A stretch of DNA of 64,000 nucleotides. Origin: Halapricum desulfuricans. Lineage in GTDB: Archaea; Halobacteriota; Halobacteria; Halobacteriales; Haloarculaceae. The DNA lies in contig NZ_CP064791.1 in NCBI RefSeq assembly GCF_017094465.1, forward strand, positions 1,798,001 through 1,862,000, given 5' to 3'. Below, one piece after another: positions 1-64,000 of the stretch. How positions within the stretch are numbered: position 1 is the first letter of the stretch; each line of letters begins with the position of its first letter. A program made the translations under genes and the position numbers. The notes below the pieces were generated by a model. The model did not search any database and was not told the origin of the DNA. It worked only from the letters and a program-made list of their open reading frames with translations.

Positions 1-1920
1 TCCGGCGACGACCTGTCGGGTCTCGACGCCGATGTCGACCTCCAGACGGACGAGCTTGTCCGAATCCTCGATCGGTTCCGCTGTCTCGATGCGGCCGACG
101 CGCATGTCGATCCCTTCGAAGTCATCGAAACTGATCCGGTCTTCGACGAGCGGCTCCAGATCCATATCCCCGGATTGGTCTCCGTCAGTGTCGTCACTTT
201 CGGTTTCCGCGTCGTCTTCCGCTGTTGCCTCCTCGACGCGCGCTTCGAGCTTCTCGTTGAGCTGTTCGACTCGGTCCGCCTCGATCTTCTCGAACAACTC
301 GTCGGGCTCGCCGAAGGTCTCGGGCGGAGCGTCGTGAACGGCCTCGGTGGTCGTCTCGTGGACGCTGCCGCCCTCGCCGAGTTGGTCCCAAAGCTGCTGG
401 GCCTTGCCGGGCGTGAGCGGCTCCAGCAAGATCGCGAGTGCCTTCGCGACCTGGACGCAGTCACGGATGACCTGCGCGGCCTGTTTGGGATCTTCATCGG
501 TGAGCTTCCAGGGCTCGTTGCGCTGGATGTACTCGTTGCCGAAAGCCGCCAGCTCCACTGCAGCTTGACCCGCCTTGCGGATCGAGTAGTCGTTGATCGC
601 CTCGCGGTAGGCGTCTACGGCTTCGTCGATCCGGTCGCTGACTTCCCCGGACACGTCCGCGTCGGGCGTCCCGTCGAAGTTCCGATGGGCGAAGAGCAAC
701 GACCGATAGAGGAAGTTCCCGACCGTGCCGACCAGTTCACCGTTGACGCGCTCGCGGAACTTCGACCACGAGAAGTCCACGTCTTGCTGGAAGCCGCCGT
801 TGGTGGCAAGATAGTACCGCAGCAGGTCCTCGTGGAACCCTTCTTCCAGGTACTCACGCGCCCAGACTGCCCGGTTGCGCGAGGTCGAGAATCCCTTTCC
901 ATTCAGCGTCATAAACCCGCTGGCCATCACGGACCGGGGTGCGTTGTAGCCCGCGACCTTCAACATTGCCGGCCAGAAGATGGTGTGATGCTGGATGATA
1001 TCCCGGCCGATGATGTGAACGATCTCGCCGTCCGATTTCCAGGCCTCTTCCCAGTCGTATACGTCCGGACCGACCTGCTCGGTGTACTGCTTGGTCGAGG
1101 CGATGTACTCGATGGGCGCGTCGACCCAGACGTACAGGACGAGATCCTCCGCGCTCGATTCGTCGTCACCGTCGATTTCGGGATAGTCAAAGCCCCAGTC
1201 GAGATCGCGGGTGATACACCAGTCCTGCAGGCCGTCCTCGATCCACTGGCGGGGCTGGTTACGGGCGTTAGGCGTCCCCTCTAGGCCGTCGAGGAACTCG
1301 GTGAGATACTCCGAGAGTTCCGAGACCTCGAAGAACTTGTGCGTGCGATCGCGGTACTCGGCGCGATTGCCCGAGATCGTCGAGACGGGGTCCTCGATCT
1401 CGCCGGGTTCGAGATGGCGGCCGCACCCCTCGTCACACTCGTCGCCGCGGGCCGTCGCCCCGCAGTACGGACAGGTCCCCTCGACGTATCGGTCGGGGAG
1501 GGGCTGATCGTCCTCGGGGTCCCAGGCGACCTTGATCTCCTTCTCGTAGATGTACCCTTCCGCTTCGAGTTCGCGAACGATCTCGTGGGTCAGCTCGCGG
1601 TTGGTCTCCTGGTGGGTGTGGCCGTAGTGGTCGAACTCGACCGCGAACTTCGGGAACGTCTCCTTGTACTGCTCGTGATATTCGAGGGCGAATTCCTCGG
1701 GATCGACGCCCTCCTGGATGGACTGGACGGCGATGGGCGTGCCGTGCATGTCCGACCCGCAGACGAAGGCGGTCTGCTGACCCAGTTTCTCCAGGGCGCG
1801 ACTGAACACGTCGCCGCCGACGTAGGTCCGGAGGTGGCCGATGTGCAGGTCGCCGTTGGCGTAGGGCAACCCGCAGGTCACCACCGCGGGCTCGTCGGTC
1901 GGAAACTCCTCGTGGCTCAT
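1..1920 (-). CDS. metG: Methionyl-tRNA synthetase (3' end beyond window)
   Basis: Class I aminoacyl-tRNA synthetase that charges tRNA-Met in the cytoplasm. The reading frame is open for 640 codons from the ATG at 1920 to the left edge, so the C-terminus is missing. HIGH is at residues 26-29. A zinc knuckle (CPYC followed by CDEGC) lies near residues 143-166. The KMSKS loop appears in the archaeal form GKGFSTS near residue 342. A low-complexity acidic linker near residue 580 leads into an EMAPII/Arc1p-like tRNA-binding domain, of which the first part (MRVGRIETAEPI) is visible. The start is chosen because translation begins directly before the Rossmann strand holding HIGH. It sits alone, 127 bp from the next leftward gene. 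Confidence 0.97.
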   Translation of the reverse strand, partial: MSHEEFPTDEPAVVTCGLPYANGDLHIGHLRTYVGGDVFSRALEKLGQQTAFVCGSDMHGTPIAVQSIQEGVDPEEFALEYHEQYKETFPKFAVEFDHYGHTHQETNRELTHEIVRELEAEGYIYEKEIKVAWDPEDDQPLPDRYVEGTCPYCGATARGDECDEGCGRHLEPGEIEDPVSTISGNRAEYRDRTHKFFEVSELSEYLTEFLDGLEGTPNARNQPRQWIEDGLQDWCITRDLDWGFDYPEIDGDDESSAEDLVLYVWVDAPIEYIASTKQYTEQVGPDVYDWEEAWKSDGEIVHIIGRDIIQHHTIFWPAMLKVAGYNAPRSVMASGFMTLNGKGFSTSRNRAVWAREYLEEGFHEDLLRYYLATNGGFQQDVDFSWSKFRERVNGELVGTVGNFLYRSLLFAHRNFDGTPDADVSGEVSDRIDEAVDAYREAINDYSIRKAGQAAVELAAFGNEYIQRNEPWKLTDEDPKQAAQVIRDCVQVAKALAILLEPLTPGKAQQLWDQLGEGGSVHETTTEAVHDAPPETFGEPDELFEKIEADRVEQLNEKLEARVEEATAEDDAETESDDTDGDQSGDMDLEPLVEDRISFDDFEGIDMRVGRIETAEPIEDSDKLVRLEVDIGVETRQVVAG

Positions 1921-2047
1921 ACCCGTTGTTATCGCTATTCGGGACAAAAACCCGCTGGTTTGCCACGCCGAGACGGTACCCAACACGTGCCGCTGCACAC
2001 TCCGCGGTAGGCCTCGAAACGCGACAGCGAAATCAGAGGGGTCGCTA

Positions 2048-2278
2048 TCAGTTGTTCGCGTCCCGGAACCGATACCGGTAGGGCTGATCGCGGATGATTT
2101 CGACATCACCGTACTGGGCGCGTCGCCCGAGGACGGTGGCAATGCGGTGGGCGCTGTCGAAGTCCTCGCCGTGCTCCTCGAGCAGATCGAGAATTTCGCG
2201 CGCCGTCAACGGCTCGTCAGCGTCGGTCTGTTCCAACACCGACCGGATCCGCTCGAACTCGCCGCGACGTATGCGCAT
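2048..2278 (-). CDS. Small conserved haloarchaeal protein, winged-helix-like
   Basis: Encodes 76 residues. The N-terminal two thirds read as three helices (FERIRSVLEQ, TAREILDLLEEH, SAHRIATVLGRR) followed by a short basic strand and turn (DVEIIRDQPYRYRF). That arrangement fits a minimal winged helix, so DNA binding is possible, but I do not recognise a characterised family. The protein is complete, with an ATG start at 2278 and an acidic codon composition like the neighbours. It is transcribed in the same direction as metG and the next two upstream genes, separated by about 130 bp, so it is probably its own transcription unit. Confidence 0.7.
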   Translation of the reverse strand: MRIRRGEFERIRSVLEQTDADEPLTAREILDLLEEHGEDFDSAHRIATVLGRRAQYGDVEIIRDQPYRYRFRDANN

Positions 2279-2405
2279 ACGCTTACATACGGGCTACTCA
2301 CCCATTAAACGGCGTCAGACAGCCGTCAGACGGCTTCTCGACAGAAATCCCCGACTGCAGCCGAACGGTCACCGGCGGTGGTTGTCAGACGATCACGTGA
2401 CAGTG

Positions 2406-2936
2406 TCACACTGCCGTGTCGTATTCGTCCTCGAAGTCCCGCTGCTCGCGGTAAGCCGCGACGAACCGCTCGACGTCGAACTCGGACAGCTGTGACTCGA
2501 ACTCGGTTGTGAGATCCTCGTTTTCGACGTGGCTGATCGCGTGGTCCATCAACTCGACGAGCAGTTCTACGACGACGTGGTGGAGTCGGCGCGCGTCGAA
2601 GTCGCTCACCCAGATCAGGGCCGCCCCGACCTGCCCGTCCTCCGAAACGTCCTTGACGGCGACCTCCTCGGGGAACTCCTCCATGACCGACCCCATGAGA
2701 TGGGGCATCGAGAACTCATCGTACTCGTCGTCGGTATCGATGACCGCCCGTAGCTGGTCGGCGATGTCCTCGGGGACGAACCGCGAGAGCGGATGAGCGT
2801 CCGTCACGATCGCGTGCGTCCCACTGCAGTCACAGTCGAACTCGCGCTGGCCGAGGTCGAACTGTCGCGGCGAGACGGACTCCCCGCAAGGTAGCTCCAT
2901 CCGTTCCCCGCCGCCGGGGACGCGTGGCTCTGACAT
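2406..2936 (-). CDS. Uncharacterised acidic haloarchaeal protein (possibly DUF5815)
   Basis: 176-residue soluble protein of the small-domain kind found only in Halobacteria; I believe it matches the family called DUF5815, but this needs a profile search. The N-terminal part has a CDCSGTH element preceded by CGES, which could be a metal-binding knuckle (Cys-Cys-Cys-His). The rest is acidic and helical with no signal peptide or membrane segment. The ATG at 2936 is followed by SEPRVPGGG. No neighbour suggests a function. Confidence 0.7.
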   Translation of the reverse strand: MSEPRVPGGGERMELPCGESVSPRQFDLGQREFDCDCSGTHAIVTDAHPLSRFVPEDIADQLRAVIDTDDEYDEFSMPHLMGSVMEEFPEEVAVKDVSEDGQVGAALIWVSDFDARRLHHVVVELLVELMDHAISHVENEDLTTEFESQLSEFDVERFVAAYREQRDFEDEYDTAV

Positions 2937-3032
2937 GTCTGTCGGTTAGACGCTCGCGCGCTTAAACGCGGCGCCTGCGGTATCACTCGTGGACGGAGTC
3001 GAACGGCTTTCGAGACCGCATCATCACTGGGG

Positions 3033-3866
3033 TTACATCGCCGACTGTGCTGCCGTCTCCGTGTCCTCGCGCAACTGGACGTACGTCTCGGTCACGAGTG
3101 CCGTCCCGAAGGCCAGGTTGACCCCACTGAGCAGTGGGGCACCGACCGTTCCAGCGGGCCCGGCGAGCAGCGACGCGGGCAGCCACGTCCCGATAGCAAC
3201 CACCAACAGCACCACTGCCAGCCCGAGCACCGTCCAGCGGTTGCCTTTCACCAGGCCCCAGGAGCCGGAGATTGCCTGAATCGGTCCCTTGTCGGAGACT
3301 GCGATCTCCTGACGGACGAACAGGAGCCCCAGATAGACGAACAACGCAGGAACGAACAACAGGAAGAAGGTCAGCGCGGAAACGATCACGATCGCGAGGT
3401 AGATCAGGATCACGGCCACGAAGCCGTACGCCGTCGCGATCGGCAGCCGACGTGCCGCCAGCGCGCGTGGTACCCCGTCCAGTTCGTCATTTGCGAACGC
3501 TCGCACGGCGACGATCCGGATGGCCTCGACCAGGATCGCTAGCCCGAGCAGTCCGACCAGCAGGACGGGGACCGAGAGGTCGACCGTCAGTCCAGCTGCG
3601 TCGATCGCCTGTTCCAGGTCCGTGATGAGCTGTTGGGCCTCGGGTTGGCTGGTATCAGCATTCTCGCGAATGAGCGTCAGGGTGTCCTCGAACACCTGTA
3701 CGAGCAGCGATTGCGCGAGGACGTCACTCGCGACCCCGACGATCGTCAACGCGGCGACGATCTGGGCACCAGTCACCGACAGGAGACTGTCGAAGGCATC
3801 CGCCAGTAGCTGATACAGATCCGGAGATTCATCCAGCGTCGGGTCGTCGAACTGCTCAGCGGACAT
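3033..3866 (-). CDS. Multi-spanning membrane protein of unknown function
   Basis: 277 residues with about six hydrophobic segments. These include a pair near residues 100-130, a long hydrophobic hairpin centred on FFLLFVPALFVYLGLLFV, and two more near the C-terminus. A soluble N-terminus with a predicted helix (QQLITDLEQAID) lies between the first and second segments. The conserved-looking motif VRQEIAVSDKGPIQAISGSWGLVKG resembles the DUF975/DUF7847-type membrane domain, where a Trp-rich loop follows a core helix; this is only a tentative match. I chose MSAEQ at 3866 over an upstream in-frame start at 3896, because the 10 extra residues are basic and lie in a GC-rich hairpin (about 3880-3896). 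Confidence 0.75.
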   Translation of the reverse strand: MSAEQFDDPTLDESPDLYQLLADAFDSLLSVTGAQIVAALTIVGVASDVLAQSLLVQVFEDTLTLIRENADTSQPEAQQLITDLEQAIDAAGLTVDLSVPVLLVGLLGLAILVEAIRIVAVRAFANDELDGVPRALAARRLPIATAYGFVAVILIYLAIVIVSALTFFLLFVPALFVYLGLLFVRQEIAVSDKGPIQAISGSWGLVKGNRWTVLGLAVVLLVVAIGTWLPASLLAGPAGTVGAPLLSGVNLAFGTALVTETYVQLREDTETAAQSAM

Positions 3867-4023
3867 CGTGCCCCTCCGTGCGCTTCGCTCGCGCATCCGC
3901 CCCTATCACTTCCCCAATTCGACCGTGCGAACGATCGGATAGCCTCATCTATCCGAGGTTCGACCAACAGGGAGATAAAACCGTTCGTTTCGGGTGGTTT
4001 CACAGCGGACAGACAAGCCCGTA

Positions 4024-4434
4024 TCAGGGCCAGTCGTCGCGCCCGTCCTCACCGTCCTGTCCGGGCGGTTCCGGTTCACCCAGTTCCCAGTCAGCGGCGT
4101 CGGCTGCCTCGACGACGTCCAGATACTCCCAGTCGACCGAGGTCGCCAGTTCCTCGTCTTCCTCGCTCGTCCCGATGTAGACGTATCGCGGCGTCTCGAA
4201 CTGATCTCGGACGTTCTTGAGACTCTCCTCGCGACCCCGTGGACCGGAGAAAAAGTCCTGTCGGATGCGGTGTTTCCGCGTGAAGTTGGTCACGACGTAG
4301 GTCGGCTTCTCCGAGACCACGCCGACGTACTCGCTCCACTGGCGCGCGCTGGAGAACACCGTATCCGGTTGCGCCAGTCGCTTCAGTGCTTCCAGATCGA
4401 AGGCGAGTGTCATCTCGCCGCTTCCGCCGTCCAT
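4024..4434 (-). CDS. Uncharacterised haloarchaeal protein (possibly DUF7124)
   Basis: 136 residues, soluble and acidic at the C-terminus. Recognisable features are the N-terminal MTLAFDLEALKRLA segment and a central basic patch (NFTRKHRIRQDFFSGPRGR) that could bind nucleic acid or phosphate. Two starts are possible, 4434 (MDGGSGEM) and 4413 (MTLAF). I chose the first, but the second is equally plausible. I recall similar proteins in many Halobacteria under the name DUF7124, without a known role. It is divergent from the nuclease gene with a 171-bp intergenic region that holds both promoters. Confidence 0.65.
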   Translation of the reverse strand: MDGGSGEMTLAFDLEALKRLAQPDTVFSSARQWSEYVGVVSEKPTYVVTNFTRKHRIRQDFFSGPRGREESLKNVRDQFETPRYVYIGTSEEDEELATSVDWEYLDVVEAADAADWELGEPEPPGQDGEDGRDDWP

Positions 4435-4605
4435 ATCTGGGTATCGCGGTGGCGCGCGCAAAACGGTGTCGGTCGGGTGTTCGTCGGACAAGTGAACCGT
4501 CGCAGGAGGCCTCACAAGCAGCCACCACAGCCGTCGACGAGCAGTCGGATACAGCGGAGATGCGTATATTCGTTAGTGGTTTATCCGATAGGGGCGGCCA
4601 GTACC

Positions 4606-5244
4606 ATGACGATGCTGGACAAGAAACAGTATCGCATGAATGCTCGGTTGGCGGTCGTCGGGTTGATCGCCCTTGCAGTCCTCGCGGGCTGTTCGTTTGG
4701 GGGAGGCGACCGGACCGTGACTGGCATCGAGTCCTTCACCGAGACGACTGGGGAGCAACCCTGGCACGAGGCCGGCGCGAAGACGATCGACGGCACCGTA
4801 GTCGAGGTCATCGACGGTGACACGATCGACGTGCGACTGGCGAACGGCACGATCGAGCGGGTGCGGCTACTCGGGATCGACACGCCCGAGACGCACGTCG
4901 AAGTCCAACCGGACGAGTACGAGGGCGTGCCGGATACTGAAGACGGACGGACGTGTCTACGCGATGCCGGTGAGGCTGCGAGTGAGACGGTCGAAAATCG
5001 CCTCGCCAGCGAGAGAGTGACGCTGTTCCTCGATCCAGAGGGCGACACCCGCGGCGGCTATGGGCGGTTGCTGGCGATCGTCGTCCACGACAACCGATCG
5101 ATCAACTACCAGCTCGTTCGTGGCGGATACGCGCGACTGTACGACACCGAGTTCACCATGCGCGACGAATACGCGGCCGCCGAACGGATTGCGAGAGACG
5201 ATAACCGTGGACTCTGGACGTGTCGCAGTGACCAGCCAGCGTGA
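4606..5244 (+). CDS. Thermonuclease-family (SNase-like) lipoprotein
   Basis: 212-residue exported nuclease of the staphylococcal nuclease superfamily. After a short N-terminus a hydrophobic stretch ends in the lipobox LAGC (LAVLAGC), so the mature protein should be lipid-anchored outside the membrane. The SNase fold follows from about residue 65: GTVVEVIDGDTIDV with the calcium-type Asp, RLLGIDTPET with the catalytic Arg, and later RGGYGRLLA with the second catalytic Arg region. The substrate is presumably extracellular DNA or RNA. The frame is open upstream to 3994, but the signal peptide fixes the start at 4606 or one of the nearby in-frame ATGs. The stop codon lies directly against the right end of the TnpB element. 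Confidence 0.88.
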   Translation: MTMLDKKQYRMNARLAVVGLIALAVLAGCSFGGGDRTVTGIESFTETTGEQPWHEAGAKTIDGTVVEVIDGDTIDVRLANGTIERVRLLGIDTPETHVEVQPDEYEGVPDTEDGRTCLRDAGEAASETVENRLASERVTLFLDPEGDTRGGYGRLLAIVVHDNRSINYQLVRGGYARLYDTEFTMRDEYAAAERIARDDNRGLWTCRSDQPA

Positions 5245-5246
5245 AT

Positions 5247-5400
5247 TGAATGTTCCCCCGCGCACGGTGGCGCAGGGAATCCTGCTCTCACGAGGACAGG
5301 CTTCCTGTTTCCACGACATGACTTGCAGACACAGACTCAAACTGAGTCGTGCCCGTAGCAGTCACAGTCTCCACAGGCGTTTCTTCGGGCCATCCCAGCC
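5247..5400 (-). ncRNA. Candidate guide RNA (omega/reRNA, sotRNA) of TnpB
   Basis: No transcript can be seen from sequence, so this is inferred from the family. IS1341-type tnpB genes in Halobacteria give a sense overlapping RNA covering the 3' part of the gene and the right end, and TnpB uses such an RNA as guide scaffold. The interval starts inside the last tnpB codons, passes the stop at 5288 and the hairpin at 5277-5256, and would take its guide from the flank beyond 5247, which is the 3' end of the SNase gene read in antisense. The upstream limit is arbitrary. Confidence 0.4.
5256..5277 (-). repeat. Right-end hairpin of the TnpB element
   Basis: On the + strand the arms CCCCGCGC (5256-5263) and GCGCAGGG (5270-5277) flank the loop ACGGTG at 5264-5269, with one mismatch that becomes a G-U pair in RNA read from the tnpB strand. 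In this family such structures serve both as the single-strand recognition signal for a TnpA and as part of the guide RNA scaffold at the tnpB 3' end. Confidence 0.7.
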
Positions 5401-6529
5401 CTAGTGCAGCAAACCCCCGTTTGAGGACGTTCATCGCCGCGTTCGCGTCCCGATCCGTCTCGAATCCACAACTCGGACAGGAGTGGTCCCTGACCCAGAT
5501 CGGCTTTGCCGTCTCCACGCCGCATCGAGCGCACTCTTTCGTTGTCCCCTTGGGTTCGACCTGCACGACGTGACACCCGTACAGGTCGGCCTTGTATTCG
5601 AGAAGCGTGATGAACTGTCGCCACGCCGCGTCCTGCTTGTTGCGAGCGTTACCGTCGCCCTGAAGCATACTCTGAACGTTCAGGTCTTCCACGAACACGG
5701 CATCGTATTCACGGACGAGCCACGTCGTTATTTTGTGCTGGTAGTCCAGCACTTTGCGCCGGATGTGACGCTTCACCTTGGCGACCTTCTGGCGTTGTCT
5801 CTCGTAGTTGTTCGACCCGTGTGCTTTCCGCGAGAGGTTCCGTTGCTCGCGCCGGAGTCGCTCGTATTCGTCTTCGAGGTCGAGCCAGTCCACGGTCGTC
5901 CCGTCCGAAGTGTGGATGTATTTCTGGATGCCAAGGTCGATACCCACGCTGTTGCTCGCGTCCAGCGAATCCACATCGGGTTTCTCGGGCAGAACGGCAT
6001 CATCGGTTTCCAACCCGAAGGAGACGAACCACTCGCCAGTTGTCTCCTTTTTCATCGTGACTTCGTTGATCGTGGCGTGGTCAGGAATTGGGCGTGAGTA
6101 TCGGATTTTCACCCAGCCGATCTTGCTGAAGCGGACGTAGGCGTCCGTGTCGTGGCCCCTCTTTTCATCGAGGTCGAAACCACTCTGGTTGTACGTCACG
6201 CTCCGGTACTCACTGGGTGCTTGTCGTGTGAGCCGACCGACGTTGTACCCCTTCTCTTTCTTTTTGCGAAGATTCGAGAGATTGTGGTGGAAACGTGCGA
6301 CGGTGGCTTGGGCGGCTTTCGAGTGCAATTCAGCAAATATCGGCCACCGCTGTTTCCACTCGGGGAGGTTGTTGTTCTGGTCGTACTCGCTGGGCTTGTC
6401 GTCCGCTGGGCTGTTCTCGTAGTCCCAGCGGACGTGGTTGTAGAGTTGGCGATGTACATCGAGATGGTGTTCCAGCCGCTCCGCTACCTCGTCTGTCGGG
6501 TAAGCCTGGTAGCGGTGGCTGTATTCCAT
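5288..6529 (-). CDS. tnpB: TnpB RNA-guided nuclease of an IS1341-type element
   Basis: 413 residues, full length for the family. TnpB is an RNA-guided DNA nuclease related to Cas12. The three RuvC acidic residues are present: Asp198 in VGIDLG, Glu281 in VFVEDLN and Asp361 in DRDANAAMN. The zinc ribbon has CARC (333-336) and CPSC (351-354). The N-terminal helix-turn-helix and beta-barrel part starts with MEYSHRYQAYPT, which is typical, so I chose 6529 over the in-frame start at 6601. That earlier start would reach into the element's end. A GGGAG sequence sits about 6-11 nt before the ATG. No frameshift or stop is visible, so the protein is probably active for cleavage although it has no partner TnpA here. 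Confidence 0.93.
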   Translation of the reverse strand: MEYSHRYQAYPTDEVAERLEHHLDVHRQLYNHVRWDYENSPADDKPSEYDQNNNLPEWKQRWPIFAELHSKAAQATVARFHHNLSNLRKKKEKGYNVGRLTRQAPSEYRSVTYNQSGFDLDEKRGHDTDAYVRFSKIGWVKIRYSRPIPDHATINEVTMKKETTGEWFVSFGLETDDAVLPEKPDVDSLDASNSVGIDLGIQKYIHTSDGTTVDWLDLEDEYERLRREQRNLSRKAHGSNNYERQRQKVAKVKRHIRRKVLDYQHKITTWLVREYDAVFVEDLNVQSMLQGDGNARNKQDAAWRQFITLLEYKADLYGCHVVQVEPKGTTKECARCGVETAKPIWVRDHSCPSCGFETDRDANAAMNVLKRGFAALGLGWPEETPVETVTATGTTQFESVSASHVVETGSLSS

Positions 6530-6591
6530 CGCTATCTCCCGATTGTCAATATATCGACTTAATGGTTTGTATCCTGGTGTGACGGCTGCAT

Positions 6592-6613
6592 CCCCGACCA
6601 CGGTGGGTCGGGG
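6592..6613 (-). repeat. Left-end hairpin of the TnpB element
   Basis: Perfect inverted repeat CCCCGACC (6592-6599) and GGTCGGGG (6606-6613) around the loop ACGGTG. It lies about 63-84 bp upstream of the tnpB start codon, and its loop is identical to that of the right-end hairpin. Confidence 0.7.
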
Positions 6614-6794
6614 TATTCGCCTCGATATTTACATAAACTACTTTTTGATATAGCAAATGATGGGGGGCTCGGTAGCGCAGCGATGGCTGTAGGTGCAGGC
6701 CGGCTATACTCGCTAGATGTAACCGGAGACAGGGAGTCAAAACGGAACGTCGCGCGTCGGGAGGCGAGCAGAAATGCCAGTTCGGATGGCCGAG

Positions 6795-6962
6795 TTACGA
6801 CGGCGCCACCAATACGAAGAGCCCGTACAAGAACGCAATACCCCCGAACAAAATACCCCACAGACTCCCGTAGGAAGCTAATCCACCCATCTGTGGAGGG
6901 AAAATTTGCAAAGCCATCAATATGACGAGTACGGCGAGTAACTGATCAGTCCGCCCAGACAT
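6795..6962 (-). CDS. Small two-helix membrane protein, hypothetical
   Basis: 55 residues beginning MSGRTDQLLAVLV, with two hydrophobic segments (LLAVLVILMALQIF and GILFGGIAFLYGLFVLV) separated by a Gly/Pro-rich loop. That pattern is common for small haloarchaeal membrane proteins. An in-frame ATG at 6983 would add seven residues; I prefer 6962. The surrounding DNA (6614-6794 and 6984-7203) is richer in A+T than the neighbours, and I see no other gene there. It lies in the same direction as, and just downstream of, the secY operon. Expression and function are unknown. Confidence 0.5.
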   Translation of the reverse strand: MSGRTDQLLAVLVILMALQIFPPQMGGLASYGSLWGILFGGIAFLYGLFVLVAPS

Positions 6963-7203
6963 GTGGTTATAGATCAAATTCACTGGATATTAATTTTTCC
7001 TTCTAAAGTATCGCCATCAGTGAGATCCGACTTCAGTAGACCCCGAAATCAGTATATCTATTTGAGAGGTGCGTCAGTGCACGTCAGTATTTGAGGTACT
7101 TCAGCGATCTCGACAGGGCATTTGTGGAAACTGGATTCCGGAGTCAGCGCGTGGATGGTCGGGCCGGCTACGAACAAAGAAGTTGTGAGTTGGCCGAACC
7201 GTG

Positions 7204-8673
7204 CTACCCGAACATCTGGCGCATCATCGGGTGCATCTCCATGAGCTGCTCTTCGGCGATCTCCTCGTAGATCTTGTAGGTGATCGAGACAGTCAGCAGC
7301 AGTCCCGTTCCGGAGACGCCACCGATCGTACCGAGCATGTTCGCCGCGACGGCGAGCAGCCCGACGAGCGCACCGCCGATGACAGTCACCTGCGGAATGT
7401 AGCGTTCGAGCACCTTCTCGAGGACACCGGGGTTCTGGCGGAACCCGGGAATCTGCATCCCGGAGTTCTGGATCTGCTGGGCGGTGGCTTCCGGGCCCAT
7501 ATCGGTCGTCTCGACCCAGAAGATGGCGAAGATTGCGCCGCCGATGACCATGAACGTCAGGTCCACGGCCACCCGAAGCAGGATCTGCCAGACCTCCGGG
7601 TTACCGGTCGGGGTCGTGACGAACCACATCCAGTCAGCACGGCTCTGGATCGGCGCCAGATAGTAGAACAGCCCGCTTATCGGCTGCCCGTCGGCGAACT
7701 GTCCAGCCCAGGCGGGTAGCGAGGTCTGGGAGTTGAGTAGCTGCCCGATGAACTGAATGTTCTGCTGGAGCGCGCGCACGAGAATCATCGGCAGGACGCT
7801 CGCGTAGATGAGCTTCACCGGGAAGCGCCCACGCGCGCCCTTGACTCGAGCGTGGCTCAGCGGAATCTCGACCCGGACAGACTCGGCGTAGACGACGATC
7901 ACGAAGATCAACACCGTCGTGACGATCGCGAGGATCCCCGAGATCTGTCCGCCACCGCTCTGGAACCCGAAGAAGAGGTTCTCCGCGGAGACGGGCAGGC
8001 TACCGAGCGCCATCCGGATGTACGCCGGGATGATACCGAGTGTTGCACCGGGAAGGGCTTCGATAGCGATGAGGCCACCGATCAGACGCTGGCTGACGCC
8101 GGCGATGATGAACAGACCGACACCACTACCGACGCCCCACTTGCTGATCACCTCGTCCATGAACAGGATGAGGACACCGCCAACGAAGACCTGGCCGAAC
8201 ATGAGCCACTTGACGCCCATGGTACCGATCCCGAGCGAGTCAGCCACCGCTGGGTCGGCCGGCAGGAAGTTCCCGGCGAACACCATCGGGAATCCCGTCA
8301 GGACGACCATCACGATCACCAGCAGCTTCTGTAGTCCCTGATAGAGGACCTGATCTCGGGGATTGTTCTGAGTATCAAGTCCCAGCAGGTCAGCACCACC
8401 TAACAGCTGCAGGACGATGCTTCCCGTGACGATCGGACCGATACCGAGATGCACGATCGTCCCCTGACCGCCCGCGAGGATCGATCGGAACTGACCGAAC
8501 GCGTCCTGACCGCCCGTCCCGAGCCCGAACAGGTAGACGTTCGTCAGGAAGAAATACAGGACCAGGACCCCCGCGGTCCAGCCCAACTTCCGTTTGAACG
8601 GCACGTGCCGATCGGGCCGCGCCACGGAGGGCATGCGGGTGAGCAGCGGTTCGGCGGTATCCTTCCAGCTCAT
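7204..8673 (-). CDS. secY: Preprotein translocase subunit SecY
   Basis: 489-residue alpha subunit of the Sec61/SecYEG channel, the pore through which proteins cross or enter the cytoplasmic membrane. About ten hydrophobic segments are visible. The N-terminal amphipathic start (MSWKDTAEPLLTRMPSV), the plug region after the first membrane segment (GTGGQDAFGQFRSILAG) and the basic loop with SHARVKGARGRFPVKLIY are all in place. The length is normal for haloarchaeal SecY, which carries an extra periplasmic loop. It is the last gene of the ribosomal protein operon, 2 bp after the uL15 stop codon, the same linkage seen in other archaea and bacteria. Confidence 0.97.
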   Translation of the reverse strand: MSWKDTAEPLLTRMPSVARPDRHVPFKRKLGWTAGVLVLYFFLTNVYLFGLGTGGQDAFGQFRSILAGGQGTIVHLGIGPIVTGSIVLQLLGGADLLGLDTQNNPRDQVLYQGLQKLLVIVMVVLTGFPMVFAGNFLPADPAVADSLGIGTMGVKWLMFGQVFVGGVLILFMDEVISKWGVGSGVGLFIIAGVSQRLIGGLIAIEALPGATLGIIPAYIRMALGSLPVSAENLFFGFQSGGGQISGILAIVTTVLIFVIVVYAESVRVEIPLSHARVKGARGRFPVKLIYASVLPMILVRALQQNIQFIGQLLNSQTSLPAWAGQFADGQPISGLFYYLAPIQSRADWMWFVTTPTGNPEVWQILLRVAVDLTFMVIGGAIFAIFWVETTDMGPEATAQQIQNSGMQIPGFRQNPGVLEKVLERYIPQVTVIGGALVGLLAVAANMLGTIGGVSGTGLLLTVSITYKIYEEIAEEQLMEMHPMMRQMFG

Positions 8674-8675
8674 CG

Positions 8676-9161
8676 TTATTCGTTGTCGTCGTCGGATTCG
8701 TCTTCAGCCTGTCGCTTCTCGCCGCGCTCGGTGAGCTCGACGCTCCCGCCGGCGGCTTCGACCTTCTCGCGAGCGGTCTCGGAGAAGTCATCAGCGACCA
8801 CTTCGAGTTCGTTGCGAACCTGCCCGGCACCGAGCACCTTCACGACATCCGTCTCGGCGGTCGTCTCGACGACCTCGCGGGCATCGATCCGATAGCCGCT
8901 GTCGGTCTCCTCGGCGAGGCCGTCAGCTGCAAGCAGCGGCGCGTCCTCGTCGAGTTCCCGAACGTCGATCGTCTCGACGGTCTCTTTGGCCTTCTCGGGA
9001 CGCGTGAACCCCGACTTGCCCAGCGGCTCGTGGTTGTGGAATTCGTGTTTGTCGCGACCAGCGGCACCGCGACCGCCACGGTGGCCGGCCCCGCGTCGGT
9101 TCTTGTGGGTGCCGCCGCCGTGCGTGCGCGAGCCGCGCTGGCGTTTCTTCTTGCTCGTCAT
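8676..9161 (-). CDS. rpl15: Large-subunit ribosomal protein uL15
   Basis: 161 residues. The N-terminus is the rRNA-binding extension rich in Gly, Arg and His (RGSRTHGGGTHKNRRGAGHRGG), which threads into the 50S core. The C-terminal half is the globular L15 domain (VKVLGAGQVRNELEVVADDFSETAREKVEAAGGS). The C-terminal tail is acidic, as in haloarchaeal proteins. Its start overlaps the uL30 stop by one base. Confidence 0.97.
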   Translation of the reverse strand: MTSKKKRQRGSRTHGGGTHKNRRGAGHRGGRGAAGRDKHEFHNHEPLGKSGFTRPEKAKETVETIDVRELDEDAPLLAADGLAEETDSGYRIDAREVVETTAETDVVKVLGAGQVRNELEVVADDFSETAREKVEAAGGSVELTERGEKRQAEDESDDDNE

Positions 9162-9628
9162 TATCGCATCGCCTCCAGGAGCTCGTCGATGTCTTCTGTC
9201 GTCTGTTTACCGAGCTGCCCGCCTTCCTTGGTGGGATGTTTGATCCCCTCGTGACCGCCCCGCGGCGGGTGCAGTCGCAGCGTCGGCGACAGCCCCTGCT
9301 CTTTCAGGGTCGTCTCCTCTTCGAGCAACGCCTCGGCCAGTTCACCGACGCTATCGTAGTCGGTCTCCCAGCTCGCCCACCAGCTATCGTCCTCGAAGCC
9401 GTCCCCTTCGAGGGGCTCGGCCCGCTTCTTGAGGAGCGTCTCCAGGACGTCCTGGCTGGGTTCGCCGTGAGCGACCCAGTCGTTGACCTTGGTGATCATG
9501 CCTCGGTAGGTGTCTGTGTCCGGCACGAGCGTCGCGTGGTTGACGCGACCGAGGTTCAGCATGTCGAGGGTATCCTCAACCCCGCTCGTCATGTCGATCT
9601 CGCCGCGGAGCTGAACGACCGCCTTCAT
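9161..9628 (-). CDS. rpl30: Large-subunit ribosomal protein uL30
   Basis: 155 residues, the archaeal long form of L30 with the C-terminal extension seen in eukaryotic L7. The core is [38 protein letters not shown]. The end carries LHPPRGGHEGIKHP, which contacts rRNA. It is translationally coupled to its neighbours: the start overlaps the uS5 stop by one base, and the stop overlaps the uL15 start. Confidence 0.97.
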   Translation of the reverse strand: MKAVVQLRGEIDMTSGVEDTLDMLNLGRVNHATLVPDTDTYRGMITKVNDWVAHGEPSQDVLETLLKKRAEPLEGDGFEDDSWWASWETDYDSVGELAEALLEEETTLKEQGLSPTLRLHPPRGGHEGIKHPTKEGGQLGKQTTEDIDELLEAMR

Positions 9629-10266
9629 TATTCGATCACCTCACGCTGTTCGTAGGCTCGCTGGGGCACGCGCGCTTCGGCGGTGTTCCGCAGGGCGTTG
9701 AACGTCGCCTTCGCGAAGTTGACCGTCGTACGCGTGTTCCCCGACGAGCGCGTCCAGATGTCCTCGATACCCGCGAGTTCGAGCACCTTACGGACGGTTT
9801 CCCCGCCCGCGAGGCCGAGCCCGCGCGGTGCGGGCTGGAGCTCGACTTCGACGCTACCGGCCTTGCCGGTCGTGCGCAGCGCGACCGTGTGCGGTCGGCC
9901 ACAGCCACACTCCCAGGAGCCACAGCTCCGGGAAACGTCGATGAGGTTGAGCTTGGCAACGTCGATCGCTTTCTGGATCGCGCCGCCGACCTGGTCGTCA
10001 CGCCCCTCGGCGTAGCCGACCAGTCCGTCGCGATTGCCCACGACGACGACACAGCGGAACTTGACTCGGCGGCCCGAGTCGGTCATCCGCTGGACCATGT
10101 TGATGTCCAGTACCTCGTCCTCCAGATCGGGGACGAGCTGGTCTACGATCTCCGGCTCTTTCAGCGGCAGGCCGGCGTTGAGGGCGTCGACCATCGTGTC
10201 GATCTCGCCCTCGGCTACTTTCCGGCCGAGCCGCGTCCGTGGTGTCCATCCGTCAGATTCGCTCAT
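9628..10266 (-). CDS. rps5: Small-subunit ribosomal protein uS5
   Basis: 212 residues. The double-stranded RNA-binding N-terminal domain ([27 protein letters not shown]) is followed by the S5 C-terminal domain with the Gly-rich loop [32 protein letters not shown] insertion between the two domains is a Cys-rich archaeal feature. S5 lies at the mRNA entry site and affects decoding accuracy. It overlaps uL18 by 4 bp. Confidence 0.97.
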
Positions 10267-10826
10267 AGGTCGATGTCTCCCTCCAAGAGGATCTCTCGTG
10301 TGTCGTCGAAATGCGACGGCAGATCCGTCGCGTCGAAGTCCCCACTGTAGAGATCATCGTCCAGCGAGTCGGCATACTCGGCGATATGCTCGCCGCGGGT
10401 CCGCTCCCAGGGTGCGAGTACCTCGTCGTTGTGGGGAATTTCCAGGCCGGCGTCGATTGCGCCTTCCTGCACTGCGAATACTTTACTACCGGGTGTCGGG
10501 GTGTTGAGTCCGATGTCCAGCACGGCCGACTCGTAGCCGGCCTCGACGGCCCGCAGTCCGGCCAGCAGCCCCGTGAGGTAGGCGGCGGGGAGGTTGCCCG
10601 TCGGGGCTTCCCAGCCGTACGCCTCGAGGTCGCTGGAGACAGCGTTTGCGACCGTCTGGTCGCCGTTCGAGCCGCGAATCACCAGCTGCGCCCTGACATG
10701 TTTGTTGCTCTTGCGAGCGACCAGGCGTGGCTTGCCGGATTTCAACAGGCGCAACCGCTGATGGTAATCCGTCCGGGCCTCGCGGCGCCGGCGCATCGGA
10801 ACGTTATATCGTGGTCCTGTCGCCAT
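10263..10826 (-). CDS. rpl18: Large-subunit ribosomal protein uL18
   Basis: 187 residues, the archaeal/eukaryotic L5-like form, binding 5S rRNA in the central protuberance with uL5. The basic N-terminus ([31 protein letters not shown]) and the core ([20 protein letters not shown]) are clear. It overlaps uS5 by 4 bp downstream and shares one base with eL19. Confidence 0.97.
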
Positions 10827-11278
10827 CAGTTCTCACCGAATTGGTCTTCGATATACCGCTCGAGATCGGCGACAGAGTCGAACTCGCCGCCGCTCGCGCG
10901 GTCGTATAGCGTGCGATACTCCGAGGCCGACAGCTCGTCTTCCTCGTCGCGAAGCTCACGCAGCCGACGCCGCTGGGCGCGGATGCGCGACCGCCAGTCG
11001 TCTTTCTCGTTCTCGCGACCGCCGGATTTCCCCTTGCGGGAACCGTGCCCCTTCTGGTGGCCATAGGAGCGTTTCTGCTGGCGCTCTTTGGCACGACCAC
11101 GGGAGTTTCCAGCGGCTGCTTCGGTCTGAATGAGTCCCTCATCGACCAGTTCGCGGACGTCCTCACGGGTGATCGCGTCGGCGATTTCGCCCTGGGCGTC
11201 GGGGTCGAACCAGACCCGGTTTTTCCCGACGTCCAGCACGTCCGCAGCCAGTCGCTTCTGTGCGCTGAGATCAGTCAT
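10826..11278 (-). CDS. rpl19e: Large-subunit ribosomal protein eL19
   Basis: 150 residues, a protein found only in archaea and eukaryotes. The N-terminal globular part ([28 protein letters not shown]) leads to the long basic helix segment typical of L19e ([20 protein letters not shown]), and then a C-terminal helix. It occurs in the order eL32-eL19-uL18-uS5, as in all archaeal spc operons. The start overlaps the eL32 stop by 4 bp. Confidence 0.97.
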
Positions 11279-11985
11279 TCTGACACCTCCACTTCGACGT
11301 AGGTAGGGTTGAGGACGCGAATGCCGGCGTCCTCGGCTTCCTCCTCGATCCGCTCTCGCTTGCGCGCGCCGACTTTCGAAGCGATGCGCACGGCCTGGGT
11401 GTCACCGTCGACGCCCTCGAGGTCGTCCACGTTGTGCACGCGGACTTCCTCGAAGCCGCTCGGATGCAGGCCTCGGACTGCCTCGGGGGTCCGGAAGCCG
11501 GCTTCGACTTTCGGACCCTTACCCTTGATACCGCGTCGCTGTTTGGAGAGGCCGCCACGGGGCTCGCGCCACGAGGTCGGCGTGCGCTTTTTCTTGTGGT
11601 AGTCCTGGCGGTTGAACTGCGGCTTGCCGACCCGCTTGCGCTGGGTCAGCAGTCGCTCGGTCTCCTCGTCCAGGTCGGGCGTCTTCTCGACCAGCCCGCG
11701 CGGCTGGAGTTCAGTCTCGACGTCCTCGGCCTCCGCGGCTGCTTCGGGTTCGTCCGTTTCGACGTCACCCTCTGCCTCTTCGGAGACTTCGAGTTCGCCG
11801 ACGTCGGCTTTGATACGCGCAGCGAGCGCGTTCCCGACACCTTCGGCTTCGGCAAGTTCTTCCTGTGAGGCGGCTCGGACATCCTCGACCGTCTCAAAGC
11901 CAGCCTCGCGCAGCGCGTCGGCCTTCGCGTCGCCGACACCACTGATGTCTGTCAACGCTTCGAATTCGTTGTCTTCGTCTGCCAT
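11275..11985 (-). CDS. rpl32e: Large-subunit ribosomal protein eL32 with helix-hairpin-helix extension
   Basis: 236 residues. The C-terminal half is the conserved L32e domain ([32 protein letters not shown]). The N-terminal 100 residues form a haloarchaeal addition: a helix-hairpin-helix unit ([24 protein letters not shown], then [15 protein letters not shown]) followed by an acidic linker rich in Glu. Helix-hairpin-helix units usually bind nucleic acid without sequence preference, so the extension may contact rRNA. The start overlaps the uL6 stop by one base. Confidence 0.96.
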
Positions 11986-12521
11986 CAGGCGTCACCTCGG
12001 TTCGGTTTCTGCGTAATGTAGACGCCGTCCTGGAAGACCCGCACGTCCTTGTCCGTGACGCGCGTCAGCTGCTCGATGTCGGCAGCCGTCTGTCCGACGT
12101 CTTCGATGCTCGGGCCGGAGAGCGTGATCTCCTCGCCGTCGACGTCGACATCGGTATCGCCGTGGATCGGCGTCTTTCGCGGGGCCTTCTCCCCGAGGAA
12201 GTTTTCGATGACGACCTCGTCGCCTTCCGCACGGACCTGCATCGGGAAGTGAGAGTAGAAGATCTCCATCTCGTACTCCCACCCTTCGGTGACCCCGTGG
12301 AACATATTCTCCACGTGGCTCTCGAAGGTCCCGACGGTCGCGCGCGTCTTGGCGTCGTCCTCGTCGGATTCGATGACAAGTTCGTCGCCATCGATATCCA
12401 CGGAGACGTCCGGGTACCAGAGTCGGCGCGTAACGCTACCCTGCGGTCCCTCGACCGTCAGCTCGAGATGGTCCATCTCGGCGCTGACATCGTCTGGAAT
12501 TTCGAGTACTGTTCGTGCCAT
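11985..12521 (-). CDS. rpl6: Large-subunit ribosomal protein uL6
   Basis: 178 residues. The two tandem L6 folds are visible: the first starts at [28 protein letters not shown] and the second carries the rRNA-binding loop [14 protein letters not shown]. The frame is open upstream to 12653, but that part runs into uS8 in another frame, so the start is the ATG at 12521, 2 bp after the uS8 stop. Confidence 0.97.
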
Positions 12522-12523
12522 TG

Positions 12524-12916
12524 TTAGTAGACGTATGCGATCACCTGGCCACCGACGCCCTCCTCGCGAGCGTCGTAGTGGCTCATGATGCCGTGGCTGG
12601 TGGAGACAACGAGTGCACCGTAGTCCTGGGCGGGGAGGAACCGCTTCTCCCACTTCTCGAACTCGTCAGCGCCCGCCGAATAGCGGGGCTGCACGGAACC
12701 GCACTCGTTGATCGCACCCTTCAGTTCGACCTCGAACCGACCGGCTTTGCCGTCGTCGACGAACTCGAAGCCGCCGATGTACCCGCTGTCGTAGAAGACT
12801 TCGAGTACGCTGCCGATCTCGTTCGAGGCGGGCTCGACTGTCTGGGTCAGCTTTCCGACGCTCTCGGCGTTGTCGACTGCCGACAGCGCGTTGCTGAGTG
12901 GATCGTTTCCTGTCAT
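12524..12916 (-). CDS. rps8: Small-subunit ribosomal protein uS8
   Basis: 130 residues. S8 is a primary binder of the central domain of 16S rRNA. The N-terminal motif (NDPLSNALSAVDNAE) and the C-terminal conserved loop (ALVVSTSHGIMSHYDA) with the STSHG signature are present. In bacteria S8 represses this operon by binding its mRNA; whether that holds here cannot be judged. Its start lies 2 bp downstream of the uS14 stop. Confidence 0.97.
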   Translation of the reverse strand: MTGNDPLSNALSAVDNAESVGKLTQTVEPASNEIGSVLEVFYDSGYIGGFEFVDDGKAGRFEVELKGAINECGSVQPRYSAGADEFEKWEKRFLPAQDYGALVVSTSHGIMSHYDAREEGVGGQVIAYVY

Positions 12917-12918
12917 TG

Positions 12919-13104
12919 TTAGCTGTACTTCTCGAAGCCCATGTCACGGGAGATCTCTCGGAAACACTGGCGACACAGCCAGATATCGTACTTCCCGACC
13001 AGACCCTGTTCGCGACCGCAACGCTGGCAGGCCTGCATCTGCCCGGTTCGCTTCGCGGCCTGCTCGCCAGTGGCTTCTTTCGATTCCTGCTCGGATTCGC
13101 TCAT
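12919..13104 (-). CDS. rps14: Small-subunit ribosomal protein uS14, zinc form
   Basis: 61 residues with Cys26-Cys29 and Cys44-Cys47 forming the zinc ribbon of the archaeal S14. The C-terminal [14 protein letters not shown] motif is intact. It binds the 3' domain of 16S rRNA in the small-subunit head. The first 20 residues are a haloarchaeal acidic/Ser-rich extension. The start overlaps the uL5 stop by 4 bp. Confidence 0.96.
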
Positions 13105-13631
13105 TCGTTCACCTCCACGTCGAAGGTCGACTCGACGAACGCGATCGCGTCCTCGGGATCGAGCCGGTGGTTCGAAGGGATCGGGCGATCGGCCTTGTCG
13201 CGCTTGGTGACGCGATAGCCGGGGCGGACGAGGTTGACCGTCACGTCCAGCCCGTAGATCCCGATCGTCGGGTCGTACTCCTGGCTCGGGAACTCGGTGT
13301 GTTCCTCGACCCCGAAGCTGAAGTTGCCCGTATCGTCGAACTGTCCGGCCGCAAGGTCGACCAGCGGCAGTGCCGTCTCCAGGAAGGATTCAGCCTGCTC
13401 GGCGCGAAGTGTGACCTTCGCACCGATCGGGTCACCCTGTCGGATGTTGAACTCCCCGACAGTCTCTTTGGCCCGCGTCCGAACGGACTGCTGGCCTGTG
13501 ACCTCTTCGAGGATCTCTTCAGCGTTGGCGAGTTCGCGACCGCCTTCGCCGACGCCCATGTGAACGACAACCTTCTCGATATGCGGCTCGCGCATCTCGT
13601 GGAACTCGCCCTCCGCGCTTTCCGAGCTCAT
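13101..13631 (-). CDS. rpl5: Large-subunit ribosomal protein uL5
   Basis: 176 residues; binds 5S rRNA with uL18 and contacts P-site tRNA. The signature [24 protein letters not shown] and the [16 protein letters not shown] stretch are typical of archaeal L5. It overlaps eS4 by 4 bp and uS14 by 4 bp, consistent with translational coupling along the operon. Confidence 0.97.
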
Positions 13632-14431
13632 TCGTCGTCACCTCCTGCTTCCTCGTCGTCGGTCTCGTCTGCGTCGGCCTCGTCCGGAATGTCGGCGCCC
13701 GCATCGGCCTCCGGTGCAGCCTCTTCGTCCTCGTCGTCGCTCGTGAAGTTCTCGTCGATGACGACGACGTACTCCTCGATCGTCTCGAAGCCCTCGCCGC
13801 CGTCCTGTTCGACCAGGACGTTGTTCGGCGCACTGCTGGCGGTGACCTGGATCTCGTCGATCGTGCCGATCTCGCCGGCGTGCTGGCCGTCGACCGCCGT
13901 GACCAGGGCCCCTTCTTCGTACTCGAAGTGAGCGACGATCTCGTCGTCCTCGTTGGCGATGACGATCGAGTCACTGGGAGCGTACTCGCTAGCGTCGTCG
14001 ACCAGTAGCGTGTGCCCGTCGTGCAACGTCAACTGGACGTCGCCGCCGGAGACGTGCTGTTTGCCGACGATCTTGCCGAGTTTGGATTCGGCGGCATCGG
14101 TGTCGATGGCCGTCAGCGCGAGCCGACCGCCCTCGCCGGGGAACACCCGGTAGTACTCCTCGCGCTCGGTAAACGCCAGGATGTCGAACATCCCGACCGG
14201 GCGCGACTCGTCGCTTTCGGGCGTGCCGTTGATCAGGATCTGATCCTGATTCAGCGCGTAGCGGGCTTCCTTGCGGCTGTCGACGTACCCCAGCACGTCC
14301 CGAAGGACGATCAGCAGGGGCACGCCGTCCTCACCGTGCGGGCCGGCATCGGCCTTGACGGTGAACGTCTGGGTCTTGCGCTCGACTGGCCAGCTGTTCG
14401 GTACCGAGAGTCGTTTCTGATGTTTCGTCAT
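13628..14431 (-). CDS. rps4e: Small-subunit ribosomal protein eS4
   Basis: 267 residues. An S4-type RNA-binding domain ([20 protein letters not shown]) is followed by the eS4 central domain and a KOW-like segment ([20 protein letters not shown]). The last 40 residues are almost purely acidic ([14 protein letters not shown] and on), an unusually long halophilic tail compared with non-halophilic archaea. It is found only in archaea and eukaryotes, always between uL24 and uL5 in this cluster. Confidence 0.96.
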
Positions 14432-14790
14432 GCGCTATCCTCCTCGCTTTCCAGGCGCGCCTGCCGACGATCGTCCTCGAGATCGAGGTCGATCACGCGG
14501 AGGTTGCTCGACTCGAGCGGCCGGGGGACCTCTTCCCCGTCGGCTGTCTCGAGGGTCACTTCCTCGACGTGTACGACAGCGTCTCTGAGGTCGACGTTGA
14601 CGACATCGCCTTCCTCGCCGGCGAAGTCGCCACGCATGACCTCGACAGTGTCGCCCTCGTTGACGCGGACCGATCGCTGGCCGTACTCCTCGCGGAGGTC
14701 TTCGGCCAGCGTCGCCCGCACCTGCGACTGCTTCTCGTGCAGCGGGGCGCGCCGTGTCTGGGTTCGCTGTTTCGATGGTTGCTCGCTCAT
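14428..14790 (-). CDS. rpl24: Large-subunit ribosomal protein uL24
   Basis: 120 residues; an assembly-initiating protein at the exit tunnel region. The KOW motif ([26 protein letters not shown]) is present after a basic N-terminal segment ([25 protein letters not shown]) typical of archaeal L24. The stop overlaps the eS4 start by 4 bp, and uL14 ends 4 bp upstream of its start. Confidence 0.97.
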
Positions 14791-14794
14791 GGTT

Positions 14795-15193
14795 CTATAC
14801 GATCATTGTCGCTGTCGATGCGATACTGCCGAACCGCTCGGCGACTTCCCGCGCGACGGGACCCTTGATCTCGGTCCCGCGGGGGTCCTCGTTCTCGTCG
14901 ACGATGACGGCCGCATTGTCTTCGTATTTGACGCGCGTGCCGTCTGGTCGGCGGATGGGCTTGCGCTGGCGGATGATCACTGCCTCGAGCACCTGGCGAC
15001 GCATCTCGGGCGTCCCCTTGGTGACCGAAACGGTGATCTTGTCGCCCAGACCCGCCTTCGGGTGGCGGTTCTTGGTCCCCTGGTAGTTGGTGATGCTGAT
15101 CACTTTGAGTTCGCGTGCGCCAGTGTTGTCGGCACAGTTGATCAGCGACCCCTTCTCCAGGCCCTGGGTGACGTCTGCTTTCAGCGCTTCCAT
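14795..15193 (-). CDS. rpl14: Large-subunit ribosomal protein uL14
   Basis: 132 residues. L14 is a beta-barrel protein at the subunit interface. The sequence [34 protein letters not shown] is the standard archaeal start, and [26 protein letters not shown] is the conserved core. The ATG at 15193 overlaps the uS17 stop (TGATG). A GTG one codon earlier is also in frame but would lie inside that stop region, so I did not use it. Confidence 0.97.
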
Positions 15194-15519
15194 CACTCGT
15201 CACCTCCCTCGACGGAAACGACTGCGTGGGATTTCGTCTTCGAGAGCGGTCGTGTCTCTGCTATCGTGACCGTGTCGCCGACCTCGATGTCGAGGCACGG
15301 CGGTGCGTGCGCGGGCACCCGGGACCGACGTTTCATATATCGGTCGTACTTGGGTACCTTGACGTCGTACTCGCGTTCGACGACGACGGTCTTCTCCATG
15401 TCTGTGGAGGCGACTGTGCCTTCGAGCGTCTGTCCGCGCACCGAAAGGGTGCCGTGGAACGGACAGTTCTCGTCGTCACAGCTCGTCTCCGGCTGTTGTA
15501 CGTTCAGTCCTATCGCCAT
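15193..15519 (-). CDS. rps17: Small-subunit ribosomal protein uS17
   Basis: 108 residues with the OB fold of S17: [31 protein letters not shown] holds the conserved KT.VV and RYMKR elements. The archaeal N-terminal part contains [10 protein letters not shown]. It binds the 5' domain of 16S rRNA. The start overlaps the end of rnp1 by 10 bp. Confidence 0.96.
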
Positions 15520-15896
15520 ATGGAATCACCTGTGTGTTCTGTGCGTCGGGCCGGTCGTGCGACGAGTCGCTCTCCGTCGACGCGGACTCGCTGTCCGTCC
15601 GAAAGAGTGAACTCGAACGTCGCAGCCGCCTTCGGCACCAGTTTCTCGCGGGCGCGAGACGGTGACACCGCCTCGGACTCGCGGCGCGTAGCGCCGCGCT
15701 GGCCCGCTCGAACGTCCCGCGGAACGTCGTTCCGCGCTGGCCACGCCCGGTCGGCTCGCTCGATGTGCAACGTGTTGGCCGTCTCCATGACGACCTCGCC
15801 TTCGATGTCCAGCAAGTCGGGGTTGGACGCCGCCGTAACGCGGACGTCCAGTCCAACCAATTCGTGTCGCGCGAGCGTCTCGGGCGTGCGTGTCAT
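15510..15896 (-). CDS. rnp1: Ribonuclease P protein component 1 (Rpp29/Pop4 family)
   Basis: 128 residues; a protein subunit of archaeal RNase P, which removes 5' leaders from tRNA precursors. Both conserved halves are recognisable: the N-terminal [17 protein letters not shown] with [13 protein letters not shown], and the C-terminal [32 protein letters not shown]. Between them lies an Arg/Ala-rich insert of about 35 residues (from roughly [12 protein letters not shown] to SPSRAREK) that is encoded by palindromic DNA. I use the ATG at 15896; the frame is open to 15929. Placement between uL29 and uS17 is the usual archaeal arrangement. Confidence 0.88.
15681..15742 (-). repeat. Two tandem palindromic units inside rnp1
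   Basis: Unit 1 has arms GCGGCGC (15681-15687) and GCGCCGC (15691-15697) around a 3-nt loop. Unit 2 has arms CGCGGAAC (15718-15725) and GTTCCGCG (15729-15736) around a 3-nt loop. The 11-mer CCGCGCTGGCC recurs at 15694-15704 and 15732-15742, 38 bp apart. The stem sequences differ but each is self-complementary, so the structure rather than the sequence is shared. The units lie in frame in the poorly conserved middle of rnp1. Confidence 0.7.
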
Positions 15897-15959
15897 CTTA
15901 CTGCTCCTCCTCGAGATTGCCTGTCTCACGGTTCACACCGTTCGACGTATCTGGTGATC

Positions 15960-16166
15960 TCATTCGAGATCACCCTCTTCACGCTGGACCGTCTTGATCC
16001 GCGCGATTGTCCGACGGAGTTCACCGATACGGCCGGGGTTGTCCGGCGCACCACCGGCGGCCTTGACGGCCTCGGCGTTCAGCAGCTCCGTCTCGAGCTC
16101 CTCGAGCTCGTTCTGCCGTTCCGCGGGCGTCATGTCCCGCAGTTCTTCGACGTGGACGATGCTCAT
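15960..16166 (-). CDS. rpl29: Large-subunit ribosomal protein uL29
   Basis: 68 residues forming the two-helix L29 fold at the tunnel exit: [34 protein letters not shown] and [17 protein letters not shown]. The start overlaps the uS3 stop by 4 bp. A 63-bp gap to rnp1 downstream is the widest gap inside the ribosomal protein operon. Confidence 0.96.
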
Positions 16167-17065
16167 TGTTCGTCCTCCTCGCTCGTCTCGTCGTCCATTT
16201 CATCCAGGAGTTCCTCGGCTTCTGCCTCGGTCTCCTCGTCGAGTTCCTCGTCGACGGCCTCTTCGAGTTCGTCGAGGTCGTCCTCGACATCATCGTCGTC
16301 GGGCACGTCGACATCGTCGAAGTCTTCGGGCGCTTCCTCGGCGACTTCCTCGTCGATGTCGGGCGTCTCCTCGGTGTCGGCCGCCGCGGCCTCGCCCTCG
16401 TCAGGTTCGCCTTCGAGGAGTTCCTCGACGGACTCGCCCTCGACGTCCTCGACGTAATCGGCGACGTCAACATCGTCGTAGATCTCGAAGTCGTCCGGCA
16501 GCTCGGCCTCCGGCGGAATGATCTTGACGTCCACGCCGATCGTCCCGAGCTTCATGACGGCGACGCCCTGGCCGTGATCGACGATCTCCTGGGCGGGTTC
16601 GCCGTTGTGCTTGATGTAGCCACGGTTGAACTTCTCCACGCGCGAGCGTGCACCCGTGACCTTCCCGGAGAGGACGATCTCAGCGCCCTTCGCGCCGGCT
16701 TCCATGATCCGGTCGATCGTGGTGTGTCCGGCCTTCCGGAAGTACCAGCCGCGTTCGAGGGCGTTCGCCAGTCGATCAGCGACGATCTGGGCGTTCAGGT
16801 CCGGCTCATCGACCTCCTGGACGTCGACCTGCGGGTCTTCGAGGTTGAACTCCTCTTCCAGCGTGGTCGTGAGCTTGCGAATGTTCTTCCCGCCCTTGCC
16901 GATGACCATCCCGGGCTTCTCGGCCTTGAGGACGATCTGGGTTCCCATCGGAGTCTTGGCGACGTCCATGCCGCCGTAACCCGCACGACCCAGTTCGTCT
17001 GCGAAGAACTCGTCGATCTGGGTCCGCTGGAGCCCGTCTTCGATGAACTGCTGTTCGTCAGCCAT
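16163..17065 (-). CDS. rps3: Small-subunit ribosomal protein uS3
   Basis: 300 residues. The KH domain ([25 protein letters not shown]) with the GKGGKN loop binds 16S rRNA at the mRNA entry, and the S3 C-terminal domain follows ([29 protein letters not shown]). The last 90 residues are an extreme acidic tail made mostly of Glu and Asp, longer than in most S3 proteins and typical of salt-in haloarchaea. The start shares one base with the uL22 stop. Confidence 0.96.
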
Positions 17066-17526
17066 TATTCCTCGACCTCCTCGAGGATGAGTTCGACGTC
17101 GACTTCCATGCTGTTGAACGCAGAGGCCCGCCCCATCGCGCGGGGCTGGCGTCCCTGGGTCTCGCCGACTTTGTGGGCCGCGACGTGCATGATCTCCATA
17201 CTCTCGCCGTCAAAGCCCTGATGGTCGGCGTTGCCAATGGCGTTCTCCAGCAGGTCCAGGAAGGCGTTGCTGGCCTTCTCCGGGAAGCGACCGGCGTCCC
17301 AGCCGTCGATGTTCGTTCGATGGCCGACGCCCGAGTTGTGCTGTCGGAAGGGGACCGGCTGGTCACCCTCGATGACAGCCTCGAGGTACTCGACAGCCTC
17401 GCCGGCTGTCTTGCCCTTGATCTCCCGGGCGATGGCCTTGCTGTGCTTGTGGCTCATCTGCCGCTCCCGAAGCATCGCTTTCGCGGTCGTTTCGGGATCG
17501 GCTTCGACTGAGTAGCTGATTCCCAT
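17065..17526 (-). CDS. rpl22: Large-subunit ribosomal protein uL22
   Basis: 153 residues; lines the nascent-peptide tunnel. The conserved segments MLRERQMSHKHSKAIAREIKGK, QHNSGVGHRTNIDGWDAGRFPEKA and RAMGRASAFNSMEVDVELILEE are in place. The start lies 3 bp after the uS19 stop. MGISYSVEADPETTAKA is the standard haloarchaeal N-terminus. Confidence 0.97.
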   Translation of the reverse strand: MGISYSVEADPETTAKAMLRERQMSHKHSKAIAREIKGKTAGEAVEYLEAVIEGDQPVPFRQHNSGVGHRTNIDGWDAGRFPEKASNAFLDLLENAIGNADHQGFDGESMEIMHVAAHKVGETQGRQPRAMGRASAFNSMEVDVELILEEVEE

Positions 17527-17529
17527 GGT

Positions 17530-17952
17530 TTATTTGAGCGGTACGAACTTCGAGGATCGGGTCGCCCCGATGCCGGCCTGTCCGTGTTCGACCGACGTTC
17601 GGGTGAGCTGGAACTCGCCCAGGTAGTGCCCGAGCATCTCCGGCTCGATTTTCACTCGCTCGAAGCTCTGCCCGTTGTGGACGGCGAAGGTCAGCCCGAC
17701 CATCTCGGGGACGATCGGCATGTCCCGGAGGTGTGTCCGGATCGGGTTGTTGGCCGTCTGTTCCTCTTCGGCCTCGCGTGCCTCTTCGAGCAACTGCTGT
17801 TTCTCGTAGGACAGGCCGCGATTGATACTTCGCCGCACGCGTGCGGGGAGCAGTTCCGCGACTTCCTCGAGATCCATGTCCTGCAGCTCGTCGAGCGTGT
17901 AGCCACGGTAGGTAAACTCGCCTTCGTGGCCGATCTGGTAATCCGAGCTCAT
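17530..17952 (-). CDS. rps19: Small-subunit ribosomal protein uS19
   Basis: 140 residues. The signature around [33 protein letters not shown] matches archaeal S19, which sits in the 30S head with uS13. The N-terminal segment [35 protein letters not shown] is the archaeal extension. It overlaps the uL2 stop by 4 bp. Confidence 0.97.
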
Positions 17953-18671
17953 TCGTTACCACCGCGGCCAGTTCGCCGCGAAGAGATGTCCCCGACTTTC
18001 CGTCCCGGCGGGGCGTTACGGGAGATCGATTTCGGCTTGCCCGGGTGCTGGCGGCCACCGCCACCGAACGGGTGGTCGACGGCGTTCATCGCCACACCGC
18101 GGACCCGCGGCCAAACCATGCCGCGCGCTTTCGCCTTGTGATGTTTGTTTCCGGCTTTGACCAGCGGTTTCTCGGTCCGACCACCACCGGCGACCACGCC
18201 GATCGTGGCCCGGCACTGCGGATCGAGCTGTTTGAACTCGCCGCTCGGTAGTTCCACGACCGCGACGTTGCGGTCGTGACTGATGAGTCGGCCGTTCACA
18301 CCCGAGGCGCGGGCGAACTTGCCGCCGTCGCCCTGGTTAGCCTCGATGTTACACACCGGAACCCCTTCGGGGATCTCCGCCAGCGGAAGGGTGTTGCCAG
18401 GTGCGATCTCGGCGCTGACGCCGACCTGGATCTCGTCGCCGACCCCGATGCCTTCGGGGGCGAGTACGAGTCGCTGGTCGCCGTCCTCGAACTCGACGGC
18501 CGCGATCGGCGACGAGCGGGCCGGGTCGTGCTCGATGTCGACAACTGTCCCGGAGACGACATCGCCGTCTTCGACAGTGCGATGCTGCAGATCGGATTTA
18601 TAGCGGTGCGACGGGGCACGGAACGTCGGCGTCCCGCGACCACGTCGCTGTCCGCGAATGCGTCGTCCCAT
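17949..18671 (-). CDS. rpl2: Large-subunit ribosomal protein uL2
   Basis: 240 residues; needed for subunit joining and peptidyl transfer. The N-terminal [25 protein letters not shown] and the highly conserved C-terminal loop [33 protein letters not shown], with the peptidyl-transferase His in AVDHPFGGG, are complete. The gene starts 1 bp after the uL23 stop region. Confidence 0.97.
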
Positions 18672-18672
18672 C

Positions 18673-18933
18673 TTAGAACACCCCGATTCGTGAGGCGACT
18701 TCCTGCGCGTCGTCGGCCTCGGACAGTGTTACTTCGGCTTTCTTGTTACCGTTCATCGTCACCATCGTCGTCACGTTCTCGATCGTGACGTCGAACTGCG
18801 TCTCGATCGCGTCGACGATCTCGTCTTTCGTCGCGTCGATATCGACGATGAACAGTAGCTTGTTCTGGAAGTCCATCTTGTCCATCGCCTTCTCGGTGAC
18901 GTGTGGATGCTTGATCACGTCGCGTACGCTCAT
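18673..18933 (-). CDS. rpl23: Large-subunit ribosomal protein uL23
   Basis: 86 residues; docking site for SRP and other factors at the tunnel exit. The short archaeal form is complete: IKHPHVTEKAMDKMDFQNKLLFIVDIDATKDEIVDAIE, then VTIENVTTMVTMNGNKKAEVTLSE. The start overlaps the uL4 stop by 4 bp. Confidence 0.97.
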   Translation of the reverse strand: MSVRDVIKHPHVTEKAMDKMDFQNKLLFIVDIDATKDEIVDAIETQFDVTIENVTTMVTMNGNKKAEVTLSEADDAQEVASRIGVF

Positions 18934-19673
18934 CGGTCAGCCACCTCCGCGAGTGCACTCTCGGTCCAGATCGTCAGGCGACCGGCGTCGCCACCGGGTG
19001 CGAGGTCTTCCGCGTTGACCTCGGCCGCGGTCGCGACGTCCGCGCCGGCGAGGTTCCGCGCGGCCTTCGAGGGTTCCTCGCTGGTCACGAACAGGATCGA
19101 CTTCGGCCGGCGGTACTTCCGTCCGCGGGACTTGCCCTGTCCGGCCTTGATCTTCGTGTCGTCGGCGCGCTCGATGTCGGCGTGAACGCCGAGTTCCTCG
19201 AGGGTGTCGACAACTTCCTGGGTCTTCACGAGGTCCTCGAAGTCGTCGCTGACGACCAGCGGCAGTTCGAGGTCCGACTCGAACTCGTGACCGCGCTCGG
19301 CCACGACCTCGCTGTCGGCAGTCGCCGCGATCGCCGACCGGATCGCCTTCTGGCGCTCCTTGTCGTTGAGATCGAGACCGCGGTCTTTCTGTTCTTTCGG
19401 CGGGTGGGCCCGGCGGCCGGAGACGGCCTGGGGGACCCGCTTTGCGGTACCATCCTGGCGCGGGACGTGCGCCTGCCCGCGACCGCTGCCGAACGACTCG
19501 GCAGGGGTACGGAGGCCGGCGTAGTCGTCGCTGCCGTAGTCCTGCTTTCGGTTTGCCTGGGCGGCTTGGACCGCGCGCGAGATCAGGTCCGGCCGAACGG
19601 TCGTTTCGAAGACCGCCGGCAGGTCGATCTCGTCGTCGGCGTCGCCGTCCAGATCGTGTACTGTAGCCTGCAT
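18930..19673 (-). CDS. rpl4: Large-subunit ribosomal protein uL4
   Basis: 247 residues, the archaeal L4/L1e form. The tunnel-lining loop RTPAESFGSGRGQAHVPRQDGTAKRVPQAVSGRRAHPP is clear, and the globular part continues with ALAEVADR at the end. In bacteria L4 regulates the S10 operon; the archaeal case is unknown. It starts 5 bp after the uL3 stop. Confidence 0.97.
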   Translation of the reverse strand: MQATVHDLDGDADDEIDLPAVFETTVRPDLISRAVQAAQANRKQDYGSDDYAGLRTPAESFGSGRGQAHVPRQDGTAKRVPQAVSGRRAHPPKEQKDRGLDLNDKERQKAIRSAIAATADSEVVAERGHEFESDLELPLVVSDDFEDLVKTQEVVDTLEELGVHADIERADDTKIKAGQGKSRGRKYRRPKSILFVTSEEPSKAARNLAGADVATAAEVNAEDLAPGGDAGRLTIWTESALAEVADR

Positions 19674-19678
19674 TCAGG

Positions 19679-20689
19679 TCACCCCTGGTTGGAGTCGGTG
19701 GAGACGTAGCGCAACTCGGGATCGAGTCGCGGGCTGTCGCTCGGGCGGACAGCCGGTCGGAAGCGCACGAGGCGCTTTTCCGGACCCGGCAGCGATCCCT
19801 TCACCAGCGTGTAGTTGCCCTCGACCTCGCCGTAGTTGACGAAGCCACCCTCAGGGGTGACCTCGTCGTCGCCGATGTCGAGAATGCGCTTGTTCAGCTC
19901 CGTGCGCTGGTGGTAGCCGGTCTGGCCCTGCTGGGGCACGGTCGACCGGACGCGGGAGGGGTTCCACGGACCGAGGTTGCCGATCCGGCGCCGCCACCCC
20001 TGGCGGGCGTGTTTGCCCTTCCGCTTCTGGACGCCCCAGCGCTTGACGGGACCCTGTGTCCCTTTGCCCTTGGTGACGCCCGCGACGTCGGCGTACTCGC
20101 CGGCGCGGAACACGTCGTTCATCGAGTGTTCGCCGCCGTCCTCGATAATCTCAAGCCCGTGTTCGACGCGCTCTTCGAGCGAGCCGCCGCCGACGCGTGT
20201 CTCCATCACGTCGGGTTTCTTCTTCGGGACGCCGTCGAGCTCGCTGGGGACGGTGTGGGTAATGAGCCGCACGTCGCCCAGTTCGCCCGCTTCAAGAGCG
20301 TCCGTGATCTGTGCCTCTGTACCGTCGGATCCGTCCTCGGGAAGGTCGAGGGTCCGGTCGAGCTCCGAGTGGAACTCGTCGGTCCAGACCTCCGTCAGCG
20401 GTCGGAGTCCGTACGGCGTGTCTTCGTAAGCTCGAAGCGCCACAGCCCGCATCGGTGGCGTTTCGACGACGGTGACGGGAACGGTCGTCTCCATTCCCTC
20501 GCGTGGCGAGTTCGGTTCGTCGTTGATGAGCACAACGTGTGTCATCCCGGCCTTGTAGCCGGCGAACCCCTGGACGCCAGGCTGTCCGTCGTCGTCGGGC
20601 CAGCTGTTGAACCGCGGCGTCTCGCTGGCCGACCGATTGCGCGGACTGAAACCCATCGAGCCTTTGCGTGGTCTGCTTGGTTGTGGCAT
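19679..20689 (-). CDS. rpl3: Large-subunit ribosomal protein uL3
   Basis: 336 residues. The N-terminal MPQPSRPRKGSMGFSPRNRSASETPRF, the W-finger-like extension reaching the peptidyl-transferase centre (KRWGVQKRKGKHARQGWRRRIGNLGPWNPSRV) and the C-terminal GSLPGPEKRLVRFRPA are standard. It is the first ribosomal protein gene of the cluster, 7 bp after the SPOUT methylase gene. Confidence 0.97.
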   Translation of the reverse strand: MPQPSRPRKGSMGFSPRNRSASETPRFNSWPDDDGQPGVQGFAGYKAGMTHVVLINDEPNSPREGMETTVPVTVVETPPMRAVALRAYEDTPYGLRPLTEVWTDEFHSELDRTLDLPEDGSDGTEAQITDALEAGELGDVRLITHTVPSELDGVPKKKPDVMETRVGGGSLEERVEHGLEIIEDGGEHSMNDVFRAGEYADVAGVTKGKGTQGPVKRWGVQKRKGKHARQGWRRRIGNLGPWNPSRVRSTVPQQGQTGYHQRTELNKRILDIGDDEVTPEGGFVNYGEVEGNYTLVKGSLPGPEKRLVRFRPAVRPSDSPRLDPELRYVSTDSNQG

Positions 20690-20696
20690 CGGATTC

Positions 20697-21572
20697 TCAC
20701 TCCGTGAGACTGAGGCAGGCCAGTGTTGCGAACATCGCTTCTTCGGTTCGCACCACCTCGCTGCCTTGATCCGGGATCGTGTTCAGCCAGAGGTCGAATC
20801 GGGTAGCGTCCGATTCGGATCCGGTGACCGTCTCGATCTCAGTCGGCCCGACACCGTCGGGGTCGATCCCCATGATGGCGGGCAACCCGCGCTCGGGCGA
20901 GCCAAACGCGACGGTCAGATCGCCCGCGCCGTCGTCCTCACCGTGGATCGTCCCGACCAGCTGGCCGAGACGGTCGGTCGTGAGTTCGACACCGTGGCGC
21001 GATGCGGCGATCCGCACGCCAGCGTCGGTACGCGAGAGCGCTTCGTCCAGGTCCGCACGGTCGACGGCAAACCCCGGAAGGGGTTCGTCGACGAGTTTCG
21101 CGCGGACCGGTCGTCGCGAATAGATCCTGACGGCAACGCGCTCCCCCTCGCTGACCTCCATTCCGGAGGGAACAGCCAGAGAGATCGGGTGTTGCATGCC
21201 GCAATTGACCCGAACGCGCCCATCAGATCCGACCTCGGTCACGAGTCCCTGTCTCAACGACCCCGAATCGTTCGATCCGGAGCCGGTCCGTGGTGTCACG
21301 TGGAGCGGCGGCAGGACGCCAACGGACTCCAGTTCGTCCCGCTTGCCCCACACCTCCTTTCGGAGGTACGGCGGCGTCGCGGCGTACCGTAAGACGGTTT
21401 CGACGAACCCGCCGTCCAACTTCCCTTCGCCGTCAGGGTCGGGGATGATCGTCAGCCGATCCGCCCGGAAGACCGTGGCCGCGCGGGCCACGTAACCGAG
21501 TTTGCGAGTCGCCTCGCGTTTGTCCTCGGCTTCCCGGGTGAGGGACGACGGCACGAGCACGCTGGTCGTCAT
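20697..21572 (-). CDS. SPOUT-fold RNA methyltransferase family protein
   Basis: 291 residues. The sequence TTSVLVPSSLTREAEDKREATRKLGYVARAATVFRADRLTIIPD and the inserted OB-like part (LRQGLVTEVGSDGRVRVNCGMQHPI) match the COG2106/SPOUT1 family, predicted RNA uridine-N3 methyltransferases. The end (DLWLNTIPDQGSEVVRTEEAMFATLACL) forms the trefoil knot that holds S-adenosylmethionine in this superfamily. In many archaea the gene leads the uL3 operon, as here, suggesting an rRNA target. I use MTTSVLVPSS at 21572; seven more residues are possible from 21593. Confidence 0.82.
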   Translation of the reverse strand: MTTSVLVPSSLTREAEDKREATRKLGYVARAATVFRADRLTIIPDPDGEGKLDGGFVETVLRYAATPPYLRKEVWGKRDELESVGVLPPLHVTPRTGSGSNDSGSLRQGLVTEVGSDGRVRVNCGMQHPISLAVPSGMEVSEGERVAVRIYSRRPVRAKLVDEPLPGFAVDRADLDEALSRTDAGVRIAASRHGVELTTDRLGQLVGTIHGEDDGAGDLTVAFGSPERGLPAIMGIDPDGVGPTEIETVTGSESDATRFDLWLNTIPDQGSEVVRTEEAMFATLACLSLTE

Positions 21573-21931
21573 GCCGTGACGCTTCCACGCCACGCCACTA
21601 GACTGTAGCGATTAGTCTTCGGTCCGCACCTAAAAGGGTAGCGGATTCCAGTGGTGGTGAGACGCCGTCGCACGCCTGCGAGCGACCCTCACGAGCGTAG
21701 TCACGGTGTGCCAGCACGTACCGCGACCGGCACCGTGCCATCCCTCCGAGTGCACAGCGCATCACATAGACACGCGCGAAGTCAGTTCGCAAAAATCGAA
21801 TTTCCGGGACGGAACGGCAGTCAAACGGACAAATCCGGTGGCGGGACGGCGATTCGGAAGCCTTTTATTCTTCTCGGCGGTTGCTTAGAATGCGAACTGA
21901 CGTGCGCCCGACCGACGGGCGAACGATGTGA
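21573..21931. promoter_or_regulatory. Intergenic promoter region: ribosomal operon and tRNA-Gly
   Basis: No gene is seen in these 359 bp. Leftward, the TATA-like CTTTTAGG at 21630-21637 would start transcription near 21607, about 35 nt before the methylase/uL3 operon. Rightward, CTTTTATT at 21862-21869 would give a transcript beginning about 40 nt before tRNA-Gly, removed by RNase P. Both positions are inferred from spacing only. Confidence 0.45.
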
Positions 21932-22002
21932 GCGCTGGTGGTGTAGTGGTATCACAGGACCCTGCCACGGTCCTAACCCGAGTTCAAATCTCGGCCAGCG
22001 CA
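21932..22002 (+). tRNA. tRNA-Gly (anticodon GCC)
   Basis: 71 nt. The acceptor stem GCGCTGG (21932-21938) pairs with CCAGCGC (21995-22001), with discriminator A at 22002. The anticodon stem GGACC (21957-21961) pairs with GGTCC (21969-21973) around the loop CTGCCAC, placing anticodon GCC at 21964-21966. The T-arm is CCGAG TTCAAATC TCGG with the TTCAAATC loop. CCA is not encoded and there is no intron. It decodes GGC and GGU, frequent glycine codons in this genome. Confidence 0.97.
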
Positions 22003-22007
22003 CTTCT

Positions 22008-22031
22008 GTCGCTCGTAAACTCGCGAGCGAC
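22008..22031 (+). terminator. Hairpin just downstream of tRNA-Gly
   Basis: Perfect inverted repeat GTCGCTCG (22008-22015) and CGAGCGAC (22024-22031) with an 8-nt loop, 5 nt after the tRNA discriminator base. No T-tract follows, so it may help 3' end processing or simply be a repeat remnant rather than a terminator. Confidence 0.35.
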
Positions 22032-22209
22032 GCACGCGGAATACGGGGATTTGAATGAGAGCAGACACGCGCGCAGCGAATACGAGCACGTCTGCGCGTG
22101 GTCCGAATTTCGGCCGTGCAGCGTGTGGCGGCCCATCGGGTGAGTGTTCTCCGAGTCGTTGCTTGGTTCACCGTGAAGCTTTTTCTACTATCGCTACGCA
22201 ACACCGAAC

Positions 22210-22785
22210 GTGACAGATACGCTGCCGGTCCACGTCAACCGTGATCAGTTGCACGGCCTCGAGGTGCCCAACGAAGTCGAGGTGAGCGGATCGTTCGACG
22301 TGGTCCTGCAGAACCACGGGGAATCAGTCCACGTGCACTTGCACTTGGACGACGACCTATCCGATATCGCGACGCTGTCAGCGAACAACCATCACGTCGC
22401 GAGCGACTCGACGCGGCGTATCACCGTCGACGTATCGGGGTCCGGCCCCGTCCGCGGGAAGCTCAAAGTCGCCACGGCGTACGGTGCGACGACCCGATAT
22501 GTGGACGTGATACTCACCGAACCGGAGCCGGAACCGCGGGACGTTGCTGTCGACGAGTCACTCTCGAAGCCACAGCCACGATCGACGCCTACCCGGACAC
22601 GGGACCGTTCCGTCGATGCGTTCGATATCTCGATCCGTCCGGAGATCGCTGTCCTCGTTCTCGGTGCCGTCGCGCTGGCGGTCGCTATCGCTGCGACGCT
22701 TCTGTTCGAAAATACCGTCGTGCTGCTGGGATCGTTCGTCGTTCTGGCTGGCGTTCTCGTCGCGATATACCTCCTCGTCGCCTGA
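22210..22785 (+). CDS. Haloarchaeal membrane-anchored protein of unknown function (possibly DUF7524)
   Basis: 191 residues, GTG start. The first 105 residues are a beta-rich domain (VEVSGSFDVVLQNHGESVHVHLHLDDDL) resembling an immunoglobulin-like or carrier-type fold. A Pro/Arg-rich linker follows, then two C-terminal membrane segments (IAVLVLGAVALAVAIAATLLF and VVLLGSFVVLAGVLVAIYLLVA). With no signal peptide, the beta domain would stay on the cytoplasmic side. I recall a Halobacteria-only family of this layout but no function. The TATA-like CTTTTTCTAC lies about 30 nt before the start, consistent with a leaderless mRNA. Confidence 0.75.
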   Translation: MTDTLPVHVNRDQLHGLEVPNEVEVSGSFDVVLQNHGESVHVHLHLDDDLSDIATLSANNHHVASDSTRRITVDVSGSGPVRGKLKVATAYGATTRYVDVILTEPEPEPRDVAVDESLSKPQPRSTPTRTRDRSVDAFDISIRPEIAVLVLGAVALAVAIAATLLFENTVVLLGSFVVLAGVLVAIYLLVA

Positions 22786-22786
22786 C

Positions 22787-22981
22787 CTAGGCCGGCGTTT
22801 CCTCGCGCATGTCCGGCGGCAGCAGGTTCGGGATGCCGTCCTCAATCGGATACGTCTCACCGCATTCCGTACACGTCAGTGTGCCGGTGACGATCTCGCC
22901 CTCGTCGCGGTCCTGCGCGTCGAGTTCGAGTTCGGATTTATCGAGTGGGCAACAGACGATGTCGAGCAGATCCTCGTTCAT
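22787..22981 (-). CDS. Trm112/YcaR-like zinc-ribbon protein
   Basis: 64 residues. The sequence DLLDIVCCPLDKSELELDAQ, then GTLTCTECGETYPIEDGIPNLLP, is diagnostic of the Trm112/UPF0434 family, with the CCPLDK and CTECG pairs as zinc ligands. In archaea and eukaryotes Trm112 is an activating partner for several methyltransferases that modify tRNA, rRNA and release factor. The frame runs upstream to 23008, but MNEDLLDIVCCP at 22981 is the natural start. It lies tail-to-tail with the previous gene. Confidence 0.85.
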   Translation of the reverse strand: MNEDLLDIVCCPLDKSELELDAQDRDEGEIVTGTLTCTECGETYPIEDGIPNLLPPDMREETPA

Positions 22982-23032
22982 ACCACGGGTTCGGGGTCGG
23001 CTGGACAAAAAGGCCTCGGGTAGCGGTCGCGA

Positions 23033-24442
23033 TCAGACCGCGCTGTCGTCTTCGACGAGTTGTCGCATCGACCGCTCCAGCTGACTGATCTCGGAGACCT
23101 GCTTGCTGTTGGCATCCGCGATCTCCTGGATCTCGTCGGCGGTATCCTCGGCCATCTCCGCAATCTCGTCCATCATCGATGCGACTTCCTCCGTCGAGGC
23201 TGCCTGGTCGTCGGTCGCGTTGGCGACCTCCTCCATGCCGGTCGTCGCGTCGCGAATCTTCTCGGCGATGTCATCGAGGGCCTGCATGGTCGCTTCGACC
23301 TCGGAGACGCCAGTCTCGATCTCGTCGGTCGCCTGTTCGAGGCTCTGGACGGTCGTCTCGGTGTCACGCTGGACGCCCTCCAGCATGTCCTCGATCGTCT
23401 CGGCGTGTTCCTGGGATTCCGTCGCGAGATTTTTGACTTCGTTGGCGACGACGGCGAACCCGTCGCCGGACTCCCCGGCACGTGCGGCCTCGATGTTGGC
23501 ATTTAGCGCCAGGATGTTCGTCTGGTCTGCGATGTCGTTGATGAGCTCGACAATCTCGTCGATCTCGTTGACCCGCTCCTGGAGACGCGTCACGTCGTCG
23601 GCCACTTCGGTCGCCGCCTCGTCGATGTTCTCCATGGCGTTCATCGCGCTCTCGGCGGACTCTTGGCCGTCGTTCGCGGCCTCGACCGCGTCCTCGCTCG
23701 TCTTGGCAACGTCATCGGACGTTGCCGCGATTTCCTCGACAGTCGCGGACAGCGTCGACACCTCGCTGTTTGCCTGCTCGATCCGGGTTGTCATCTCCTG
23801 GGTGCCATCGCTGATGCCGTCAGAGCTGTCGGCGACCTGTTCGGATCGCGACCGCAGTTCCTGGATCGACGAATCGAGGTCCCGGGCGACCTGCTGGCGT
23901 CGTTCCATATCGTCCTGTATCGAGTCGATCAGGCCGTTCACACGGGTCGCGATCTCCCGGAAATCCCCTTCGAGATCGGCCGTGTCGATCCGTACGTCGA
24001 GGTTCCCGTCGGTGGCAGCGTCGACAGTCGTGTAGATACGACGCCGCGTGACGACCTGTTCGACGATCTCCTGCAGGTCCCGTTCGGGACGGTCGCCCGG
24101 CCAGGGTCGAACGAGGTTCGACACGCCGGCGTCGAGCGCCATCTGGACGATGTCGTCATTACCGGTCTCGGAGATAAGGACGTACGGAATGTTCGACGGG
24201 CGGTCGTCGACTTCCTCGTACAGCTCAATGCCGCTAACCCATTCGTTTCCGCGCGAGTCGCGTACTTCGACGAAGCTCACGACGCAGATCACGTCGTTCG
24301 TATCGAGTGCAGTCCGGGCGTCCGGGACGGACGTGACTGTCTCGACGGGTACGTCGGCGGTCACCGGCTCCAGCGTTTCGACGGCATGCTCTCGGTTGTC
24401 CGGGCGACAGACGACGAGCACGCGCCCAGTGTTTGCGGCCAT
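23033..24442 (-). CDS. Soluble methyl-accepting transducer with N-terminal pseudo-receiver domain
   Basis: 469 residues with no membrane segment. Residues 1-125 look like a response-regulator receiver fold (RVLVVCRPDNREHAVETLEPV, PYVLISETGNDDIVQMALDAGVSNLVRPWP), but the phosphoacceptor Asp region reads CVVSFVEVRD and the C-terminal Lys is Arg, so it is probably not phosphorylated. A HAMP-like segment follows (DGNLDVRIDTADLEGDFREIATRVNGL), then a full-length signalling coiled coil. The tip motif IADQTNILALNANIEAARAGESGDGFAVVANEV, which contacts CheA/CheW, is complete. It should signal to the chemotaxis kinase from the cytoplasm. The start at 24442 is supported by a TATA-like TTTTTTAAGTATAG about 30 nt upstream; the frame extends to 24559 without need. 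Confidence 0.88.
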   Translation of the reverse strand: MAANTGRVLVVCRPDNREHAVETLEPVTADVPVETVTSVPDARTALDTNDVICVVSFVEVRDSRGNEWVSGIELYEEVDDRPSNIPYVLISETGNDDIVQMALDAGVSNLVRPWPGDRPERDLQEIVEQVVTRRRIYTTVDAATDGNLDVRIDTADLEGDFREIATRVNGLIDSIQDDMERRQQVARDLDSSIQELRSRSEQVADSSDGISDGTQEMTTRIEQANSEVSTLSATVEEIAATSDDVAKTSEDAVEAANDGQESAESAMNAMENIDEAATEVADDVTRLQERVNEIDEIVELINDIADQTNILALNANIEAARAGESGDGFAVVANEVKNLATESQEHAETIEDMLEGVQRDTETTVQSLEQATDEIETGVSEVEATMQALDDIAEKIRDATTGMEEVANATDDQAASTEEVASMMDEIAEMAEDTADEIQEIADANSKQVSEISQLERSMRQLVEDDSAV

Positions 24443-24602
24443 TATACGGCGTTGGGTGCTCACTATACTTAAAAAATACTCGTGATTATCACGTTTGACT
24501 CTTCGACCGGGTAATCGGGACGGCCAACACGACCCCGATTCGAGATGTGATACTCGCACGACAACGCTTATTTATGCGATCGTGTAACCGTCTGACAATC
24601 GA

Positions 24603-25337
24603 ATGCAAGTACAAGACATCAATACGAACGACCAACTGATCACGGGAATCCGCGAACAGATCGAGTCCGGTACGCACGAGATCCTGATCGGGACGTCGCC
24701 GGAGGTCTACGAGAAGATCGAAGACTCGCTGGCGGAGAGCTACGCCGACGGCGCGTTCATCGCACTCTGTCTCTACACTGACACACAGACGGCAGCCGAA
24801 TACGACTTCGAGGAGACGGCGACGCTGGTTCGGGCCTGGGACCAGGAGCTCGACACGCTGTTGGCCGTCGACCAGCAGACCGGTGTCATCGGCATGCCCA
24901 ACGAGGAGGAAGAAGAGGTGATCGGGCTCAAGTACGACACGGATCGACTCTACGGCCTGGCGTTCATGCAGTTCATGTCCCAGCACTGGGACGAGGGTGA
25001 GGAGGTCTACATTACGGACGCGCGACAGCTCCCGTACGAAACCGCTAACCTCCGGGACGCGGCACTGAACACCGCGTTGCACCTCCGTGAGGGGAACGCC
25101 GTCGGGTTCCAGGCGCGTGTTCGGGAGGCGCCCGCCGAGGAAGATTCCACCTGGCAGACGATGGAAGGGCAACTGACGACCGTCCGTCAGAGCTTCGTCG
25201 AGCCGAGTACGAATTCCTTTTTCGGCGAGATCGGGCTCGTCGGCCATACTGACAGGGATGGTCGCGTGACAATGGGAGGCCACGGCGCGTATTTCGAGGA
25301 CTACGAGGCCCGGGACATCGTTCTCACGCCGATCTGA
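24603..25337 (+). CDS. TrmB-like effector-domain protein lacking a DNA-binding head
   Basis: 244 residues. The N-terminal 90 residues (ITGIREQIESGTHEILIGTSPEVYEKIEDSLAESYADGAFIALCLYTD) resemble the phospholipase-D-like middle domain of TrmB sugar-sensing regulators. The rest resembles their beta-rich C-terminal effector domain (ALNTALHLREGNAVGFQARVREAP). The usual winged helix of TrmB is absent. Without it the protein may sense a ligand and act by binding another protein. It is divergent from the pseudo-receiver transducer across 160 bp, so a sensing partnership is possible. A TATA-like CTTATTTATG lies about 30 nt before the start. Confidence 0.6.
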   Translation: MQVQDINTNDQLITGIREQIESGTHEILIGTSPEVYEKIEDSLAESYADGAFIALCLYTDTQTAAEYDFEETATLVRAWDQELDTLLAVDQQTGVIGMPNEEEEEVIGLKYDTDRLYGLAFMQFMSQHWDEGEEVYITDARQLPYETANLRDAALNTALHLREGNAVGFQARVREAPAEEDSTWQTMEGQLTTVRQSFVEPSTNSFFGEIGLVGHTDRDGRVTMGGHGAYFEDYEARDIVLTPI

Positions 25338-25350
25338 CGACCGGTGTCAT

Positions 25351-25602
25351 TCACGACGTATCGACAAGCCGCTCTTTATCCGCCCGAGAGAGCTGTTTGA
25401 TCTCGTACTCGCGGGACATCGCCTCGCTTCTCGTTTCGTAGGACTCGACGTGTAGGAGTTCGACAGGCGTGCGCCCGCGGGTGTACTTCGCTCCCTGCCC
25501 GGCCTGATGTTCCTCGACGCGGCGCTCGACGTCCGTGGTATAGCCAGTATAGAAGGTGTCGTCGGCACAACGGAGGACGTACACGTGATGTTCGTCCGAC
25601 AT
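25351..25602 (-). CDS. GIY-YIG domain protein (UPF0213 type)
   Basis: 83 residues, the single-domain GIY-YIG nuclease fold: HHVYVLRCADDTFYTGYTTDVERRVEEHQAG gives the YVL...YTGYT core and the catalytic-type Arg. GAKYTRGRTPVELLHVESYETRSEAMSREYEIKQLSR includes the conserved Glu in SREYEIK. Such small proteins resemble the nuclease part of UvrC/SLX1. Their substrates are not known. It directly follows the zinc-ribbon gene, with the TGA and ATG adjacent, so the two should be cotranscribed. Confidence 0.88.
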   Translation of the reverse strand: MSDEHHVYVLRCADDTFYTGYTTDVERRVEEHQAGQGAKYTRGRTPVELLHVESYETRSEAMSREYEIKQLSRADKERLVDTS

Positions 25603-25752
25603 TCACGTCTGGCGAGCGCGCTGCTGGGCCACTTCGGCGATGCCGGCGTTTGCCGAGCAGTTGGGACACGCGAGAATCTCGCCGAACTCGTTGGCGAAGA
25701 CTCGCGCGAACTGGTCCGAGACGTGTGCATTGCAGTGATTACACTTGGGCAT
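25603..25752 (-). CDS. 49-aa zinc-ribbon protein (DUF7563 type)
   Basis: 49 residues beginning MPKCNHCNAHVSDQFARVF, with ACPNCSANAGIAEVAQQRARQT at the end. The two CxxC pairs (C4-C7 and C29-C32) make a zinc ribbon. I recall this as a Halobacteria-only family (DUF7563). Its stop codon lies immediately before the ATG of the GIY-YIG gene, with no base between them. An operon is therefore likely, and a nucleic-acid role is plausible. The gene is easily missed because of its size. Confidence 0.8.
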   Translation of the reverse strand: MPKCNHCNAHVSDQFARVFANEFGEILACPNCSANAGIAEVAQQRARQT

Positions 25753-25956
25753 TCGACTCCGCCGGTCTCTGCCGGCAAACTCCTATTAGAGATACGGGGG
25801 CAATACCCTTGGCCCGATATAGTTGGGTATGCTGGCCGGATCTGCATACCGCACAGTTCAAATTCGGTGAAGCAGCATGCAAACAGGCGCGAGCGACTCC
25901 GAGAGCGGCCGGAAACGGGAACGCTTATAAACTCCCCTCTGGAATAGCTGTCCTGT

Positions 25957-26124
25957 ATGGCAGACCTAATCGTCAAAGCCGCTGTCAAGGAAGCGCTCGA
26001 TGATATGAACGTCGCCTCGGACTTCTACGATGCCCTCGACGAGGAAGTCGACGAGCTGCTGGAAGACGCCGCTCGTCGCGCCGAGGCCAACGACCGCAAG
26101 ACGGTGCAGCCGCGCGACCTGTAA
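25957..26124 (+). CDS. 55-aa histone-fold-like protein (DUF1931 type)
   Basis: 55 residues starting MADLIVKAAVKEALDDMNVASDFYDALDEE, then LLEDAARRAEANDRKTVQPRDL. The pattern of helix, long amphipathic helix and the final R.TVQPRDL resembles half of a histone fold (compare ARR...A..RKTV..RDI in archaeal histones), and the family is often called histone-like. Being very acidic, it probably does not coat DNA as a classical histone does. The TATA-like CTTATAAA at 25923-25930 is about 28 nt before the ATG, so the mRNA should be leaderless. A T6 run follows the gene at 26148-26153. Confidence 0.78.
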   Translation: MADLIVKAAVKEALDDMNVASDFYDALDEEVDELLEDAARRAEANDRKTVQPRDL

Positions 26125-26537
26125 GTCGGGCATCGTACTCCATTCCGTTTTTTATACGCTAGTGCACCAGCAGCTGCTATCGGATCGTTGCCGCCGCGAC
26201 GATCCAGTCATCGTCCGTCGTCGTGGACGTACAGCAGTTCGCAGTAGTACTGTTCGCCGTCCGTTCGCTGGCGGCGTTGTTCGGGGCATGTATCGACGCG
26301 ATCCGGTCCCATACCCAAAATACATTATCGAACGTTATAGATCTTGGCCACTGCTGATACTGGTGGCTATAGCATTTCGAACTGATTCGGCACGACGGTG
26401 TACCGGATGTCTGTACGAACTATACCAGTATGCGACGGGATCGAAGCGGTCGAAAAGAGGCAGAAGAGATATGCGAACAGTGCGGAAAACGCGGGACGTA
26501 CGAGATCGCGGCCAACCGGGGGACGCTACTGACCCAT
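26125..26537. other. 413-bp intergenic region with two weak short ORFs
   Basis: No clear gene. After the histone-like gene comes a T-rich stretch (TTTTTTATACG near 26148) that may end its transcript. A leftward 34-codon ORF lies at 26208-26312, with TATAACGTTCG about 25 nt upstream. A rightward ORF opens at 26373, has its first ATG at 26430 and ends at 26589, encoding a CEQCGK motif and then running antisense into porB. Neither is convincing enough to list as a gene. Confidence 0.4.
26208..26312 (-). CDS. Possible 34-aa microprotein
   Basis: Reads MGPDRVDTCPEQRRQRT, then DGEQYYCELLYVHDDGR, and a stop. Support: an ATG about 25-30 nt downstream of a TATA-like TATAACGTTCG, the spacing expected for leaderless haloarchaeal genes, and a final part with ordinary residue composition and two Cys. 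Against: it is very short and I recognise no family. Confidence 0.25.
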   Translation of the reverse strand: MGPDRVDTCPEQRRQRTDGEQYYCELLYVHDDGR

Positions 26538-27497
26538 TTAGGCGTCCAAGCCGAGGTCCTCGGCCCGTTCGTCGATCCAGGTCTGTAGTTCCTCGATGGC
26601 TTGCTCGCCTTTTTCCTCGTCCTTGAAGAGGTGCTTGAACCGGCCCTGAGGCTCGAGCCACTCATCGACCGGTTCGCGGTCGCGGATCTTGTTGACGCTG
26701 GTGATCTCGCCGTCTTCCATCTCGAAGACCGGGAACAGACCAGTTTCGACGGCTTTTTCGGCCAGATCGACGGTCTTCGCGGAGTCGAAACTCCAGCCGA
26801 CCGGACATGGCGCGTAGACGTGGAGGAACTTCGGCCCCTCGATTTCGAGGGCCTTCTCGACTTTCTGTTTGAAGTCGTGCGGGTTGGAAATCGACGCCGT
26901 CGCGGCGTAGGGGATGCCGTGGTCGGCGGCGATCGAAATCATGTCCTTCTTGTTGGTGTCGTTGCCGATGCTCTCCTTGCCAGCGGGTGAGGTGGTCGTC
27001 GCCGCTCCGAACGGCGTCTGGCTGGAGCGCTGGACGCCAGTGTTCATGTACGCCTCGTTGTCGTACATGATGTAGAGAACGTCGTGGCCGCGCTCCATCA
27101 TGCCCGACAGCGCGCGGAAGCCGATGTCGGCGGTCGCGCCGTCTCCACCGATTGCGATGATGTTGAGATCGTCGCTGTCCTCGACGTCGAGGTGGTCCGG
27201 ATCACGCCGGTCGAAGGACTTGTAGGCGGCCTCGACACCGGCCGCGACCGATGCGGCGTTCTCGAAGATGTTGTGGATATAGCTGGTCCCCCAGGCGCTC
27301 TCGGGGTACGGCGTCGAGACGACTTCCATACAACCCGTCGCGTTGGTGACGATGGTGTTCTCGCCGGCGGCTTCGGTGATGTATTTCATCGCCAGCGCGG
27401 GGCCACAGCCGGCACACGCGCGGTGGCCGGGGTTCCACAGTTCCTCGCCGTGCTCGAGTTCGTCGGTGTAGTCCTGGTCTTGTAGGTCGGAGCTCAT
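26538..27497 (-). CDS. porB: Pyruvate/2-oxoacid:ferredoxin oxidoreductase beta subunit
   Basis: 319 residues. Binds thiamine diphosphate and a [4Fe-4S] cluster and carries the catalytic centre that decarboxylates pyruvate (or another 2-oxoacid) to acetyl-CoA while reducing ferredoxin. The ThDP motif is visible as GDGATADIGFRALSG with DNEAYMNTGVQRSSQTPFGA. Cluster cysteines lie in HRACAGCG, NATGCME and APCPVG. I use MSSDLQ at 27497, where it overlaps the porA stop by 4 bp. It ends the porGDAB operon. Substrate preference cannot be read with certainty. Confidence 0.92.
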   Translation of the reverse strand: MSSDLQDQDYTDELEHGEELWNPGHRACAGCGPALAMKYITEAAGENTIVTNATGCMEVVSTPYPESAWGTSYIHNIFENAASVAAGVEAAYKSFDRRDPDHLDVEDSDDLNIIAIGGDGATADIGFRALSGMMERGHDVLYIMYDNEAYMNTGVQRSSQTPFGAATTTSPAGKESIGNDTNKKDMISIAADHGIPYAATASISNPHDFKQKVEKALEIEGPKFLHVYAPCPVGWSFDSAKTVDLAEKAVETGLFPVFEMEDGEITSVNKIRDREPVDEWLEPQGRFKHLFKDEEKGEQAIEELQTWIDERAEDLGLDA

Positions 27498-28738
27498 TGG
27501 TCGTCCCCTCCGTTGAGAAGTTCCGGACGCAGTTGCGGCCACGATTCGCTCTCCTTGAAGCCCATCTCGGGAGTCGCCGTCTTGACGTCCTCGATGATCT
27601 CGGCGATATCTTCGGGCTTGACGTCACGGCCGGCCATCCCGAGGACGTAGCTTTTGATCGGGGGCTGACTCTCGGCGTGATAGAGCGCGCCCTTGATCTC
27701 GCCGGCGAAGGCACTCTCGTAGCCGGGCGACATCTCCTTGGTCAGCACGGCGACGCTTTCGGCGTCGGCCAGCGCGTCCCGGAGTTCGGGAGCCGGGAAC
27801 GGTCGGAAGACCCGGGGTCGGACCATCCCGACCTTCTCGCCGTCCTCGCGGTAGGCGTCGACGACGTTGCGGATCGTCCCGGCGATCGACCCCATCGCGA
27901 CGACGATGTGATCGGCGTCCTCGGCGTGGTAGGTGTCAAGCATCCCCCCATACTCGGTGTAGTCCCGACCGAACACGTCGTTGAACTCCTCGACGGCGTC
28001 GGCCCAGACCTCGCGGGCGTCCATCATCGCGCGCTGGATCTCGTAGCGGCTTTCGGTCCAGTGTTCCGGCCGGGCGTACGCACCCATCGTCTTCGGGTCC
28101 GAGGGATCGAGGGTGTACTCGGGGTCCCGCGGCGGGAGGAACTCGCTGACTTTCTCCTCGTCGGGGATGTTGGCGGGTTCCTGGACGTGAGTCAGGATGA
28201 ACCCGTCGAAGTTCGATAGCGCCGGCAGGTTGACCTGTTCGGCGACCCGGAATCCCAGCAGCACGTGGTCGATCGCTTCCTGGACGTCCTCGGCGTGGAA
28301 CTGAAGCATGCCGCCGTCGCGCTCCGCGAAGGCGTCGGTGTGGTCGGCCCAGATAGAGAGGGGAGCCGACAGCGACCGGTTGGCGACCGCCATCACGATC
28401 GGGAGGCGCATCCCCGCGGCCGTGAAGAGGGGTTCGCTCATCAGCTTCAGGCCCTGACTGGAGGTCGCGGAGAACGCGCGAGCGCCGGCCGCCGACGCGC
28501 CGATACACGTCGAGGCAGCGTTGAACTCGCTGTCGACCTTGATGAACTCGCTGTCGAGTTTCCCGTCGGCGACCAGTTCGGAGAGTTTCTCGACGATACC
28601 CGTCTGGGGCGTGATCGGATACGCCGAGACCACGTCGGGATCGGCAGCCATGACGCCTTTCGCGACTGCCGACGTCCCCTTCATGACTTCCTGTTCGTCC
28701 GAGGGGTTCTCCTGTTCTGAAGGTTCAGCTCGCGCCAT
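27494..28738 (-). CDS. porA: Pyruvate/2-oxoacid:ferredoxin oxidoreductase alpha subunit
   Basis: 414 residues. Contains the pyrimidine-binding fold with AVAKGVMAADPDVVSAYPITPQTGIVEKLSELV, including the YPITPQT motif that contacts substrate and cofactor, and the C-terminal swivel/transketolase domain III (VVAMGSIAGTIRNVVDAYREDG, VGMVRPRVFRPFPAPELRDAL, LTKEMSPGYESAF). The start MARAEPSEQENPS at 28738 lies 1 bp from the porD stop. The separate gamma, delta, alpha and beta genes show the four-subunit enzyme type. Confidence 0.92.
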   Translation of the reverse strand: MARAEPSEQENPSDEQEVMKGTSAVAKGVMAADPDVVSAYPITPQTGIVEKLSELVADGKLDSEFIKVDSEFNAASTCIGASAAGARAFSATSSQGLKLMSEPLFTAAGMRLPIVMAVANRSLSAPLSIWADHTDAFAERDGGMLQFHAEDVQEAIDHVLLGFRVAEQVNLPALSNFDGFILTHVQEPANIPDEEKVSEFLPPRDPEYTLDPSDPKTMGAYARPEHWTESRYEIQRAMMDAREVWADAVEEFNDVFGRDYTEYGGMLDTYHAEDADHIVVAMGSIAGTIRNVVDAYREDGEKVGMVRPRVFRPFPAPELRDALADAESVAVLTKEMSPGYESAFAGEIKGALYHAESQPPIKSYVLGMAGRDVKPEDIAEIIEDVKTATPEMGFKESESWPQLRPELLNGGDDQ

Positions 28739-28739
28739 A

Positions 28740-29033
28740 TTATGCCTCCTCCCGTACCATTTCGATGGCGTCGGTCGGGCACACGTCCGCGCAGATGCCA
28801 CAGCCCTTGCAGTAGTCGAGATCGAACGCGTAGAAGTCCTCGCCTTCGACCGGCTTGGCGGCCTGGTCGGGACAGTACGTCTCACACTGTCCACACTCGA
28901 TGCAGGTGTCCGGATCGACGACCGGTTTGAGCTCCCGCCAGGAACCGGTCTTGTTCGCTCGGGACGTGTTCGGTTCCGCGACGGCACCGGTCGTGATTTT
29001 CAGGTTCTCGTATGGGTCCTGTGTGTCGCTCAT
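28740..29033 (-). CDS. porD: Pyruvate/2-oxoacid:ferredoxin oxidoreductase delta subunit (ferredoxin-type)
   Basis: 97 residues with two [4Fe-4S] motifs: CIECGQCETYCP and CKGCGICADVCP. It relays electrons from the beta-subunit cluster to external ferredoxin. The N-terminal segment (GSWRELKPVVDPDTC) is the usual PorD lead-in. It overlaps porG by 4 bp and ends 1 bp before porA. Confidence 0.93.
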   Translation of the reverse strand: MSDTQDPYENLKITTGAVAEPNTSRANKTGSWRELKPVVDPDTCIECGQCETYCPDQAAKPVEGEDFYAFDLDYCKGCGICADVCPTDAIEMVREEA

Positions 29034-29569
29034 GCGTGTACCTCCGTGAACGCGTCAGTCGTTGCCGCAACGTTCTTCTGGCCGATCTCACCCTCGAACT
29101 TGCGCGTGATGACCGCCTCGAGGCTCTCCGTACTCAACTTCTCCGTCGCGCCCGCGAACGCGCCCAACAGTGCCGTGTTCATGATCGGGCGCCCGAGGTT
29201 CTCCAGCGCGATCTCGGTCGCATCGACGGTGACGATCTCCGCTTCGGTGTCGATATCGACGTCGTCCGGATCGGCGTCGGTATTGACCAGCAGCGTCCCG
29301 TCGTCTTTGACCCCCTTCGTCACGTCCACGTACTCGAGCAGGCTCGTGTCCTGAACGATGACGAAGTCCGGCTCTTCGACGTGGCTTCGCTCGGTGATCT
29401 TTTCGTCGCTATAGCGTACGTAGGCCTCGACGGGAGCACCGCGTCGCTCGACACCGAACGACGGTGTCGCCTGTGACCAGATGCCCTCTTCGTGGCCAGC
29501 CTGTGCAAGCAGCTGGGCAAGCGTAACTGATCCCTGCCCGCCGCGTCCATGAATTCGTATCTCGTACAT
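29030..29569 (-). CDS. porG: Pyruvate/2-oxoacid:ferredoxin oxidoreductase gamma subunit
   Basis: 179 residues. The signature MYEIRIHGRGGQGSVTLAQLLAQAGHEEG with GRGGQG is specific for the gamma domain, followed by TPSFGVERRGAPVEAYVRYSD and the later GRPIMNTALLGAFAGATEKLS. The frame is open to 29662, but the family N-terminus fixes the start at 29569. First gene of the operon; its promoter lies in the 544-bp region to ppc. Confidence 0.92.
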   Translation of the reverse strand: MYEIRIHGRGGQGSVTLAQLLAQAGHEEGIWSQATPSFGVERRGAPVEAYVRYSDEKITERSHVEEPDFVIVQDTSLLEYVDVTKGVKDDGTLLVNTDADPDDVDIDTEAEIVTVDATEIALENLGRPIMNTALLGAFAGATEKLSTESLEAVITRKFEGEIGQKNVAATTDAFTEVHA

Positions 29570-30113
29570 TGTGTGTCCCTCCGGGAATGGTCCCTGACAG
29601 CCATACCGACGCAAACCGTCGGTATCTGGACCACCGTAGACACTCCTACGTCTTCCATCCACTCACCTGTTTACCCCCAAAATACGGGGTGTTTAAGAGA
29701 TTCGGGGATATGGTTCAGGAACGTTCATCATCGTAGGGAAAATCGTTACAGATTTTCGAATTATCAATCATCAACTTTTCCGAGACGCTCGACCCCTGTA
29801 ATACGGGAAGCGCGGTCGGAGACGCCGTGGCGCATCGGCCGAAGTGACCTTCGGATCGATCGCGCCGATGTGCGTTCGACCCCCAATATTTGGGCATGTG
29901 GATTGCCAATCTATGTCAATCGAAGTAGCGGCCACTGGGTGAGATATTATAATAAGATATATTATATTAGGATCGGTCGATCGTCCAGAAATGCGTGCAT
30001 GGGGCCAAACGCCCGGTATTGTTACCCACTGAGTAGTATCTTTAACGAACAATACTATGATACATCCATCCCGATCCGCCAACGTTATACCCTAGCCCCT
30101 GTCAGAGAGTGGT
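29570..30113. promoter_or_regulatory. Divergent control region between porGDAB and ppc
   Basis: No gene is convincing in these 544 bp. It holds three related G/C-capped, A/T-centred partial palindromes: CCCCAAAATACGGGG (29675-29689), CCCCTGTAATACGGGA (29794-29809) and CCCAATATTTGGG (29882-29894). The 8-mer AATACGGG is shared by the first two. A very A+T-rich stretch spans 29941-29970. The TATA-like GTTATACCC near 30083-30091 lies about 27 nt before the ppc ATG, implying a leaderless mRNA. On the other strand TCTTAAAC near 29690-29697 could be part of the por promoter. Confidence 0.5.
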
Positions 30114-32813
30114 ATGAATTTGCACGCCAGAGAGATCAACCAGGACGTCAGGGAACTGGGAGAGCTCCTGGGATCGGTAATCAAACACCAAAGCTCGGAA
30201 GAAGCGTTCGACCTCGTCGAGACGATCCGGAACGCGGCCATACACTACCGACGTGGCGAGGCCGACAGTCGCAAACCGATCCACGACACGCTCGATCGCC
30301 TCTCACCCGAGAAACAGGATGTCATCGCACGTGCGTTTACTACCTACTTCGAACTGATCAACCTCGCTGAGGAACGCCAGCGCGTTCGGGAGATCCGAGA
30401 GGGGACTCAGGACGGGACGCTCGACGACAGCGTCCAGGAGGCCGCCGAGTACCTGCACGAAAACGACGTCGACCCGGAGACCGTCGAGTCGATCCTGGAT
30501 GATATTCTCATCCAGCCGACGTTCACGGCCCATCCGACCGAAGCACGGCGGAAAACTGTCAAGGCGAAGCTCCGGGACATCTCCGAGAACCTGGAAGAGC
30601 TCGACGAAGTACGACTCACCGACAACGAGGACAGACGAGTCCGTCAGAACGTCCGCGCGCAGGTGACGAGCCTCTGGCAGACGCCGCAGGTCCGTGATCG
30701 GCGGCCCGAAGTCACCGACGAGGCCCTGAACGTTCAATGGTACCTCGAAAACGTCCTGTTCGATGTCATCGACGAGATCTACGAGGAGTTCGAGTGGGCG
30801 CTGGACGACATCTACGAGTCCGAAATCGACGTGCCCAAGCTCTACGAGTTCCGTTCGTGGGCCGGCTCCGATCGCGACGGCAACCCGTTCGTGACGCCCG
30901 AAGTCACCGCCGAGACGCTCGAACGACAGCGTGACGTCGTGCTCCCCCTGTATCGGGACCGTCTCAAGGAACTGTCCGGCGTGCTGACACAGGACGGGCG
31001 ACAGATCGACGTCGGGGAACGCTTCCAGGAGCGGCTGGACGCCCACTGCGATCGACTGCCGGGTGTCGCCGAGGAAGCCAAAGATCGCTACCCCAACGAG
31101 CCCTACCGCCAGAAGCTCAAGCTGATGCGCGAGTCGGTGCTCCGGGTTTCGGACGTCCGATCGGGTGGCTACAGCGACGAAGAGGAGTTCCTCGAGGACC
31201 TGCAAGTCATCGCGGAGAGCCTCGAACAGAACGGCGCAGGTCAGATCTCGGAGCGGTACGTCGAGCCGCTGGTCCGGAAGGTCGCAACCTTCGGCTTCAA
31301 CCTCGCGAGCCTCGACCTGCGTGACCACCAGGAGATGCATACCAACGCCGTCACCGAGGCCCTCGAACAGCAGGAAAACATCGATTACGAGGGTATGGAC
31401 GAACAGGAGCGTCAGGAGTTCCTCACCGAGTCGATCCTGCAGGACCGACCGGTCATCGACATCGAGGACACCGAGGGCCTCTCCGACGAGGCCGAGCGCG
31501 TGCTCAGGCGGTTCGACGAGACGGCCGACTGGCAGAAGGAGTTCGGCGTCGACGCCATCGACACGTACGCGATCAGTATGTTCGAGGAGCCGTCTCACGC
31601 GCTGGAAGTGCTGTTCCTCGGCGATCAGGCCGGTATCGTCGATCTGCCGGGCTACTGCGGGTTCGATCTCGTCCCGCTTCTGGAGACCGAATACGCCCTC
31701 TCGGGCGCACGCCGGATCATGGGGACACTGTTCGAGAACGAGGCCTACGCTAAAGCCCTGGAAGCGCGGAACAACACCCAAGAGATCATGCTGGGCTATT
31801 CTGACTCCAACAAGGAGAACGGCTATCTCGCGGCCCAGTGGTCGCTGTACCGCAACCAGAAGCGGCTAGCGGAGATCCACGACGATTTCGACGTCGAGAT
31901 GCGGCTGTTCCACGGTCGTGGTGGTTCGATCTCCCGCGGTGGCGTGCCGATGCACGAGGCGATGCAGGCGCTGCCCAACGAGACCTGCAACGGGCAGATC
32001 AAGTTCACGGAGCAGGGCGAGGCGATTGCCGAAAAGTACGCCGAGGACAACATCGCCGAACGGAACCTCGAACAGATGGCCAACGCGCAGATCAAGGCGC
32101 GACACACGGCCATGCACAACCCGATCGAGGAGATCCCCGACGAGTGGATGTCAGCGATGGAGACCGCGTCCGATGCCGCTCGCGAATCATACCAGGGACT
32201 GCTCGAGACCGATGGGTTCGTCTCCTTTTTCGAGCAGGCGACGCCGATCACCGTCATCGAGAACCTCAACCTCGGCTCCCGGCCCGCCTCCCGGAGCGAA
32301 GAGCGCAGCGTCGAGGATCTCCGTGCGATCCCGTGGGTGTTCTCCTGGACGCAGGCCCGCTGTATCATCCCTGGCTGGTACTCGCTGGCCTCCGGGTTGA
32401 ACGCCTATCTCGACGACGGTGGGGATATCGAGACGCTCCAGAAAATGTACGAAGAGTGGCCGTTCTTCAACACGATCCTGGACCACGCGGCGCTGGCGCT
32501 GGCTCGGACCGACATGGAGATCGCCGAGGAGTACGCCGACCTGGCCGACGACAACCTCCGCAAACGGATCTTCCCGACGATCCGTACCGAATACGAAAAC
32601 GCGGTCGACGTCGTGCTCGAAATCACCGGGCGCGACAGTCTCACCCACCGCGAGTGGCTCGAAGAGAATCTCGAACGCCGTAACCCCTACGTCGACCCGC
32701 TGAACCTCCTCCAGACCCGTCTGCTGGCACAGAGCCACCTCACGGAGACCGAAAAGCAAACCCTCCGACTGACCGTCCACGGAATCGCTGCCGGCATGAA
32801 AAATACCGGATAG
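30114..32813 (+). CDS. ppc: Phosphoenolpyruvate carboxylase
   Basis: 899 residues, the full-length bacterial-type enzyme. Fixes bicarbonate onto PEP to give oxaloacetate, refilling the citric acid cycle. The catalytic His lies in TFTAHPTEARRKT at about residue 140. Later conserved motifs are GYSDSNKENGYLAAQW, FHGRGGSISRGGVPMHEAM and the C-terminal AGMKNTG that closes the active site. ATG at 30114. It stands divergent from porGDAB, so the two main fates of PEP and pyruvate are controlled from one region. Confidence 0.97.
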   Translation: MNLHAREINQDVRELGELLGSVIKHQSSEEAFDLVETIRNAAIHYRRGEADSRKPIHDTLDRLSPEKQDVIARAFTTYFELINLAEERQRVREIREGTQDGTLDDSVQEAAEYLHENDVDPETVESILDDILIQPTFTAHPTEARRKTVKAKLRDISENLEELDEVRLTDNEDRRVRQNVRAQVTSLWQTPQVRDRRPEVTDEALNVQWYLENVLFDVIDEIYEEFEWALDDIYESEIDVPKLYEFRSWAGSDRDGNPFVTPEVTAETLERQRDVVLPLYRDRLKELSGVLTQDGRQIDVGERFQERLDAHCDRLPGVAEEAKDRYPNEPYRQKLKLMRESVLRVSDVRSGGYSDEEEFLEDLQVIAESLEQNGAGQISERYVEPLVRKVATFGFNLASLDLRDHQEMHTNAVTEALEQQENIDYEGMDEQERQEFLTESILQDRPVIDIEDTEGLSDEAERVLRRFDETADWQKEFGVDAIDTYAISMFEEPSHALEVLFLGDQAGIVDLPGYCGFDLVPLLETEYALSGARRIMGTLFENEAYAKALEARNNTQEIMLGYSDSNKENGYLAAQWSLYRNQKRLAEIHDDFDVEMRLFHGRGGSISRGGVPMHEAMQALPNETCNGQIKFTEQGEAIAEKYAEDNIAERNLEQMANAQIKARHTAMHNPIEEIPDEWMSAMETASDAARESYQGLLETDGFVSFFEQATPITVIENLNLGSRPASRSEERSVEDLRAIPWVFSWTQARCIIPGWYSLASGLNAYLDDGGDIETLQKMYEEWPFFNTILDHAALALARTDMEIAEEYADLADDNLRKRIFPTIRTEYENAVDVVLEITGRDSLTHREWLEENLERRNPYVDPLNLLQTRLLAQSHLTETEKQTLRLTVHGIAAGMKNTG

Positions 32814-32911
32814 CCGGGTCCTTTCCTGGTGGCGACGGCGTCGATTATCAGCCATTTATCACGTTTTCGGGGGACTATTTATTTATGTTCGGGTAGACAT
32901 GTTCAACAGGA

Positions 32912-33367
32912 ATGACGCTACACACGATCCTGCTGGCAGTCGGACCGGAGGACAACGACCGCGCGGAAGAACTCGCAGAGGCAGTCGTCGAGATCGGAAA
33001 GCCGGCCGACGCAGAAGTGGTGATCGCACACGTATTCACGGAAAGTGAGTTCCAGCGAGCCACCGAGCGGCTGGACTTCGACGGCGACATGGCAGACCCG
33101 AACGAGGTCGCGAAGCGCCACCAGACCGTCCGATCGATGACCAAGTTGTTCGACGAAGCCGGGATCGATTACTCGATCCGGGGTGAAGTCGGCGAACACG
33201 CCGAAGAGATCGTCGACCTCGCGACGAAGGTCGGGGCCGATCGGGTTATCGTCGGTGGCCGCAAGCGCTCGCCGACCGGCAAGGCCGTCTTCGGCTCGAC
33301 AGCCCAGGCCGTCATGCTCGATGCGCCCTGTCCGGTGACGTTCGTCCGCGGCGCAGACAAAGAATAG
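32912..33367 (+). CDS. Universal stress protein (UspA family)
   Basis: 151 residues, a single Usp domain. The start MTLHTILLAVGPEDNDRAEELAEAVVEIG is the first beta strand and loop. The ATP-binding motif G-x2-G-x9-G(S/T) appears as GGRKRSPTGKAVFGSTAQ. Therefore a nucleotide-binding type is likely. The central segment around ERLDFDGDMADPNEVAKRH is charged. The TATA-like CTATTTATTTATG is about 35 nt upstream. It follows ppc by 98 bp and may be a separate unit. Confidence 0.88.
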   Translation: MTLHTILLAVGPEDNDRAEELAEAVVEIGKPADAEVVIAHVFTESEFQRATERLDFDGDMADPNEVAKRHQTVRSMTKLFDEAGIDYSIRGEVGEHAEEIVDLATKVGADRVIVGGRKRSPTGKAVFGSTAQAVMLDAPCPVTFVRGADKE

Positions 33368-33397
33368 AACCGTCGCGAGGTTTTTCGGCCGAAACGA

Positions 33398-34723
33398 TCA
33401 CTTGATCAGCGCAGCCTCGATCAACTCGAGCGGGTGACGGATGTCGTAGCCGGTTCCGTGTTCCATCTGGCTCGCGCAGGTGGGACACTCGGTCATGCCG
33501 GTCGTCCCCTCGGATTCCTCCATGTGTTCGAACATCTCCGACCCGATCTCCATCGACTTCTCGTATTTCTCGGACTTCCAGCCGTACGTGCCCGAGATGC
33601 CCGAGCAGGAATCGCCGACATCCTCGACCGAGACGCCGTCCAGGTTCCGGAAGAGTTCGATCGCCTGTCGCTCGAGCCCCTGATTGCGCGCGTGACACGG
33701 CGCGTGGTAGGCGAATTCGTCCGCGAGTTCGCCCGAAATCTCGGCCTGCTCGAGTTCCTGACGGACGTCAGTGTGGATACGGAGGTACTCGATGGCGTCG
33801 TACGTGTGGGCAGCGAGGTCGTCGATTCCGTCGATGTCGAACAACTCGGGATACTCGTTGCGCAGCGCCATCGAACAGGATGTACAGGAGGCGACGATGT
33901 CCGCACCGTCTTCGATCGCTGCGGTGAGGTTCTCGACGTTGGTCTCGGCGTGGCGACGCGCGTCGTCGAGCATCCCGTTTGCGAACATCGGCGTCCCCGA
34001 ACACTTCTGTTCCGGCACCATGACCTCGTAGCCGAAGTACTCGTAGATGCGGACTAAGGCCTTCGCGACTTCTGGTGTGTTGTAATTCGAGTAACAGCCG
34101 TGGAAGTACGCGATCTTCTTGTCCTCAGAGTGGACTTTCGCGCCGCCGCGTTCGGCCCACCACTGACGGAACGTCTGTGTGGCGAACTCGGGGAACTCCC
34201 GTTCGCTGGGGATGTGCATGACCTTCTCCATCGCCCACCGGACCGGCCCGAAGTTCATGAAGAAGTTGGCCGTCCGGGGGACCATGCTCGCGAAGTACGC
34301 GGAGGTCCGGTAGTTCGCGAGGATCCGGTTGCGGACGTACTTGACGGAGAACTTCGAGACCTGGTTGTCGACGTACTCCCCGCGGGCGGTGTTGTGCATC
34401 TGGGCCAGGTTGACGCCCGACGGACAGGACGTATCGCACCGAAGACAGTTCGAGCACTCCGAGATCGACGGATCGATCTCGTAGTCGTCGTCGGTCTGTT
34501 TGAGCCGCCACTGCTCGGGGCCCTGGAACTTCGGCCCCGGGAAGTCGTCGTCGACTTCCGCGACCGGACAGTTGGTATCACAGGTCGAGCATTTGTAGCA
34601 GGAATCCGCGCCGGGACGGAGGTCGAACCCCTCGTCTTCCGGGAAGACTTCGAGCGGCTCGTATTCTTCTCCTGTGTTCGGTACGACCGGGTCGAACTGC
34701 GTCGGGTCTCTAGCGTCGCTCAT
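33398..34723 (-). CDS. glpC: Anaerobic-type glycerol-3-phosphate dehydrogenase subunit C
   Basis: 441 residues; the iron-sulfur membrane-associated subunit that passes electrons from GlpAB towards the quinone pool. Two N-terminal [4Fe-4S] motifs are present: CYKCSTCDTNCP and CSNCLRCDTSCP. The two C-terminal CCG-type domains contain YFHGCYSNYNTP and YHAPCHARNQG with the paired Cys elements CTSC and CPTCASQ. The start overlaps the glpB stop by 4 bp. Confidence 0.92.
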   Translation of the reverse strand: MSDARDPTQFDPVVPNTGEEYEPLEVFPEDEGFDLRPGADSCYKCSTCDTNCPVAEVDDDFPGPKFQGPEQWRLKQTDDDYEIDPSISECSNCLRCDTSCPSGVNLAQMHNTARGEYVDNQVSKFSVKYVRNRILANYRTSAYFASMVPRTANFFMNFGPVRWAMEKVMHIPSEREFPEFATQTFRQWWAERGGAKVHSEDKKIAYFHGCYSNYNTPEVAKALVRIYEYFGYEVMVPEQKCSGTPMFANGMLDDARRHAETNVENLTAAIEDGADIVASCTSCSMALRNEYPELFDIDGIDDLAAHTYDAIEYLRIHTDVRQELEQAEISGELADEFAYHAPCHARNQGLERQAIELFRNLDGVSVEDVGDSCSGISGTYGWKSEKYEKSMEIGSEMFEHMEESEGTTGMTECPTCASQMEHGTGYDIRHPLELIEAALIK

Positions 34724-35994
34724 TGTGCCTCCTGTGCCGCGATTCGGCCAGCATGATATCCTGTTGCGATCGAGACGCCGCTGCCGGATTTCTCGGCAGC
34801 GAAGTCATACCCGCCGAGGACCGAGCCGGCGGCCCGCAGGTTCTCGAACTCGGGTGATCCCGAGCCGTCGAGTGGCCGCAGTTCGGGATCGGGATCGACG
34901 CCGAACCCGGCGAACGGATGGTCGCCGAAGACGTCCTCGTCGAACCAGTCATACCGGTCCTCGGAGTGGGCGACGTGGCAGTCGAAGATCGGTTCGTAGA
35001 CGTGCTCGCGATCGGACTCGACGCCCTTGCCGACGAGTCCGCCGGTCGCCAGCACGTACTGCTCGGCGCTGAACGGGATCCGGGCGTCCTGTTTGTCGAC
35101 GTAGACGGTCTCGACGCGGTCCTGGCCGTCGAAGGAAACGACCGGATTACCGCTCTCGAAGTTGCCACCGACCTCATCGAGGGCCTCGAACAGTCGGTCC
35201 TCCAGTCGGACGCCGGGTAGGGACGGCGGCGTCGCCGGCACCTCGAAGACCTCTGTGCCGAGCTCCGCTTCCAGGGCCGCCCGCACGCCGGCGGCGTCTG
35301 CGTCGCCGAGGACAGCCGGCAGACCGATGCGCTGTTCGTTCTCGATCAGCGGGTTGAGGCGCTCAACCAGGGCGTCTCGGGCCCCGCGCTCGCGGCCCCG
35401 TACTTCTACAGGGCCGTTGTTTTCGAGGAGTTTGGCGTAGCGAGTGACCTTGGCGTCGTCCATCAGGTCCCCGGGGAACTGAATCGTCTCCCCGCGCACG
35501 TCGAACGGAACGCCGGCAGCCTCGAGGTGGGCCGCGACGTGCGGTGCGTCGAAGTCGGGCATCGCCTCGAACCCGACCAGCAGAAGGTCGCGGTCGTCGC
35601 TGGCGAGCCCGGCGGCCGCGCCGTCGGGGTATCGGGCGGTCGGCTTGACCGTCCCGCCGTAGGTCGGCAGCAGGGCATTGGTATCCGTGTGTCCGCCCCG
35701 ATACGTGTCGACGACCGCGTCGAACATCGACATCGCGTCTCTGACAGTGTCCTCGCCGACGATGCGGTACGGGTGCTCTTCGGGGAGTTCGGGGATAGCG
35801 TCGTAGGGGTCGGTGAGCGGGCCCTCGCCGTTGGGCGTGTACCCGAGCACGTCGATCAGCCCCGAGGCTTGCCGGAGCGTACTCTGCTTGTAGGTTACCA
35901 GACGCACGTCCGCGCCCTCGCGGGCGGCCGAAATCGCGCTCGATAACCCGGCAAGTCCGCCACCGATCACCAGTACGTCCGACTCAATAGCCAT
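34720..35994 (-). CDS. glpB: Anaerobic-type glycerol-3-phosphate dehydrogenase subunit B
   Basis: 424 residues; flavoprotein subunit thought to bind FMN/FAD in the GlpABC complex. The dinucleotide fold [49 protein letters not shown] is at the start, and a second conserved part ([16 protein letters not shown]) lies near residue 310. The frame is open to 36039, but [13 protein letters not shown] at 35994 is the natural start, overlapping glpA by 11 bp. Confidence 0.9.
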
Positions 35995-37732
35995 CTCGCT
36001 CACCCCCGTCAGCCGCGACGTCTGCACCGCCAGACTCACCCGGCTGATCGGCTCCCGTATCGAACGCCGCGAAGTCGACCGGCTCGCCGTCCGCGGGGTC
36101 GTTGTCGCGGTTCTGAGTCGTCGCGTGCAGCGCGTAGTTCAGCATCGCCTGTGAGAGCTGCTCGCCCCAGAGGGCGTGGCGCTGCCCCTTCCAGCGCTCC
36201 TGGAGGAGTTCGTCCCAGGCCTCGCGGGCGACTCCCTCGTCGAAGGTCTCCCCGTCGACGCGGGTGTCGTGGAGTTCGCTCGCCAGCCGATGGACGCACA
36301 TCCCACCCTGGCAGTTGCCCATCGAGGCGCGGGTCCGGATGCGGACAGCATTGAGGTCCGATCCGGACTGCCCGATGGCGTCCTGCACTTCCGCGCGCGT
36401 GACGCCCTCGCACTCGCAGATGACCGGGTTCGGGTCGTCAGTCTTGAGCACCTCGTCCGCGCGCGAGCCGAGTCGTTCGACGCTGCGACGGCCGATCGGC
36501 GATCGGAGCCCGAACTCCTCCATGTAATCGCGCAGGACCGAGAAGTCCTCGCTACCGGGCAGCGGTTCGTCGGCAGTTCGGCACTCGCGCTCGATACCGA
36601 ACTGCTCGCAGACGTGGTCGCTGATCTTCTCGGCCATCAGCCGGTAGGTCGTGAACTTCCCGCCGACGATGCTCGTCATACCCGGCAGGTCGTCGCGCTC
36701 CTCGTGATCCAGCAGGAAGAAGTCCCGCGTGATGTCGGTCGGGTCCTCGCTGCCGACGTCCGGCGGTTCGTACAGCGGACGCACGCCCCAAAAGGAGCGG
36801 ATCGTCCGCGCCTCATCGAGCATCGGCACGAGTTCCTTGAGCGTGTCGATCATCAGGTCGACTTCCCACTGTTCCTCGGGGTAGTCCTCGGGATCTTCGA
36901 CTTCCTCGTCGGTCGTCCCGAGGATCGCTGTCGTCTCGTGGGGAACGACGATATCGGCGTCGCCTTTCGGTCGACAGCGGTTGATGACCGTGTCGACCTG
37001 CCGGATGTTCATGATCGTCATCACGCCCTTCGACGGTCGGACCTCGATGTCGACGTCGGCCATGTCGCCGATCTGGCCCGCCCAGGCACCGCTGGCGTTG
37101 ACGACGTAGTCCGCACGGATCTCCTCGGTCCCCCCTTCAGTGCCGTGGACGCGGATTCCCGGGCCGGACTTGTGTTCGACCTCGACGCCGACGACCTCCC
37201 CGTCCTCGATCAGCAGGTCGGTCACCGGGGAGTGTGTCTCGATGCGCGCGCCGTGTTGCTCGGCGCTGGCGGCGTTCGCGACCACGAGTCGGAACGGGTC
37301 GATCGCGCCGTCGGGTACTGCGATCGCCTTGTCGATGTCCTTCGCGAGGTGGGGCTCGCGCTTGCGTGCTTCCTCGCCAGAGATTACTTCTGCCGGAATA
37401 TCGCACTCTCGGCACCCTTCAAGTTTCTTCTGGAAGTACTCCTCTGTGTCTTCCGGGCGCTTGACGAACATGCCGCCGGTCATCTCGACACAGTGGCTTG
37501 CGATGTCCCGGAGGACGCGATTCTCCTGGATACACTCCTTCGCGCTGGCCTGATCGGAGACGGCATAGCGGCCGCCGCTGTGGAGCAGGCCGTGCATCCG
37601 GCCGGTCGTCCCGTGAGTGAGGTTCCCCTGTTCGACGAGCGTCACGTCCAGATCACGCATCGCGAGGTCACGCGCGATGCCGATACCGGTCGAACCCCCG
37701 CCGATCACGAGAACGTGTGGTGTGGAAGCCAT
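35984..37732 (-). CDS. glpA: Anaerobic-type glycerol-3-phosphate dehydrogenase subunit A
   Basis: 582 residues; the catalytic FAD subunit oxidising sn-glycerol 3-phosphate to dihydroxyacetone phosphate. Starts [36 protein letters not shown]. The central DAO-fold motifs include [17 protein letters not shown] and [13 protein letters not shown]. The C-terminus carries a BFD-like [2Fe-2S] domain ([18 protein letters not shown], then GNCQGGMC), as in bacterial GlpA. TATA-like ACAATAAAG lies about 35-40 nt upstream. First gene of glpABC, divergent from glpK. Confidence 0.94.
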
Positions 37733-37934
37733 CCGATAGAATGGAATCTGTCCCGAACGTACTTTATTGTTACCACTGTCCCCGAATTGCCCGTAAAGAA
37801 CCGTCACTACGGATTGAGGTGGATATGTGTGAAGTAATATTTCATCGAAACGCGGCCACATGGCGGAATATTGGCGGATTTGTCAATGAGCTTGCGGCAG
37901 TTTTATAACGATTCACTGTGAGTTTTACTACCAA

Positions 37935-37962
37935 CACGGCACTACTCGTAAAGTGTGCCGTG
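37935..37962 (+). promoter_or_regulatory. Perfect inverted repeat in the glpK leader
   Basis: CACGGCAC (37935-37942) and GTGCCGTG (37955-37962), exact 8-bp complements 20 bp apart centre to centre. The TATA-like TTTTATAACG at 37901-37910 would start transcription near 37932, so the repeat covers about +3 to +30 of the glpK mRNA, 18 nt before the ATG. It could be an operator for a dimeric repressor (two helical turns) or an RNA stem-loop in a rare 5' leader of about 49 nt. Confidence 0.55.
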
Positions 37963-37980
37963 GGCACAAAATCACTAGCC

Positions 37981-39513
37981 ATGTCAGACACATACGTCGG
38001 TGCGATCGATCAGGGGACGACCGGCACTCGCTTCATGGTCTTCGACCATGACGGGACGGTCGTCGCGAACGCGTACGAAAAGCACGAACAGATCTATCCG
38101 GAGCCGGGTTGGGTCGAGCACGACGCGATGGAGATCTGGGAAAACACCAAAGATGTCGTGATCAAGGCCCTCGGAAAGGCAGGTGTCGAGGCGAGCCAGC
38201 TCGACGCGATCGGGATCACCAACCAGCGTGAGACGACGATCGTGTGGGACGCCGAGACCGGCAAGCCGGTCCACAACGCGATCGTCTGGCAGGACCGCCG
38301 GACGACCGACCGCGTCGAGGAACTCCAAGAAGAGGACAAAGTCGAGTGGATCCGCGAGAAGACCGGCCTGGAGGCCGACGCGTACTTCTCGGCGACGAAA
38401 GTCGAGTGGCTGCTCTCGGAAGGCGATCCGGTCAAGATGCAGCGCGCGCGACCGCAGGATCTCCAGGAGCGAGCCCAGGACGGCGAGCTCATGATGGGGA
38501 CCATCGACGCGTGGCTCACCTACAACCTGACCGGCAACAACATCACGGACGTGTCCAACGCGTCCCGGACCATGTTGTACAACATCAACGACATGGAATG
38601 GGACGACGAGCTCCTCGAGGAATTCGGCGTCCCCGAGAGTATGCTGCCGGAGGTCCGACCGTCCAGTGACGAGGATTACTACGGCTACACCGACCCCGAC
38701 GGGTTCCTCGAAGCGGAAGTGCCGGTCGCGGGTGCGCTCGGTGACCAGCAGGCCGCGCTGTTCGGCCAGACTTGCTTCGACGCCGGTGACGCGAAGAACA
38801 CCTACGGGACGGGCTCGTTCTTCCTGATGAACACGGGCAACGAGGCCGTATCGAGCGAACACGGGCTGCTGACGACCGTCGGCTTCCAGCGTTCGGGCGA
38901 GCCGGTCCAGTACGCGCTGGAGGGGTCGATCTTCATCACCGGTGCCGCGATCGAGTGGCTCGAGGACGTCGAACTCATCGACGATCCCACGGAGACGGCC
39001 GAGCTCGCGCGCTCGATTGATTCAACCGACGGCGTGTACATGGTGCCCGCGTTCACCGGGCTCGGGGCGCCACACTGGGACGGGCGCGCACGCGGGACGA
39101 TCGTCGGGATGACTCGTGGCACCCGCCGCGAGCACATCGTGCGGGCGACGCTAGAGTCGATCGCCTACCAGACCCGCGACGTCGCGGAAGCGATGCAAGA
39201 CGATTCCGGCGTCGAGCTGACCAGTCTCAAGGTCGACGGCGGGGCAGTCAAGAACAACTTCCTCGTCCAGTTGCAATCCGACATCATCCAGACCGATATC
39301 GCTCGTCCGCAGGTCGACGAGACGACAGCGCTGGGCGCGGCCTACGCGGCCGGGCTCGCGGTCGGCTACTGGGAGACGCTGGACGAGCTCCGGGACAACT
39401 GGCAGGTCGACCGCGAGTTCAGTCCGGAGATGGACCCGAACAAGGCAGACAAACTGCACGACCGCTGGGAAGACGCAGTCGATCGATCGCTCGACTGGGC
39501 ACGGGAGGAATAA
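37981..39513 (+). CDS. glpK: Glycerol kinase
   Basis: 510 residues; phosphorylates glycerol with ATP to sn-glycerol 3-phosphate. Sugar-kinase (FGGY) signatures: YVGAIDQGTTGTRFMVFDHDG at the start, FATHPGHGS-equivalent region NASRTMLYNINDMEWD, PVAGALGDQQAALFGQ and the C-terminal LKVDGGAVKNNFLVQLQSDI. ATG at 37981; the frame also runs in from a GTG at 37918, but that is only 13 nt after the TATA box. Followed 3 bp later by the GlpX-like gene. Confidence 0.97.
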   Translation: MSDTYVGAIDQGTTGTRFMVFDHDGTVVANAYEKHEQIYPEPGWVEHDAMEIWENTKDVVIKALGKAGVEASQLDAIGITNQRETTIVWDAETGKPVHNAIVWQDRRTTDRVEELQEEDKVEWIREKTGLEADAYFSATKVEWLLSEGDPVKMQRARPQDLQERAQDGELMMGTIDAWLTYNLTGNNITDVSNASRTMLYNINDMEWDDELLEEFGVPESMLPEVRPSSDEDYYGYTDPDGFLEAEVPVAGALGDQQAALFGQTCFDAGDAKNTYGTGSFFLMNTGNEAVSSEHGLLTTVGFQRSGEPVQYALEGSIFITGAAIEWLEDVELIDDPTETAELARSIDSTDGVYMVPAFTGLGAPHWDGRARGTIVGMTRGTRREHIVRATLESIAYQTRDVAEAMQDDSGVELTSLKVDGGAVKNNFLVQLQSDIIQTDIARPQVDETTALGAAYAAGLAVGYWETLDELRDNWQVDREFSPEMDPNKADKLHDRWEDAVDRSLDWAREE

Positions 39514-39516
39514 ACG

Positions 39517-40707
39517 ATGCCGGCAGAACTACTCGACCCGGCACTCGCCGCGGCCGATCAGGCTGACGTGGTACTGGAGACCTCACACTCCTGGGGGGAC
39601 GTCGATGCTATCACGAACGTCCTCATAGATAACTGGTACATCCTGGTCGGTGCGGCAGCCGGCGGTGCGTTCGGTGCTGCGCTCGGCGCGCTACCCGCCT
39701 TCGTCTTCACTGGATTCCTCGTCCTCGCCGGTGTCGCCGGTGGCGGTCCGGGGGTCGCTATCGGGTTCGGCCCGGTCTTCGGCCCGCACATTTCATTCGC
39801 CGGTGGTGCGGCAGCGGCCGCCTACGCCGCGAAGAACGGACTGATGGAATCCGGAATGGATTACCACAACGGGAAGGACATTACCTTCGCACTCGGAAGT
39901 CGGCCCGATATTCTGGCAGTCGGTGCAGCGTTCGGTGTTTTCGGTATCGTGCTGGAGGAGCTCCTCCGACAGGCCGCGATCCCGACTGACCCGATCGCCT
40001 TCACCGTCGTCGCCAGCGCGTTCGTCCACCGAGCGGTCTTCGGCTACTCGGTCCTCGGTACCGTTAGCGACAAGGCCAGCGGACGCTTCGACATGGGTCC
40101 GTTCGAGCGCGAAGAGATGGGGAACAACCACAACTTCGGCGACGGTGAGAAGGACAACTCGGATATGCTCGCCGTGGAGCCGTGGCTGCCGAACATGTAC
40201 AAGTGGTCCCACGTCGCCTCGATCGGACTGGTCGCCGGTGCCGTTGCCGGGTACATCGGTCTCCAGGTAGCAGCAGGTGGCCTGGCCAATCTCATGGTGG
40301 TCCCAGAGGGGACGAACCTCGCCAACGCACCTGCAGCCCCAGCAGTCTTCTTCGGGTTCGGTATCAGCGCGGCGTCGCTGATCTTCCTGAATCTGGGTGT
40401 CGCTCGGATCCCGGTCACTCACCACATGACGCTACCCGGTGCGACCGCGTTCTTCGCGGTCACCCAGACCGCAGGTAACGACGCGATCCTCGCCGGTGTG
40501 GATCCGATCGTGGGCTTGGTCATCGCCGCTCTCTTCGGCATGATCGGCGCACTCGTCGGTGAAGCTGGCCAGCGTATCTTCTACGCGCACGGTGGTACCC
40601 ACGTGGACCCGCCCGCCTTCGCCATCTTCGTCACGATTTCGCTGATCTGGGTCCTAGCGATGGCAGGCGTCTTCGAGACCGCCGTGTGGGTCCCCGGCGG
40701 ACTGTAA
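39517..40707 (+). CDS. Putative glycerol-uptake membrane protein (GlpX-like)
   Basis: 396 residues with about nine hydrophobic segments, many rich in Gly and Ala (YILVGAAAGGAFGAALGALPAFVF, AVGAAFGVFGIVLEELL, GLVIAALFGMIGALVGEAG). It starts 3 bp after the glpK stop, so it is surely cotranscribed with it. In Haloferax the gene after glpK encodes a membrane protein proposed as a glycerol facilitator and called glpX; this looks like that family. It is unrelated to the bacterial GlpX fructose bisphosphatase. A soluble loop with GNNHNFGDGEKDNSDMLAVEPW is conserved-looking. Transport has not been shown from this sequence. Confidence 0.7.
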   Translation: MPAELLDPALAAADQADVVLETSHSWGDVDAITNVLIDNWYILVGAAAGGAFGAALGALPAFVFTGFLVLAGVAGGGPGVAIGFGPVFGPHISFAGGAAAAAYAAKNGLMESGMDYHNGKDITFALGSRPDILAVGAAFGVFGIVLEELLRQAAIPTDPIAFTVVASAFVHRAVFGYSVLGTVSDKASGRFDMGPFEREEMGNNHNFGDGEKDNSDMLAVEPWLPNMYKWSHVASIGLVAGAVAGYIGLQVAAGGLANLMVVPEGTNLANAPAAPAVFFGFGISAASLIFLNLGVARIPVTHHMTLPGATAFFAVTQTAGNDAILAGVDPIVGLVIAALFGMIGALVGEAGQRIFYAHGGTHVDPPAFAIFVTISLIWVLAMAGVFETAVWVPGGL

Positions 40708-40770
40708 TCGCTCACGAACTGCTTTTTCGGTCATTTTTTTAGCGCGTGTCCAAACGAAGAGGGAGTCGTA

Positions 40771-41169
40771 TCACACAGATGGAAGTACCTCTCGTAGCAA
40801 CAGCACCGACACGACACCACCGGCGGCGCCGCCGGCGAACGCCACGGCCGGCGTCTCGACGGCTATGATAGCGAGCGCCAGGAACGAACCGACGATCAGG
40901 CCGACGCCGACTGCACCGTGATGGTAGTTGCCCGTACCGGCGTGTGACTGGCTTGGAGACTGATCCAGCCCGTATCCAGAGATGCTGGCGAAGTACGGGA
41001 TCGAAATCCGGACACCGATCGCAGCGAACGCCGCAATTGCGGCGTTGAGTGTGGCGTTGTTCGTAAACAGCGTCGCGAATCCGTACATCCCCATCGCGAA
41101 AAACAACGCGACGATTTTGCTCCACCGGTCGGCCTTCAACAACGCCTCGTCTACCTGCTGTTCTGCCAT
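40771..41169 (-). CDS. Hypothetical membrane protein
   Basis: 132 residues starting MAEQQVDEALLKADRWSKIVALFFAMGMYGF. Four hydrophobic stretches: VALFFAMGMYGFATLF, AAIAAFAAIGVRISIPYF, GAVGVGLIVGSFLALAIIAV and AFAGGAAGGVVSVLLL. No family recognised. The frame runs to 41301, but CAATTAAGCGG about 25-30 nt before the ATG at 41169 suggests a leaderless mRNA from that start. It converges with the glpK operon, leaving 63 bp. Confidence 0.65.
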   Translation of the reverse strand: MAEQQVDEALLKADRWSKIVALFFAMGMYGFATLFTNNATLNAAIAAFAAIGVRISIPYFASISGYGLDQSPSQSHAGTGNYHHGAVGVGLIVGSFLALAIIAVETPAVAFAGGAAGGVVSVLLLREVLPSV

Positions 41170-41381
41170 ACGTCCCCAATGTCGGCCCATCCGCTTAATT
41201 GTTTGAGGCCGCAATCGGGCTGACACAGTCGAAACGATCACTTCATCCCTCAACCAGGGGCCTCGCGTAAAGAGATGGCAGACGCACGAACCACGCGACA
41301 AGCCCGTTTACTTGCACGATAGGAGGGTTCGACGACGCGGGAGTTCGGTCGAAGCAAACACCTATACCGGACCGCACAGTC

Positions 41382-41597
41382 ATGTCGACTATGTCGGATC
41401 AGTTACTGCTCGAACCCGACGACCGCCGCCGCTTCGCTGCGGTCGTGGGGGCTATAACCGTCGTCACTGCCGTCCTGATCGAAGCAACGATCGGCGTCCG
41501 AGTCGCGGCCGCGCTGATCGTCGGACTGTTCAGCGGGCTCGTGTTCTTGCTGACGGCTGCGCTCCTCAAGCGGTTCGCGCCCGAATACTACCGGTGA
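41382..41597 (+). CDS. Small membrane protein, hypothetical
   Basis: 71 residues, MSTMSDQLLLEPDDRRRF followed by two hydrophobic segments (AAVVGAITVVTAVLIEATIGV and AALIVGLFSGLVFLLTAALL) and the basic end KRFAPEYYR. Both ends should face the cytoplasm. An ATG four codons in (41391) is an alternative. The TATA-like CCTATACC is about 22 nt before the start. No family recognised; size and layout are typical of haloarchaeal small membrane proteins. Confidence 0.6.
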   Translation: MSTMSDQLLLEPDDRRRFAAVVGAITVVTAVLIEATIGVRVAAALIVGLFSGLVFLLTAALLKRFAPEYYR

Positions 41598-41711
41598 ACT
41601 GTCGGTCGATAACGCCGGTCAGATATAATAATCGGTTTGAAATGTTGATATCGAATCAAATCATTTTTTATTCCCGCCGGGCCAGTGGTAGTTATACAAT
41701 AACGATTAACG

Positions 41712-42887
41712 ATGGATCTTGCACAGCGGATCAGACGGCGGCGACGGCGAGGCGCCGACCGGCCAATCGTCCTCGACTACGAGCCGTTGAACCCGGTCGC
41801 GCACGTCCAGGAGCCGGTCGGCCGCGGACCCGTCCTCGAGCGAGTGCTCGATCATCTGGATCCCGTGTTCGAGGGGACGCTACCCCCGGACGTGTACGTC
41901 TGGGGACCCTCGGGGAGCGGAAAGTCAGCGATCGTCACCGCGCTGTTCGACCGACTACAGTCGATGACAGTCCAGCCACATGCGGTCATTCATACGTCCA
42001 CGCGCGCCCAAACAGTCGAGCTTCCGACGTTCGTGTACGTCGACGCGCGGGTCGCCAACAGTGAGTTCCAGCTGTATCATCGTGTGCTGGAAGCGGTTAG
42101 CTCGGACGACGTCCCACAGCAAGGAGTGAGTACAGCCGAGCTCCGGTCGCGACTTCAGGACACGGTCGGCGGGAGTTCCGGGGTCGTCCTGGCTGTCGAC
42201 CACGTTGACGAGCCCGAGTCGCTCACGACGGAGCAACTCACCGAGTGGTTCGAACCGTTCGGACACACCGTCTCACTCTTGCTCGTCGGACGAACCCCTG
42301 GTGAGGACGTTCACGGGGAGTGGCCAGATGAGGAGATCGAGATTCCCGGCTACGGACAACAGGTATTGATCGACGTGCTGATGACACGAGGGTCCGACGG
42401 TCTCGCTCGCGACGCGCTACAGCACTCCCAGGCGAGGAAAATTGCATCCTGGGCCGGCGGGGACGCACACGACGCGCTGGCGGCACTGTTCGGAGCTGCA
42501 GACCGGGCTGATGCCGCCGGCGTCGAGCGGATCCGCGACGAGGACGTCGAGACGGGGATCGACGCCGTGCCATCCCCGTGTGTCCCGCTCGGGGTCGTCC
42601 TGTCGCTTCGGGCGAATCGCCAGCGCGTACTCCGGGAGTTGCTCGATCTCGATTCCGACGAGCGCGCCTCGGTCACCACGACGACAAAAGCGATAGCCGG
42701 GATCGACAACATCGACCTCTCCCCAGGAACGGTCAAGCGATTCCTCTACGAGTTGGCGGAACGCGGCGTCGTCGAGCGCGTCTCGGCGTCACAGGCCGAC
42801 GGCCACGGGCGGCCACCGAGCAGAGTCGAACCCAGGTTTCCGACGCTCGTGTTCAGACGACTCTACGACCTGCACCGACACGAGTAA
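41712..42887 (+). CDS. Orc1/Cdc6-family AAA+ ATPase
   Basis: 391 residues. N-terminal basic patch (RIRRRRRRGADRP), then an AAA+ module with Walker A GPSGSGKSA near residue 71, Walker B VVLAVDHVD near residue 160, and a C-terminal winged helix (TTTTKAIAGIDNIDLSPGTVKRFLYELAERGVVERV). That is the layout of archaeal origin-recognition proteins. Haloarchaea carry many paralogues, only some of which serve an origin. The 114-bp A+T-rich upstream region shows no clear origin recognition box, so an origin role is uncertain. Its stop abuts the ROK kinase stop. Confidence 0.82.
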   Translation: MDLAQRIRRRRRRGADRPIVLDYEPLNPVAHVQEPVGRGPVLERVLDHLDPVFEGTLPPDVYVWGPSGSGKSAIVTALFDRLQSMTVQPHAVIHTSTRAQTVELPTFVYVDARVANSEFQLYHRVLEAVSSDDVPQQGVSTAELRSRLQDTVGGSSGVVLAVDHVDEPESLTTEQLTEWFEPFGHTVSLLLVGRTPGEDVHGEWPDEEIEIPGYGQQVLIDVLMTRGSDGLARDALQHSQARKIASWAGGDAHDALAALFGAADRADAAGVERIRDEDVETGIDAVPSPCVPLGVVLSLRANRQRVLRELLDLDSDERASVTTTTKAIAGIDNIDLSPGTVKRFLYELAERGVVERVSASQADGHGRPPSRVEPRFPTLVFRRLYDLHRHE

Positions 42888-43862
42888 TTACTCCGGCACG
42901 CGGCTACGGTCGCCAGTCCCTCGCGTGAGACCGCTCGCGAGTGCGCCCTTCAACACGACGTCATCGCCCAGCGTCGTCAGCTTGATATCGGGCATGTTGA
43001 CGAAGACGTGATCTTCGAGTCGCTCTCGGACCGGGTCGAGTACGAGTTCTTCGTTGTTGAGCGCGACGCTGCCACCGACGTAGATGACCAGCGGCGCATA
43101 GGAGTGGATGAGGTTGGCGAACCCCTGGACGTTCCAGTCGTTGACGCGCTCGATGACGTAGTCGGCAAACTCGTCGTCGCCCGCGTTGGCATACACGTCG
43201 ATCGCCGAGAAGTCATCGCTCAGCACGTCCATATCGGTTTCCCAGTCCTCGGTCTCATAGAGGTGTTTCGCGTATCGAGGGATGTTCTGACCCGAAGCGT
43301 AGGCCTCCCAGTGACCGGGTTTTCCACAGCCACACTGCATGGCTCCGTCCGGGTCGAGCGTGATGTGCCCGACTTCGCCGGCGTTGCCGTCCCAGCCGCT
43401 GAGCACGTTCCCGTCGACACACACGCCGGCACCGATACCCGTCGAGATGGTGAGGTAGACCATGCTCGTGGGGTTCCGTTCACTGTAGAAGCGTTCGCCG
43501 ATCACACCGGCGACCGTGTCGTTGTGAAGGTGGACGTTGTCGGTTTCGACAAGATTCCGGATCGGCCCGACCAACGGAATCCGGTCGATGCTATCGGGCA
43601 AGTTCGAGGGGTTTTCGACGGCGCCGTCGGTCAGATCCAGCGGGCCGATCGAGCCGATTCCCACGCCCTGCAGTGCTGTCGGATCGACATCCGCGTTCGC
43701 GCACGCGCTGCGAAGGGTTTCGAGGACCGCCTCGGTGACTGCAATCCCGGTTGGCCCCTCCGGCGTCCGCTGTTTGTGAGAACCTAGTTCCGCGCCAGTC
43801 TCGTCGCCGACGATGGCGCGCACGTGCGTCGCGCCCAGGTCGACCCCTGCGTATGTGGCCAT
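42888..43862 (-). CDS. ROK-family sugar kinase (glucokinase-like)
   Basis: 324 residues; ATP-dependent phosphorylation of glucose or a similar sugar. Phosphate loop YAGVDLGATHVRAIVGDETG at the start, ROK motif LTISTGIGAGVCVDGNVLSGWDGNAGEVGHITLDPDG, and the metal-binding motif CGCGKPGHWEAYASG, in which the usual third Cys is His. Start MATYAGVDLG at 43862; nine more residues are possible. It lies next to pyruvate kinase in the same direction, but 186 bp separate them. Confidence 0.9.
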   Translation of the reverse strand: MATYAGVDLGATHVRAIVGDETGAELGSHKQRTPEGPTGIAVTEAVLETLRSACANADVDPTALQGVGIGSIGPLDLTDGAVENPSNLPDSIDRIPLVGPIRNLVETDNVHLHNDTVAGVIGERFYSERNPTSMVYLTISTGIGAGVCVDGNVLSGWDGNAGEVGHITLDPDGAMQCGCGKPGHWEAYASGQNIPRYAKHLYETEDWETDMDVLSDDFSAIDVYANAGDDEFADYVIERVNDWNVQGFANLIHSYAPLVIYVGGSVALNNEELVLDPVRERLEDHVFVNMPDIKLTTLGDDVVLKGALASGLTRGTGDRSRVPE

Positions 43863-43998
43863 ACTATCGGCGTATCGTCCTTGCCACACTTAACTGCATA
43901 TATTTACTCGCGCCGATGTGTGATTTTGATCTGACATTTCAGGACCGACACAACGCCATCAGAGCGGATGCACTCGAAGAAAAAGCGACTTTCGACCC

Positions 43999-44034
43999 GA
44001 TACGTGAACGCAGCGAGCGACTGATACGTGAACG
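43999..44034. repeat. Short tandem direct repeat between ROK kinase and pyk
   Basis: GATACGTGAACG occurs at 43999-44010 and 44023-44034, 24 bp apart, with AGCGAGC and AGCTGGCGAGC continuing each copy imperfectly. The second copy ends 14 bp before the pyk stop codon. Function unknown. Confidence 0.5.
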
Positions 44035-44048
44035 AAGCTGGCGAGCTG

Positions 44049-45800
44049 TTATTCCTCTCGAGCGCCCACGACGTCACGGTACAGAACCGCTCGTTCGGCA
44101 TCCAGCGTGACGACAGTGCCGTTCTCGATGTCCGCAGGCACGTCCGCCTCGCCGATCATCGGCAGGTCAAGTTCGCGCGCGAGCACGGCAGCGCGACTGC
44201 CGGTCGCGTTGTCTTCGGCGCTGACGATACCACGGATATGATCGGCATCACCGGCGAGTTCGCCGTCGAACTCAGCAGGAATCACCGCGACTGCACCGTC
44301 CGGAACAGCCGAGAGGTCACCATCCTCGACACGGTGGATTTCACCCGTGACAATACCGCTGACGATCGGCGTCCCGGAGACAATCGTCTCCGCGGCCACG
44401 TGGATCTTGAGCATGTTCGAGGTGCCGATCCCGTCGAGTTCGGTCATCATCCCCGAGACGACGACCAGCGTATCGCCGTTGCGCGCGATGCCGGTGTCCA
44501 GTGCGGACTGGACGGAGTTCTGGATGATGGCGTCCGCACCCTCCGTCGTGTACGGCGTCGAGGTCGGGTGGATGCCCCACGAGAGGGCGAGCCGCCGCCG
44601 GACCCGATCGCTCGGGGTCGAGGCAATAATGGGAATACCAGGCCGGAACTTCGCGGCCTTCAGCGCGGAGTAGCCAGACTCGCTGGCGGCGACGATCGCG
44701 GTGGCGTCGACGTCTTCGGCGAGGAACCGGGCGGCGTGAGCCAGCGCGTCAGCCCGCGTGTCGTCGGCTTCGGGCACGCGTTGTTCGCGCAGTTCCTCGT
44801 ACTCTTCGCTGTTTTCGACTTCTTCGACGATGCTGGCCATGGTGTCGACGACGCGTGCGGGGTGGTTGCCGATGGCGGTTTCCCCCGAGAGCATCACCGC
44901 GTCCGTCCCGTCCAGGACGGCGTTAGCGACGTCGGAGGCTTCCGCGCGGGTCGGCCGCCGGGACTCGACCATCGAATCGAGCATCTCAGTCGCCGTAATC
45001 ACCGGCACGCCCGCCTGATTGCACTTCCGGATGATCCGTTTCTGGTAGAGCGGCACCACTTCCAGGGGCAGTTCGACGCCCAGGTCGCCGCGGGCGACCA
45101 TGATGCCGTAGGCCTCTTCGATGATGCTGTCGAGGTTCTGGACGGCACCAGCCCGTTCGATCTTCGCGACGATCGGAATGTCGGCGCCGAACTCGTTGAG
45201 GGTGTCGGCGATCTCGCGGATATCCGAGCCGTCCCGGACGAACGACGCCGCGACGAGGTCGGCACCTTTCTCGGCCGCGACTTTCAGCTCTTCACGGTCT
45301 TTCTCGGTGACCGTCGGCAGGCCGAGTTCGACGCCGGGGATGTTGACGCCCTTGCGCGCCTGAAGTTCGCCGCCGTTCTGGACGCGCGCGTAGACATCGC
45401 TGCCGTCGACCTCTTCGACGGTCGTCTCGATGCGACCGTCGTCCAGCAGGACCCGATCGCCCGCCTCGACGGCCGAGATGTCCAGCGACAACCCGACCGC
45501 CTCGGGCGTGGCGTCGTCGCCTTGATAGAATCGAACCCGGGAGTCGGCCTCGAGATGGATCGGCTCGTCGATGTCGGCGGTGCGCACTTCCGGGCCGGGG
45601 ATGTCGTGCATGACCGCGACCGGATGGTCGACCGATTCGTCGACCGCCCGAATCCGATCGATCGTCTCGCGGCGCTGCTCGGGCGAGCCGTGGCTGGCGT
45701 TCAACCGCGCGACGGACATCCCGGCCTCCGCCAGGGCCGTGATCTCCTCGGTCGAATCCGACGCCGGACCGAGTGTACAGACGATTTTCGCGTTACGCAT
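44049..45800 (-). CDS. pyk: Pyruvate kinase with C-terminal PEP-utiliser domain
   Basis: 583 residues; converts PEP and ADP to pyruvate and ATP. Starts MRNAKIVCTLGPASDSTEEI. Active-site elements: ARLNASHGSPEQRR, KIERAGAVQNLDSII with the catalytic Lys, and MVARGDLGVELPLEVVPLYQK. TEMLDSMVESRRPTRAEASDVANAVLDGTDAVMLSGETA is the conserved cation and substrate region. After the usual C-terminal domain there is a swivelling PEP-utiliser module (ASIVSG-like GTPIVSGIVTGEIHRV), giving about 100 residues beyond E. coli PykF, as in some archaea and bacilli. The frame extends to 45944 but needs no extra residues. Confidence 0.95.
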   Translation of the reverse strand: MRNAKIVCTLGPASDSTEEITALAEAGMSVARLNASHGSPEQRRETIDRIRAVDESVDHPVAVMHDIPGPEVRTADIDEPIHLEADSRVRFYQGDDATPEAVGLSLDISAVEAGDRVLLDDGRIETTVEEVDGSDVYARVQNGGELQARKGVNIPGVELGLPTVTEKDREELKVAAEKGADLVAASFVRDGSDIREIADTLNEFGADIPIVAKIERAGAVQNLDSIIEEAYGIMVARGDLGVELPLEVVPLYQKRIIRKCNQAGVPVITATEMLDSMVESRRPTRAEASDVANAVLDGTDAVMLSGETAIGNHPARVVDTMASIVEEVENSEEYEELREQRVPEADDTRADALAHAARFLAEDVDATAIVAASESGYSALKAAKFRPGIPIIASTPSDRVRRRLALSWGIHPTSTPYTTEGADAIIQNSVQSALDTGIARNGDTLVVVSGMMTELDGIGTSNMLKIHVAAETIVSGTPIVSGIVTGEIHRVEDGDLSAVPDGAVAVIPAEFDGELAGDADHIRGIVSAEDNATGSRAAVLARELDLPMIGEADVPADIENGTVVTLDAERAVLYRDVVGAREE

Positions 45801-46170
45801 CGCTACAGCCCTCCGCACCTGTCCAAAACCCGTTGGTTGATCCGTTGTACATACCTTGAGACTGCATTCCCCGGGATTATGAAGCTTGTTAGACCGCGCT
45901 CGTTCTGTGGCGAGTGACCGACCCACACGGATTCGGCAATCCATGCCGGTTTATCGTCGCTGTCACTGCCCCAGGTACTGTGAGATAATAGTATGACTAC
46001 GTTCCATTTCAATAGACGATACTGTATGGCAAATCTTTATTTATAGACTGGATCAACCCACTGCCATAGCGAGCCTGGTGACCGTCATGCCGACGATCAC
46101 TGGCTGCTGATGGGCGCACAACAGGATTACAGATGACGTATTCAGACAGGCACGCACACAGAGACCAACT
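45801..46170. promoter_or_regulatory. 370-bp divergent region between pyk and the tipless transducer
   Basis: No gene seen. On the right, AATCTTTATTTATAG (46030-46044) is the best TATA-like element, but it lies about 130 bp before the transducer start. The stretch 45990-46045 is markedly A+T-rich. Leftward promoter elements for pyk are not obvious; TTCATAATCCCGGGG around 45871-45885 is a candidate. Confidence 0.35.
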
Positions 46171-48207
46171 ATGAGCAGTGATCAAACCGACGGGTCGGAC
46201 AAGAGCTCGAGAGGCGGCGGGCTCATGGGCATCGTACGAAAGATACTCCCGGAATTCATTCGAAAGAGCTTCGCGATCAAATTCGGTATCGCGCTATTGA
46301 TAATCGGCCTCTCAGTCGGGGCGGCCGGATTCGTGGGATCGGAACTCGTCAAAGACGAGGTCCACGACCAGATCAACGATCAGTACAGCAATCTCGCGAA
46401 AAACGATGCGAACGGGCTACAGACGTGGGTCGCGGACAACGGCCAGGAGACGCTGCAGTTGACGAGGATTTTCGACGGGAAGACCGACGCGGAAGTTCAC
46501 GACTGGCTGTCGACCGAAAAGAACCAGGGCGGAGACTATCTGAGCCAGGGATACACGATCCACTACGTCAAGCCGGGCAACGGTTCGGACCCCGCACAGA
46601 TCGTCGCGTCCACCGACGGCGCACCCGATCGGTCCGCGATAAATCCGAACGAAAACAGGACGGCACCCGTTTCGGGTATCAACCAGACCGTCGCAGCCGA
46701 ACTGGCGGACCTGAAAGACTCCGGAGATACGATCAGGCTGACGGACGCGTACATCAGCGACGAGGGGACCTCACGGTTCGGAGGCATACATCTCGCATAC
46801 ATCGCCCTCGTCGATGACCCCGGTACCGGCGAACAGCGGGCAGTCATCTACTCGATCGCAACGGAAGCGTACACTGGCGGCTTTACTGCCGGTCTCGGCA
46901 CTGGTCTCGACAGTGGCGTCGCGATGGTCGTCGACGACGACGACCAGATCATCATGGAGGGGTACGCGAGTTCGATCCACGACTCGATCCACCAGTACGA
47001 CCAGTGGAAGAAACCGATCACGGAGGTCCGCAGCCAGAACAGCCGCGTCGGCATGGCATCGGACACGGCTGCGGGCGGTGTCCTCGATGGGTCCAAATGG
47101 GATCAGGCGACTAACTATAACCTCAACGGGGAGAGATACGTCGTCGGTGCGGCACCAGTCACCTCTGTCACCCTGAGCGGTTCGACCTCGGTCGAGGTCG
47201 ACTGGGTCGTGCTCGAACACACGAACCGCCAGACTGCATACGGTGACGTCGAGGCGGTCTCGAACCAGTCGCTCGCTGCGACCCTCGTCGGCGTCCTCCT
47301 GATCGGCATCTTCGGTGCAGTGCTCGGCCGGAACACGTCCAAGTCCATCGACCGGCTGAAAGGCAAAGCCGAGGAGATGGAAGAAGGAAACCTCGACGTG
47401 GACCTGTACTCGCCACGCGACGACCAGATCGGGCAGCTATACGGCGGCTTCGCCAACATGCGCGATGCGCTGCAACAGCAGATTGAAGAGGCCGAACAGG
47501 CTCGCAAGGAAGCGGAGGTATCCCGAGCGGAAGCGATGGAGATGTCCAACTACCTCCAGGACCGGGCCGACGAGTACGCGGAGATCATGCAGCAGTGTGC
47601 CTCCGGTGATCTCACCCAGCGGATGGAACCCGACGGGGAGAACGAGGCGATGGATCGTATCGCCAGCGAGTTCAACGAGATGATCGACGAACTCGAGAAG
47701 ACCACCGGACAGCTCAAAAGCTTCGCCGACGAAGTCGAGACCGCCGGCGAGGTCGTCCAGACCTCTTCGGAAAGCGTCCGGGACGCCTCCGAGCAGGTCG
47801 CGGATTCGATCCAGAAGATCTCCGACGACGCCTACGATCAGAAAGAGCGTCTCCAGGAAATCTCCAACGCGATGGACGACATCGCACACGATCTCGAAGA
47901 GTTCGCCGCCGAGAACGACGTCGACTTCGGCGACTCACTCGATCGCATCGAGGAGATCGCCACCACGCTGAACCAGGTCGTCGAACTCAGCGAGCAGACC
48001 ATGGCCGAATCCGAAAACGTCGCCGGCGCTGCCGAGGAGCAGGCCGCTGAACTCAACGAGGTCAGCCAGCGCGCCGAAGACCTCTCACGCTACGCGCGCC
48101 CGCTGCGGGAGGTCCTCGATCGCTTCGAGACCGAGTCCGAACACGAGTTCTACTTCCCGACCGGACCCGGCTCGGGCGAGGCCAACGTGCCTGACGACGA
48201 ACAGTAG
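46171..48207 (+). CDS. Transmembrane methyl-accepting-type transducer lacking the signalling tip
   Basis: 678 residues. Membrane segment 1 is at about residues 36-58 (FGIALLIIGLSVGAAGFVG), an extracellular sensor domain of about 300 residues follows, and membrane segment 2 is at about 367-388 (LAATLVGVLLIGIFGAVLG). Two HAMP-like units come next (SKSIDRLKGKAEEMEEGNLDVDLYSPRDDQIGQL and IMQQCASGDLTQRMEPDGENEAMDRIASEFNEM). The coiled coil begins and ends normally (ASEQVADSIQKIS, then AEEQAAELNEVSQRAEDL), but the middle, including the CheA/CheW-binding tip motif (the IADQTN..ALNA..EAARAGE type), is missing. It has a normal start and stop, so it is not a simple truncation. It probably cannot activate CheA itself. 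Confidence 0.85.
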   Translation: MSSDQTDGSDKSSRGGGLMGIVRKILPEFIRKSFAIKFGIALLIIGLSVGAAGFVGSELVKDEVHDQINDQYSNLAKNDANGLQTWVADNGQETLQLTRIFDGKTDAEVHDWLSTEKNQGGDYLSQGYTIHYVKPGNGSDPAQIVASTDGAPDRSAINPNENRTAPVSGINQTVAAELADLKDSGDTIRLTDAYISDEGTSRFGGIHLAYIALVDDPGTGEQRAVIYSIATEAYTGGFTAGLGTGLDSGVAMVVDDDDQIIMEGYASSIHDSIHQYDQWKKPITEVRSQNSRVGMASDTAAGGVLDGSKWDQATNYNLNGERYVVGAAPVTSVTLSGSTSVEVDWVVLEHTNRQTAYGDVEAVSNQSLAATLVGVLLIGIFGAVLGRNTSKSIDRLKGKAEEMEEGNLDVDLYSPRDDQIGQLYGGFANMRDALQQQIEEAEQARKEAEVSRAEAMEMSNYLQDRADEYAEIMQQCASGDLTQRMEPDGENEAMDRIASEFNEMIDELEKTTGQLKSFADEVETAGEVVQTSSESVRDASEQVADSIQKISDDAYDQKERLQEISNAMDDIAHDLEEFAAENDVDFGDSLDRIEEIATTLNQVVELSEQTMAESENVAGAAEEQAAELNEVSQRAEDLSRYARPLREVLDRFETESEHEFYFPTGPGSGEANVPDDEQ

Positions 48208-48309
48208 CGCCGTATCGTCTACTGTCGTGACCTGACCGAAACTCGTTTTCCGGATCTCGGCGCTGCCGTCAGCACAAGCTACAAATCACGCCCGGCAGTA
48301 CCTTCGGGC

Positions 48310-49353
48310 ATGTCTGGGGAGGCCGATCGTCGACTCGTTATCGCAGGGACAGGTATCGCCGGCCTGACGGCCGCCATCTACGCGGCGCGGGCGAACAACG
48401 ATCCACTCATTCTGGAAGGCGACGAGCCGGGTGGCCAGTTGACGCTCACGACCGACGTCGAGAACTACCCGGGATTCCCGGAGGGAATCGGTGGCCCCGA
48501 ACTCATAAACAACATGAAAGAGCAGGCACGAACGTTCGGGGCCGAGATCGAGAACGGCGTCGTCGAGACCGTCGAGGAGGGAGACCCGATCGGGGTGACA
48601 CTCACGAACGGACGGTCGCTGACGGCGGACGCGTTCATCGCTGCGTCGGGAGCGAGCGCTCGGACGCTCGATATCCCCGGCGAGGACGATCTCATGGGGT
48701 ACGGCGTCTCGACGTGTGCGACCTGTGACGGCGCCTTCTTCCGCGACGAGGATATGCTGGTGATCGGGGGCGGCGACGCTGCCATGGAAGAGGCGAACTT
48801 CCTGACCAAGTTCGCCGACACCGTCTACATCGCCCACCGTCGGGAGGACTTCCGGGCCGAGGAGTACTGGGTCGACCGTATCATGGAGAAAGTCGACGAG
48901 GGCGAGGTAGAACTGCTAAAGAACACGGAAGCGACCGAGATCCACGGCAGTCAGGCCGACGGCATCGATCACGTCTCGCTGGTTCGGCACCCGGACGGCC
49001 ACCCGAAAGCGAAACTCGAGTCCGGGCAGGGAGATGCGGTCGAACGGTCCGACCTCGATGTCGGCGCCGTCTTCCTGGCGATCGGGCACACACCCAATAC
49101 CGAGTACCTCGAAGACACGCCCGTCGAACTGGACGAGGCGGGCTATATCCAAACAGAAGGGGGAAGCGGCGGCGGACAGACCAAAACCGGTGTCGAGGGG
49201 ATCTTCGCCGCAGGTGACGTCGTCGACTATCACTACCAGCAGGCCGTGACGGCCGCCGGGATGGGCTGTAAGGCGGCACTCGACGTCGACGAGTACCTCG
49301 AATCGATCGAGCAGGAGGCGGCCGGTATCGAGACGGCACAGGCGGGCGACTGA
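48310..49353 (+). CDS. trxB: Thioredoxin reductase-like flavoprotein
   Basis: 347 residues. FAD fold RRLVIAGTGIAGLTAAIYAARANNDPLILEG; the redox pair is Cys136 and Cys139 in STCATCDGAFF; NADPH fold MLVIGGGDAAMEEANFLT; the end is GIFAAGDVVDYHYQQAVTAAGMGCKAALDVDEYL. It reduces thioredoxin or related proteins in the cytoplasm. The C-terminal 25 residues are an acidic haloarchaeal tail. Separate TATA-like GCTACAAATC about 30 nt upstream. Confidence 0.93.
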   Translation: MSGEADRRLVIAGTGIAGLTAAIYAARANNDPLILEGDEPGGQLTLTTDVENYPGFPEGIGGPELINNMKEQARTFGAEIENGVVETVEEGDPIGVTLTNGRSLTADAFIAASGASARTLDIPGEDDLMGYGVSTCATCDGAFFRDEDMLVIGGGDAAMEEANFLTKFADTVYIAHRREDFRAEEYWVDRIMEKVDEGEVELLKNTEATEIHGSQADGIDHVSLVRHPDGHPKAKLESGQGDAVERSDLDVGAVFLAIGHTPNTEYLEDTPVELDEAGYIQTEGGSGGGQTKTGVEGIFAAGDVVDYHYQQAVTAAGMGCKAALDVDEYLESIEQEAAGIETAQAGD

Positions 49354-49397
49354 TCTCGATCCGAAGACCCTTGAGTCCGGTCGCCGAAACCAGTGGT

Positions 49398-49685
49398 ATG
49401 GCTGACGATACTGTCACGCTGACGATCGAGGACGACGACACGACCGACGAACTCACGGTGCCGATCGCGCTGATCGAGATGCTGCGCGAGGAAGAGGGCG
49501 AGACGCCGGCCGAGATTATCGGTGACATCGCAATGTTCGGCCTCGCCCAGCGGATCCACGGAGCGATCCACCACGGACAGGGCGAGCCGCCACAAAACGT
49601 CAAAGACGCCGAACAGCGGACGATGGAGCTGTTCGAAGACCGGTTCGGCGCGAGCTACGGCGAACTTACCGGCCACGACCACTAG
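49398..49685 (+). CDS. Small acidic haloarchaeal protein (possibly DUF7545)
   Basis: 95 residues: ADDTVTLTIEDDDTTDELTVPIALIEMLREEEGETPAEIIGDIAMFGLAQRIHGAIHHGQGEPP and a final DRFGASYGELTGHDH. A short beta hairpin followed by helices, soluble and very acidic. I recall such a family in Halobacteria (DUF7545) without known function. Start 49398; nine more residues are possible from 49371. It overlaps the stop of the surface protease gene by 4 bp, tail to tail. Confidence 0.7.
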   Translation: MADDTVTLTIEDDDTTDELTVPIALIEMLREEEGETPAEIIGDIAMFGLAQRIHGAIHHGQGEPPQNVKDAEQRTMELFEDRFGASYGELTGHDH

Positions 49686-51184
49686 ACTGCCGATCTTTTT
49701 GCGGCCGCTATAGCAACGAAGACAGCGACGAATGCGGCGATGAAGCCAAACCCAGGGCCGCTCCCGTCGGCGGCCGTCGTCTGCTCCGCGCTGCTGGCAG
49801 TCGTCTGACTCCCGGCGTCGACAGTCGATCCAGCGTCAGCACCGTCCAGATCGGACGGGGAGTCGTGGACAGCCGAGAGCGCCCCGACTGATGGGGCGTT
49901 CACGATTCGGACAGTATCACCGGTCCGATCGAGAGCGAACGCATCGGCGAACGGGCCGTCCGGGATCTGCCAGACCCCTGCAGAGACGTTGACTCCGTCT
50001 TTCGATCGGATCTCGTCGCGATACGCGTCGAGAAACCGTTGGGCCGTCGTCGCGTTCGACCAGCGCGTCTCCCAGACGTAGCCGTCCGCCGAGCCGTTCG
50101 CGTACGCGTAGAGGACGCCGTTACGCCAGGCCAGCGCCCTGTCACCGAGTATCGCCGTCAACCCCATGGCACCGACGCGGTCCGGCCCACCCTGGCGCGT
50201 CCAGCCGTCGGCCGATCGGTCGGGCACGGACAACGGCGACGACGGTGCGATCCCGGCCTGGCTTGCGGTCTCGGCCTGTCGTCCGTGTAACGCGGTGACG
50301 CTATATTCGGGCGGGTTCCGGTGTGCGGCGTCGACGGCGTCGAACCCGCCCCGATCGACCAGGCGGCTGACGTATTCACCGCCGAGCGTGTACGGGGCTT
50401 GGAGATACGGAAAGAGTCCGTACTCGACGCCGACATCCGGCCCAGTCGCGAAGGGACGCTCATCGGCACAGTCCCAGGACCCGTTGGTACAGTACTGTTC
50501 GTAGACGCTGTCGAGGTAACTCGCCTCGCCCTCGACGACGGCGTCTTTGGCGTGTTCGCCGTCAAGCGTCGCCCGCTGGTACCGCTCGGCACTGAGATCG
50601 AACTGCTGGTGCTGGAGGACGTGGACGAGTTCGTGAGCCAGCAACGTCGGCGGAACGGTCGGCTCGGACGGATCGTCGGTGATCAACACGACGGTTTCGG
50701 ACCCCTCTTCGGCGGCCCAGCCGGCGACGCTCCCGACGAGCGTCCCGAGAAGGACTCGCTCGGCATTGCGGTCCTCGCCGATCACGAACAGCGCTTCCCA
50801 CTGCTGGCCGGTGCCGCGAAACTGCGTGATGTTGCCCTCGATGCGATCCTCGACTTCGCCGGGTCCGATAAATTCGATCGCGACATCGTCAGTGAACTCC
50901 AGCCCGCGGATCCGTTCCAGTCGAGCCATCGTTCGGTACTTGTATCGCTGTAGTTCGGCGTCCGAGAGCCCGTCATACTGATCGACGTCGACGGACTCGT
51001 TGTACCAGTAGCCGCCTTCCCACCCGATTCGGTCCTCGTCAGGGTCCGGTGGCACGTCGGTCGTTTCGTTGCCGACCCGGTCCGACTGAGACGCGTCACC
51101 GTCGACAGCCCAAGCGGTCCCGCCGCTCGCCCCAATCACGAGACAGAGCGCCACCAGAACGAAGGCCGTTCGTGGCCACGACAT
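49682..51184 (-). CDS. Secreted surface metalloprotease-like protein with PGF-CTERM anchor (Hvo_1808 type)
   Basis: 500 residues. N-terminal signal peptide (MSWPRTAFVLVALCLVIGASGGTAWA). The gluzincin-type zinc site reads HELVHVLQHQQ near residue 200, with a downstream Glu in VVEGEASYLDS, so HExxH plus E is intact. The C-terminus has PGFGFIAAFVAVFVAIAAAKR, the PGF-CTERM signal recognised by archaeosortase, which replaces the segment by a lipid anchor. Between them is a Ser/Thr/Ala-rich stalk. I recall this family as Hvo_1808 surface protein in haloarchaea. Proteolytic activity is inferred only from the motif. The start at 51184 avoids 15 unneeded residues. Confidence 0.82.
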   Translation of the reverse strand: MSWPRTAFVLVALCLVIGASGGTAWAVDGDASQSDRVGNETTDVPPDPDEDRIGWEGGYWYNESVDVDQYDGLSDAELQRYKYRTMARLERIRGLEFTDDVAIEFIGPGEVEDRIEGNITQFRGTGQQWEALFVIGEDRNAERVLLGTLVGSVAGWAAEEGSETVVLITDDPSEPTVPPTLLAHELVHVLQHQQFDLSAERYQRATLDGEHAKDAVVEGEASYLDSVYEQYCTNGSWDCADERPFATGPDVGVEYGLFPYLQAPYTLGGEYVSRLVDRGGFDAVDAAHRNPPEYSVTALHGRQAETASQAGIAPSSPLSVPDRSADGWTRQGGPDRVGAMGLTAILGDRALAWRNGVLYAYANGSADGYVWETRWSNATTAQRFLDAYRDEIRSKDGVNVSAGVWQIPDGPFADAFALDRTGDTVRIVNAPSVGALSAVHDSPSDLDGADAGSTVDAGSQTTASSAEQTTAADGSGPGFGFIAAFVAVFVAIAAAKRSAV

Positions 51185-51462
51185 GGTCGTGTAAACGCAG
51201 ATGCCGCGAATAGTGGTTTCGGTCGTCAAAATCCGTAGCTATCCGAGATTCCTCAAAAGTGGTCCGAAACGGACCGTCAACGGTACAGCCGGATGGCTGC
51301 TGTCCTACGACCGCTGAAAGTGTTTACTGCCGGCAATCTGACTAACCGGTCAGTTACTATAATCCTTTGGATTAGTCTGCGCGGAAAGATAGTCAACGAC
51401 CCACTCGCGAATATTGCCGTAACTATCAGTTATAGATTGCTAGATCTATATGAGTGTAGTAC

Positions 51463-52752
51463 ATGACTGATCAGGATTCTGTGGGGCCACAGTACTTCGG
51501 GACACGGTGTGTCCACGCCGGCCAGCACCCGGATCCGGAGACGGGTGCGGTCGCACCGCCGATCTACCAGACAACGTCCTACGCCTTCGAAGACGCCGAG
51601 CAGGCAGCCGACCAGTACGCCTTGCAGGCGGAGGGCAACATCTACTCGCGGTTCGACAATCCAACCGTTCGGATGCTGGAGCGTCGACTGGCCGACCTCG
51701 AGGGTGGCATCGACGCCGTCGCGACCGGGTCGGGGATGGCCGCGCTCGACGGGATCACCTTCCTGCTGGCCGAAGCGGGCGACAACGTCGTCTCGGCGTC
51801 CTCGATCTACGGGGGCACACATAGCTACTTCACGAAAACCGCGAGCCGTCGTGGAATCGACGCCCGCTTCGTTGACACCCTCGACTACGACGGCTACGCC
51901 GAGGCGATCGACGAGAACACGGCCTACGTCCACATCGAGACGATCGCTAACCCGTCACTGGTGACGCCGGACATCGAGCGCATCGCGGAGATCGCACACG
52001 ACCGCGATGTCCCGCTGGTCGTCGACAACACCTTCGCGACGCCCGCGCTCTGTCGCCCGACCGAACACGGCGCGGACCTGGTCTGGGAGTCCACGACGAA
52101 GTGGATCCACGGGTCGGGGACGACCATCGGGGGCGTCATCGTCGACGGCGGCACGTTCCCGTGGGCCGACCACGCGGAGGACTATCCCGAGATCGGGGCC
52201 GAGAACCCCGCGTTCGGGACGAACTTCGCCGAGCAGTTCGGTGATCGGGCCTTTACCGTGGCTGCTCGTCAGCGAGCGGTCCGGAGCCTGGGCGACGGAC
52301 AGGCACCGTTCGATGCCTGGCAAACGCTCCAGGGCGTCGAGACGCTTGCCCTGCGGATGGAGCGCCACTGTGAAAACGCCGCCCGCGTCGCCGAGTGGCT
52401 CGACGACAACGAGGCGGTCGCCTGGGTCCAGTACCCCGGACTGGAAAGCCACGAGACCCATGACAATGCGGCTGAATATCTCGAAAACGGATACGGCGGG
52501 ATGATCGCGTTCGGTCTGGAAGGCGGCTACGAGGCGGGCAAGCGACTCTGTGAGGAGACCGAACTCGCGCAGTTTTTGGCCAACGTCGGCGACGCGAAGA
52601 CGCTGATTATCCACCCGGCCTCGACGACTCACGCCCAGTTGAGCGAGAGCGAGCAGCGCGAGAGCGGCGTCACGCCCGACCTCGTTCGGCTGTCGGTCGG
52701 GATCGAAGACGCCAGAGACATCATTGCGGACCTCAAAGCAGGTATCGAGTAA
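51463..52752 (+). CDS. metY: O-acetylhomoserine sulfhydrylase (Cys/Met metabolism PLP enzyme)
   Basis: 429 residues, pyridoxal-phosphate enzyme of the Cys/Met family. [31 protein letters not shown] is the family start. The PLP Lys is K213 in [22 protein letters not shown], and the long insertion [19 protein letters not shown] is typical of MetY rather than MetB/MetC. Uses O-acetylhomoserine and sulfide to make homocysteine, the direct sulfur route to methionine. Followed 2 bp later by metX. The TATA-like TTATAGATT lies about 30 nt upstream. Confidence 0.92.
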
Positions 52753-52754
52753 GC

Positions 52755-53963
52755 ATGGAGGTCGAGCGCGGGACGGTCTCGCTGGGCGAGTTCGAGTTCG
52801 AGTGCGGTGAGTCGATCCCGGACCTGGAGGTCGCCTACGAGGCCTACGGGGAGTTCACCGGCGACAACGCGGTGCTCGTGTGTCACGCCCTGACCGGCAG
52901 CGCACACGTCGCCAGCCACCGCGACACCGCCGAGACGAGCGGCCAGGCCCGGGCCTGGTGGGACGACATCGTCGGCCCCGGGAAGGCGATCGACACTAAC
53001 GAGTACTACGTCGTCTGCGCGAACGTGCCCGGCTCCTGCTACGGGACGACCGGTCCCGCGAGCGAGAACCCCGAGACGGGCGAGCCCTACGGGACGGATT
53101 TCCCGCCGGTGACGATCGGCGACTGGACCGAAGCCCAACGTAAGTTGCTTGACGAACTCGGCGTGCCCGCACTACACGCGGTTGTCGGCGGGAGCGTCGG
53201 CGGAATGAACGTCCTCGAGTGGGCCAAGCGCCACCCCGACCACGTCGATCGGATCGCCTCGATCGCGGCCGCCGCCCGGGTCGATCCACAGGGTCTCGCG
53301 CTCGACGCGATCGCCCGCCGGGCGATCACCACCGACGAGCACTGGAACGGCGGCAACTACTACGGCGGCCCCAGCCCGGACGACGGGCTCGCCATCGCCC
53401 GCCAGATCGGCCACGTCATGTACCTCTCGAAAGCCAGCATGGAGAAGAAGTTCGGCCGCAGAGCGGCAGGACGGGACGCCGTTCGGTCGTTCCCGACCGA
53501 TCCCGCCGCGTCGTTTTTTCCATATCGGGACATCGAGTCCTACCTGGACTATCAGGCCGAGCGGTTCGTCGAACGGTTCGACGCCAACAGCTATCTGTAC
53601 CTGACCCGGGCGATGGACAACTACGATCTCGCGTCGGGCTTCGAATCCGACAGCAATGCGCTGGCCGCCTTCGAGGGCGAGGCGCTCGTGATGTCCTTTA
53701 CCGCCGACTGGCACTTCACCGTCGATCAGGCCGAAGACCTGGCTGAGTCGCTCAGAGCCGCCGACGTTGGGACTGCACATCACGTCGTCGAGTCCGACCA
53801 CGGTCACGACGCGTTCCTGGTCGAACCCGGCAACGTCGGCCCGCCGCTGGCGGACTTTCTGGATGAGGGGGTCGACGGCACAGCCATCTCCGATACCGAG
53901 GACGACGGTATCGAGGAGAGTCGGGAGTTCGCACCCGTCCACAACAGCCTTTTTTCGGCGTGA
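52755..53963 (+). CDS. metX: Homoserine O-acetyltransferase
   Basis: 402 residues, alpha/beta hydrolase. The nucleophile Ser147 lies in [18 protein letters not shown]; Asp and His of the triad fit [12 protein letters not shown] and [12 protein letters not shown]. Makes O-acetylhomoserine from homoserine and acetyl-CoA for the preceding MetY. The last 30 residues ([17 protein letters not shown]) are an acidic extension of no known role. Succinyl- versus acetyl-CoA specificity is assumed from the family and operon. Confidence 0.93.
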
Positions 53964-54009
53964 GTGCCGAGCGAGGGTAGAGTCGACAGGCGAGCAGGCC
54001 GAGGGCGGT

Positions 54010-54651
54010 TCACAGATCCGCGAGGAGCCCCGAGACGAACTCGATCTCGTCGTCGTTGATGCCGTGGCCCATTCCCTCGTAGAGCCGTTTCGTCACGTCC
54101 CCGCCCAGTCGTTCGAAGACGGCCGCCGACTCGCGGACGCGCTCGGCGGGGATGTGCGGATCGCTGTCGCTACAGCCCAGGAAGACCGGCGTGCCGTCCA
54201 GATCTCCGTCGTACGCCTCGAGGTCGATCGACTCGCCGATGAGACCGCCGCTCAGCGCGACGACCCCGCCGTAGCGATCCGGATTCCTCGCGGCGAACTC
54301 GCTGGCGAGGCACGCGCCCTGCGAGAAGCCCAGCGAAACAGTGTTTGCAGTCGGAATCCCGGCCGATTCGGCCTCAGAGATGGCTCCACCAATAGCACGC
54401 AGTCCCGACGTCCGCCCCGGTTCGTTGGATTCGACAGGCGCGGTGAACGGGTTCGGATACCACGTGTTTCCGGCCGCCTGGGGCGCGAGATACGCGATAT
54501 TCTCGACCTCGAAGTGGTCGGTTAACTGGAGGACGCTCTGGGCAGTCGCACCCCGACCGTGGAGCAGAATCGCCGCGGCGTCGGCGTCGTCGAGGTTGCT
54601 TCCGGCTGTCGTGAGCGGCTGGTCCTGATGTGGCGAGTCGCTGTCGTGCAT
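54010..54651 (-). CDS. Phospholipase/carboxylesterase family hydrolase
   Basis: 213 residues, alpha/beta hydrolase. Oxyanion region AAILLHGRGATAQS; nucleophile in VSLGFSQGACLASEF; acid in FLGCSDSDPHIP; His in YEGMGHGINDDEIE. No signal peptide, so cytoplasmic. Related to small carboxylesterases (YpfH-like) with unclear substrates. Convergent with metX with a 46-bp gap. Confidence 0.88.
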   Translation of the reverse strand: MHDSDSPHQDQPLTTAGSNLDDADAAAILLHGRGATAQSVLQLTDHFEVENIAYLAPQAAGNTWYPNPFTAPVESNEPGRTSGLRAIGGAISEAESAGIPTANTVSLGFSQGACLASEFAARNPDRYGGVVALSGGLIGESIDLEAYDGDLDGTPVFLGCSDSDPHIPAERVRESAAVFERLGGDVTKRLYEGMGHGINDDEIEFVSGLLADL

Positions 54652-54761
54652 GCGAACGGTTGGTACCCGAAGTCCTTAACGTCCCCGCAGTCCCCGAAAA
54701 TCGGAGCTAATTGGACGATTGCGACTGCCCCATCGCAACGGGTCGAAACCTCGCGTGAACG

Positions 54762-55364
54762 CTACTCGGCTTCGATATACGGCAGGTCCGCGACGGTCTC
54801 CTCGACCTTGCTCATGTTCGAGTACATGAGACTCGTCGTGTCCCAGATGCCCTCGACGAGCGCCTGCTGCATCGCGCCGTCGATCTCGACGTCGACAGTG
54901 GTGTCGCCGTAGGTGACCGTCTCAGCCTCGACGTCGATGTGGATGTCCTCGTCGGGATTGGCCTCGATCCACTCCTGGATCTCGGTGACGGTCTCGTGGT
55001 CGGCCGTGGCTGCGGGGATGCCGAGCGACTTGCAGTTGTCCCGGAAGATCTCGGCGTAGGACTCACCGACGACCGCGTCGATGCCCCACCGCATCATCGC
55101 TTGCGGGGCGTGTTCCCGGGACGAGCCCATCCCGAAGTTCTTGTTGACGACTGCGACGTTCGCACCCGCAAAGCGGTTCAGCGGGTGATCGTTGAACTCG
55201 CCGTCGTCGCGCCGGGCGTCATAGAAGAGGTAATCGGCCATGTTGTCGAAGGTGACCTCCTTCATGAACCGCGCCGGCAGGATCTGGTCGGTGTCGATGT
55301 CGTCGCCGTAGATCGGCACACCGGTCCCCGATACGTCCGTGATATGCTGGGGTTTGTCGACCAT
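54762..55364 (-). CDS. leuD: 3-isopropylmalate dehydratase small subunit
   Basis: 200 residues. Swivel domain of the aconitase-type enzyme: PIYGDDIDTDQILPARFMKEVT, then NFGMGSSREHAPQAMMRWGIDAVVGESYAEIFRDNCKSLGIPAA. With LeuC isomerises 2-isopropylmalate to 3-isopropylmalate in leucine synthesis. The start shares one base with the leuC stop. Last gene of the operon; leuB, usually next in Halobacteria, is absent here. Confidence 0.95.
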   Translation of the reverse strand: MVDKPQHITDVSGTGVPIYGDDIDTDQILPARFMKEVTFDNMADYLFYDARRDDGEFNDHPLNRFAGANVAVVNKNFGMGSSREHAPQAMMRWGIDAVVGESYAEIFRDNCKSLGIPAATADHETVTEIQEWIEANPDEDIHIDVEAETVTYGDTTVDVEIDGAMQQALVEGIWDTTSLMYSNMSKVEETVADLPYIEAE

Positions 55365-56827
55365 CAGTCAGCCACCTCCGAGACATCCTCGGCAGTCAGT
55401 GCATCCGCCCGGTCGTCGTAGAAGCGCCGCACGTCCGTGATCTCGCCCTCGACCGCCGCCGCGGCGACCATCACCGGGCTCATCAGGACCGTCCGGCCGT
55501 CCTTGGACCCCTGTCGGCCGATGAAGTTGCGGTTCGAAGAGGACGCGGCCGCCTCGTCACCTTCCAGAGAGTCGTCGTTCATCGCCAGGCACATCGAACA
55601 GCCCGCCCGTCGCCACTGGAAGCCGGCCTCGATGAACGTCTCGTCGATACCCTCGGCCTCACACTGACGGCGAACGGTCTCCGATCCGGGGACGGCCAGC
55701 GCACGCACGCCATCGTCGATGGTGTGGCCCTCCAGGATTTCGGCGGCGCGCCGGAAGTCGCTGACGCGTCCGTTCGTACAGGTGCCCAAGAATGCGACGT
55801 CGATATCGTAGCCCAGCATCGACTGGCCGGGTTCGATGTCCATGTGATCCAGCGCCTGCTGGGCGGCTTCTTGATCGGTCTCGGTCTCGAAGTCCTCGGG
55901 TGCGGGGACTGGCTCGGAGATCTCGACGACCTGCCCGGGATTGATACCCCAGGTGACCATCGGATCCATGTCGTCGACGTCGATCGTGACGACGTCGTCG
56001 TACTCGGCGTCCGCGTCGCTCGCGATGGACTCCCAGTACTCCTTGAGCTGTTCGAACTCCTCGCCCTCGGGGACGTACTCCCGACCCTTCAGGTAGTCGT
56101 AGGTGGTCTCGTCGGGGTTGATATAGCCCGCGCGAGCGCCGCCCTCGATGGACATGTTACAGACCGCCAGCCGGCCTTCCATACCGAGTTCCTCGATCGC
56201 GGGGCCGCCGTACTCGTAGACGTGGCCGACGCCGCCGTCGACACCCAGCTCCTGGATGATTTTCAGGATGATGTCCTTCGCGTAGACGCCCTCGTTGAGG
56301 CTGCCTTCGACCTCGATCCGCCGGACCTTCTGTTTCTCGGCGGCGATCGAGCCGGTCGCCAGGATATCCCGAATCTGACTGGTACCGACGCCGACCCCGA
56401 TCGAGCCGAAGGCGCCGTGGGTCGCCGTGTGGCTGTCACCGCAAGCGACAGTCATGCCGGGCTGGGTCAACCCCAGTTCCGGCGCGACGACGTGAGTGAT
56501 GCCCTGCCTGCCGGACTCGAAGTCGAAGAACGTGATGCCGTTCTCGGCCGTGTTCGTGTCCAGCGCGTCCAACATCTTCTCGGCCTGGTCGTCCTCAAGT
56601 GGCCGCTTGCGCTTTGCCTCCTCGGTCGGCGCGATGTGGTCGGTCGTCGCGAAGGTCCGCCCGGGATAGGCGACGTCGATGTCGCGCTCCCGGAGCATCC
56701 CGAACGCCTGCGGGCTCGTGACCTCGTGGACGAGGTGCAGCCCGATGAACAGTTGATCCTGTCCGTTCGGCAGTTCGGTTACCTTGTGCTTGTCCCATAC
56801 CTTGTCGTACAGCGTTCCTGAACTCAT
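55364..56827 (-). CDS. leuC: 3-isopropylmalate dehydratase large subunit
   Basis: 487 residues; carries the labile [4Fe-4S] cluster. Cluster cysteines are in FLGTCTNGRVSDFRRAAE and in RRAGCSMCLAMNDDSLEGDE (C-x2-C). Substrate motifs: VACGDSHTATHGAFGSIGVGVG, and the SNRNFIGRQGSKDG region. Divergence from homoaconitase cannot be excluded by sequence alone, but the leuD partner and the ilv context fix the role. Confidence 0.95.
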   Translation of the reverse strand: MSSGTLYDKVWDKHKVTELPNGQDQLFIGLHLVHEVTSPQAFGMLRERDIDVAYPGRTFATTDHIAPTEEAKRKRPLEDDQAEKMLDALDTNTAENGITFFDFESGRQGITHVVAPELGLTQPGMTVACGDSHTATHGAFGSIGVGVGTSQIRDILATGSIAAEKQKVRRIEVEGSLNEGVYAKDIILKIIQELGVDGGVGHVYEYGGPAIEELGMEGRLAVCNMSIEGGARAGYINPDETTYDYLKGREYVPEGEEFEQLKEYWESIASDADAEYDDVVTIDVDDMDPMVTWGINPGQVVEISEPVPAPEDFETETDQEAAQQALDHMDIEPGQSMLGYDIDVAFLGTCTNGRVSDFRRAAEILEGHTIDDGVRALAVPGSETVRRQCEAEGIDETFIEAGFQWRRAGCSMCLAMNDDSLEGDEAAASSSNRNFIGRQGSKDGRTVLMSPVMVAAAAVEGEITDVRRFYDDRADALTAEDVSEVAD

Positions 56828-56869
56828 TCGAAATCGTTGTCTCCGTTGTTTCGTTTCACTTACAATCCG

Positions 56870-57883
<1,014 letters not shown>

Positions 57884-57904
57884 AGGTGAATTCTCGGGGA
57901 TCGC

Positions 57905-58519
57905 TCAGTTATCGCTTTCCATTGTCGTCGCGCCCATCGTCTTCGAGCCGCGTTCGAGGGCGGCCGCGCCGGTGCGGACGATCTCGAGCACGTCGAACTG
58001 CTCGAAGGCCTCGATCGCGGCATCGATCTTCTGTTTGCTGCCGGTGATCTCGACAGTCACTGCGTTCGTCGAAGCGTCGACGGCGTCGCCACCGTACATC
58101 TCCGCGACCGCCTGCACGTCGTCGGGCTTGTCGCCGGCGACCTTGATCAGCGCCAGCTCACGGCGCATGGCCGCCGACTCCAGCTCCTCGACCTCGATGA
58201 CGGGGATGAGTTTGCGGAGTTGTTTTTTCGCCTGCTGGACGCCCGGCTCAGGCTCCTCGATGACGATCGTCATCCGGGCGGTGCCGTCGTCTGTCGTCGC
58301 GCCCACAGTGAGACTCTCGATGTTGAACTGCCGACGGCTGAACAGGCTGGAGACCTCAGAGAGGACGCCGGGCTCGTGTTTGACCAGCGCCGACAGCACA
58401 GCCATCCGTGGCTCGTGTGTCGCTTCCGCTTCCGGATCGACACGAATCCCCTGGGAGTTGCGCCGACCCTCGGGCCGCATCCGCTGGTCCGGGGCCGGAC
58501 CGGGCATTTCTCCGGGCAT
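57905..58519 (-). CDS. ilvN: Acetolactate synthase regulatory subunit
   Basis: 204 residues. ACT domain LSALVKHEPGVLSEVSSLFSRRQFNIESLTVG at about residues 42-75, which senses valine and controls IlvB, and then the C-terminal regulatory domain (ELALIKVAGDKPDDVQAVAEMYGG). The N-terminal 35 residues (MPGEMPGPAPDQRMRPEGRR) are a low-complexity haloarchaeal addition; an inner start is possible. Starts 1 bp after the ilvB stop. Confidence 0.94.
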   Translation of the reverse strand: MPGEMPGPAPDQRMRPEGRRNSQGIRVDPEAEATHEPRMAVLSALVKHEPGVLSEVSSLFSRRQFNIESLTVGATTDDGTARMTIVIEEPEPGVQQAKKQLRKLIPVIEVEELESAAMRRELALIKVAGDKPDDVQAVAEMYGGDAVDASTNAVTVEITGSKQKIDAAIEAFEQFDVLEIVRTGAAALERGSKTMGATTMESDN

Positions 58520-58520
58520 C

Positions 58521-60284
58521 TCAGATCATCTCCAGGTGCTGCTCGTTCAGGGCGAACAGTCCGTTGTCGCCGCCGGAGGGAACCATCGGGAAGACGTTCT
58601 CGGCGGGGTCGATGATCGCGTCGATCACGGCCGGGCCGTCGTACTCGCGAGCGGCCTGGATAGTCTCCTCGACATCTTCGGGATCTTCCAGCCGGAACCC
58701 GCGGGCGCCAAAGGCCTCCGCGAGCTTGTCGAACTCCGGCACCCACGGGTACTCGCTGGCCATCCGGCGGCCCTCGTAGAAGCCGTCCTGCCACTGGCGG
58801 ACCATCCCGATCGCCTCGTTGTTGAGCACGACGTAGGTGATATCGAGGTTCTCCCGGACCGCGACCGACAGCTCCTGCATCGTCATCAGGAAGGATCCGT
58901 CCCCGTCGAAGGCGACGACCTCCGTATCGGGGGCGCCGATCTTCGCGCCGATCGCCGAGGGGACGCCATAGCCCATCGTCCCCAGGCCGTTGCTGGAGAC
59001 CCACGTGCGCGGGTACTCGTAGGTCCAGAACTGGGCCGCCCACATCTGGTGTTGGCCGACGCCCGTGGTGACGATGGCGTCGTCATCGGCCAGTTCGTCG
59101 AACGTCTCGACGACGTGCTGTGGCTTGAGCGGTTCGTCGTCGGGCATCTCGTAGTCCAGCGGATACTCCTCGGTCCAGGTCCGGCACTGTTCGCGCCACT
59201 GATCGGCCGTCGGCGCGGCCGTCAGTGCGTCGTCGATCTGTTCGAGGACGCGCTCGGCGTCGCCGATCAGCGGGTGATCGGCTTCGATGTTCTTGGAAAT
59301 TTCGGCCGGGTCAATGTCGATATGGATGACGTCGGCGTCGGGTGCGAACGTGTCGACGCCGCCGGTCAACCGGTCGTCGAATCGGGTGCCGACACCCAAC
59401 AGTGCGTCACAGTTCGTGACGGCCATGTTGGCTGCGCCGGTCCCGTGCATACCGGCCATCCCCAGCGAGAGGTCGTCGGTCTCCGGGAACGTGCCGAGCC
59501 CGGGCATCGTCGTGATGACGGGGATCTCGTACTCGCGGGCGAACGATCGCAGTTCGTCGCTGGCCTCGCTCTTGATGACGCCGCCGCCGGCGAGGATGAG
59601 CGGTCGATCGGCCGCCTTTAGGGTCCGGGCCGCGGCCTCGACGGCCGACTCGTCGGCTTCGACAGGCTCGTCGTGGGTGTCCGGGGCCTCCGGCGGTTTC
59701 GGCCACTGGTCGGTCTCGCCTTTCGTGATGTCCTTGGGGAGGTCGACCAGCGTCGGGCCCTGCCGGCCCTCACGGGCCAGCGCGAACGCCTCGCTGACGT
59801 CGTCGCCGACCGTATCCGAGTGGTTGGCGAAGTAGTTGGCCTTCGTGACGGGCATCGTGATACCCGTGGTGTCAGTCTCCTGGAAGGCGTCGTTGCCGAC
59901 GAAGTCGGTCGCGACCTGGCCGGTCAGCGCGATCATCGGGTCCGAATCCATCGCCGCGTCGGCCAGCCCGGTGATGAGGTTCGTCGCACCGGGACCGGAG
60001 GTCGCCATCGCCAGGCCGGGTTCGCCCGTGACGATCCCGTAGGCGTCGGCCGCGTGGGCCGCGCCCTGCTCGTGGGCCATCGTGATGTGATGGATCGAGG
60101 AGTCGTACAGAGCGTCGTAGACGGGCATGATCGCGCCGCCCTGGACGCCGAATGCGTGGTCGACGCCGGCCTGCTCGAGCGAGGCGATGATCGCCTCCGA
60201 GCCCGACTCGACCGTTTCGATGCCGCTCTCTCGTTCAGGAACTTCTTCTGGGTCCCGCTTGGGAATCGATGCGCGTTCACTCAT
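58521..60284 (-). CDS. ilvB: Acetolactate synthase large subunit
   Basis: 587 residues; thiamine-diphosphate enzyme joining pyruvate to pyruvate or 2-oxobutyrate. HEQGAAHAADAYGIVTGEPG holds the catalytic Glu; FDGDGSFLMTMQELSVAVRENLDITYVVLNNE is the ThDP-binding motif. First structural gene of ilvBNC-leuCD. The start is the ATG at 60284. It is preceded by a 183-nt leader with a leader-peptide ORF and hairpin, described separately. Confidence 0.96.
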   Translation of the reverse strand: MSERASIPKRDPEEVPERESGIETVESGSEAIIASLEQAGVDHAFGVQGGAIMPVYDALYDSSIHHITMAHEQGAAHAADAYGIVTGEPGLAMATSGPGATNLITGLADAAMDSDPMIALTGQVATDFVGNDAFQETDTTGITMPVTKANYFANHSDTVGDDVSEAFALAREGRQGPTLVDLPKDITKGETDQWPKPPEAPDTHDEPVEADESAVEAAARTLKAADRPLILAGGGVIKSEASDELRSFAREYEIPVITTMPGLGTFPETDDLSLGMAGMHGTGAANMAVTNCDALLGVGTRFDDRLTGGVDTFAPDADVIHIDIDPAEISKNIEADHPLIGDAERVLEQIDDALTAAPTADQWREQCRTWTEEYPLDYEMPDDEPLKPQHVVETFDELADDDAIVTTGVGQHQMWAAQFWTYEYPRTWVSSNGLGTMGYGVPSAIGAKIGAPDTEVVAFDGDGSFLMTMQELSVAVRENLDITYVVLNNEAIGMVRQWQDGFYEGRRMASEYPWVPEFDKLAEAFGARGFRLEDPEDVEETIQAAREYDGPAVIDAIIDPAENVFPMVPSGGDNGLFALNEQHLEMI

Positions 60285-60374
60285 GGTCGATCACTGTGTG
60301 TTGGGTGTCGTGTCTGCATTGCTGGTTGCTGGGTTGGTAGTCGGGAGCGATACCGGCCGAAACGAAAAGGGGGT
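60285..60374 (-). promoter_or_regulatory. Unpaired spacer of the ilvB leader
   Basis: After the hairpin and T-rich tract the last 80 nt before ilvB are poor in G on the RNA strand (CAACCCAGCAACCAGCAATG and similar) and look unstructured. That would leave the ilvB start open once transcription passes the attenuator. Confidence 0.4.
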
Positions 60375-60399
60375 GTAGCGGGGCCTAACGGGCCCCTAC
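60364..60399 (-). terminator. Attenuator-like hairpin with T-rich tract upstream of ilvB
   Basis: In the RNA sense the stem GGGGCC (60396-60391) pairs with GGCCCC (60385-60380) around a 5-nt loop, extended by GTA with TAC (60399-60397 and 60377-60375) past a 2-nt bulge. Downstream comes CCCCCTTTTCGTTT, with TTTT at 60368-60365. It has the form of an intrinsic terminator, although haloarchaeal termination needs mainly the T-tract. It overlaps the last codons of the leader peptide: Val24, Gly25 and Ala26 form the left arm, and the stop TAG lies at the loop and right arm. Confidence 0.55.
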
Positions 60400-60468
60400 A
60401 ATACCGCCGAGAAGGACGAGCGCGCCGCTGGTGGCGGGGCGATCCCGGATGCCAGCGGACTGTGTCAT
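60385..60468 (-). CDS. Predicted ilv leader peptide (27 aa)
   Basis: ATG at 60468, stop at 60387-60385. Begins MTQSAGIRDRPATS and ends GALVLLGGIVGAR, so six of residues 17-24 are Leu, Val or Ile, the three products of the following operon. The TATA-like CCTTTATTATTCG (60504-60492) is centred about 29 nt before the ATG, so the mRNA should begin at the peptide's own start. It ends inside an attenuator-like hairpin. In bacteria such peptides control ilv and leu operons by ribosome stalling; here that role is inferred, and I know of no described archaeal example. Confidence 0.6.
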   Translation of the reverse strand: MTQSAGIRDRPATSGALVLLGGIVGAR

Positions 60469-60490
60469 CAGTACGTGAATCTGTCCGTCC

Positions 60491-60504
60491 CGAATAATAA
60501 AGGT
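60491..60504 (-). promoter_or_regulatory. Promoter of the ilv leader and ilvBNC-leuCD
   Basis: TATA-like CCTTTATTATTCG on the minus strand, preceded by CGGAA as a possible BRE. Distance to the leader-peptide ATG is about 29 nt, the value expected for leaderless haloarchaeal transcripts. Confidence 0.6.
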
Positions 60505-60636
60505 TCCGTGAGAGTCGATGTCGGGGCCGTGGGCGACACCGGGTGTGTGCCGGCGGCTGGTCGCCCGACGGATGGCGTGTCGACCAGTACCGCAGCCGCT
60601 GGTCAACCGCGAATGTGAACGCCGTCGGCGACATGG

Positions 60637-61860
60637 TCAGGCACGGACCTCCTCAGTTCGTGCGCGGTCGACGCCGACCTCGTCGGCGAACCGTTCGAGG
60701 ACGTCCAGCGTGACCTGCCGTTTCTCCGCGCCGTAGTCCTTGACGCGGCGGGTTACCTGCCGGACCTCCTCGTCGGTCGGGTTGTACCCGGCCTCGGTCA
60801 GCCGCTCGCGGACGGAGTGGGTGCCAGTGTGTTTGCCCAACACCAGTTCGCGTTCGGCCCCCACCATCTCGGGCGTCATCACGCCCGGCTCGAAGGTGTC
60901 AGCGTTCTCGATGACGCCGGCGGCGTGGATGCCGCTCTCGTGGGCAAAGGCGTTGTCGCCGACGACCGGCTTGTTCCCGGGAGTGGCGATCGAACTCTTC
61001 TCCTCGATGAGCCGTGACAGTTCAGTGATCCGGGTCGTATCGATCCCGGTGTCGACATCGTAGAGGCTCTCCAGCGCCATCGCGACTTCCTCGTAAGCGG
61101 CGTTGCCAGCCCGTTCGCCGATGCCGTTGACCGACACCTGCGCCTGAGCCGCGCCGGCCTCGTAGCCCGACAGGGCGTTTGCCGTCGCCAGCCCGAAGTC
61201 GTCGTGGGTGTGGACGTCCACGCGGGCGTCGGTGTGCTCGACGACCGTCCCGACCAGATCCTCGAACCGGCCGGGGGTCGCGACGCCCGTGGTGTCCGGG
61301 ATGTTGATCCAGTCGGTGCCCGCCTCGGAGACGGCCTCGACGACCTCGATCAGGAACGACTCGTCGGTCCGGGTCGCGTCCATCGGCGAGAACATGCACT
61401 CGACGCCGGCCTCTTTGACGCGCTCGACGGACTCGACCGCGCGGTGCAACGCGTCCTCGCGGGTGGCGTGCATGCTGTCCTGCAGTTGGACGTCGCTGGT
61501 CGAGACGAACACGTGAACCAGTTCAACGCCCGAATCGAGCGCCGCTTCGACGTCGTCCTCGACGACACGGGCCAGTCCACAGACGGTCGTCGAGGTCGAG
61601 GCGGCGATGTCCCGGACCGCCTCGAACTCCGCGTCGGAGTTGACGGGGAACCCGGCCTCGATGACGTGGGTTCCCATCTCGTCGAGCAGCGCGGCTATCT
61701 CGCGTTTGTCTTCGTAACTAAACGACGTACCAGGCGACTGCTCCCCGTCACGGAGCGTCGTATCGAAAATTCGTGCCTCGTCGATTTCAGAGGTGCTATC
61801 GAGTGTGCCCTGGAAGAACTCGATCCGCCGGAGACTCCGACGTGCCCTCGGTATGTTGGG
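60637..61860 (-). CDS. leuA: 2-isopropylmalate synthase with unresolved N-terminus
   Basis: The frame is open from 61860 to the stop at 60637 (407 codons). It holds all family motifs: RIFDTTLRDGEQSPGTSF, VHTHDDFGLATANALSG with metal-binding His, VNGIGERAGNAAYEE, and the C-terminal subdomain HESGIHAAGV to KHTGTHSVRERL. It makes 2-isopropylmalate from 2-oxoisovalerate and acetyl-CoA; citramalate synthase is an alternative. No ATG, GTG or TTG occurs in this frame before 61677, and a start there would delete the first barrel strand and the catalytic RDGEQ motif. The upstream TATA box serves an ATG at 61870 in another frame. The gene has therefore lost its start by a frameshift, or uses an unusual start or recoding. 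Confidence 0.75.
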   Translation of the reverse strand, partial: PNIPRARRSLRRIEFFQGTLDSTSEIDEARIFDTTLRDGEQSPGTSFSYEDKREIAALLDEMGTHVIEAGFPVNSDAEFEAVRDIAASTSTTVCGLARVVEDDVEAALDSGVELVHVFVSTSDVQLQDSMHATREDALHRAVESVERVKEAGVECMFSPMDATRTDESFLIEVVEAVSEAGTDWINIPDTTGVATPGRFEDLVGTVVEHTDARVDVHTHDDFGLATANALSGYEAGAAQAQVSVNGIGERAGNAAYEEVAMALESLYDVDTGIDTTRITELSRLIEEKSSIATPGNKPVVGDNAFAHESGIHAAGVIENADTFEPGVMTPEMVGAERELVLGKHTGTHSVRERLTEAGYNPTDEEVRQVTRRVKDYGAEKRQVTLDVLERFADEVGVDRARTEEVRA

Positions 61861-61870
61861 TCATTTGCAT
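61796..61870 (-). CDS. Overlapping 24-codon ORF at the leuA 5' end
   Basis: ATG at 61870 (a second ATG two codons later at 61864), reads MQMTQHTEGTSESPADRVLP and stops at 61796. It occupies the leaderless position behind the leuA TATA box and overlaps the leuA frame by 65 nt; one +1 shift would join them. It is most simply the true N-terminus of leuA broken by an indel. As a leader peptide it would be poor, since it has only one Leu codon. Confidence 0.4.
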   Translation of the reverse strand: MQMTQHTEGTSESPADRVLPGHTR

Positions 61871-61890
61871 CCGAATCAAGGTCGCTCGTG

Positions 61891-61900
61891 ATATAAAAAG
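61891..61900 (-). promoter_or_regulatory. leuA promoter (TATA box)
   Basis: CTTTTTATAT on the minus strand, centred about 25 nt before the ATG at 61870. This fits a leaderless mRNA beginning at or next to that ATG. Confidence 0.6.
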
Positions 61901-62060
61901 GTTGTTCTCCATCGTCACAGCGCGTGGACGGTATTTCAATGTCCGGGCCACACAATGGATAGTTGTCCGTTCGGGCACCGAGCTACCCCGATAGTCTGGA
62001 CGGATGTCCGGTTCGACTCGACGAGAACGATTTTTGGTGGTGGCCGCCAAGGGACAACGT

Positions 62061-62354
62061 ATGGCCGAGTTCGATCTCGATTTGCAGGCCGTCGAGGACA
62101 AACTCGATGGAACCGACGACGGGGACGGGCGGATCGTGCTCGATATCCTCGACGGAAGTACAGCCGACGAGGAGTGGGTCGAGTTGATCGAAGACGGGGA
62201 CGTCCTCGTGCTCAGCGTCGAGGGCGACGTCAACGAGCGCGCGGCCGGTTTCGCCCGGGAGATACGGGATATGGGTGGAGAACTCGTCCACTTCCGAGGC
62301 TTTCTCGTCATCGCACCGCCGAACGTGGCAGTCGACACCGACCGACTCAACTGA
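62061..62354 (+). CDS. Small acidic haloarchaeal protein (possibly DUF5779)
   Basis: 97 residues: MAEFDLDLQAVEDKLDG, then RIVLDILDGSTADEEWVELIEDGDVLVLSVEGDVNERAAGFAREIRDMGGELVHFRGFLVIAPPN. Alternating strands and helices in a small alpha/beta fold. I recall this as a Halobacteria-specific family (DUF5779). The frame runs in from 62004, but the family start is MAEFDLDLQ. Overlaps the next gene's stop by 8 bp, tail to tail. Confidence 0.72.
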   Translation: MAEFDLDLQAVEDKLDGTDDGDGRIVLDILDGSTADEEWVELIEDGDVLVLSVEGDVNERAAGFAREIRDMGGELVHFRGFLVIAPPNVAVDTDRLN

Positions 62355-63054
62355 CCACGACCAGTGCCGAAAGTGCCGACGAGACCGCCCCGACGACGGT
62401 CTCCCAGACCGAGAAGTCAGTCGTGATCGCGAGTAGCGTATCGGCAGCGAAAAACGCGAAGATCGCCGCGCCGGCGAAGTGCGCCTTTCGGGCGTCGAAC
62501 TGACTGGAGAACGTGTGGAAGAAGTACGCGTTCGCGAGACTCACGGGGATGATCGCGAGCATCTCGCCGACCCAGATCCCGGGATGAGCGCCGTACTGAG
62601 CCGCCAGCGTGATCGTGATCAGTTGGGTCTTGTCGCCGAACTCGCCAGCCGCCATCATCGCAAAGATCGGCAGCCAGCCGCCGAGGGCGTTGGGCACCTC
62701 GTAGCCGAACAACGAGACATCTAAGTCACCCTCGCTACCGAACGCACCGCCGTCGGTCGCAGTCGGTTGCGCCTGCTTTGCCGGGGCCGACCGCAACAGT
62801 AAGACCGCGAACACCGCGAACAGCGTTGCAGTGAACAGATCCAGGTAGAGCGTCGGCAGTGCTCCTTTCAGCGCGTTGCCGAAAAGGATCTCCAGCGCCG
62901 TCCAGCCGGCGAAGGCTGCCCCGGCGGCCGACACGACGACGAGCGGGTGATATCGTGTCGAGAGGCCCGCGATGATGAACTGGACTTTCTCGCCCGGAAG
63001 CACCGCGAGCTGTGCCGTCGCTGCGACGATCACGACCGTCAAGAACTCAGACAC
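62347..63054 (-). CDS. GDT1/TMEM165 (UPF0016) family cation transporter
   Basis: 235 residues with six hydrophobic segments in two homologous halves. The family signature E-x-G-D-[KR]-[ST] is present in the second half (MAAGEFGDKTQLITITLAAQYG). In the first half the matching site reads VLPGEKVQFIIAGLSTRY and has lost the pattern. Family members carry Mn2+ or Ca2+ out of the cytoplasm in exchange for protons. The linker between the halves (SAPAKQAQPTATDGGAFGS) is hydrophilic. The gene is monocistronic. Confidence 0.85.
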   Translation of the reverse strand: MSEFLTVVIVAATAQLAVLPGEKVQFIIAGLSTRYHPLVVVSAAGAAFAGWTALEILFGNALKGALPTLYLDLFTATLFAVFAVLLLRSAPAKQAQPTATDGGAFGSEGDLDVSLFGYEVPNALGGWLPIFAMMAAGEFGDKTQLITITLAAQYGAHPGIWVGEMLAIIPVSLANAYFFHTFSSQFDARKAHFAGAAIFAFFAADTLLAITTDFSVWETVVGAVSSALSALVVVS

Positions 63055-63201
63055 GGCGACTCCCTCCGGACCGACTCCGTCTCATTGCGAGAATTTAGAC
63101 GCGTCTAATACGTAAACGTTCCGGAGCTAAATCCGCGACGGGTTCGTGAGCGGCACAGCTGATGAGGAGGTGTGAAATCGCAAGAAACCGTACGGCTGAG
63201 A

Positions 63202-64000
63202 TCAGTACTCGGGTTCTTCGAGGACGAGCGACTGGTCGCGCCCGGGGCCGATCCCGACCGCGTAGATCGGCGTGTCGAGTTCGTCGCTGAGATACTCCAG
63301 GTACGCCCGGGCGTTCTCGTGCAGCGCCTCGTAGCCCGCCTCGGCGACGGCGCCCCAGTCTTGCTGTGGCCAGCCGTCGAACGTGCGAAGCGTGGCGTCA
63401 CAGCGGGCCCACTCCTCTGTCGTCGGCGGGACCGTCTCCAGCTGTTCGCCGTCGAGCGTGTAGGCATGGCCGACGTTCACCTCGTCCAGTCCAGCCAGCG
63501 TGTCGACGTGGTTGACTACCAAACCAGTGAACCCGGACACACGCGCGGCGTGGCGGAGCATCGGCACGTCGAGCCAGCCGACTCGACGGGGACGGCCGGT
63601 GACGGTGCCGTACTCGTCGCCCTCCTCGCGGATGTACGTCGCCAGCTCCTCGTTGTCACCTTCGCCCTGCTCGTCGTACCCGGGCGTGTCCTCGACGACG
63701 CCGCCCAGTTCCGTCGGCATGGGGCCGGAGCCGACGCGCGAGAGGTACGCCTTGACGATGCCGATCACCTCGCCGTCGCCGACGACGCCAGGTGCCAGGC
63801 CGCTGCCGACGCAGGCCCCGCCAGCGGTCGGGTTCGAGGAGGTGACGTACGGGTAGTTGCCGTGATCGATATCGAGCAGCGTCCCCTGTGCCCCTTCGAG
63901 CATGACGTTGTCGCCCTCGGCCCGTGCCTCGCTGAGGAACTGGCCGGCATTGACGGCCATCGATTCCAGCCGGCGGCCGTACTCGCTGAACTCCTCGTGG
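63202..64000 (-). CDS. purA: Adenylosuccinate synthetase (5' end beyond window)
   Basis: 265 codons up to the right edge, the C-terminal two thirds of PurA. Visible motifs: NVMLEGAQGTLLDIDHGNYPYVTSSNPTAGG, VGSGPMPTELGG, the GYDEQGEGD segment, and GRPRRVGWLDVPMLRHAARVSGFTGLVVNHVDTLAGLDEV. The end is YAVGIGPGRDQSL. It joins IMP and aspartate using GTP to make adenylosuccinate. An ATG at 63960 lies inside the gene; the frame continues (EEFSEYGRRLES) so it is not the start. Confidence 0.96.
   Translation of the reverse strand, partial: HEEFSEYGRRLESMAVNAGQFLSEARAEGDNVMLEGAQGTLLDIDHGNYPYVTSSNPTAGGACVGSGLAPGVVGDGEVIGIVKAYLSRVGSGPMPTELGGVVEDTPGYDEQGEGDNEELATYIREEGDEYGTVTGRPRRVGWLDVPMLRHAARVSGFTGLVVNHVDTLAGLDEVNVGHAYTLDGEQLETVPPTTEEWARCDATLRTFDGWPQQDWGAVAEAGYEALHENARAYLEYLSDELDTPIYAVGIGPGRDQSLVLEEPEY

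Follow-up and report, generated by a model that had tools for sequence, protein, structure and literature searches.

A family of haloarchaeal membrane receptors derived from chemotaxis transducers and lacking the CheA/CheW-binding tip

Introduction

Conservation in chemoreceptors is highest in the tip that binds CheA and CheW. In Halobacterium salinarum the gene of BasT is paired with that of BasB and the gene of CosT with that of CosB, and Archaeoglobus fulgidus possesses an archaeal membrane receptor, Af1503, which contains a HAMP domain, has no classical output domain and ends at this one HAMP unit. In methyl-accepting chemotaxis proteins (MCPs) the tip region carries the trimer contacts together with the binding of CheA and CheW (PMC4692393, excerpt). 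Co-purification with CheA and CheW1 has been shown for both BasT and CosT, and the signals of the BasT/BasB and CosT/CosB systems are given in the same source (PMC3579733, excerpt). A survey of archaeal chemoreceptors, which takes its H classes from MiST, found class 44H to be dominant (PMC9680633, excerpt); a search of a kind that needs the signalling domain would presumably miss receptors devoid of the tip. No published description of tip-less transducers was found within the reach of the literature search, outside of which most subscription journals lay. A gene for a protein of this kind is described here from the window, i.e. the whole stretch of 64,000 nucleotides that was analysed.

Results

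Domain organisation of the tipless transducer

The gene (46171–48207, forward strand, as are all features of the protein given below) is an open reading frame of 678 amino acids with homologues elsewhere. Its sequence, start and stop, as claimed in an earlier note on this DNA, were confirmed. By eye, the hydrophobic stretch KFGIALLIIGLSVGAAGFVG represents the first membrane helix (46270–46350, about residues 34–60), at which a predicted helix comprising residues 34–101 starts. The extracellular sensor (46336–47259, about residues 56–363) has a predicted fold that matches double-Cache (dCache) domains. After the second membrane helix the protein continues with HAMP1 (47323–47478, residues 385–436), the best of the two stretches matched by the Pfam HAMP family (56.2 bits), and with HAMP2 (47557–47706, about residues 463–512, limits approximate), the second stretch. 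The N-terminal arm of a shortened hairpin (47638–47916, residues 490–582), the initial part of which lies within HAMP2, could be aligned to tip-bearing relatives. It is followed by a new turn (47917–47928, residues 583–586) in place of about 164 residues including the tip for CheA, CheW and trimer contacts, and by the predicted C-terminal arm (47929–48120, residues 587–650). The latter harbors the methylation-type motif GAAEEQ (48025–48042, residues 619–624), a putative modification site. The family peptide EHEFYFPTGP (48139–48168, residues 657–666) is situated in the predicted disordered C-terminal tail.

The full protein was modelled with AlphaFold2 from an alignment of 33 sequences (without L017, L115, L117, L133, L137, L145, L146 and L147), which gave a mean pLDDT of 75. 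Along the chain, the model displays a helix that begins at residue 34 and contains the first membrane span, a sensor of mixed alpha/beta structure, the helix 353–404 running into HAMP1, a break at residues 477–489 within HAMP2, the helices 490–582 and 587–650 connected by the turn 583–586, and a disordered tail. Structural matches to the sensor part, also found by Foldseek, comprise the dCache domains of the chemoreceptors PctD (7prq_B; Z 16.9, r.m.s.d. 4.0, 266 aligned residues) and PctA (5ltx_A; Z 16.9, r.m.s.d. 3.2, 236 aligned residues). With the two best cited matches spanning 236–266 residues at Z 16.9 and an r.m.s.d. of 3.2–4.0, the predicted sensor has a tandem Cache fold. A fusion of the Af1503 HAMP domain with Tsr (3zx6) is among the structural matches. 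The matches obtained extend over the sensor and hardly bear on the hairpin.

The MCPsignal family gives 16.2 bits in the 678-residue protein versus a Pfam cut-off of 34.6 and thus remains below threshold. Neither HisKA nor HATPase is among the 25 Pfam families with E-values up to 1 in this protein, and the NCBIfam histidine kinases listed for the HAMP and coil stretch stay far under their own cut-offs. A separate kinase output was rejected on these negative results and on the hairpin being followed by a tail of 28 residues alone. Elsewhere in the host genome, a protein with a related HAMP region (L003, C1:1202924–1204387) has, by eye, a histidine-kinase-like C-terminal part with an SHDLRNPL motif, a comparable input arrangement being joined there to an output of a third kind.

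The missing tip and the shortened hairpin

In a profile comparison with 12 tip-bearing relatives, the cytoplasmic part aligns with an E-value of 2e-68 and 40% identity on both flanks of a single large central gap, which, in combination with the tree described below, demonstrates common descent with tip-bearing transducers. The distance between HAMP2 and the AAEEQ motif is 140–143 residues in the tipless proteins compared to 306–311 residues in the tip-bearing ones (rows scored). A tip pattern matches 21 of 26 tip-bearing proteins and none of 40 tipless ones, and with a looser pattern the turn of the tip could be located in at least 24 of these 26 proteins. The conserved tip for CheA, CheW and trimer contacts is absent from the 678-residue protein and from all 40 tipless sequences read. 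Judged by these alignments, about 164 residues are absent from the protein, the CheA/CheW-binding tip included, and binding of CheA and CheW is not to be expected.

The arms of the tip-bearing hairpins are symmetric, with 157 and 158–163 residues in the 24 of 26 proteins that could be scored. The corresponding stretch comprises 151 residues in the 678-residue protein and 151–152 residues in 28 of 38 scored tipless rows; three further rows have 145–150 residues, and seven have 160–162, most likely due to other anchor matches. With the turn predicted at residues 583–586, the loss amounts to about 74 residues in the N-terminal and about 91 residues in the C-terminal arm, and the two arms of the tipless proteins are displaced by about 17 residues in register relative to one another. 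A symmetric cut would place the turn near residue 576. According to the model, the deletion is clean yet asymmetric, and a symmetric heptad deletion was rejected, since the arm lengths given by the predicted turn are unequal.

A second AlphaFold2 model, restricted to the C-terminal 230 residues, agrees with the full model and shows the hairpin with a pLDDT near 90; across the AlphaFold2 models this value ranges from about 78 to 91. The predicted cytoplasmic part thus consists of HAMP units and an antiparallel coiled-coil hairpin. In the earlier note, the protein had been read as retaining the sensor, two HAMP units and both ends of the coiled coil with the tip gone, and the Pfam matches, the profile gap and the tip pattern (0/40) bear this out. 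Its suggestion that a shorter hairpin could still form agrees with the structure prediction, which it had proposed for the C-terminal part and which gave a hairpin of two helices. Its description of the deletion as symmetric around the turn did not hold.

Distribution, origin and selection of the tipless family

The earlier note had also proposed to search haloarchaeal genomes for the same deletion. At a threshold of E 1e-55, 105 loci fall into the score range of the tipless proteins; they come from 69 of the 146 Haloarculaceae genomes and represent 10 of the 22 genera. Of these 105 genes, 40 were read and none has a tip. When the tipless profile was run against 391 class-level genomes, matches over nearly the full profile scored at least 233 bits and were confined to the Haloarculaceae, whereas the next matches were tip-bearing proteins with at most 169 bits, leaving a clean score gap. 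Among 392 phylum-level genomes (E 1e-45) just five proteins outside the family were found, all of tip-bearing length (open frames of 873–1108 residues); the two that were read both have the tip. Accordingly, no tipless protein was detected outside the family in either the class or the phylum sample. On annotated plasmids, 19 of the 20 matches listed are labelled 'methyl-accepting chemotaxis protein', all with less than 60% identity; these are probably tip-bearing and hence have no bearing on the naming of tipless genes. Both strain-specific deletion and assembly collapse, the latter raised in the earlier note as a possible artefact, were rejected in view of the 105 loci in 69 genomes.

In a tree of the output part, from HAMP1 to the first adaptation helix, the 40 tipless sequences split from 26 tip-bearing ones with support values of 98/95, and one origin of the tipless output was recovered in 99% of the bootstrap trees. 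This tree used all 66 rows given, which did not include the tip-bearing proteins of L131, L153, L154, L156–L158 and L162; another output-only tree omitted 12 of the 66 rows. On the evidence of these trees, the tip was lost once and long ago, and repeated independent loss was rejected because of the single tipless clade.

Comparison of the window gene with its relative L110 gave a dN of 0.06 and a dS of 0.53 for the output module (dN/dS near 0.11), and a dN of 0.58 and a dS of 0.96 for the sensor. As judged from these substitution rates, the output module is under strong purifying selection while the inputs change fast, and the gene is not decaying. That the tipless proteins form a conserved functional family is close to certain. 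In two genomes, a soluble tipless output module of 261 residues with an altered tail and no membrane part was observed (L145:5513–6295 and L146:5751–6533).

Exchange of sensors with tip-bearing receptors

A tree of the N-terminal part (sensor and HAMP units) contains four changes between the tipless and the tip-bearing label, at least three of them by starred branches. It was calculated without L145, L146 and L166, which lack an anchor, without L174, which is too short, and without the tip-bearing proteins missed by the pattern (that of L131, L153, L154, L156–L158, L162, L171–L173, L175 and L177). In L112, the sensor shows 61% identity to that of the tip-bearing L149 from the same genome, and the output is 83.5% identical over 200 residues to that of the window protein. 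At L131, the tipless gene and a tip-bearing one follow each other in tandem at a distance of 148 bp, and their sensors are 68.7% identical; this pair (L131:4533–8834) is divergent from ABC-transporter genes that resemble, by eye, the branched-chain amino-acid type. For the majority of tipless sensors, the sample contains no close counterpart that bears the tip. Together with the output-only trees, these pair comparisons indicate that the four label changes arose because sensors were exchanged with tip-bearing receptors, and the sequences thus point to an old tipless output module that has swapped sensors with such receptors. According to the earlier note, relatives with a like sensor and an intact tip would argue for a strain-specific deletion. 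Such relatives do exist (61% and 69% identity); they fit sensor exchange and not a recent deletion in one strain.

Adaptation-type motif and C-terminal tail

The motif AAEEQ is invariant among 27 compared sequences, and [AGT]AAEEQ is present in 36 of 40 tipless sequences. The AAEEQ/GAAEEQ of the C-terminal arm resembles the methylation regions of transducers and may represent a methylation site. However, due to the shift of the arms by about 17 residues in register, it need not be a working one.

The C-terminal peptide EHEF[YV]F is common to most members of the family, and the pattern E[HR][EK]FxF occurs in 31 of 40 tipless sequences, in line with the conserved-looking new tail of the earlier note. 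Within the last 40 residues, an F-x-F motif is found in nine of ten tip-bearing relatives outside the family compared to none of 16 tip-bearing proteins inside. Eight of these nine (L168–L173, L175 and L176) possess extended acidic tails with a conserved MFSF or VFTF peptide at the end, and L177 has EFDF. The MFSF/VFTF tails could possibly tether an adaptation enzyme; a common docking or tether function of all FxF tails would be a guess.

Gene neighbourhood

In the window, the tipless gene is flanked by a thioredoxin-reductase-like gene and by a divergent pyruvate kinase gene (44049–45944, reverse strand; Pfam PK 369 bits), beyond which lies a glucokinase-like sugar kinase gene of the ROK family (42888–43889, reverse strand; Pfam ROK 153.9 bits). 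No binding-protein gene is adjacent to the window copy. The order of pyruvate kinase and tipless gene is kept in several genera. A KDG kinase gene, located between the two in several other genomes, is absent from the corresponding interval of the window (45945–46170).

Neighbourhoods were read for 40 tipless genes at 38 of the 105 loci, picked to span genera; gene models rested on an ad hoc score of acidic composition, and names on a Pfam check for 20 neighbours and otherwise on inspection by eye. Six contexts recur: (i) KDG kinase, pyruvate kinase and glucokinase; (ii) xylose isomerase and xylulokinase on either side, in G006 with two tandem tipless genes between them; (iii) KDPG aldolase; (iv) pyruvate dehydrogenase genes; (v) a sugar ABC operon with a MalK-like ATPase, an SBP_bac_1 protein and permeases, in which the tipless gene comes first at five loci (L127 by Pfam; L130, L141, L143 and L147 by likeness); and (vi) an adjoining lipoprotein binding protein of the SBP_bac_1, SBP_bac_8 or Peripla_BP_6 family. 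The tandem genes of G006 are, by gene order and number, most likely Huta_2444 and Huta_2445 of Halorhabdus utahensis, which are drawn between the xylose isomerase Huta_2443 and the xylulokinase Huta_2446 and labelled putative methyl-accepting chemotaxis proteins, with no word of a missing tip in the part of the source available (PMC8551123). The flanking genes are transcribed alike on glucose and on pentoses (PMC8551123, excerpt), so that expression at this xylose locus appears not to respond to sugar.

A marker enzyme of central carbon metabolism lies within 3 kb of 17 of 40 tipless genes compared to 0 of 20 tip-bearing genes of the family (p 0.0005) and 0 of 11 genes of a second tip-bearing set (p 0.009), which consists of ten receptors outside the family and L174 inside (L168–L178). 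Since the nine marker enzymes came from the tipless neighbourhoods themselves and orthologous loci are not independent, the 17 cases are better counted as about six separate contexts. Lipoprotein neighbours, defined as lipobox proteins of 280–580 amino acids at most 400 bp away, do not differ in number (8/40 tipless versus 3/20 in the family, p 0.74, and 3/11 in the second set, p 0.68). Either kind of neighbour is present in 22 of 40 tipless loci versus 3/20 (p 0.005) and 3/11 (p 0.17); neither the sugar ABC operons of context (v) nor the binding proteins next to L116 and L117, all of which had been recorded when the neighbourhoods were read, enter these counts. By eye, 10 of the 40 tipless genes have no clear adjacent gene for sugar use or uptake (L111, with ABC-transport genes about 2 kb off, L112, L121, L122, L133, L134, L138, L142, L145 and L146). 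No che genes were seen beside any of the 40 genes, L131 adjoining a tip-bearing receptor, and no partner gene common to all contexts was found.

Chemotaxis genes in the host and its relatives

The host genome (2.88 Mb, 99.6% complete) encodes eight proteins above the MCPsignal cut-off and three matches to the CheW domain, one of them in CheA; a single locus comprises CheC, a CheY-like receiver, archaellin, CheW, CheA, CheR and CheF. Due to this che and archaellin locus, the CheW matches and the MCPsignal proteins, the cell is regarded as equipped for taxis. The gene at 46171–48207 is the sole tipless match in this genome. The window further contains a soluble MCP (23033–24559, reverse strand; MCPsignal 155.9 bits), whose N-terminal part resembles, by eye, a degenerate receiver domain.

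CheW is present in 67 of 69 genomes with a tipless gene, and in 53 of 53 of good quality, in a comparison of genome lists matched by hand within one lineage, in which the co-occurrence is not phylogenetically independent; 27 of 80 good-quality genomes with CheW have no tipless gene. In the draft genome G354 (89% complete, 60 contigs) the tipless gene is intact and adjoins the genes of KDG kinase and pyruvate kinase, and CheW, MCPsignal, CheR and archaellin were not detected in this incomplete assembly. In the draft genome G402 (88% complete, 380 contigs), which is not among the CheW genomes and yielded no archaellin at this completeness, CheR is present and the MCPsignal match lies below cut-off. 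Of the ten tip-bearing relatives that are closest among those outside the family, five (L168, L169, L170, L175 and L178) have che-like genes next to them by eye, as does the tip-bearing L174 inside. Since tip-bearing relatives adjoin che-like genes, the ancestor was probably an ordinary transducer.

Discussion

With its sensor kept, its tip lost and genes for sugar use or nutrient uptake often adjacent, the tipless protein seems to be an old receptor that has been given a different job. The preferred reading, to which a probability of about 0.4 is assigned, is that of a receptor for nutrients which descends from a chemotaxis transducer, is unplugged from the CheA/CheW output and acts as a modulator of taxis. 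Its parts differ in strength: coupling to CheA and CheW via a normal tip is very probably lost, sensing of sugars or other nutrients is likely, and an output that feeds the taxis system is proposed tentatively. The dCache sensor would perceive a sugar or a comparable carbon source from outside the cell, either directly or, in cases with an adjacent gene for one, via a lipoprotein binding protein, and the signal would pass through both HAMP units to the short hairpin. Lacking the tip, the protein would form no trimers of dimers and activate no CheA. Instead, the hairpin with AAEEQ and the EHEF[YV]F tail might engage the adaptation enzymes CheR, CheB or CheD, or pair with tip-bearing receptors; a metabolisable sugar would in this way tune the arrays with no kinase-driving receptor added. 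In Halobacterium, cells adapt when a transducer without methylation sites is stimulated, with methyl turnover on other transducers (PMC2857822, excerpt). The presence of CheW in 67 of 69 genomes fits a link to taxis, whereas the tipless genes are linked to genes of sugar metabolism and uptake and not to che genes.

This linkage is at the heart of the main alternative, possible but somewhat doubtful, according to which the output is independent of chemotaxis and goes to a partner that would dock to the new turn and the EHEF[YV]F tail and govern, at the transcriptional or enzymatic level, how sugar is taken up or broken down. The repeated association with glucokinase, KDG kinase, pyruvate kinase, xylose isomerase, xylulokinase, KDPG aldolase and pyruvate dehydrogenase genes speaks for such a partner, as do the first position in a sugar ABC operon at five loci, the intact copy in G354 with chemotaxis genes undetected, the conserved tail and the soluble output modules in two genomes. 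However, no partner gene is common across contexts, 67 of 69 genomes contain CheW, and the xylose genes flanking the Halorhabdus utahensis pair are constitutive (PMC8551123, excerpt). Applied to the family as a whole, this would mean that an MCP-derived lineage has left the CheA/CheW pathway and signals nutrients, via its short hairpin and conserved tail, to a non-taxis partner acting on the uptake or catabolism of sugar, still swapping sensors with chemoreceptors, which is held with the same reserve.

An unlikely role is that of a decoy, in which the tipless chain would heterodimerise with tip-bearing transducers of like sensor and lower their output in a dominant-negative manner. Receptors of both kinds with like sensors do occur within one genome (L112/L149 and the L131 pair), and a Tsr subunit of E. 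coli that keeps trimers from forming blocks the function of co-expressed wild-type subunits (PMC4692393, excerpt). Most tipless sensors, however, are without a close tip-bearing twin in the sample, and pairing with a cytoplasmic arm of 157 residues is doubtful due to the different register of the hairpin. The idea of a decaying transducer that lost its function with the tip and now drifts can practically be dismissed, for although the known functions of MCPs require the tip, a single old origin with persistence in ten genera, an output dN/dS near 0.11, a conserved tail and synteny all contradict decay.

A tip that was lost once, with the rest under strong selection in ten genera and often beside sugar genes, amounts to a natural test of a kinase-less chemoreceptor. 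Moreover, genes annotated as MCPs, such as the pair that Halorhabdus has between its xylose genes, may be something other than ordinary taxis receptors.

Compared to MCPs and the halobacterial transducers (Htr) of class 44H, the tipless protein shares the dCache sensor, the arrangement of membrane helices and HAMP, the adaptation-helix sequences and 40% cytoplasmic identity, but differs in the loss of about 164 tip residues, the missed MCPsignal cut-off, a tail of its own and unequal arms. Despite its clear descent from MCPs it is therefore not filed as a working MCP, since both the MCPsignal cut-off and the tip fail. As in the pairs BasT/BasB and CosT/CosB of Halobacterium salinarum, a gene for a lipoprotein binding protein lies next to some tipless genes; unlike BasT and CosT, the tipless proteins are without the CheA/CheW-binding region, and the window copy stands without such a neighbour. 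With Af1503 they have in common the archaeal membrane receptor carrying HAMP and no classical output domain, to which the tipless protein adds a second HAMP unit, a predicted coiled-coil hairpin and a conserved tail.

Follow-up and report, generated by a model that had tools for sequence, protein, structure and literature searches.

The closest described systems are the bacterial ilv/leu attenuators, that is, those of enterobacterial ilvGMEDA, ilvBN and leu and of ilvB in Corynebacterium and other actinobacteria (PMC1262725, PMC11857589), in which, as at the haloarchaeal locus considered here, a short ORF with regulated codons lies before ilvB and overlaps a GC-rich hairpin. The closest single case is the actinobacterial ilvB leader, which overlaps a hairpin (PMC1262725). 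Similar leaders are found at bacterial aminoacyl-tRNA synthetase genes, such as trpS and leuS in Streptomyces (PMC1262725), and this is also the situation in haloarchaea. The actinobacterial cys leaders encode a peptide without an obvious terminator; their regulatory codons lie close to the stop and a conserved hairpin is lacking, much like the haloarchaeal type B valS and pheS leaders described below, but they concern other amino acids in another domain of life, and Rho has been suggested to act there (PMC1262725).

For archaea, transcription attenuation is given as unknown in the open-access literature, in papers of which one dates from 2021 (PMC8448881, PMC4247193). A published list of uORFs in long 5′-UTRs of Haloferax volcanii includes ORFs of 23 and 26 aa before the genes for tryptophan–tRNA ligase and pheS, the same genes that carry the Trp- and Phe-rich leaders discussed here (PMC4983044, Table 2). 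That table treats them as potential small proteins and does not interpret them as attenuators; ilvB and valS are absent from it.

Results and Discussion

The window, a stretch of 64,000 nucleotides from Halapricum desulfuricans, contains in order a leuA-like gene, the leader, ilvB, ilvN, ilvC, leuC and leuD, with the neighbours confirmed by NCBIfam (Table 1). An earlier note on this DNA had proposed leader-peptide attenuation at ilvB, and the features that it described, namely a leaderless ORF of 27 codons, a hairpin that has the stop codon at the loop, and a pyrimidine tract, were all confirmed in place. The first T of the TTATNN box lies 32 nt before the ATG of ORF1, and exactly this spacing is found in 73 of the 98 leaders that were scored; given the fixed distance, the ORF1 transcript is predicted to be leaderless. 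The TAG stop of ORF1 falls mostly inside the CGTTA loop and for the rest in the right arm of the hairpin, which outer GTA/TAC pairs could extend to 60375. On its 3′ side follows CCCCCTTTTC, at 60373-60364 of the minus strand.

Table 1. Leader features and operon genes in the window
Feature	Position	Strand	Basis or remark
Promoter: BRE-like CGGAA (60508-60504) and TATA-like box TTTATTATT (60501-60493)	60493..60508	-	Window sequence
ORF1, predicted leader peptide MTQSAGIRDRPATSGALVLLGGIVGAR, then stop	60385..60468	-	27 codons; ATG at 60468; conservation of start, stop and frame
Putative sensor codons ATT-GTA (Ile23-Val24), immediately before the stem	60397..60402	-	Ile conservation, codon rarity
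Hairpin GGGGCC (60396-60391) / GGCCCC (60385-60380), loop CGTTA	60380..60396	-	Compensatory re-pairing
Pyrimidine tract CCCCCTTTTCGTTTC, candidate termination site	60359..60373	-	Tract enrichment after ORF1 stop
GYAYCG element (GTATCG), conserved	60348..60353	-	Count in ilvB leaders
ORF2 MQTRHPTHSDRP, then stop; TGA overlaps ilvB ATG (ATGA); candidate translational coupler	60281..60319	-	Conserved position
ilvB, acetolactate synthase large subunit	58521..60284	-	TIGR00118, 693.7 bits against a cut-off of 538.35
ilvN	57905-58519	-	Operon downstream of ilvB (rest spans 54762..58519)
ilvC	56870-57883	-	Operon downstream of ilvB
leuC	55364-56827	-	Operon downstream of ilvB
leuD	54762-55364	-	Operon downstream of ilvB

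The isolated hairpin has a folding energy of −13.3 kcal mol−1 (z −2.06), while the 192-nt leader folded as a whole is as stable as its shuffles (z −0.37). Comparison, and not folding, therefore has to carry the argument. No Rfam family, and thus no T-box or other known riboswitch, was matched at E ≤ 1 in positions 60000-60800 of the window.

A separate observation concerns the start of the neighbouring LeuA, at about 61880-61740 of the window (minus strand). In 30/30 family loci the conserved N-terminus RRIEFFQGTLDSTSEIDEARIFDTTLRDGEQ lacks the usual in-frame start, though one is found at a distance now and then. Another frame holds an ORF behind a TATA box, which runs from M to TEGTSESPADRVLPGHTR and a stop and is placed such that ribosomes shifting by +1 would pass from it into LeuA. 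Six species share the same sequence over about 65 nt at the overlap, third positions included. A programmed frameshift and a non-AUG start are both candidate explanations.

We now turn to the comparison of the ilvB leaders. In total, 171 distinct leaders, related to one another in sequence, were collected by GTAGGG-type patterns, and it is important to note that the invariance of GTA and GGG among them is partly built in, because the search pattern contains GTAGGG. An ATG is present in the ORF1 frame in 165 of the 171, against 5 and 0 for the other two frames, and in every one of them the stop comes 3 or 4 codons 3′ of GTA. The short ORF is thus conserved, with its translation a prediction, and it bears the regulated amino acids at its conserved C-terminal end, the N-terminal half being unconserved. 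The codon before GTA encodes Ile in 167 leaders (ATT 129, ATC 37, ATA 1), which places an Ile-Val pair directly 5′ of the stem, where a stalled ribosome could affect the hairpin. In the window genes GTA is a rare codon, making up 4.4% of those for Val, and ATT accounts for 8.9% of those for Ile; GTA is retained also in leaders in which the right arm offers it no pairing partner. The earlier note had instead taken Leu19-Leu20 as the sensor. This assignment had to be rejected: Leu is enriched nearby, being frequent at positions −3 to −7 with no single position fixed, and the conserved sensor is Ile23-Val24 (AUU-GUA), right against the stem.

The residues after Val behave differently, as they follow the stem and not the peptide. 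The ends IVGA, IVGV, IVGP, IVGG and IVRA all occur, each with a re-paired right arm: GGGGC/GCCCC gives Gly-Ala, GGGGU with A or G gives Gly-Val, GGGCC/GGCCC gives Gly-Pro, GGGGG/CCCCC gives Gly-Gly, and CGGGCC/GGCCCG gives Arg-Ala. Compensatory re-pairing is seen in GGGCC/GGCCC, GGGGT/ACCCC and CGGGCC/GGCCCG. This indicates that the Ile-Val pair is conserved at the amino-acid level and Gly-Ala chiefly through its role in the stem. One exceptional leader (L103) has GTACGGGCC/GGCCCG, with the peptide ending in IVRAR before the stop. The usual TAG is lost in a valS leader (L186, genome G036) and in the Natronolimnohabitans ilvB leader (L404), where the peptides run on.

The note had also pointed to a competing pairing between GCCCC in codons 10-11 and GGGGC of the left arm. 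It is present in the window but is not conserved: it occurs in 18 of 121 leaders, with 16.9 expected by chance from codon shuffles, and it was therefore discarded. As GCCCC was the tested partner for a mutually exclusive antiterminator, there is no evidence for one of the bacterial type.

As regards distribution, ORF1 and the hairpin are kept in 6/6 genomes of the genus. The regions upstream of 111 ilvB genes of the family were read without use of the motif, and GTAGGG(G/C)(C/U) was found in 108 of them, the remaining 3 being variants; conservation in close relatives, on which the note had made its proposal depend, is thus observed. A covariance model built from 32 of these 111 leaders, the E-values of which are rough, matches 385/391 Halobacteria genomes and 81/84 genera at E ≤ 1. 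At E ≤ 0.01 across the phylum it matches 68/72 Halobacteria against 7/224 other members, those 7 all weak, which makes the element class-wide. It was found in all seven haloarchaea inspected by name (Halorubrum salsamenti, Natrialba asiatica, Haladaptatus halobius, Halolamina rubra, Natronolimnohabitans innermongolicus, Halovivax sp. KZCA124 and a Halobacteriales MAG) and in 0/73 bacterial ilvB upstream regions. In a scan of 20 genomes for the exact GGGGC...TAGCCCC hairpin at sites other than ilvB and valS, no TATA-led leader appeared among the matches examined, and the reversed control pattern was commoner than the hairpin itself.

Second matches of the covariance model lie ca 100–130 nt upstream of the valyl-tRNA synthetase gene. 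These valS leaders have the GGGGC hairpin and end in V-F-V-G-A, V-R-V-G-A or V-V-V-G-A (V-x-V-GA). In 29/30 further loci there is another form, type B, with 9–13 residues, tandem GTA-GTA, then Arg (CGN) and the stop, and without the conserved GGGGC hairpin; that of the window's own genome reads MALMSSVVR. No valS leader is present in genomes G162, G212 and G258. The hairpin is also retained in four extra ilvB copies, in which VFV-GA or II-GA replaces IV-GA; the sensor in these paralogue leaders is ATT-ATT or TTC-GTA in place of ATT-GTA.

The genes pheS and trpS were examined after the Haloferax uORF list (PMC4983044). Since their ORFs were chosen by Phe or Trp content, the upstream regions of other genes served as controls. 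The pheS leaders end in GFGFFF in 17/28 loci, compared with 0/115 control regions, and WRW occurs in the leaders of one trpS type in 8/10 cases, compared with 6/133 elsewhere. The pheS leaders have neither the GGGGC hairpin nor the pyrimidine tract, and as type B valS also lacks the hairpin, the output may differ between leaders. For ileS, no leader was found in 20 genomes, the TATA box standing directly before the gene.

The stretch between the hairpin and ilvB was described in the note as an unstructured spacer, but it is not empty. Pyrimidine runs and TTT are enriched 15–45 nt past the ORF1 stop and nearly gone beyond 60 nt, and this concentration just past ORF1 is seen in ilvB, valS and trpS leaders alike. 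The tract is rich in pyrimidines but is no clean U run: the share of leaders with TTTT does not exceed 18% in any bin. It is followed by the GYAYCG element, present in 79/120 ilvB leaders against 7.9 expected, usually 29–35 nt (ca 32) past the ORF1 stop, and in 5/8 trpS leaders. Finally, ORF2 begins ca 80 nt past GTA, a distance that hardly varies across the class, and ends in a stop that overlaps the ilvB start; this arrangement is seen in 26/30 complete family loci and in 42/52 further loci, which share a few genomes with the family set.

By comparison, then, the element is a conserved ORF with its start, stop, Ile-Val pair and compensated stem, and with amino-acid matching across ilvB, valS, pheS and trpS leaders. 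On these sequence grounds it is very probably an amino-acid-sensing leader. The leader-peptide attenuation proposed in the note is in this respect strongly supported, including by the matched valS, pheS and trpS leaders, while its sensor codons and its competing pairing were wrong.

The following mechanism can be envisaged, in which the stalling, the polarity and the output are steps that we infer. The leaderless transcript would begin approximately at the ATG of ORF1, and its first ribosome would translate this ORF close behind the RNA polymerase. The sensor would be the Ile-Val pair (AUU or AUC, then the rare GUA), which immediately precedes the stem GGGGC...GCCCC on the 5′ side. As long as charged tRNA-Ile and tRNA-Val are abundant, the ribosome would reach UAG and leave, the hairpin would form, and expression of ilvBNC-leuCD would be cut, in all likelihood because transcription ends prematurely in the pyrimidine tract that follows. 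When either charged tRNA runs short, the ribosome would halt with AUU or GUA in the A site. A ribosome covers ca 16 nt past the start of the P site, a general footprint value and not a haloarchaeal figure, and the downstream edge of the halted one would thus cover the left arm and the loop, so that no hairpin forms and the operon is expressed. A stall at AUU-GUA would in this way mask the left arm and a finished ribosome would free the stem, which corresponds to an operon that is on under starvation and off under supply. We consider it probable that the element is a ribosome-mediated amino-acid attenuator with charged-tRNA sensing and this polarity, whichever the output.

That the output is premature transcription termination is an even call. 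In Haloferax volcanii, termination takes place at T stretches that end in C, and a hairpin tested in that organism gave 59% termination (PMC7237163). Against termination, the U run is not a clean one, no antiterminator is conserved, and termination by itself does not account for the constant place of ORF2. The same sensor could instead have a translational output, with the mRNA at full length and the ORF1 ribosome controlling translation of ORF2 and, through the ATGA coupling, of ilvB, either via the hairpin or by reinitiation. We regard this as possible rather than probable. It would account for the placement of ORF2 and for the weak U tract, and structure ahead of the ORF2 and ilvB starts could matter, though the hairpin includes neither start. 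Conserved pairing of the hairpin arms with the ORF2 start was, however, not found, the tract is concentrated just past ORF1 as expected for a termination site, and ORF2 might be just the means by which translation is initiated on a leadered mRNA that lacks an evident Shine-Dalgarno site. With the unclean U run, the hairpin-less type B valS and pheS leaders, the position of ORF2 and the GYAYCG element, the translational output remains a serious rival. To our knowledge, Rho is absent from archaea, and a candidate counterpart at such leaders is aCPSF1/FttA.

Other explanations leave out charged-tRNA sensing altogether. Arrest by the nascent peptide, in which IVGA in the exit tunnel would stall the ribosome on free isoleucine or valine regardless of tRNA charging, is quite unlikely: it fits the conserved C-terminal end, but the residues after Val vary with the stem (IVGV, IVGP, IVGG, IVRA) instead of being conserved independently of the RNA structure, the N-terminal half is unconserved, and the other leaders are unrelated peptides matched in amino acid, as codon sensing would have it. 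A binding site for a regulator on DNA or RNA, Lrp-like or other, falling by chance within a small ORF, could explain why ATTGTAGGGGC is strongly conserved at the base level, with GTA kept also in leaders whose right arm cannot pair with it. Yet the frame, the start, the stop position and the third-base variation of Ile are all kept, the stem changes are compensated, and the related valS leaders retain Val and not Ile, which makes such a site very unlikely. Finally, the position between leuA and ilvB, with a hairpin and a pyrimidine tract, would suit a terminator of the upstream leuA transcript beside an unrelated small protein gene. This is hardly credible, as a TATA box of its own precedes the element at a fixed distance, the element also occurs upstream of valS, and a bare terminator would not preserve the ORF1 frame.

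Conclusion

Compared with the bacterial ilv/leu attenuators, the haloarchaeal element has an archaeal host and promoter, a leaderless start, a single short hairpin and no conserved antiterminator. Its sensor is one or two codons (with the rare GUA) and not a run, a pyrimidine tract stands in place of the U run, and a conserved ORF2 is putatively coupled to ilvB. Although it would work like bacterial ilv/leu attenuation, we do not file it as a member of that class, since no antiterminator is conserved and the terminator is a candidate one.

It is fairly likely that the Halobacteria possess a class-wide network of ribosome-mediated attenuators, matched to their genes (Ile and Val for ilvB, Val for valS, Phe for pheS, Trp for trpS), built from leaderless uORFs and having an output unlike the bacterial one, such as termination by aCPSF1/FttA that the stalled ribosome blocks; it would be the first in archaea. 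An amino-acid gauge would thus stand before the isoleucine, valine and leucine synthesis genes in nearly all Halobacteria, of a kind well known in bacteria and not yet documented in archaea in the open-access literature. If this is true, a simple and tractable test would be possible in Haloferax volcanii. The gauging of aminoacyl-tRNA by a ribosome on a leader ORF would then also exist in the other prokaryotic domain, where termination by hairpin plus U run is not the rule, and this would imply close coupling of transcription and translation on leaderless archaeal mRNAs.
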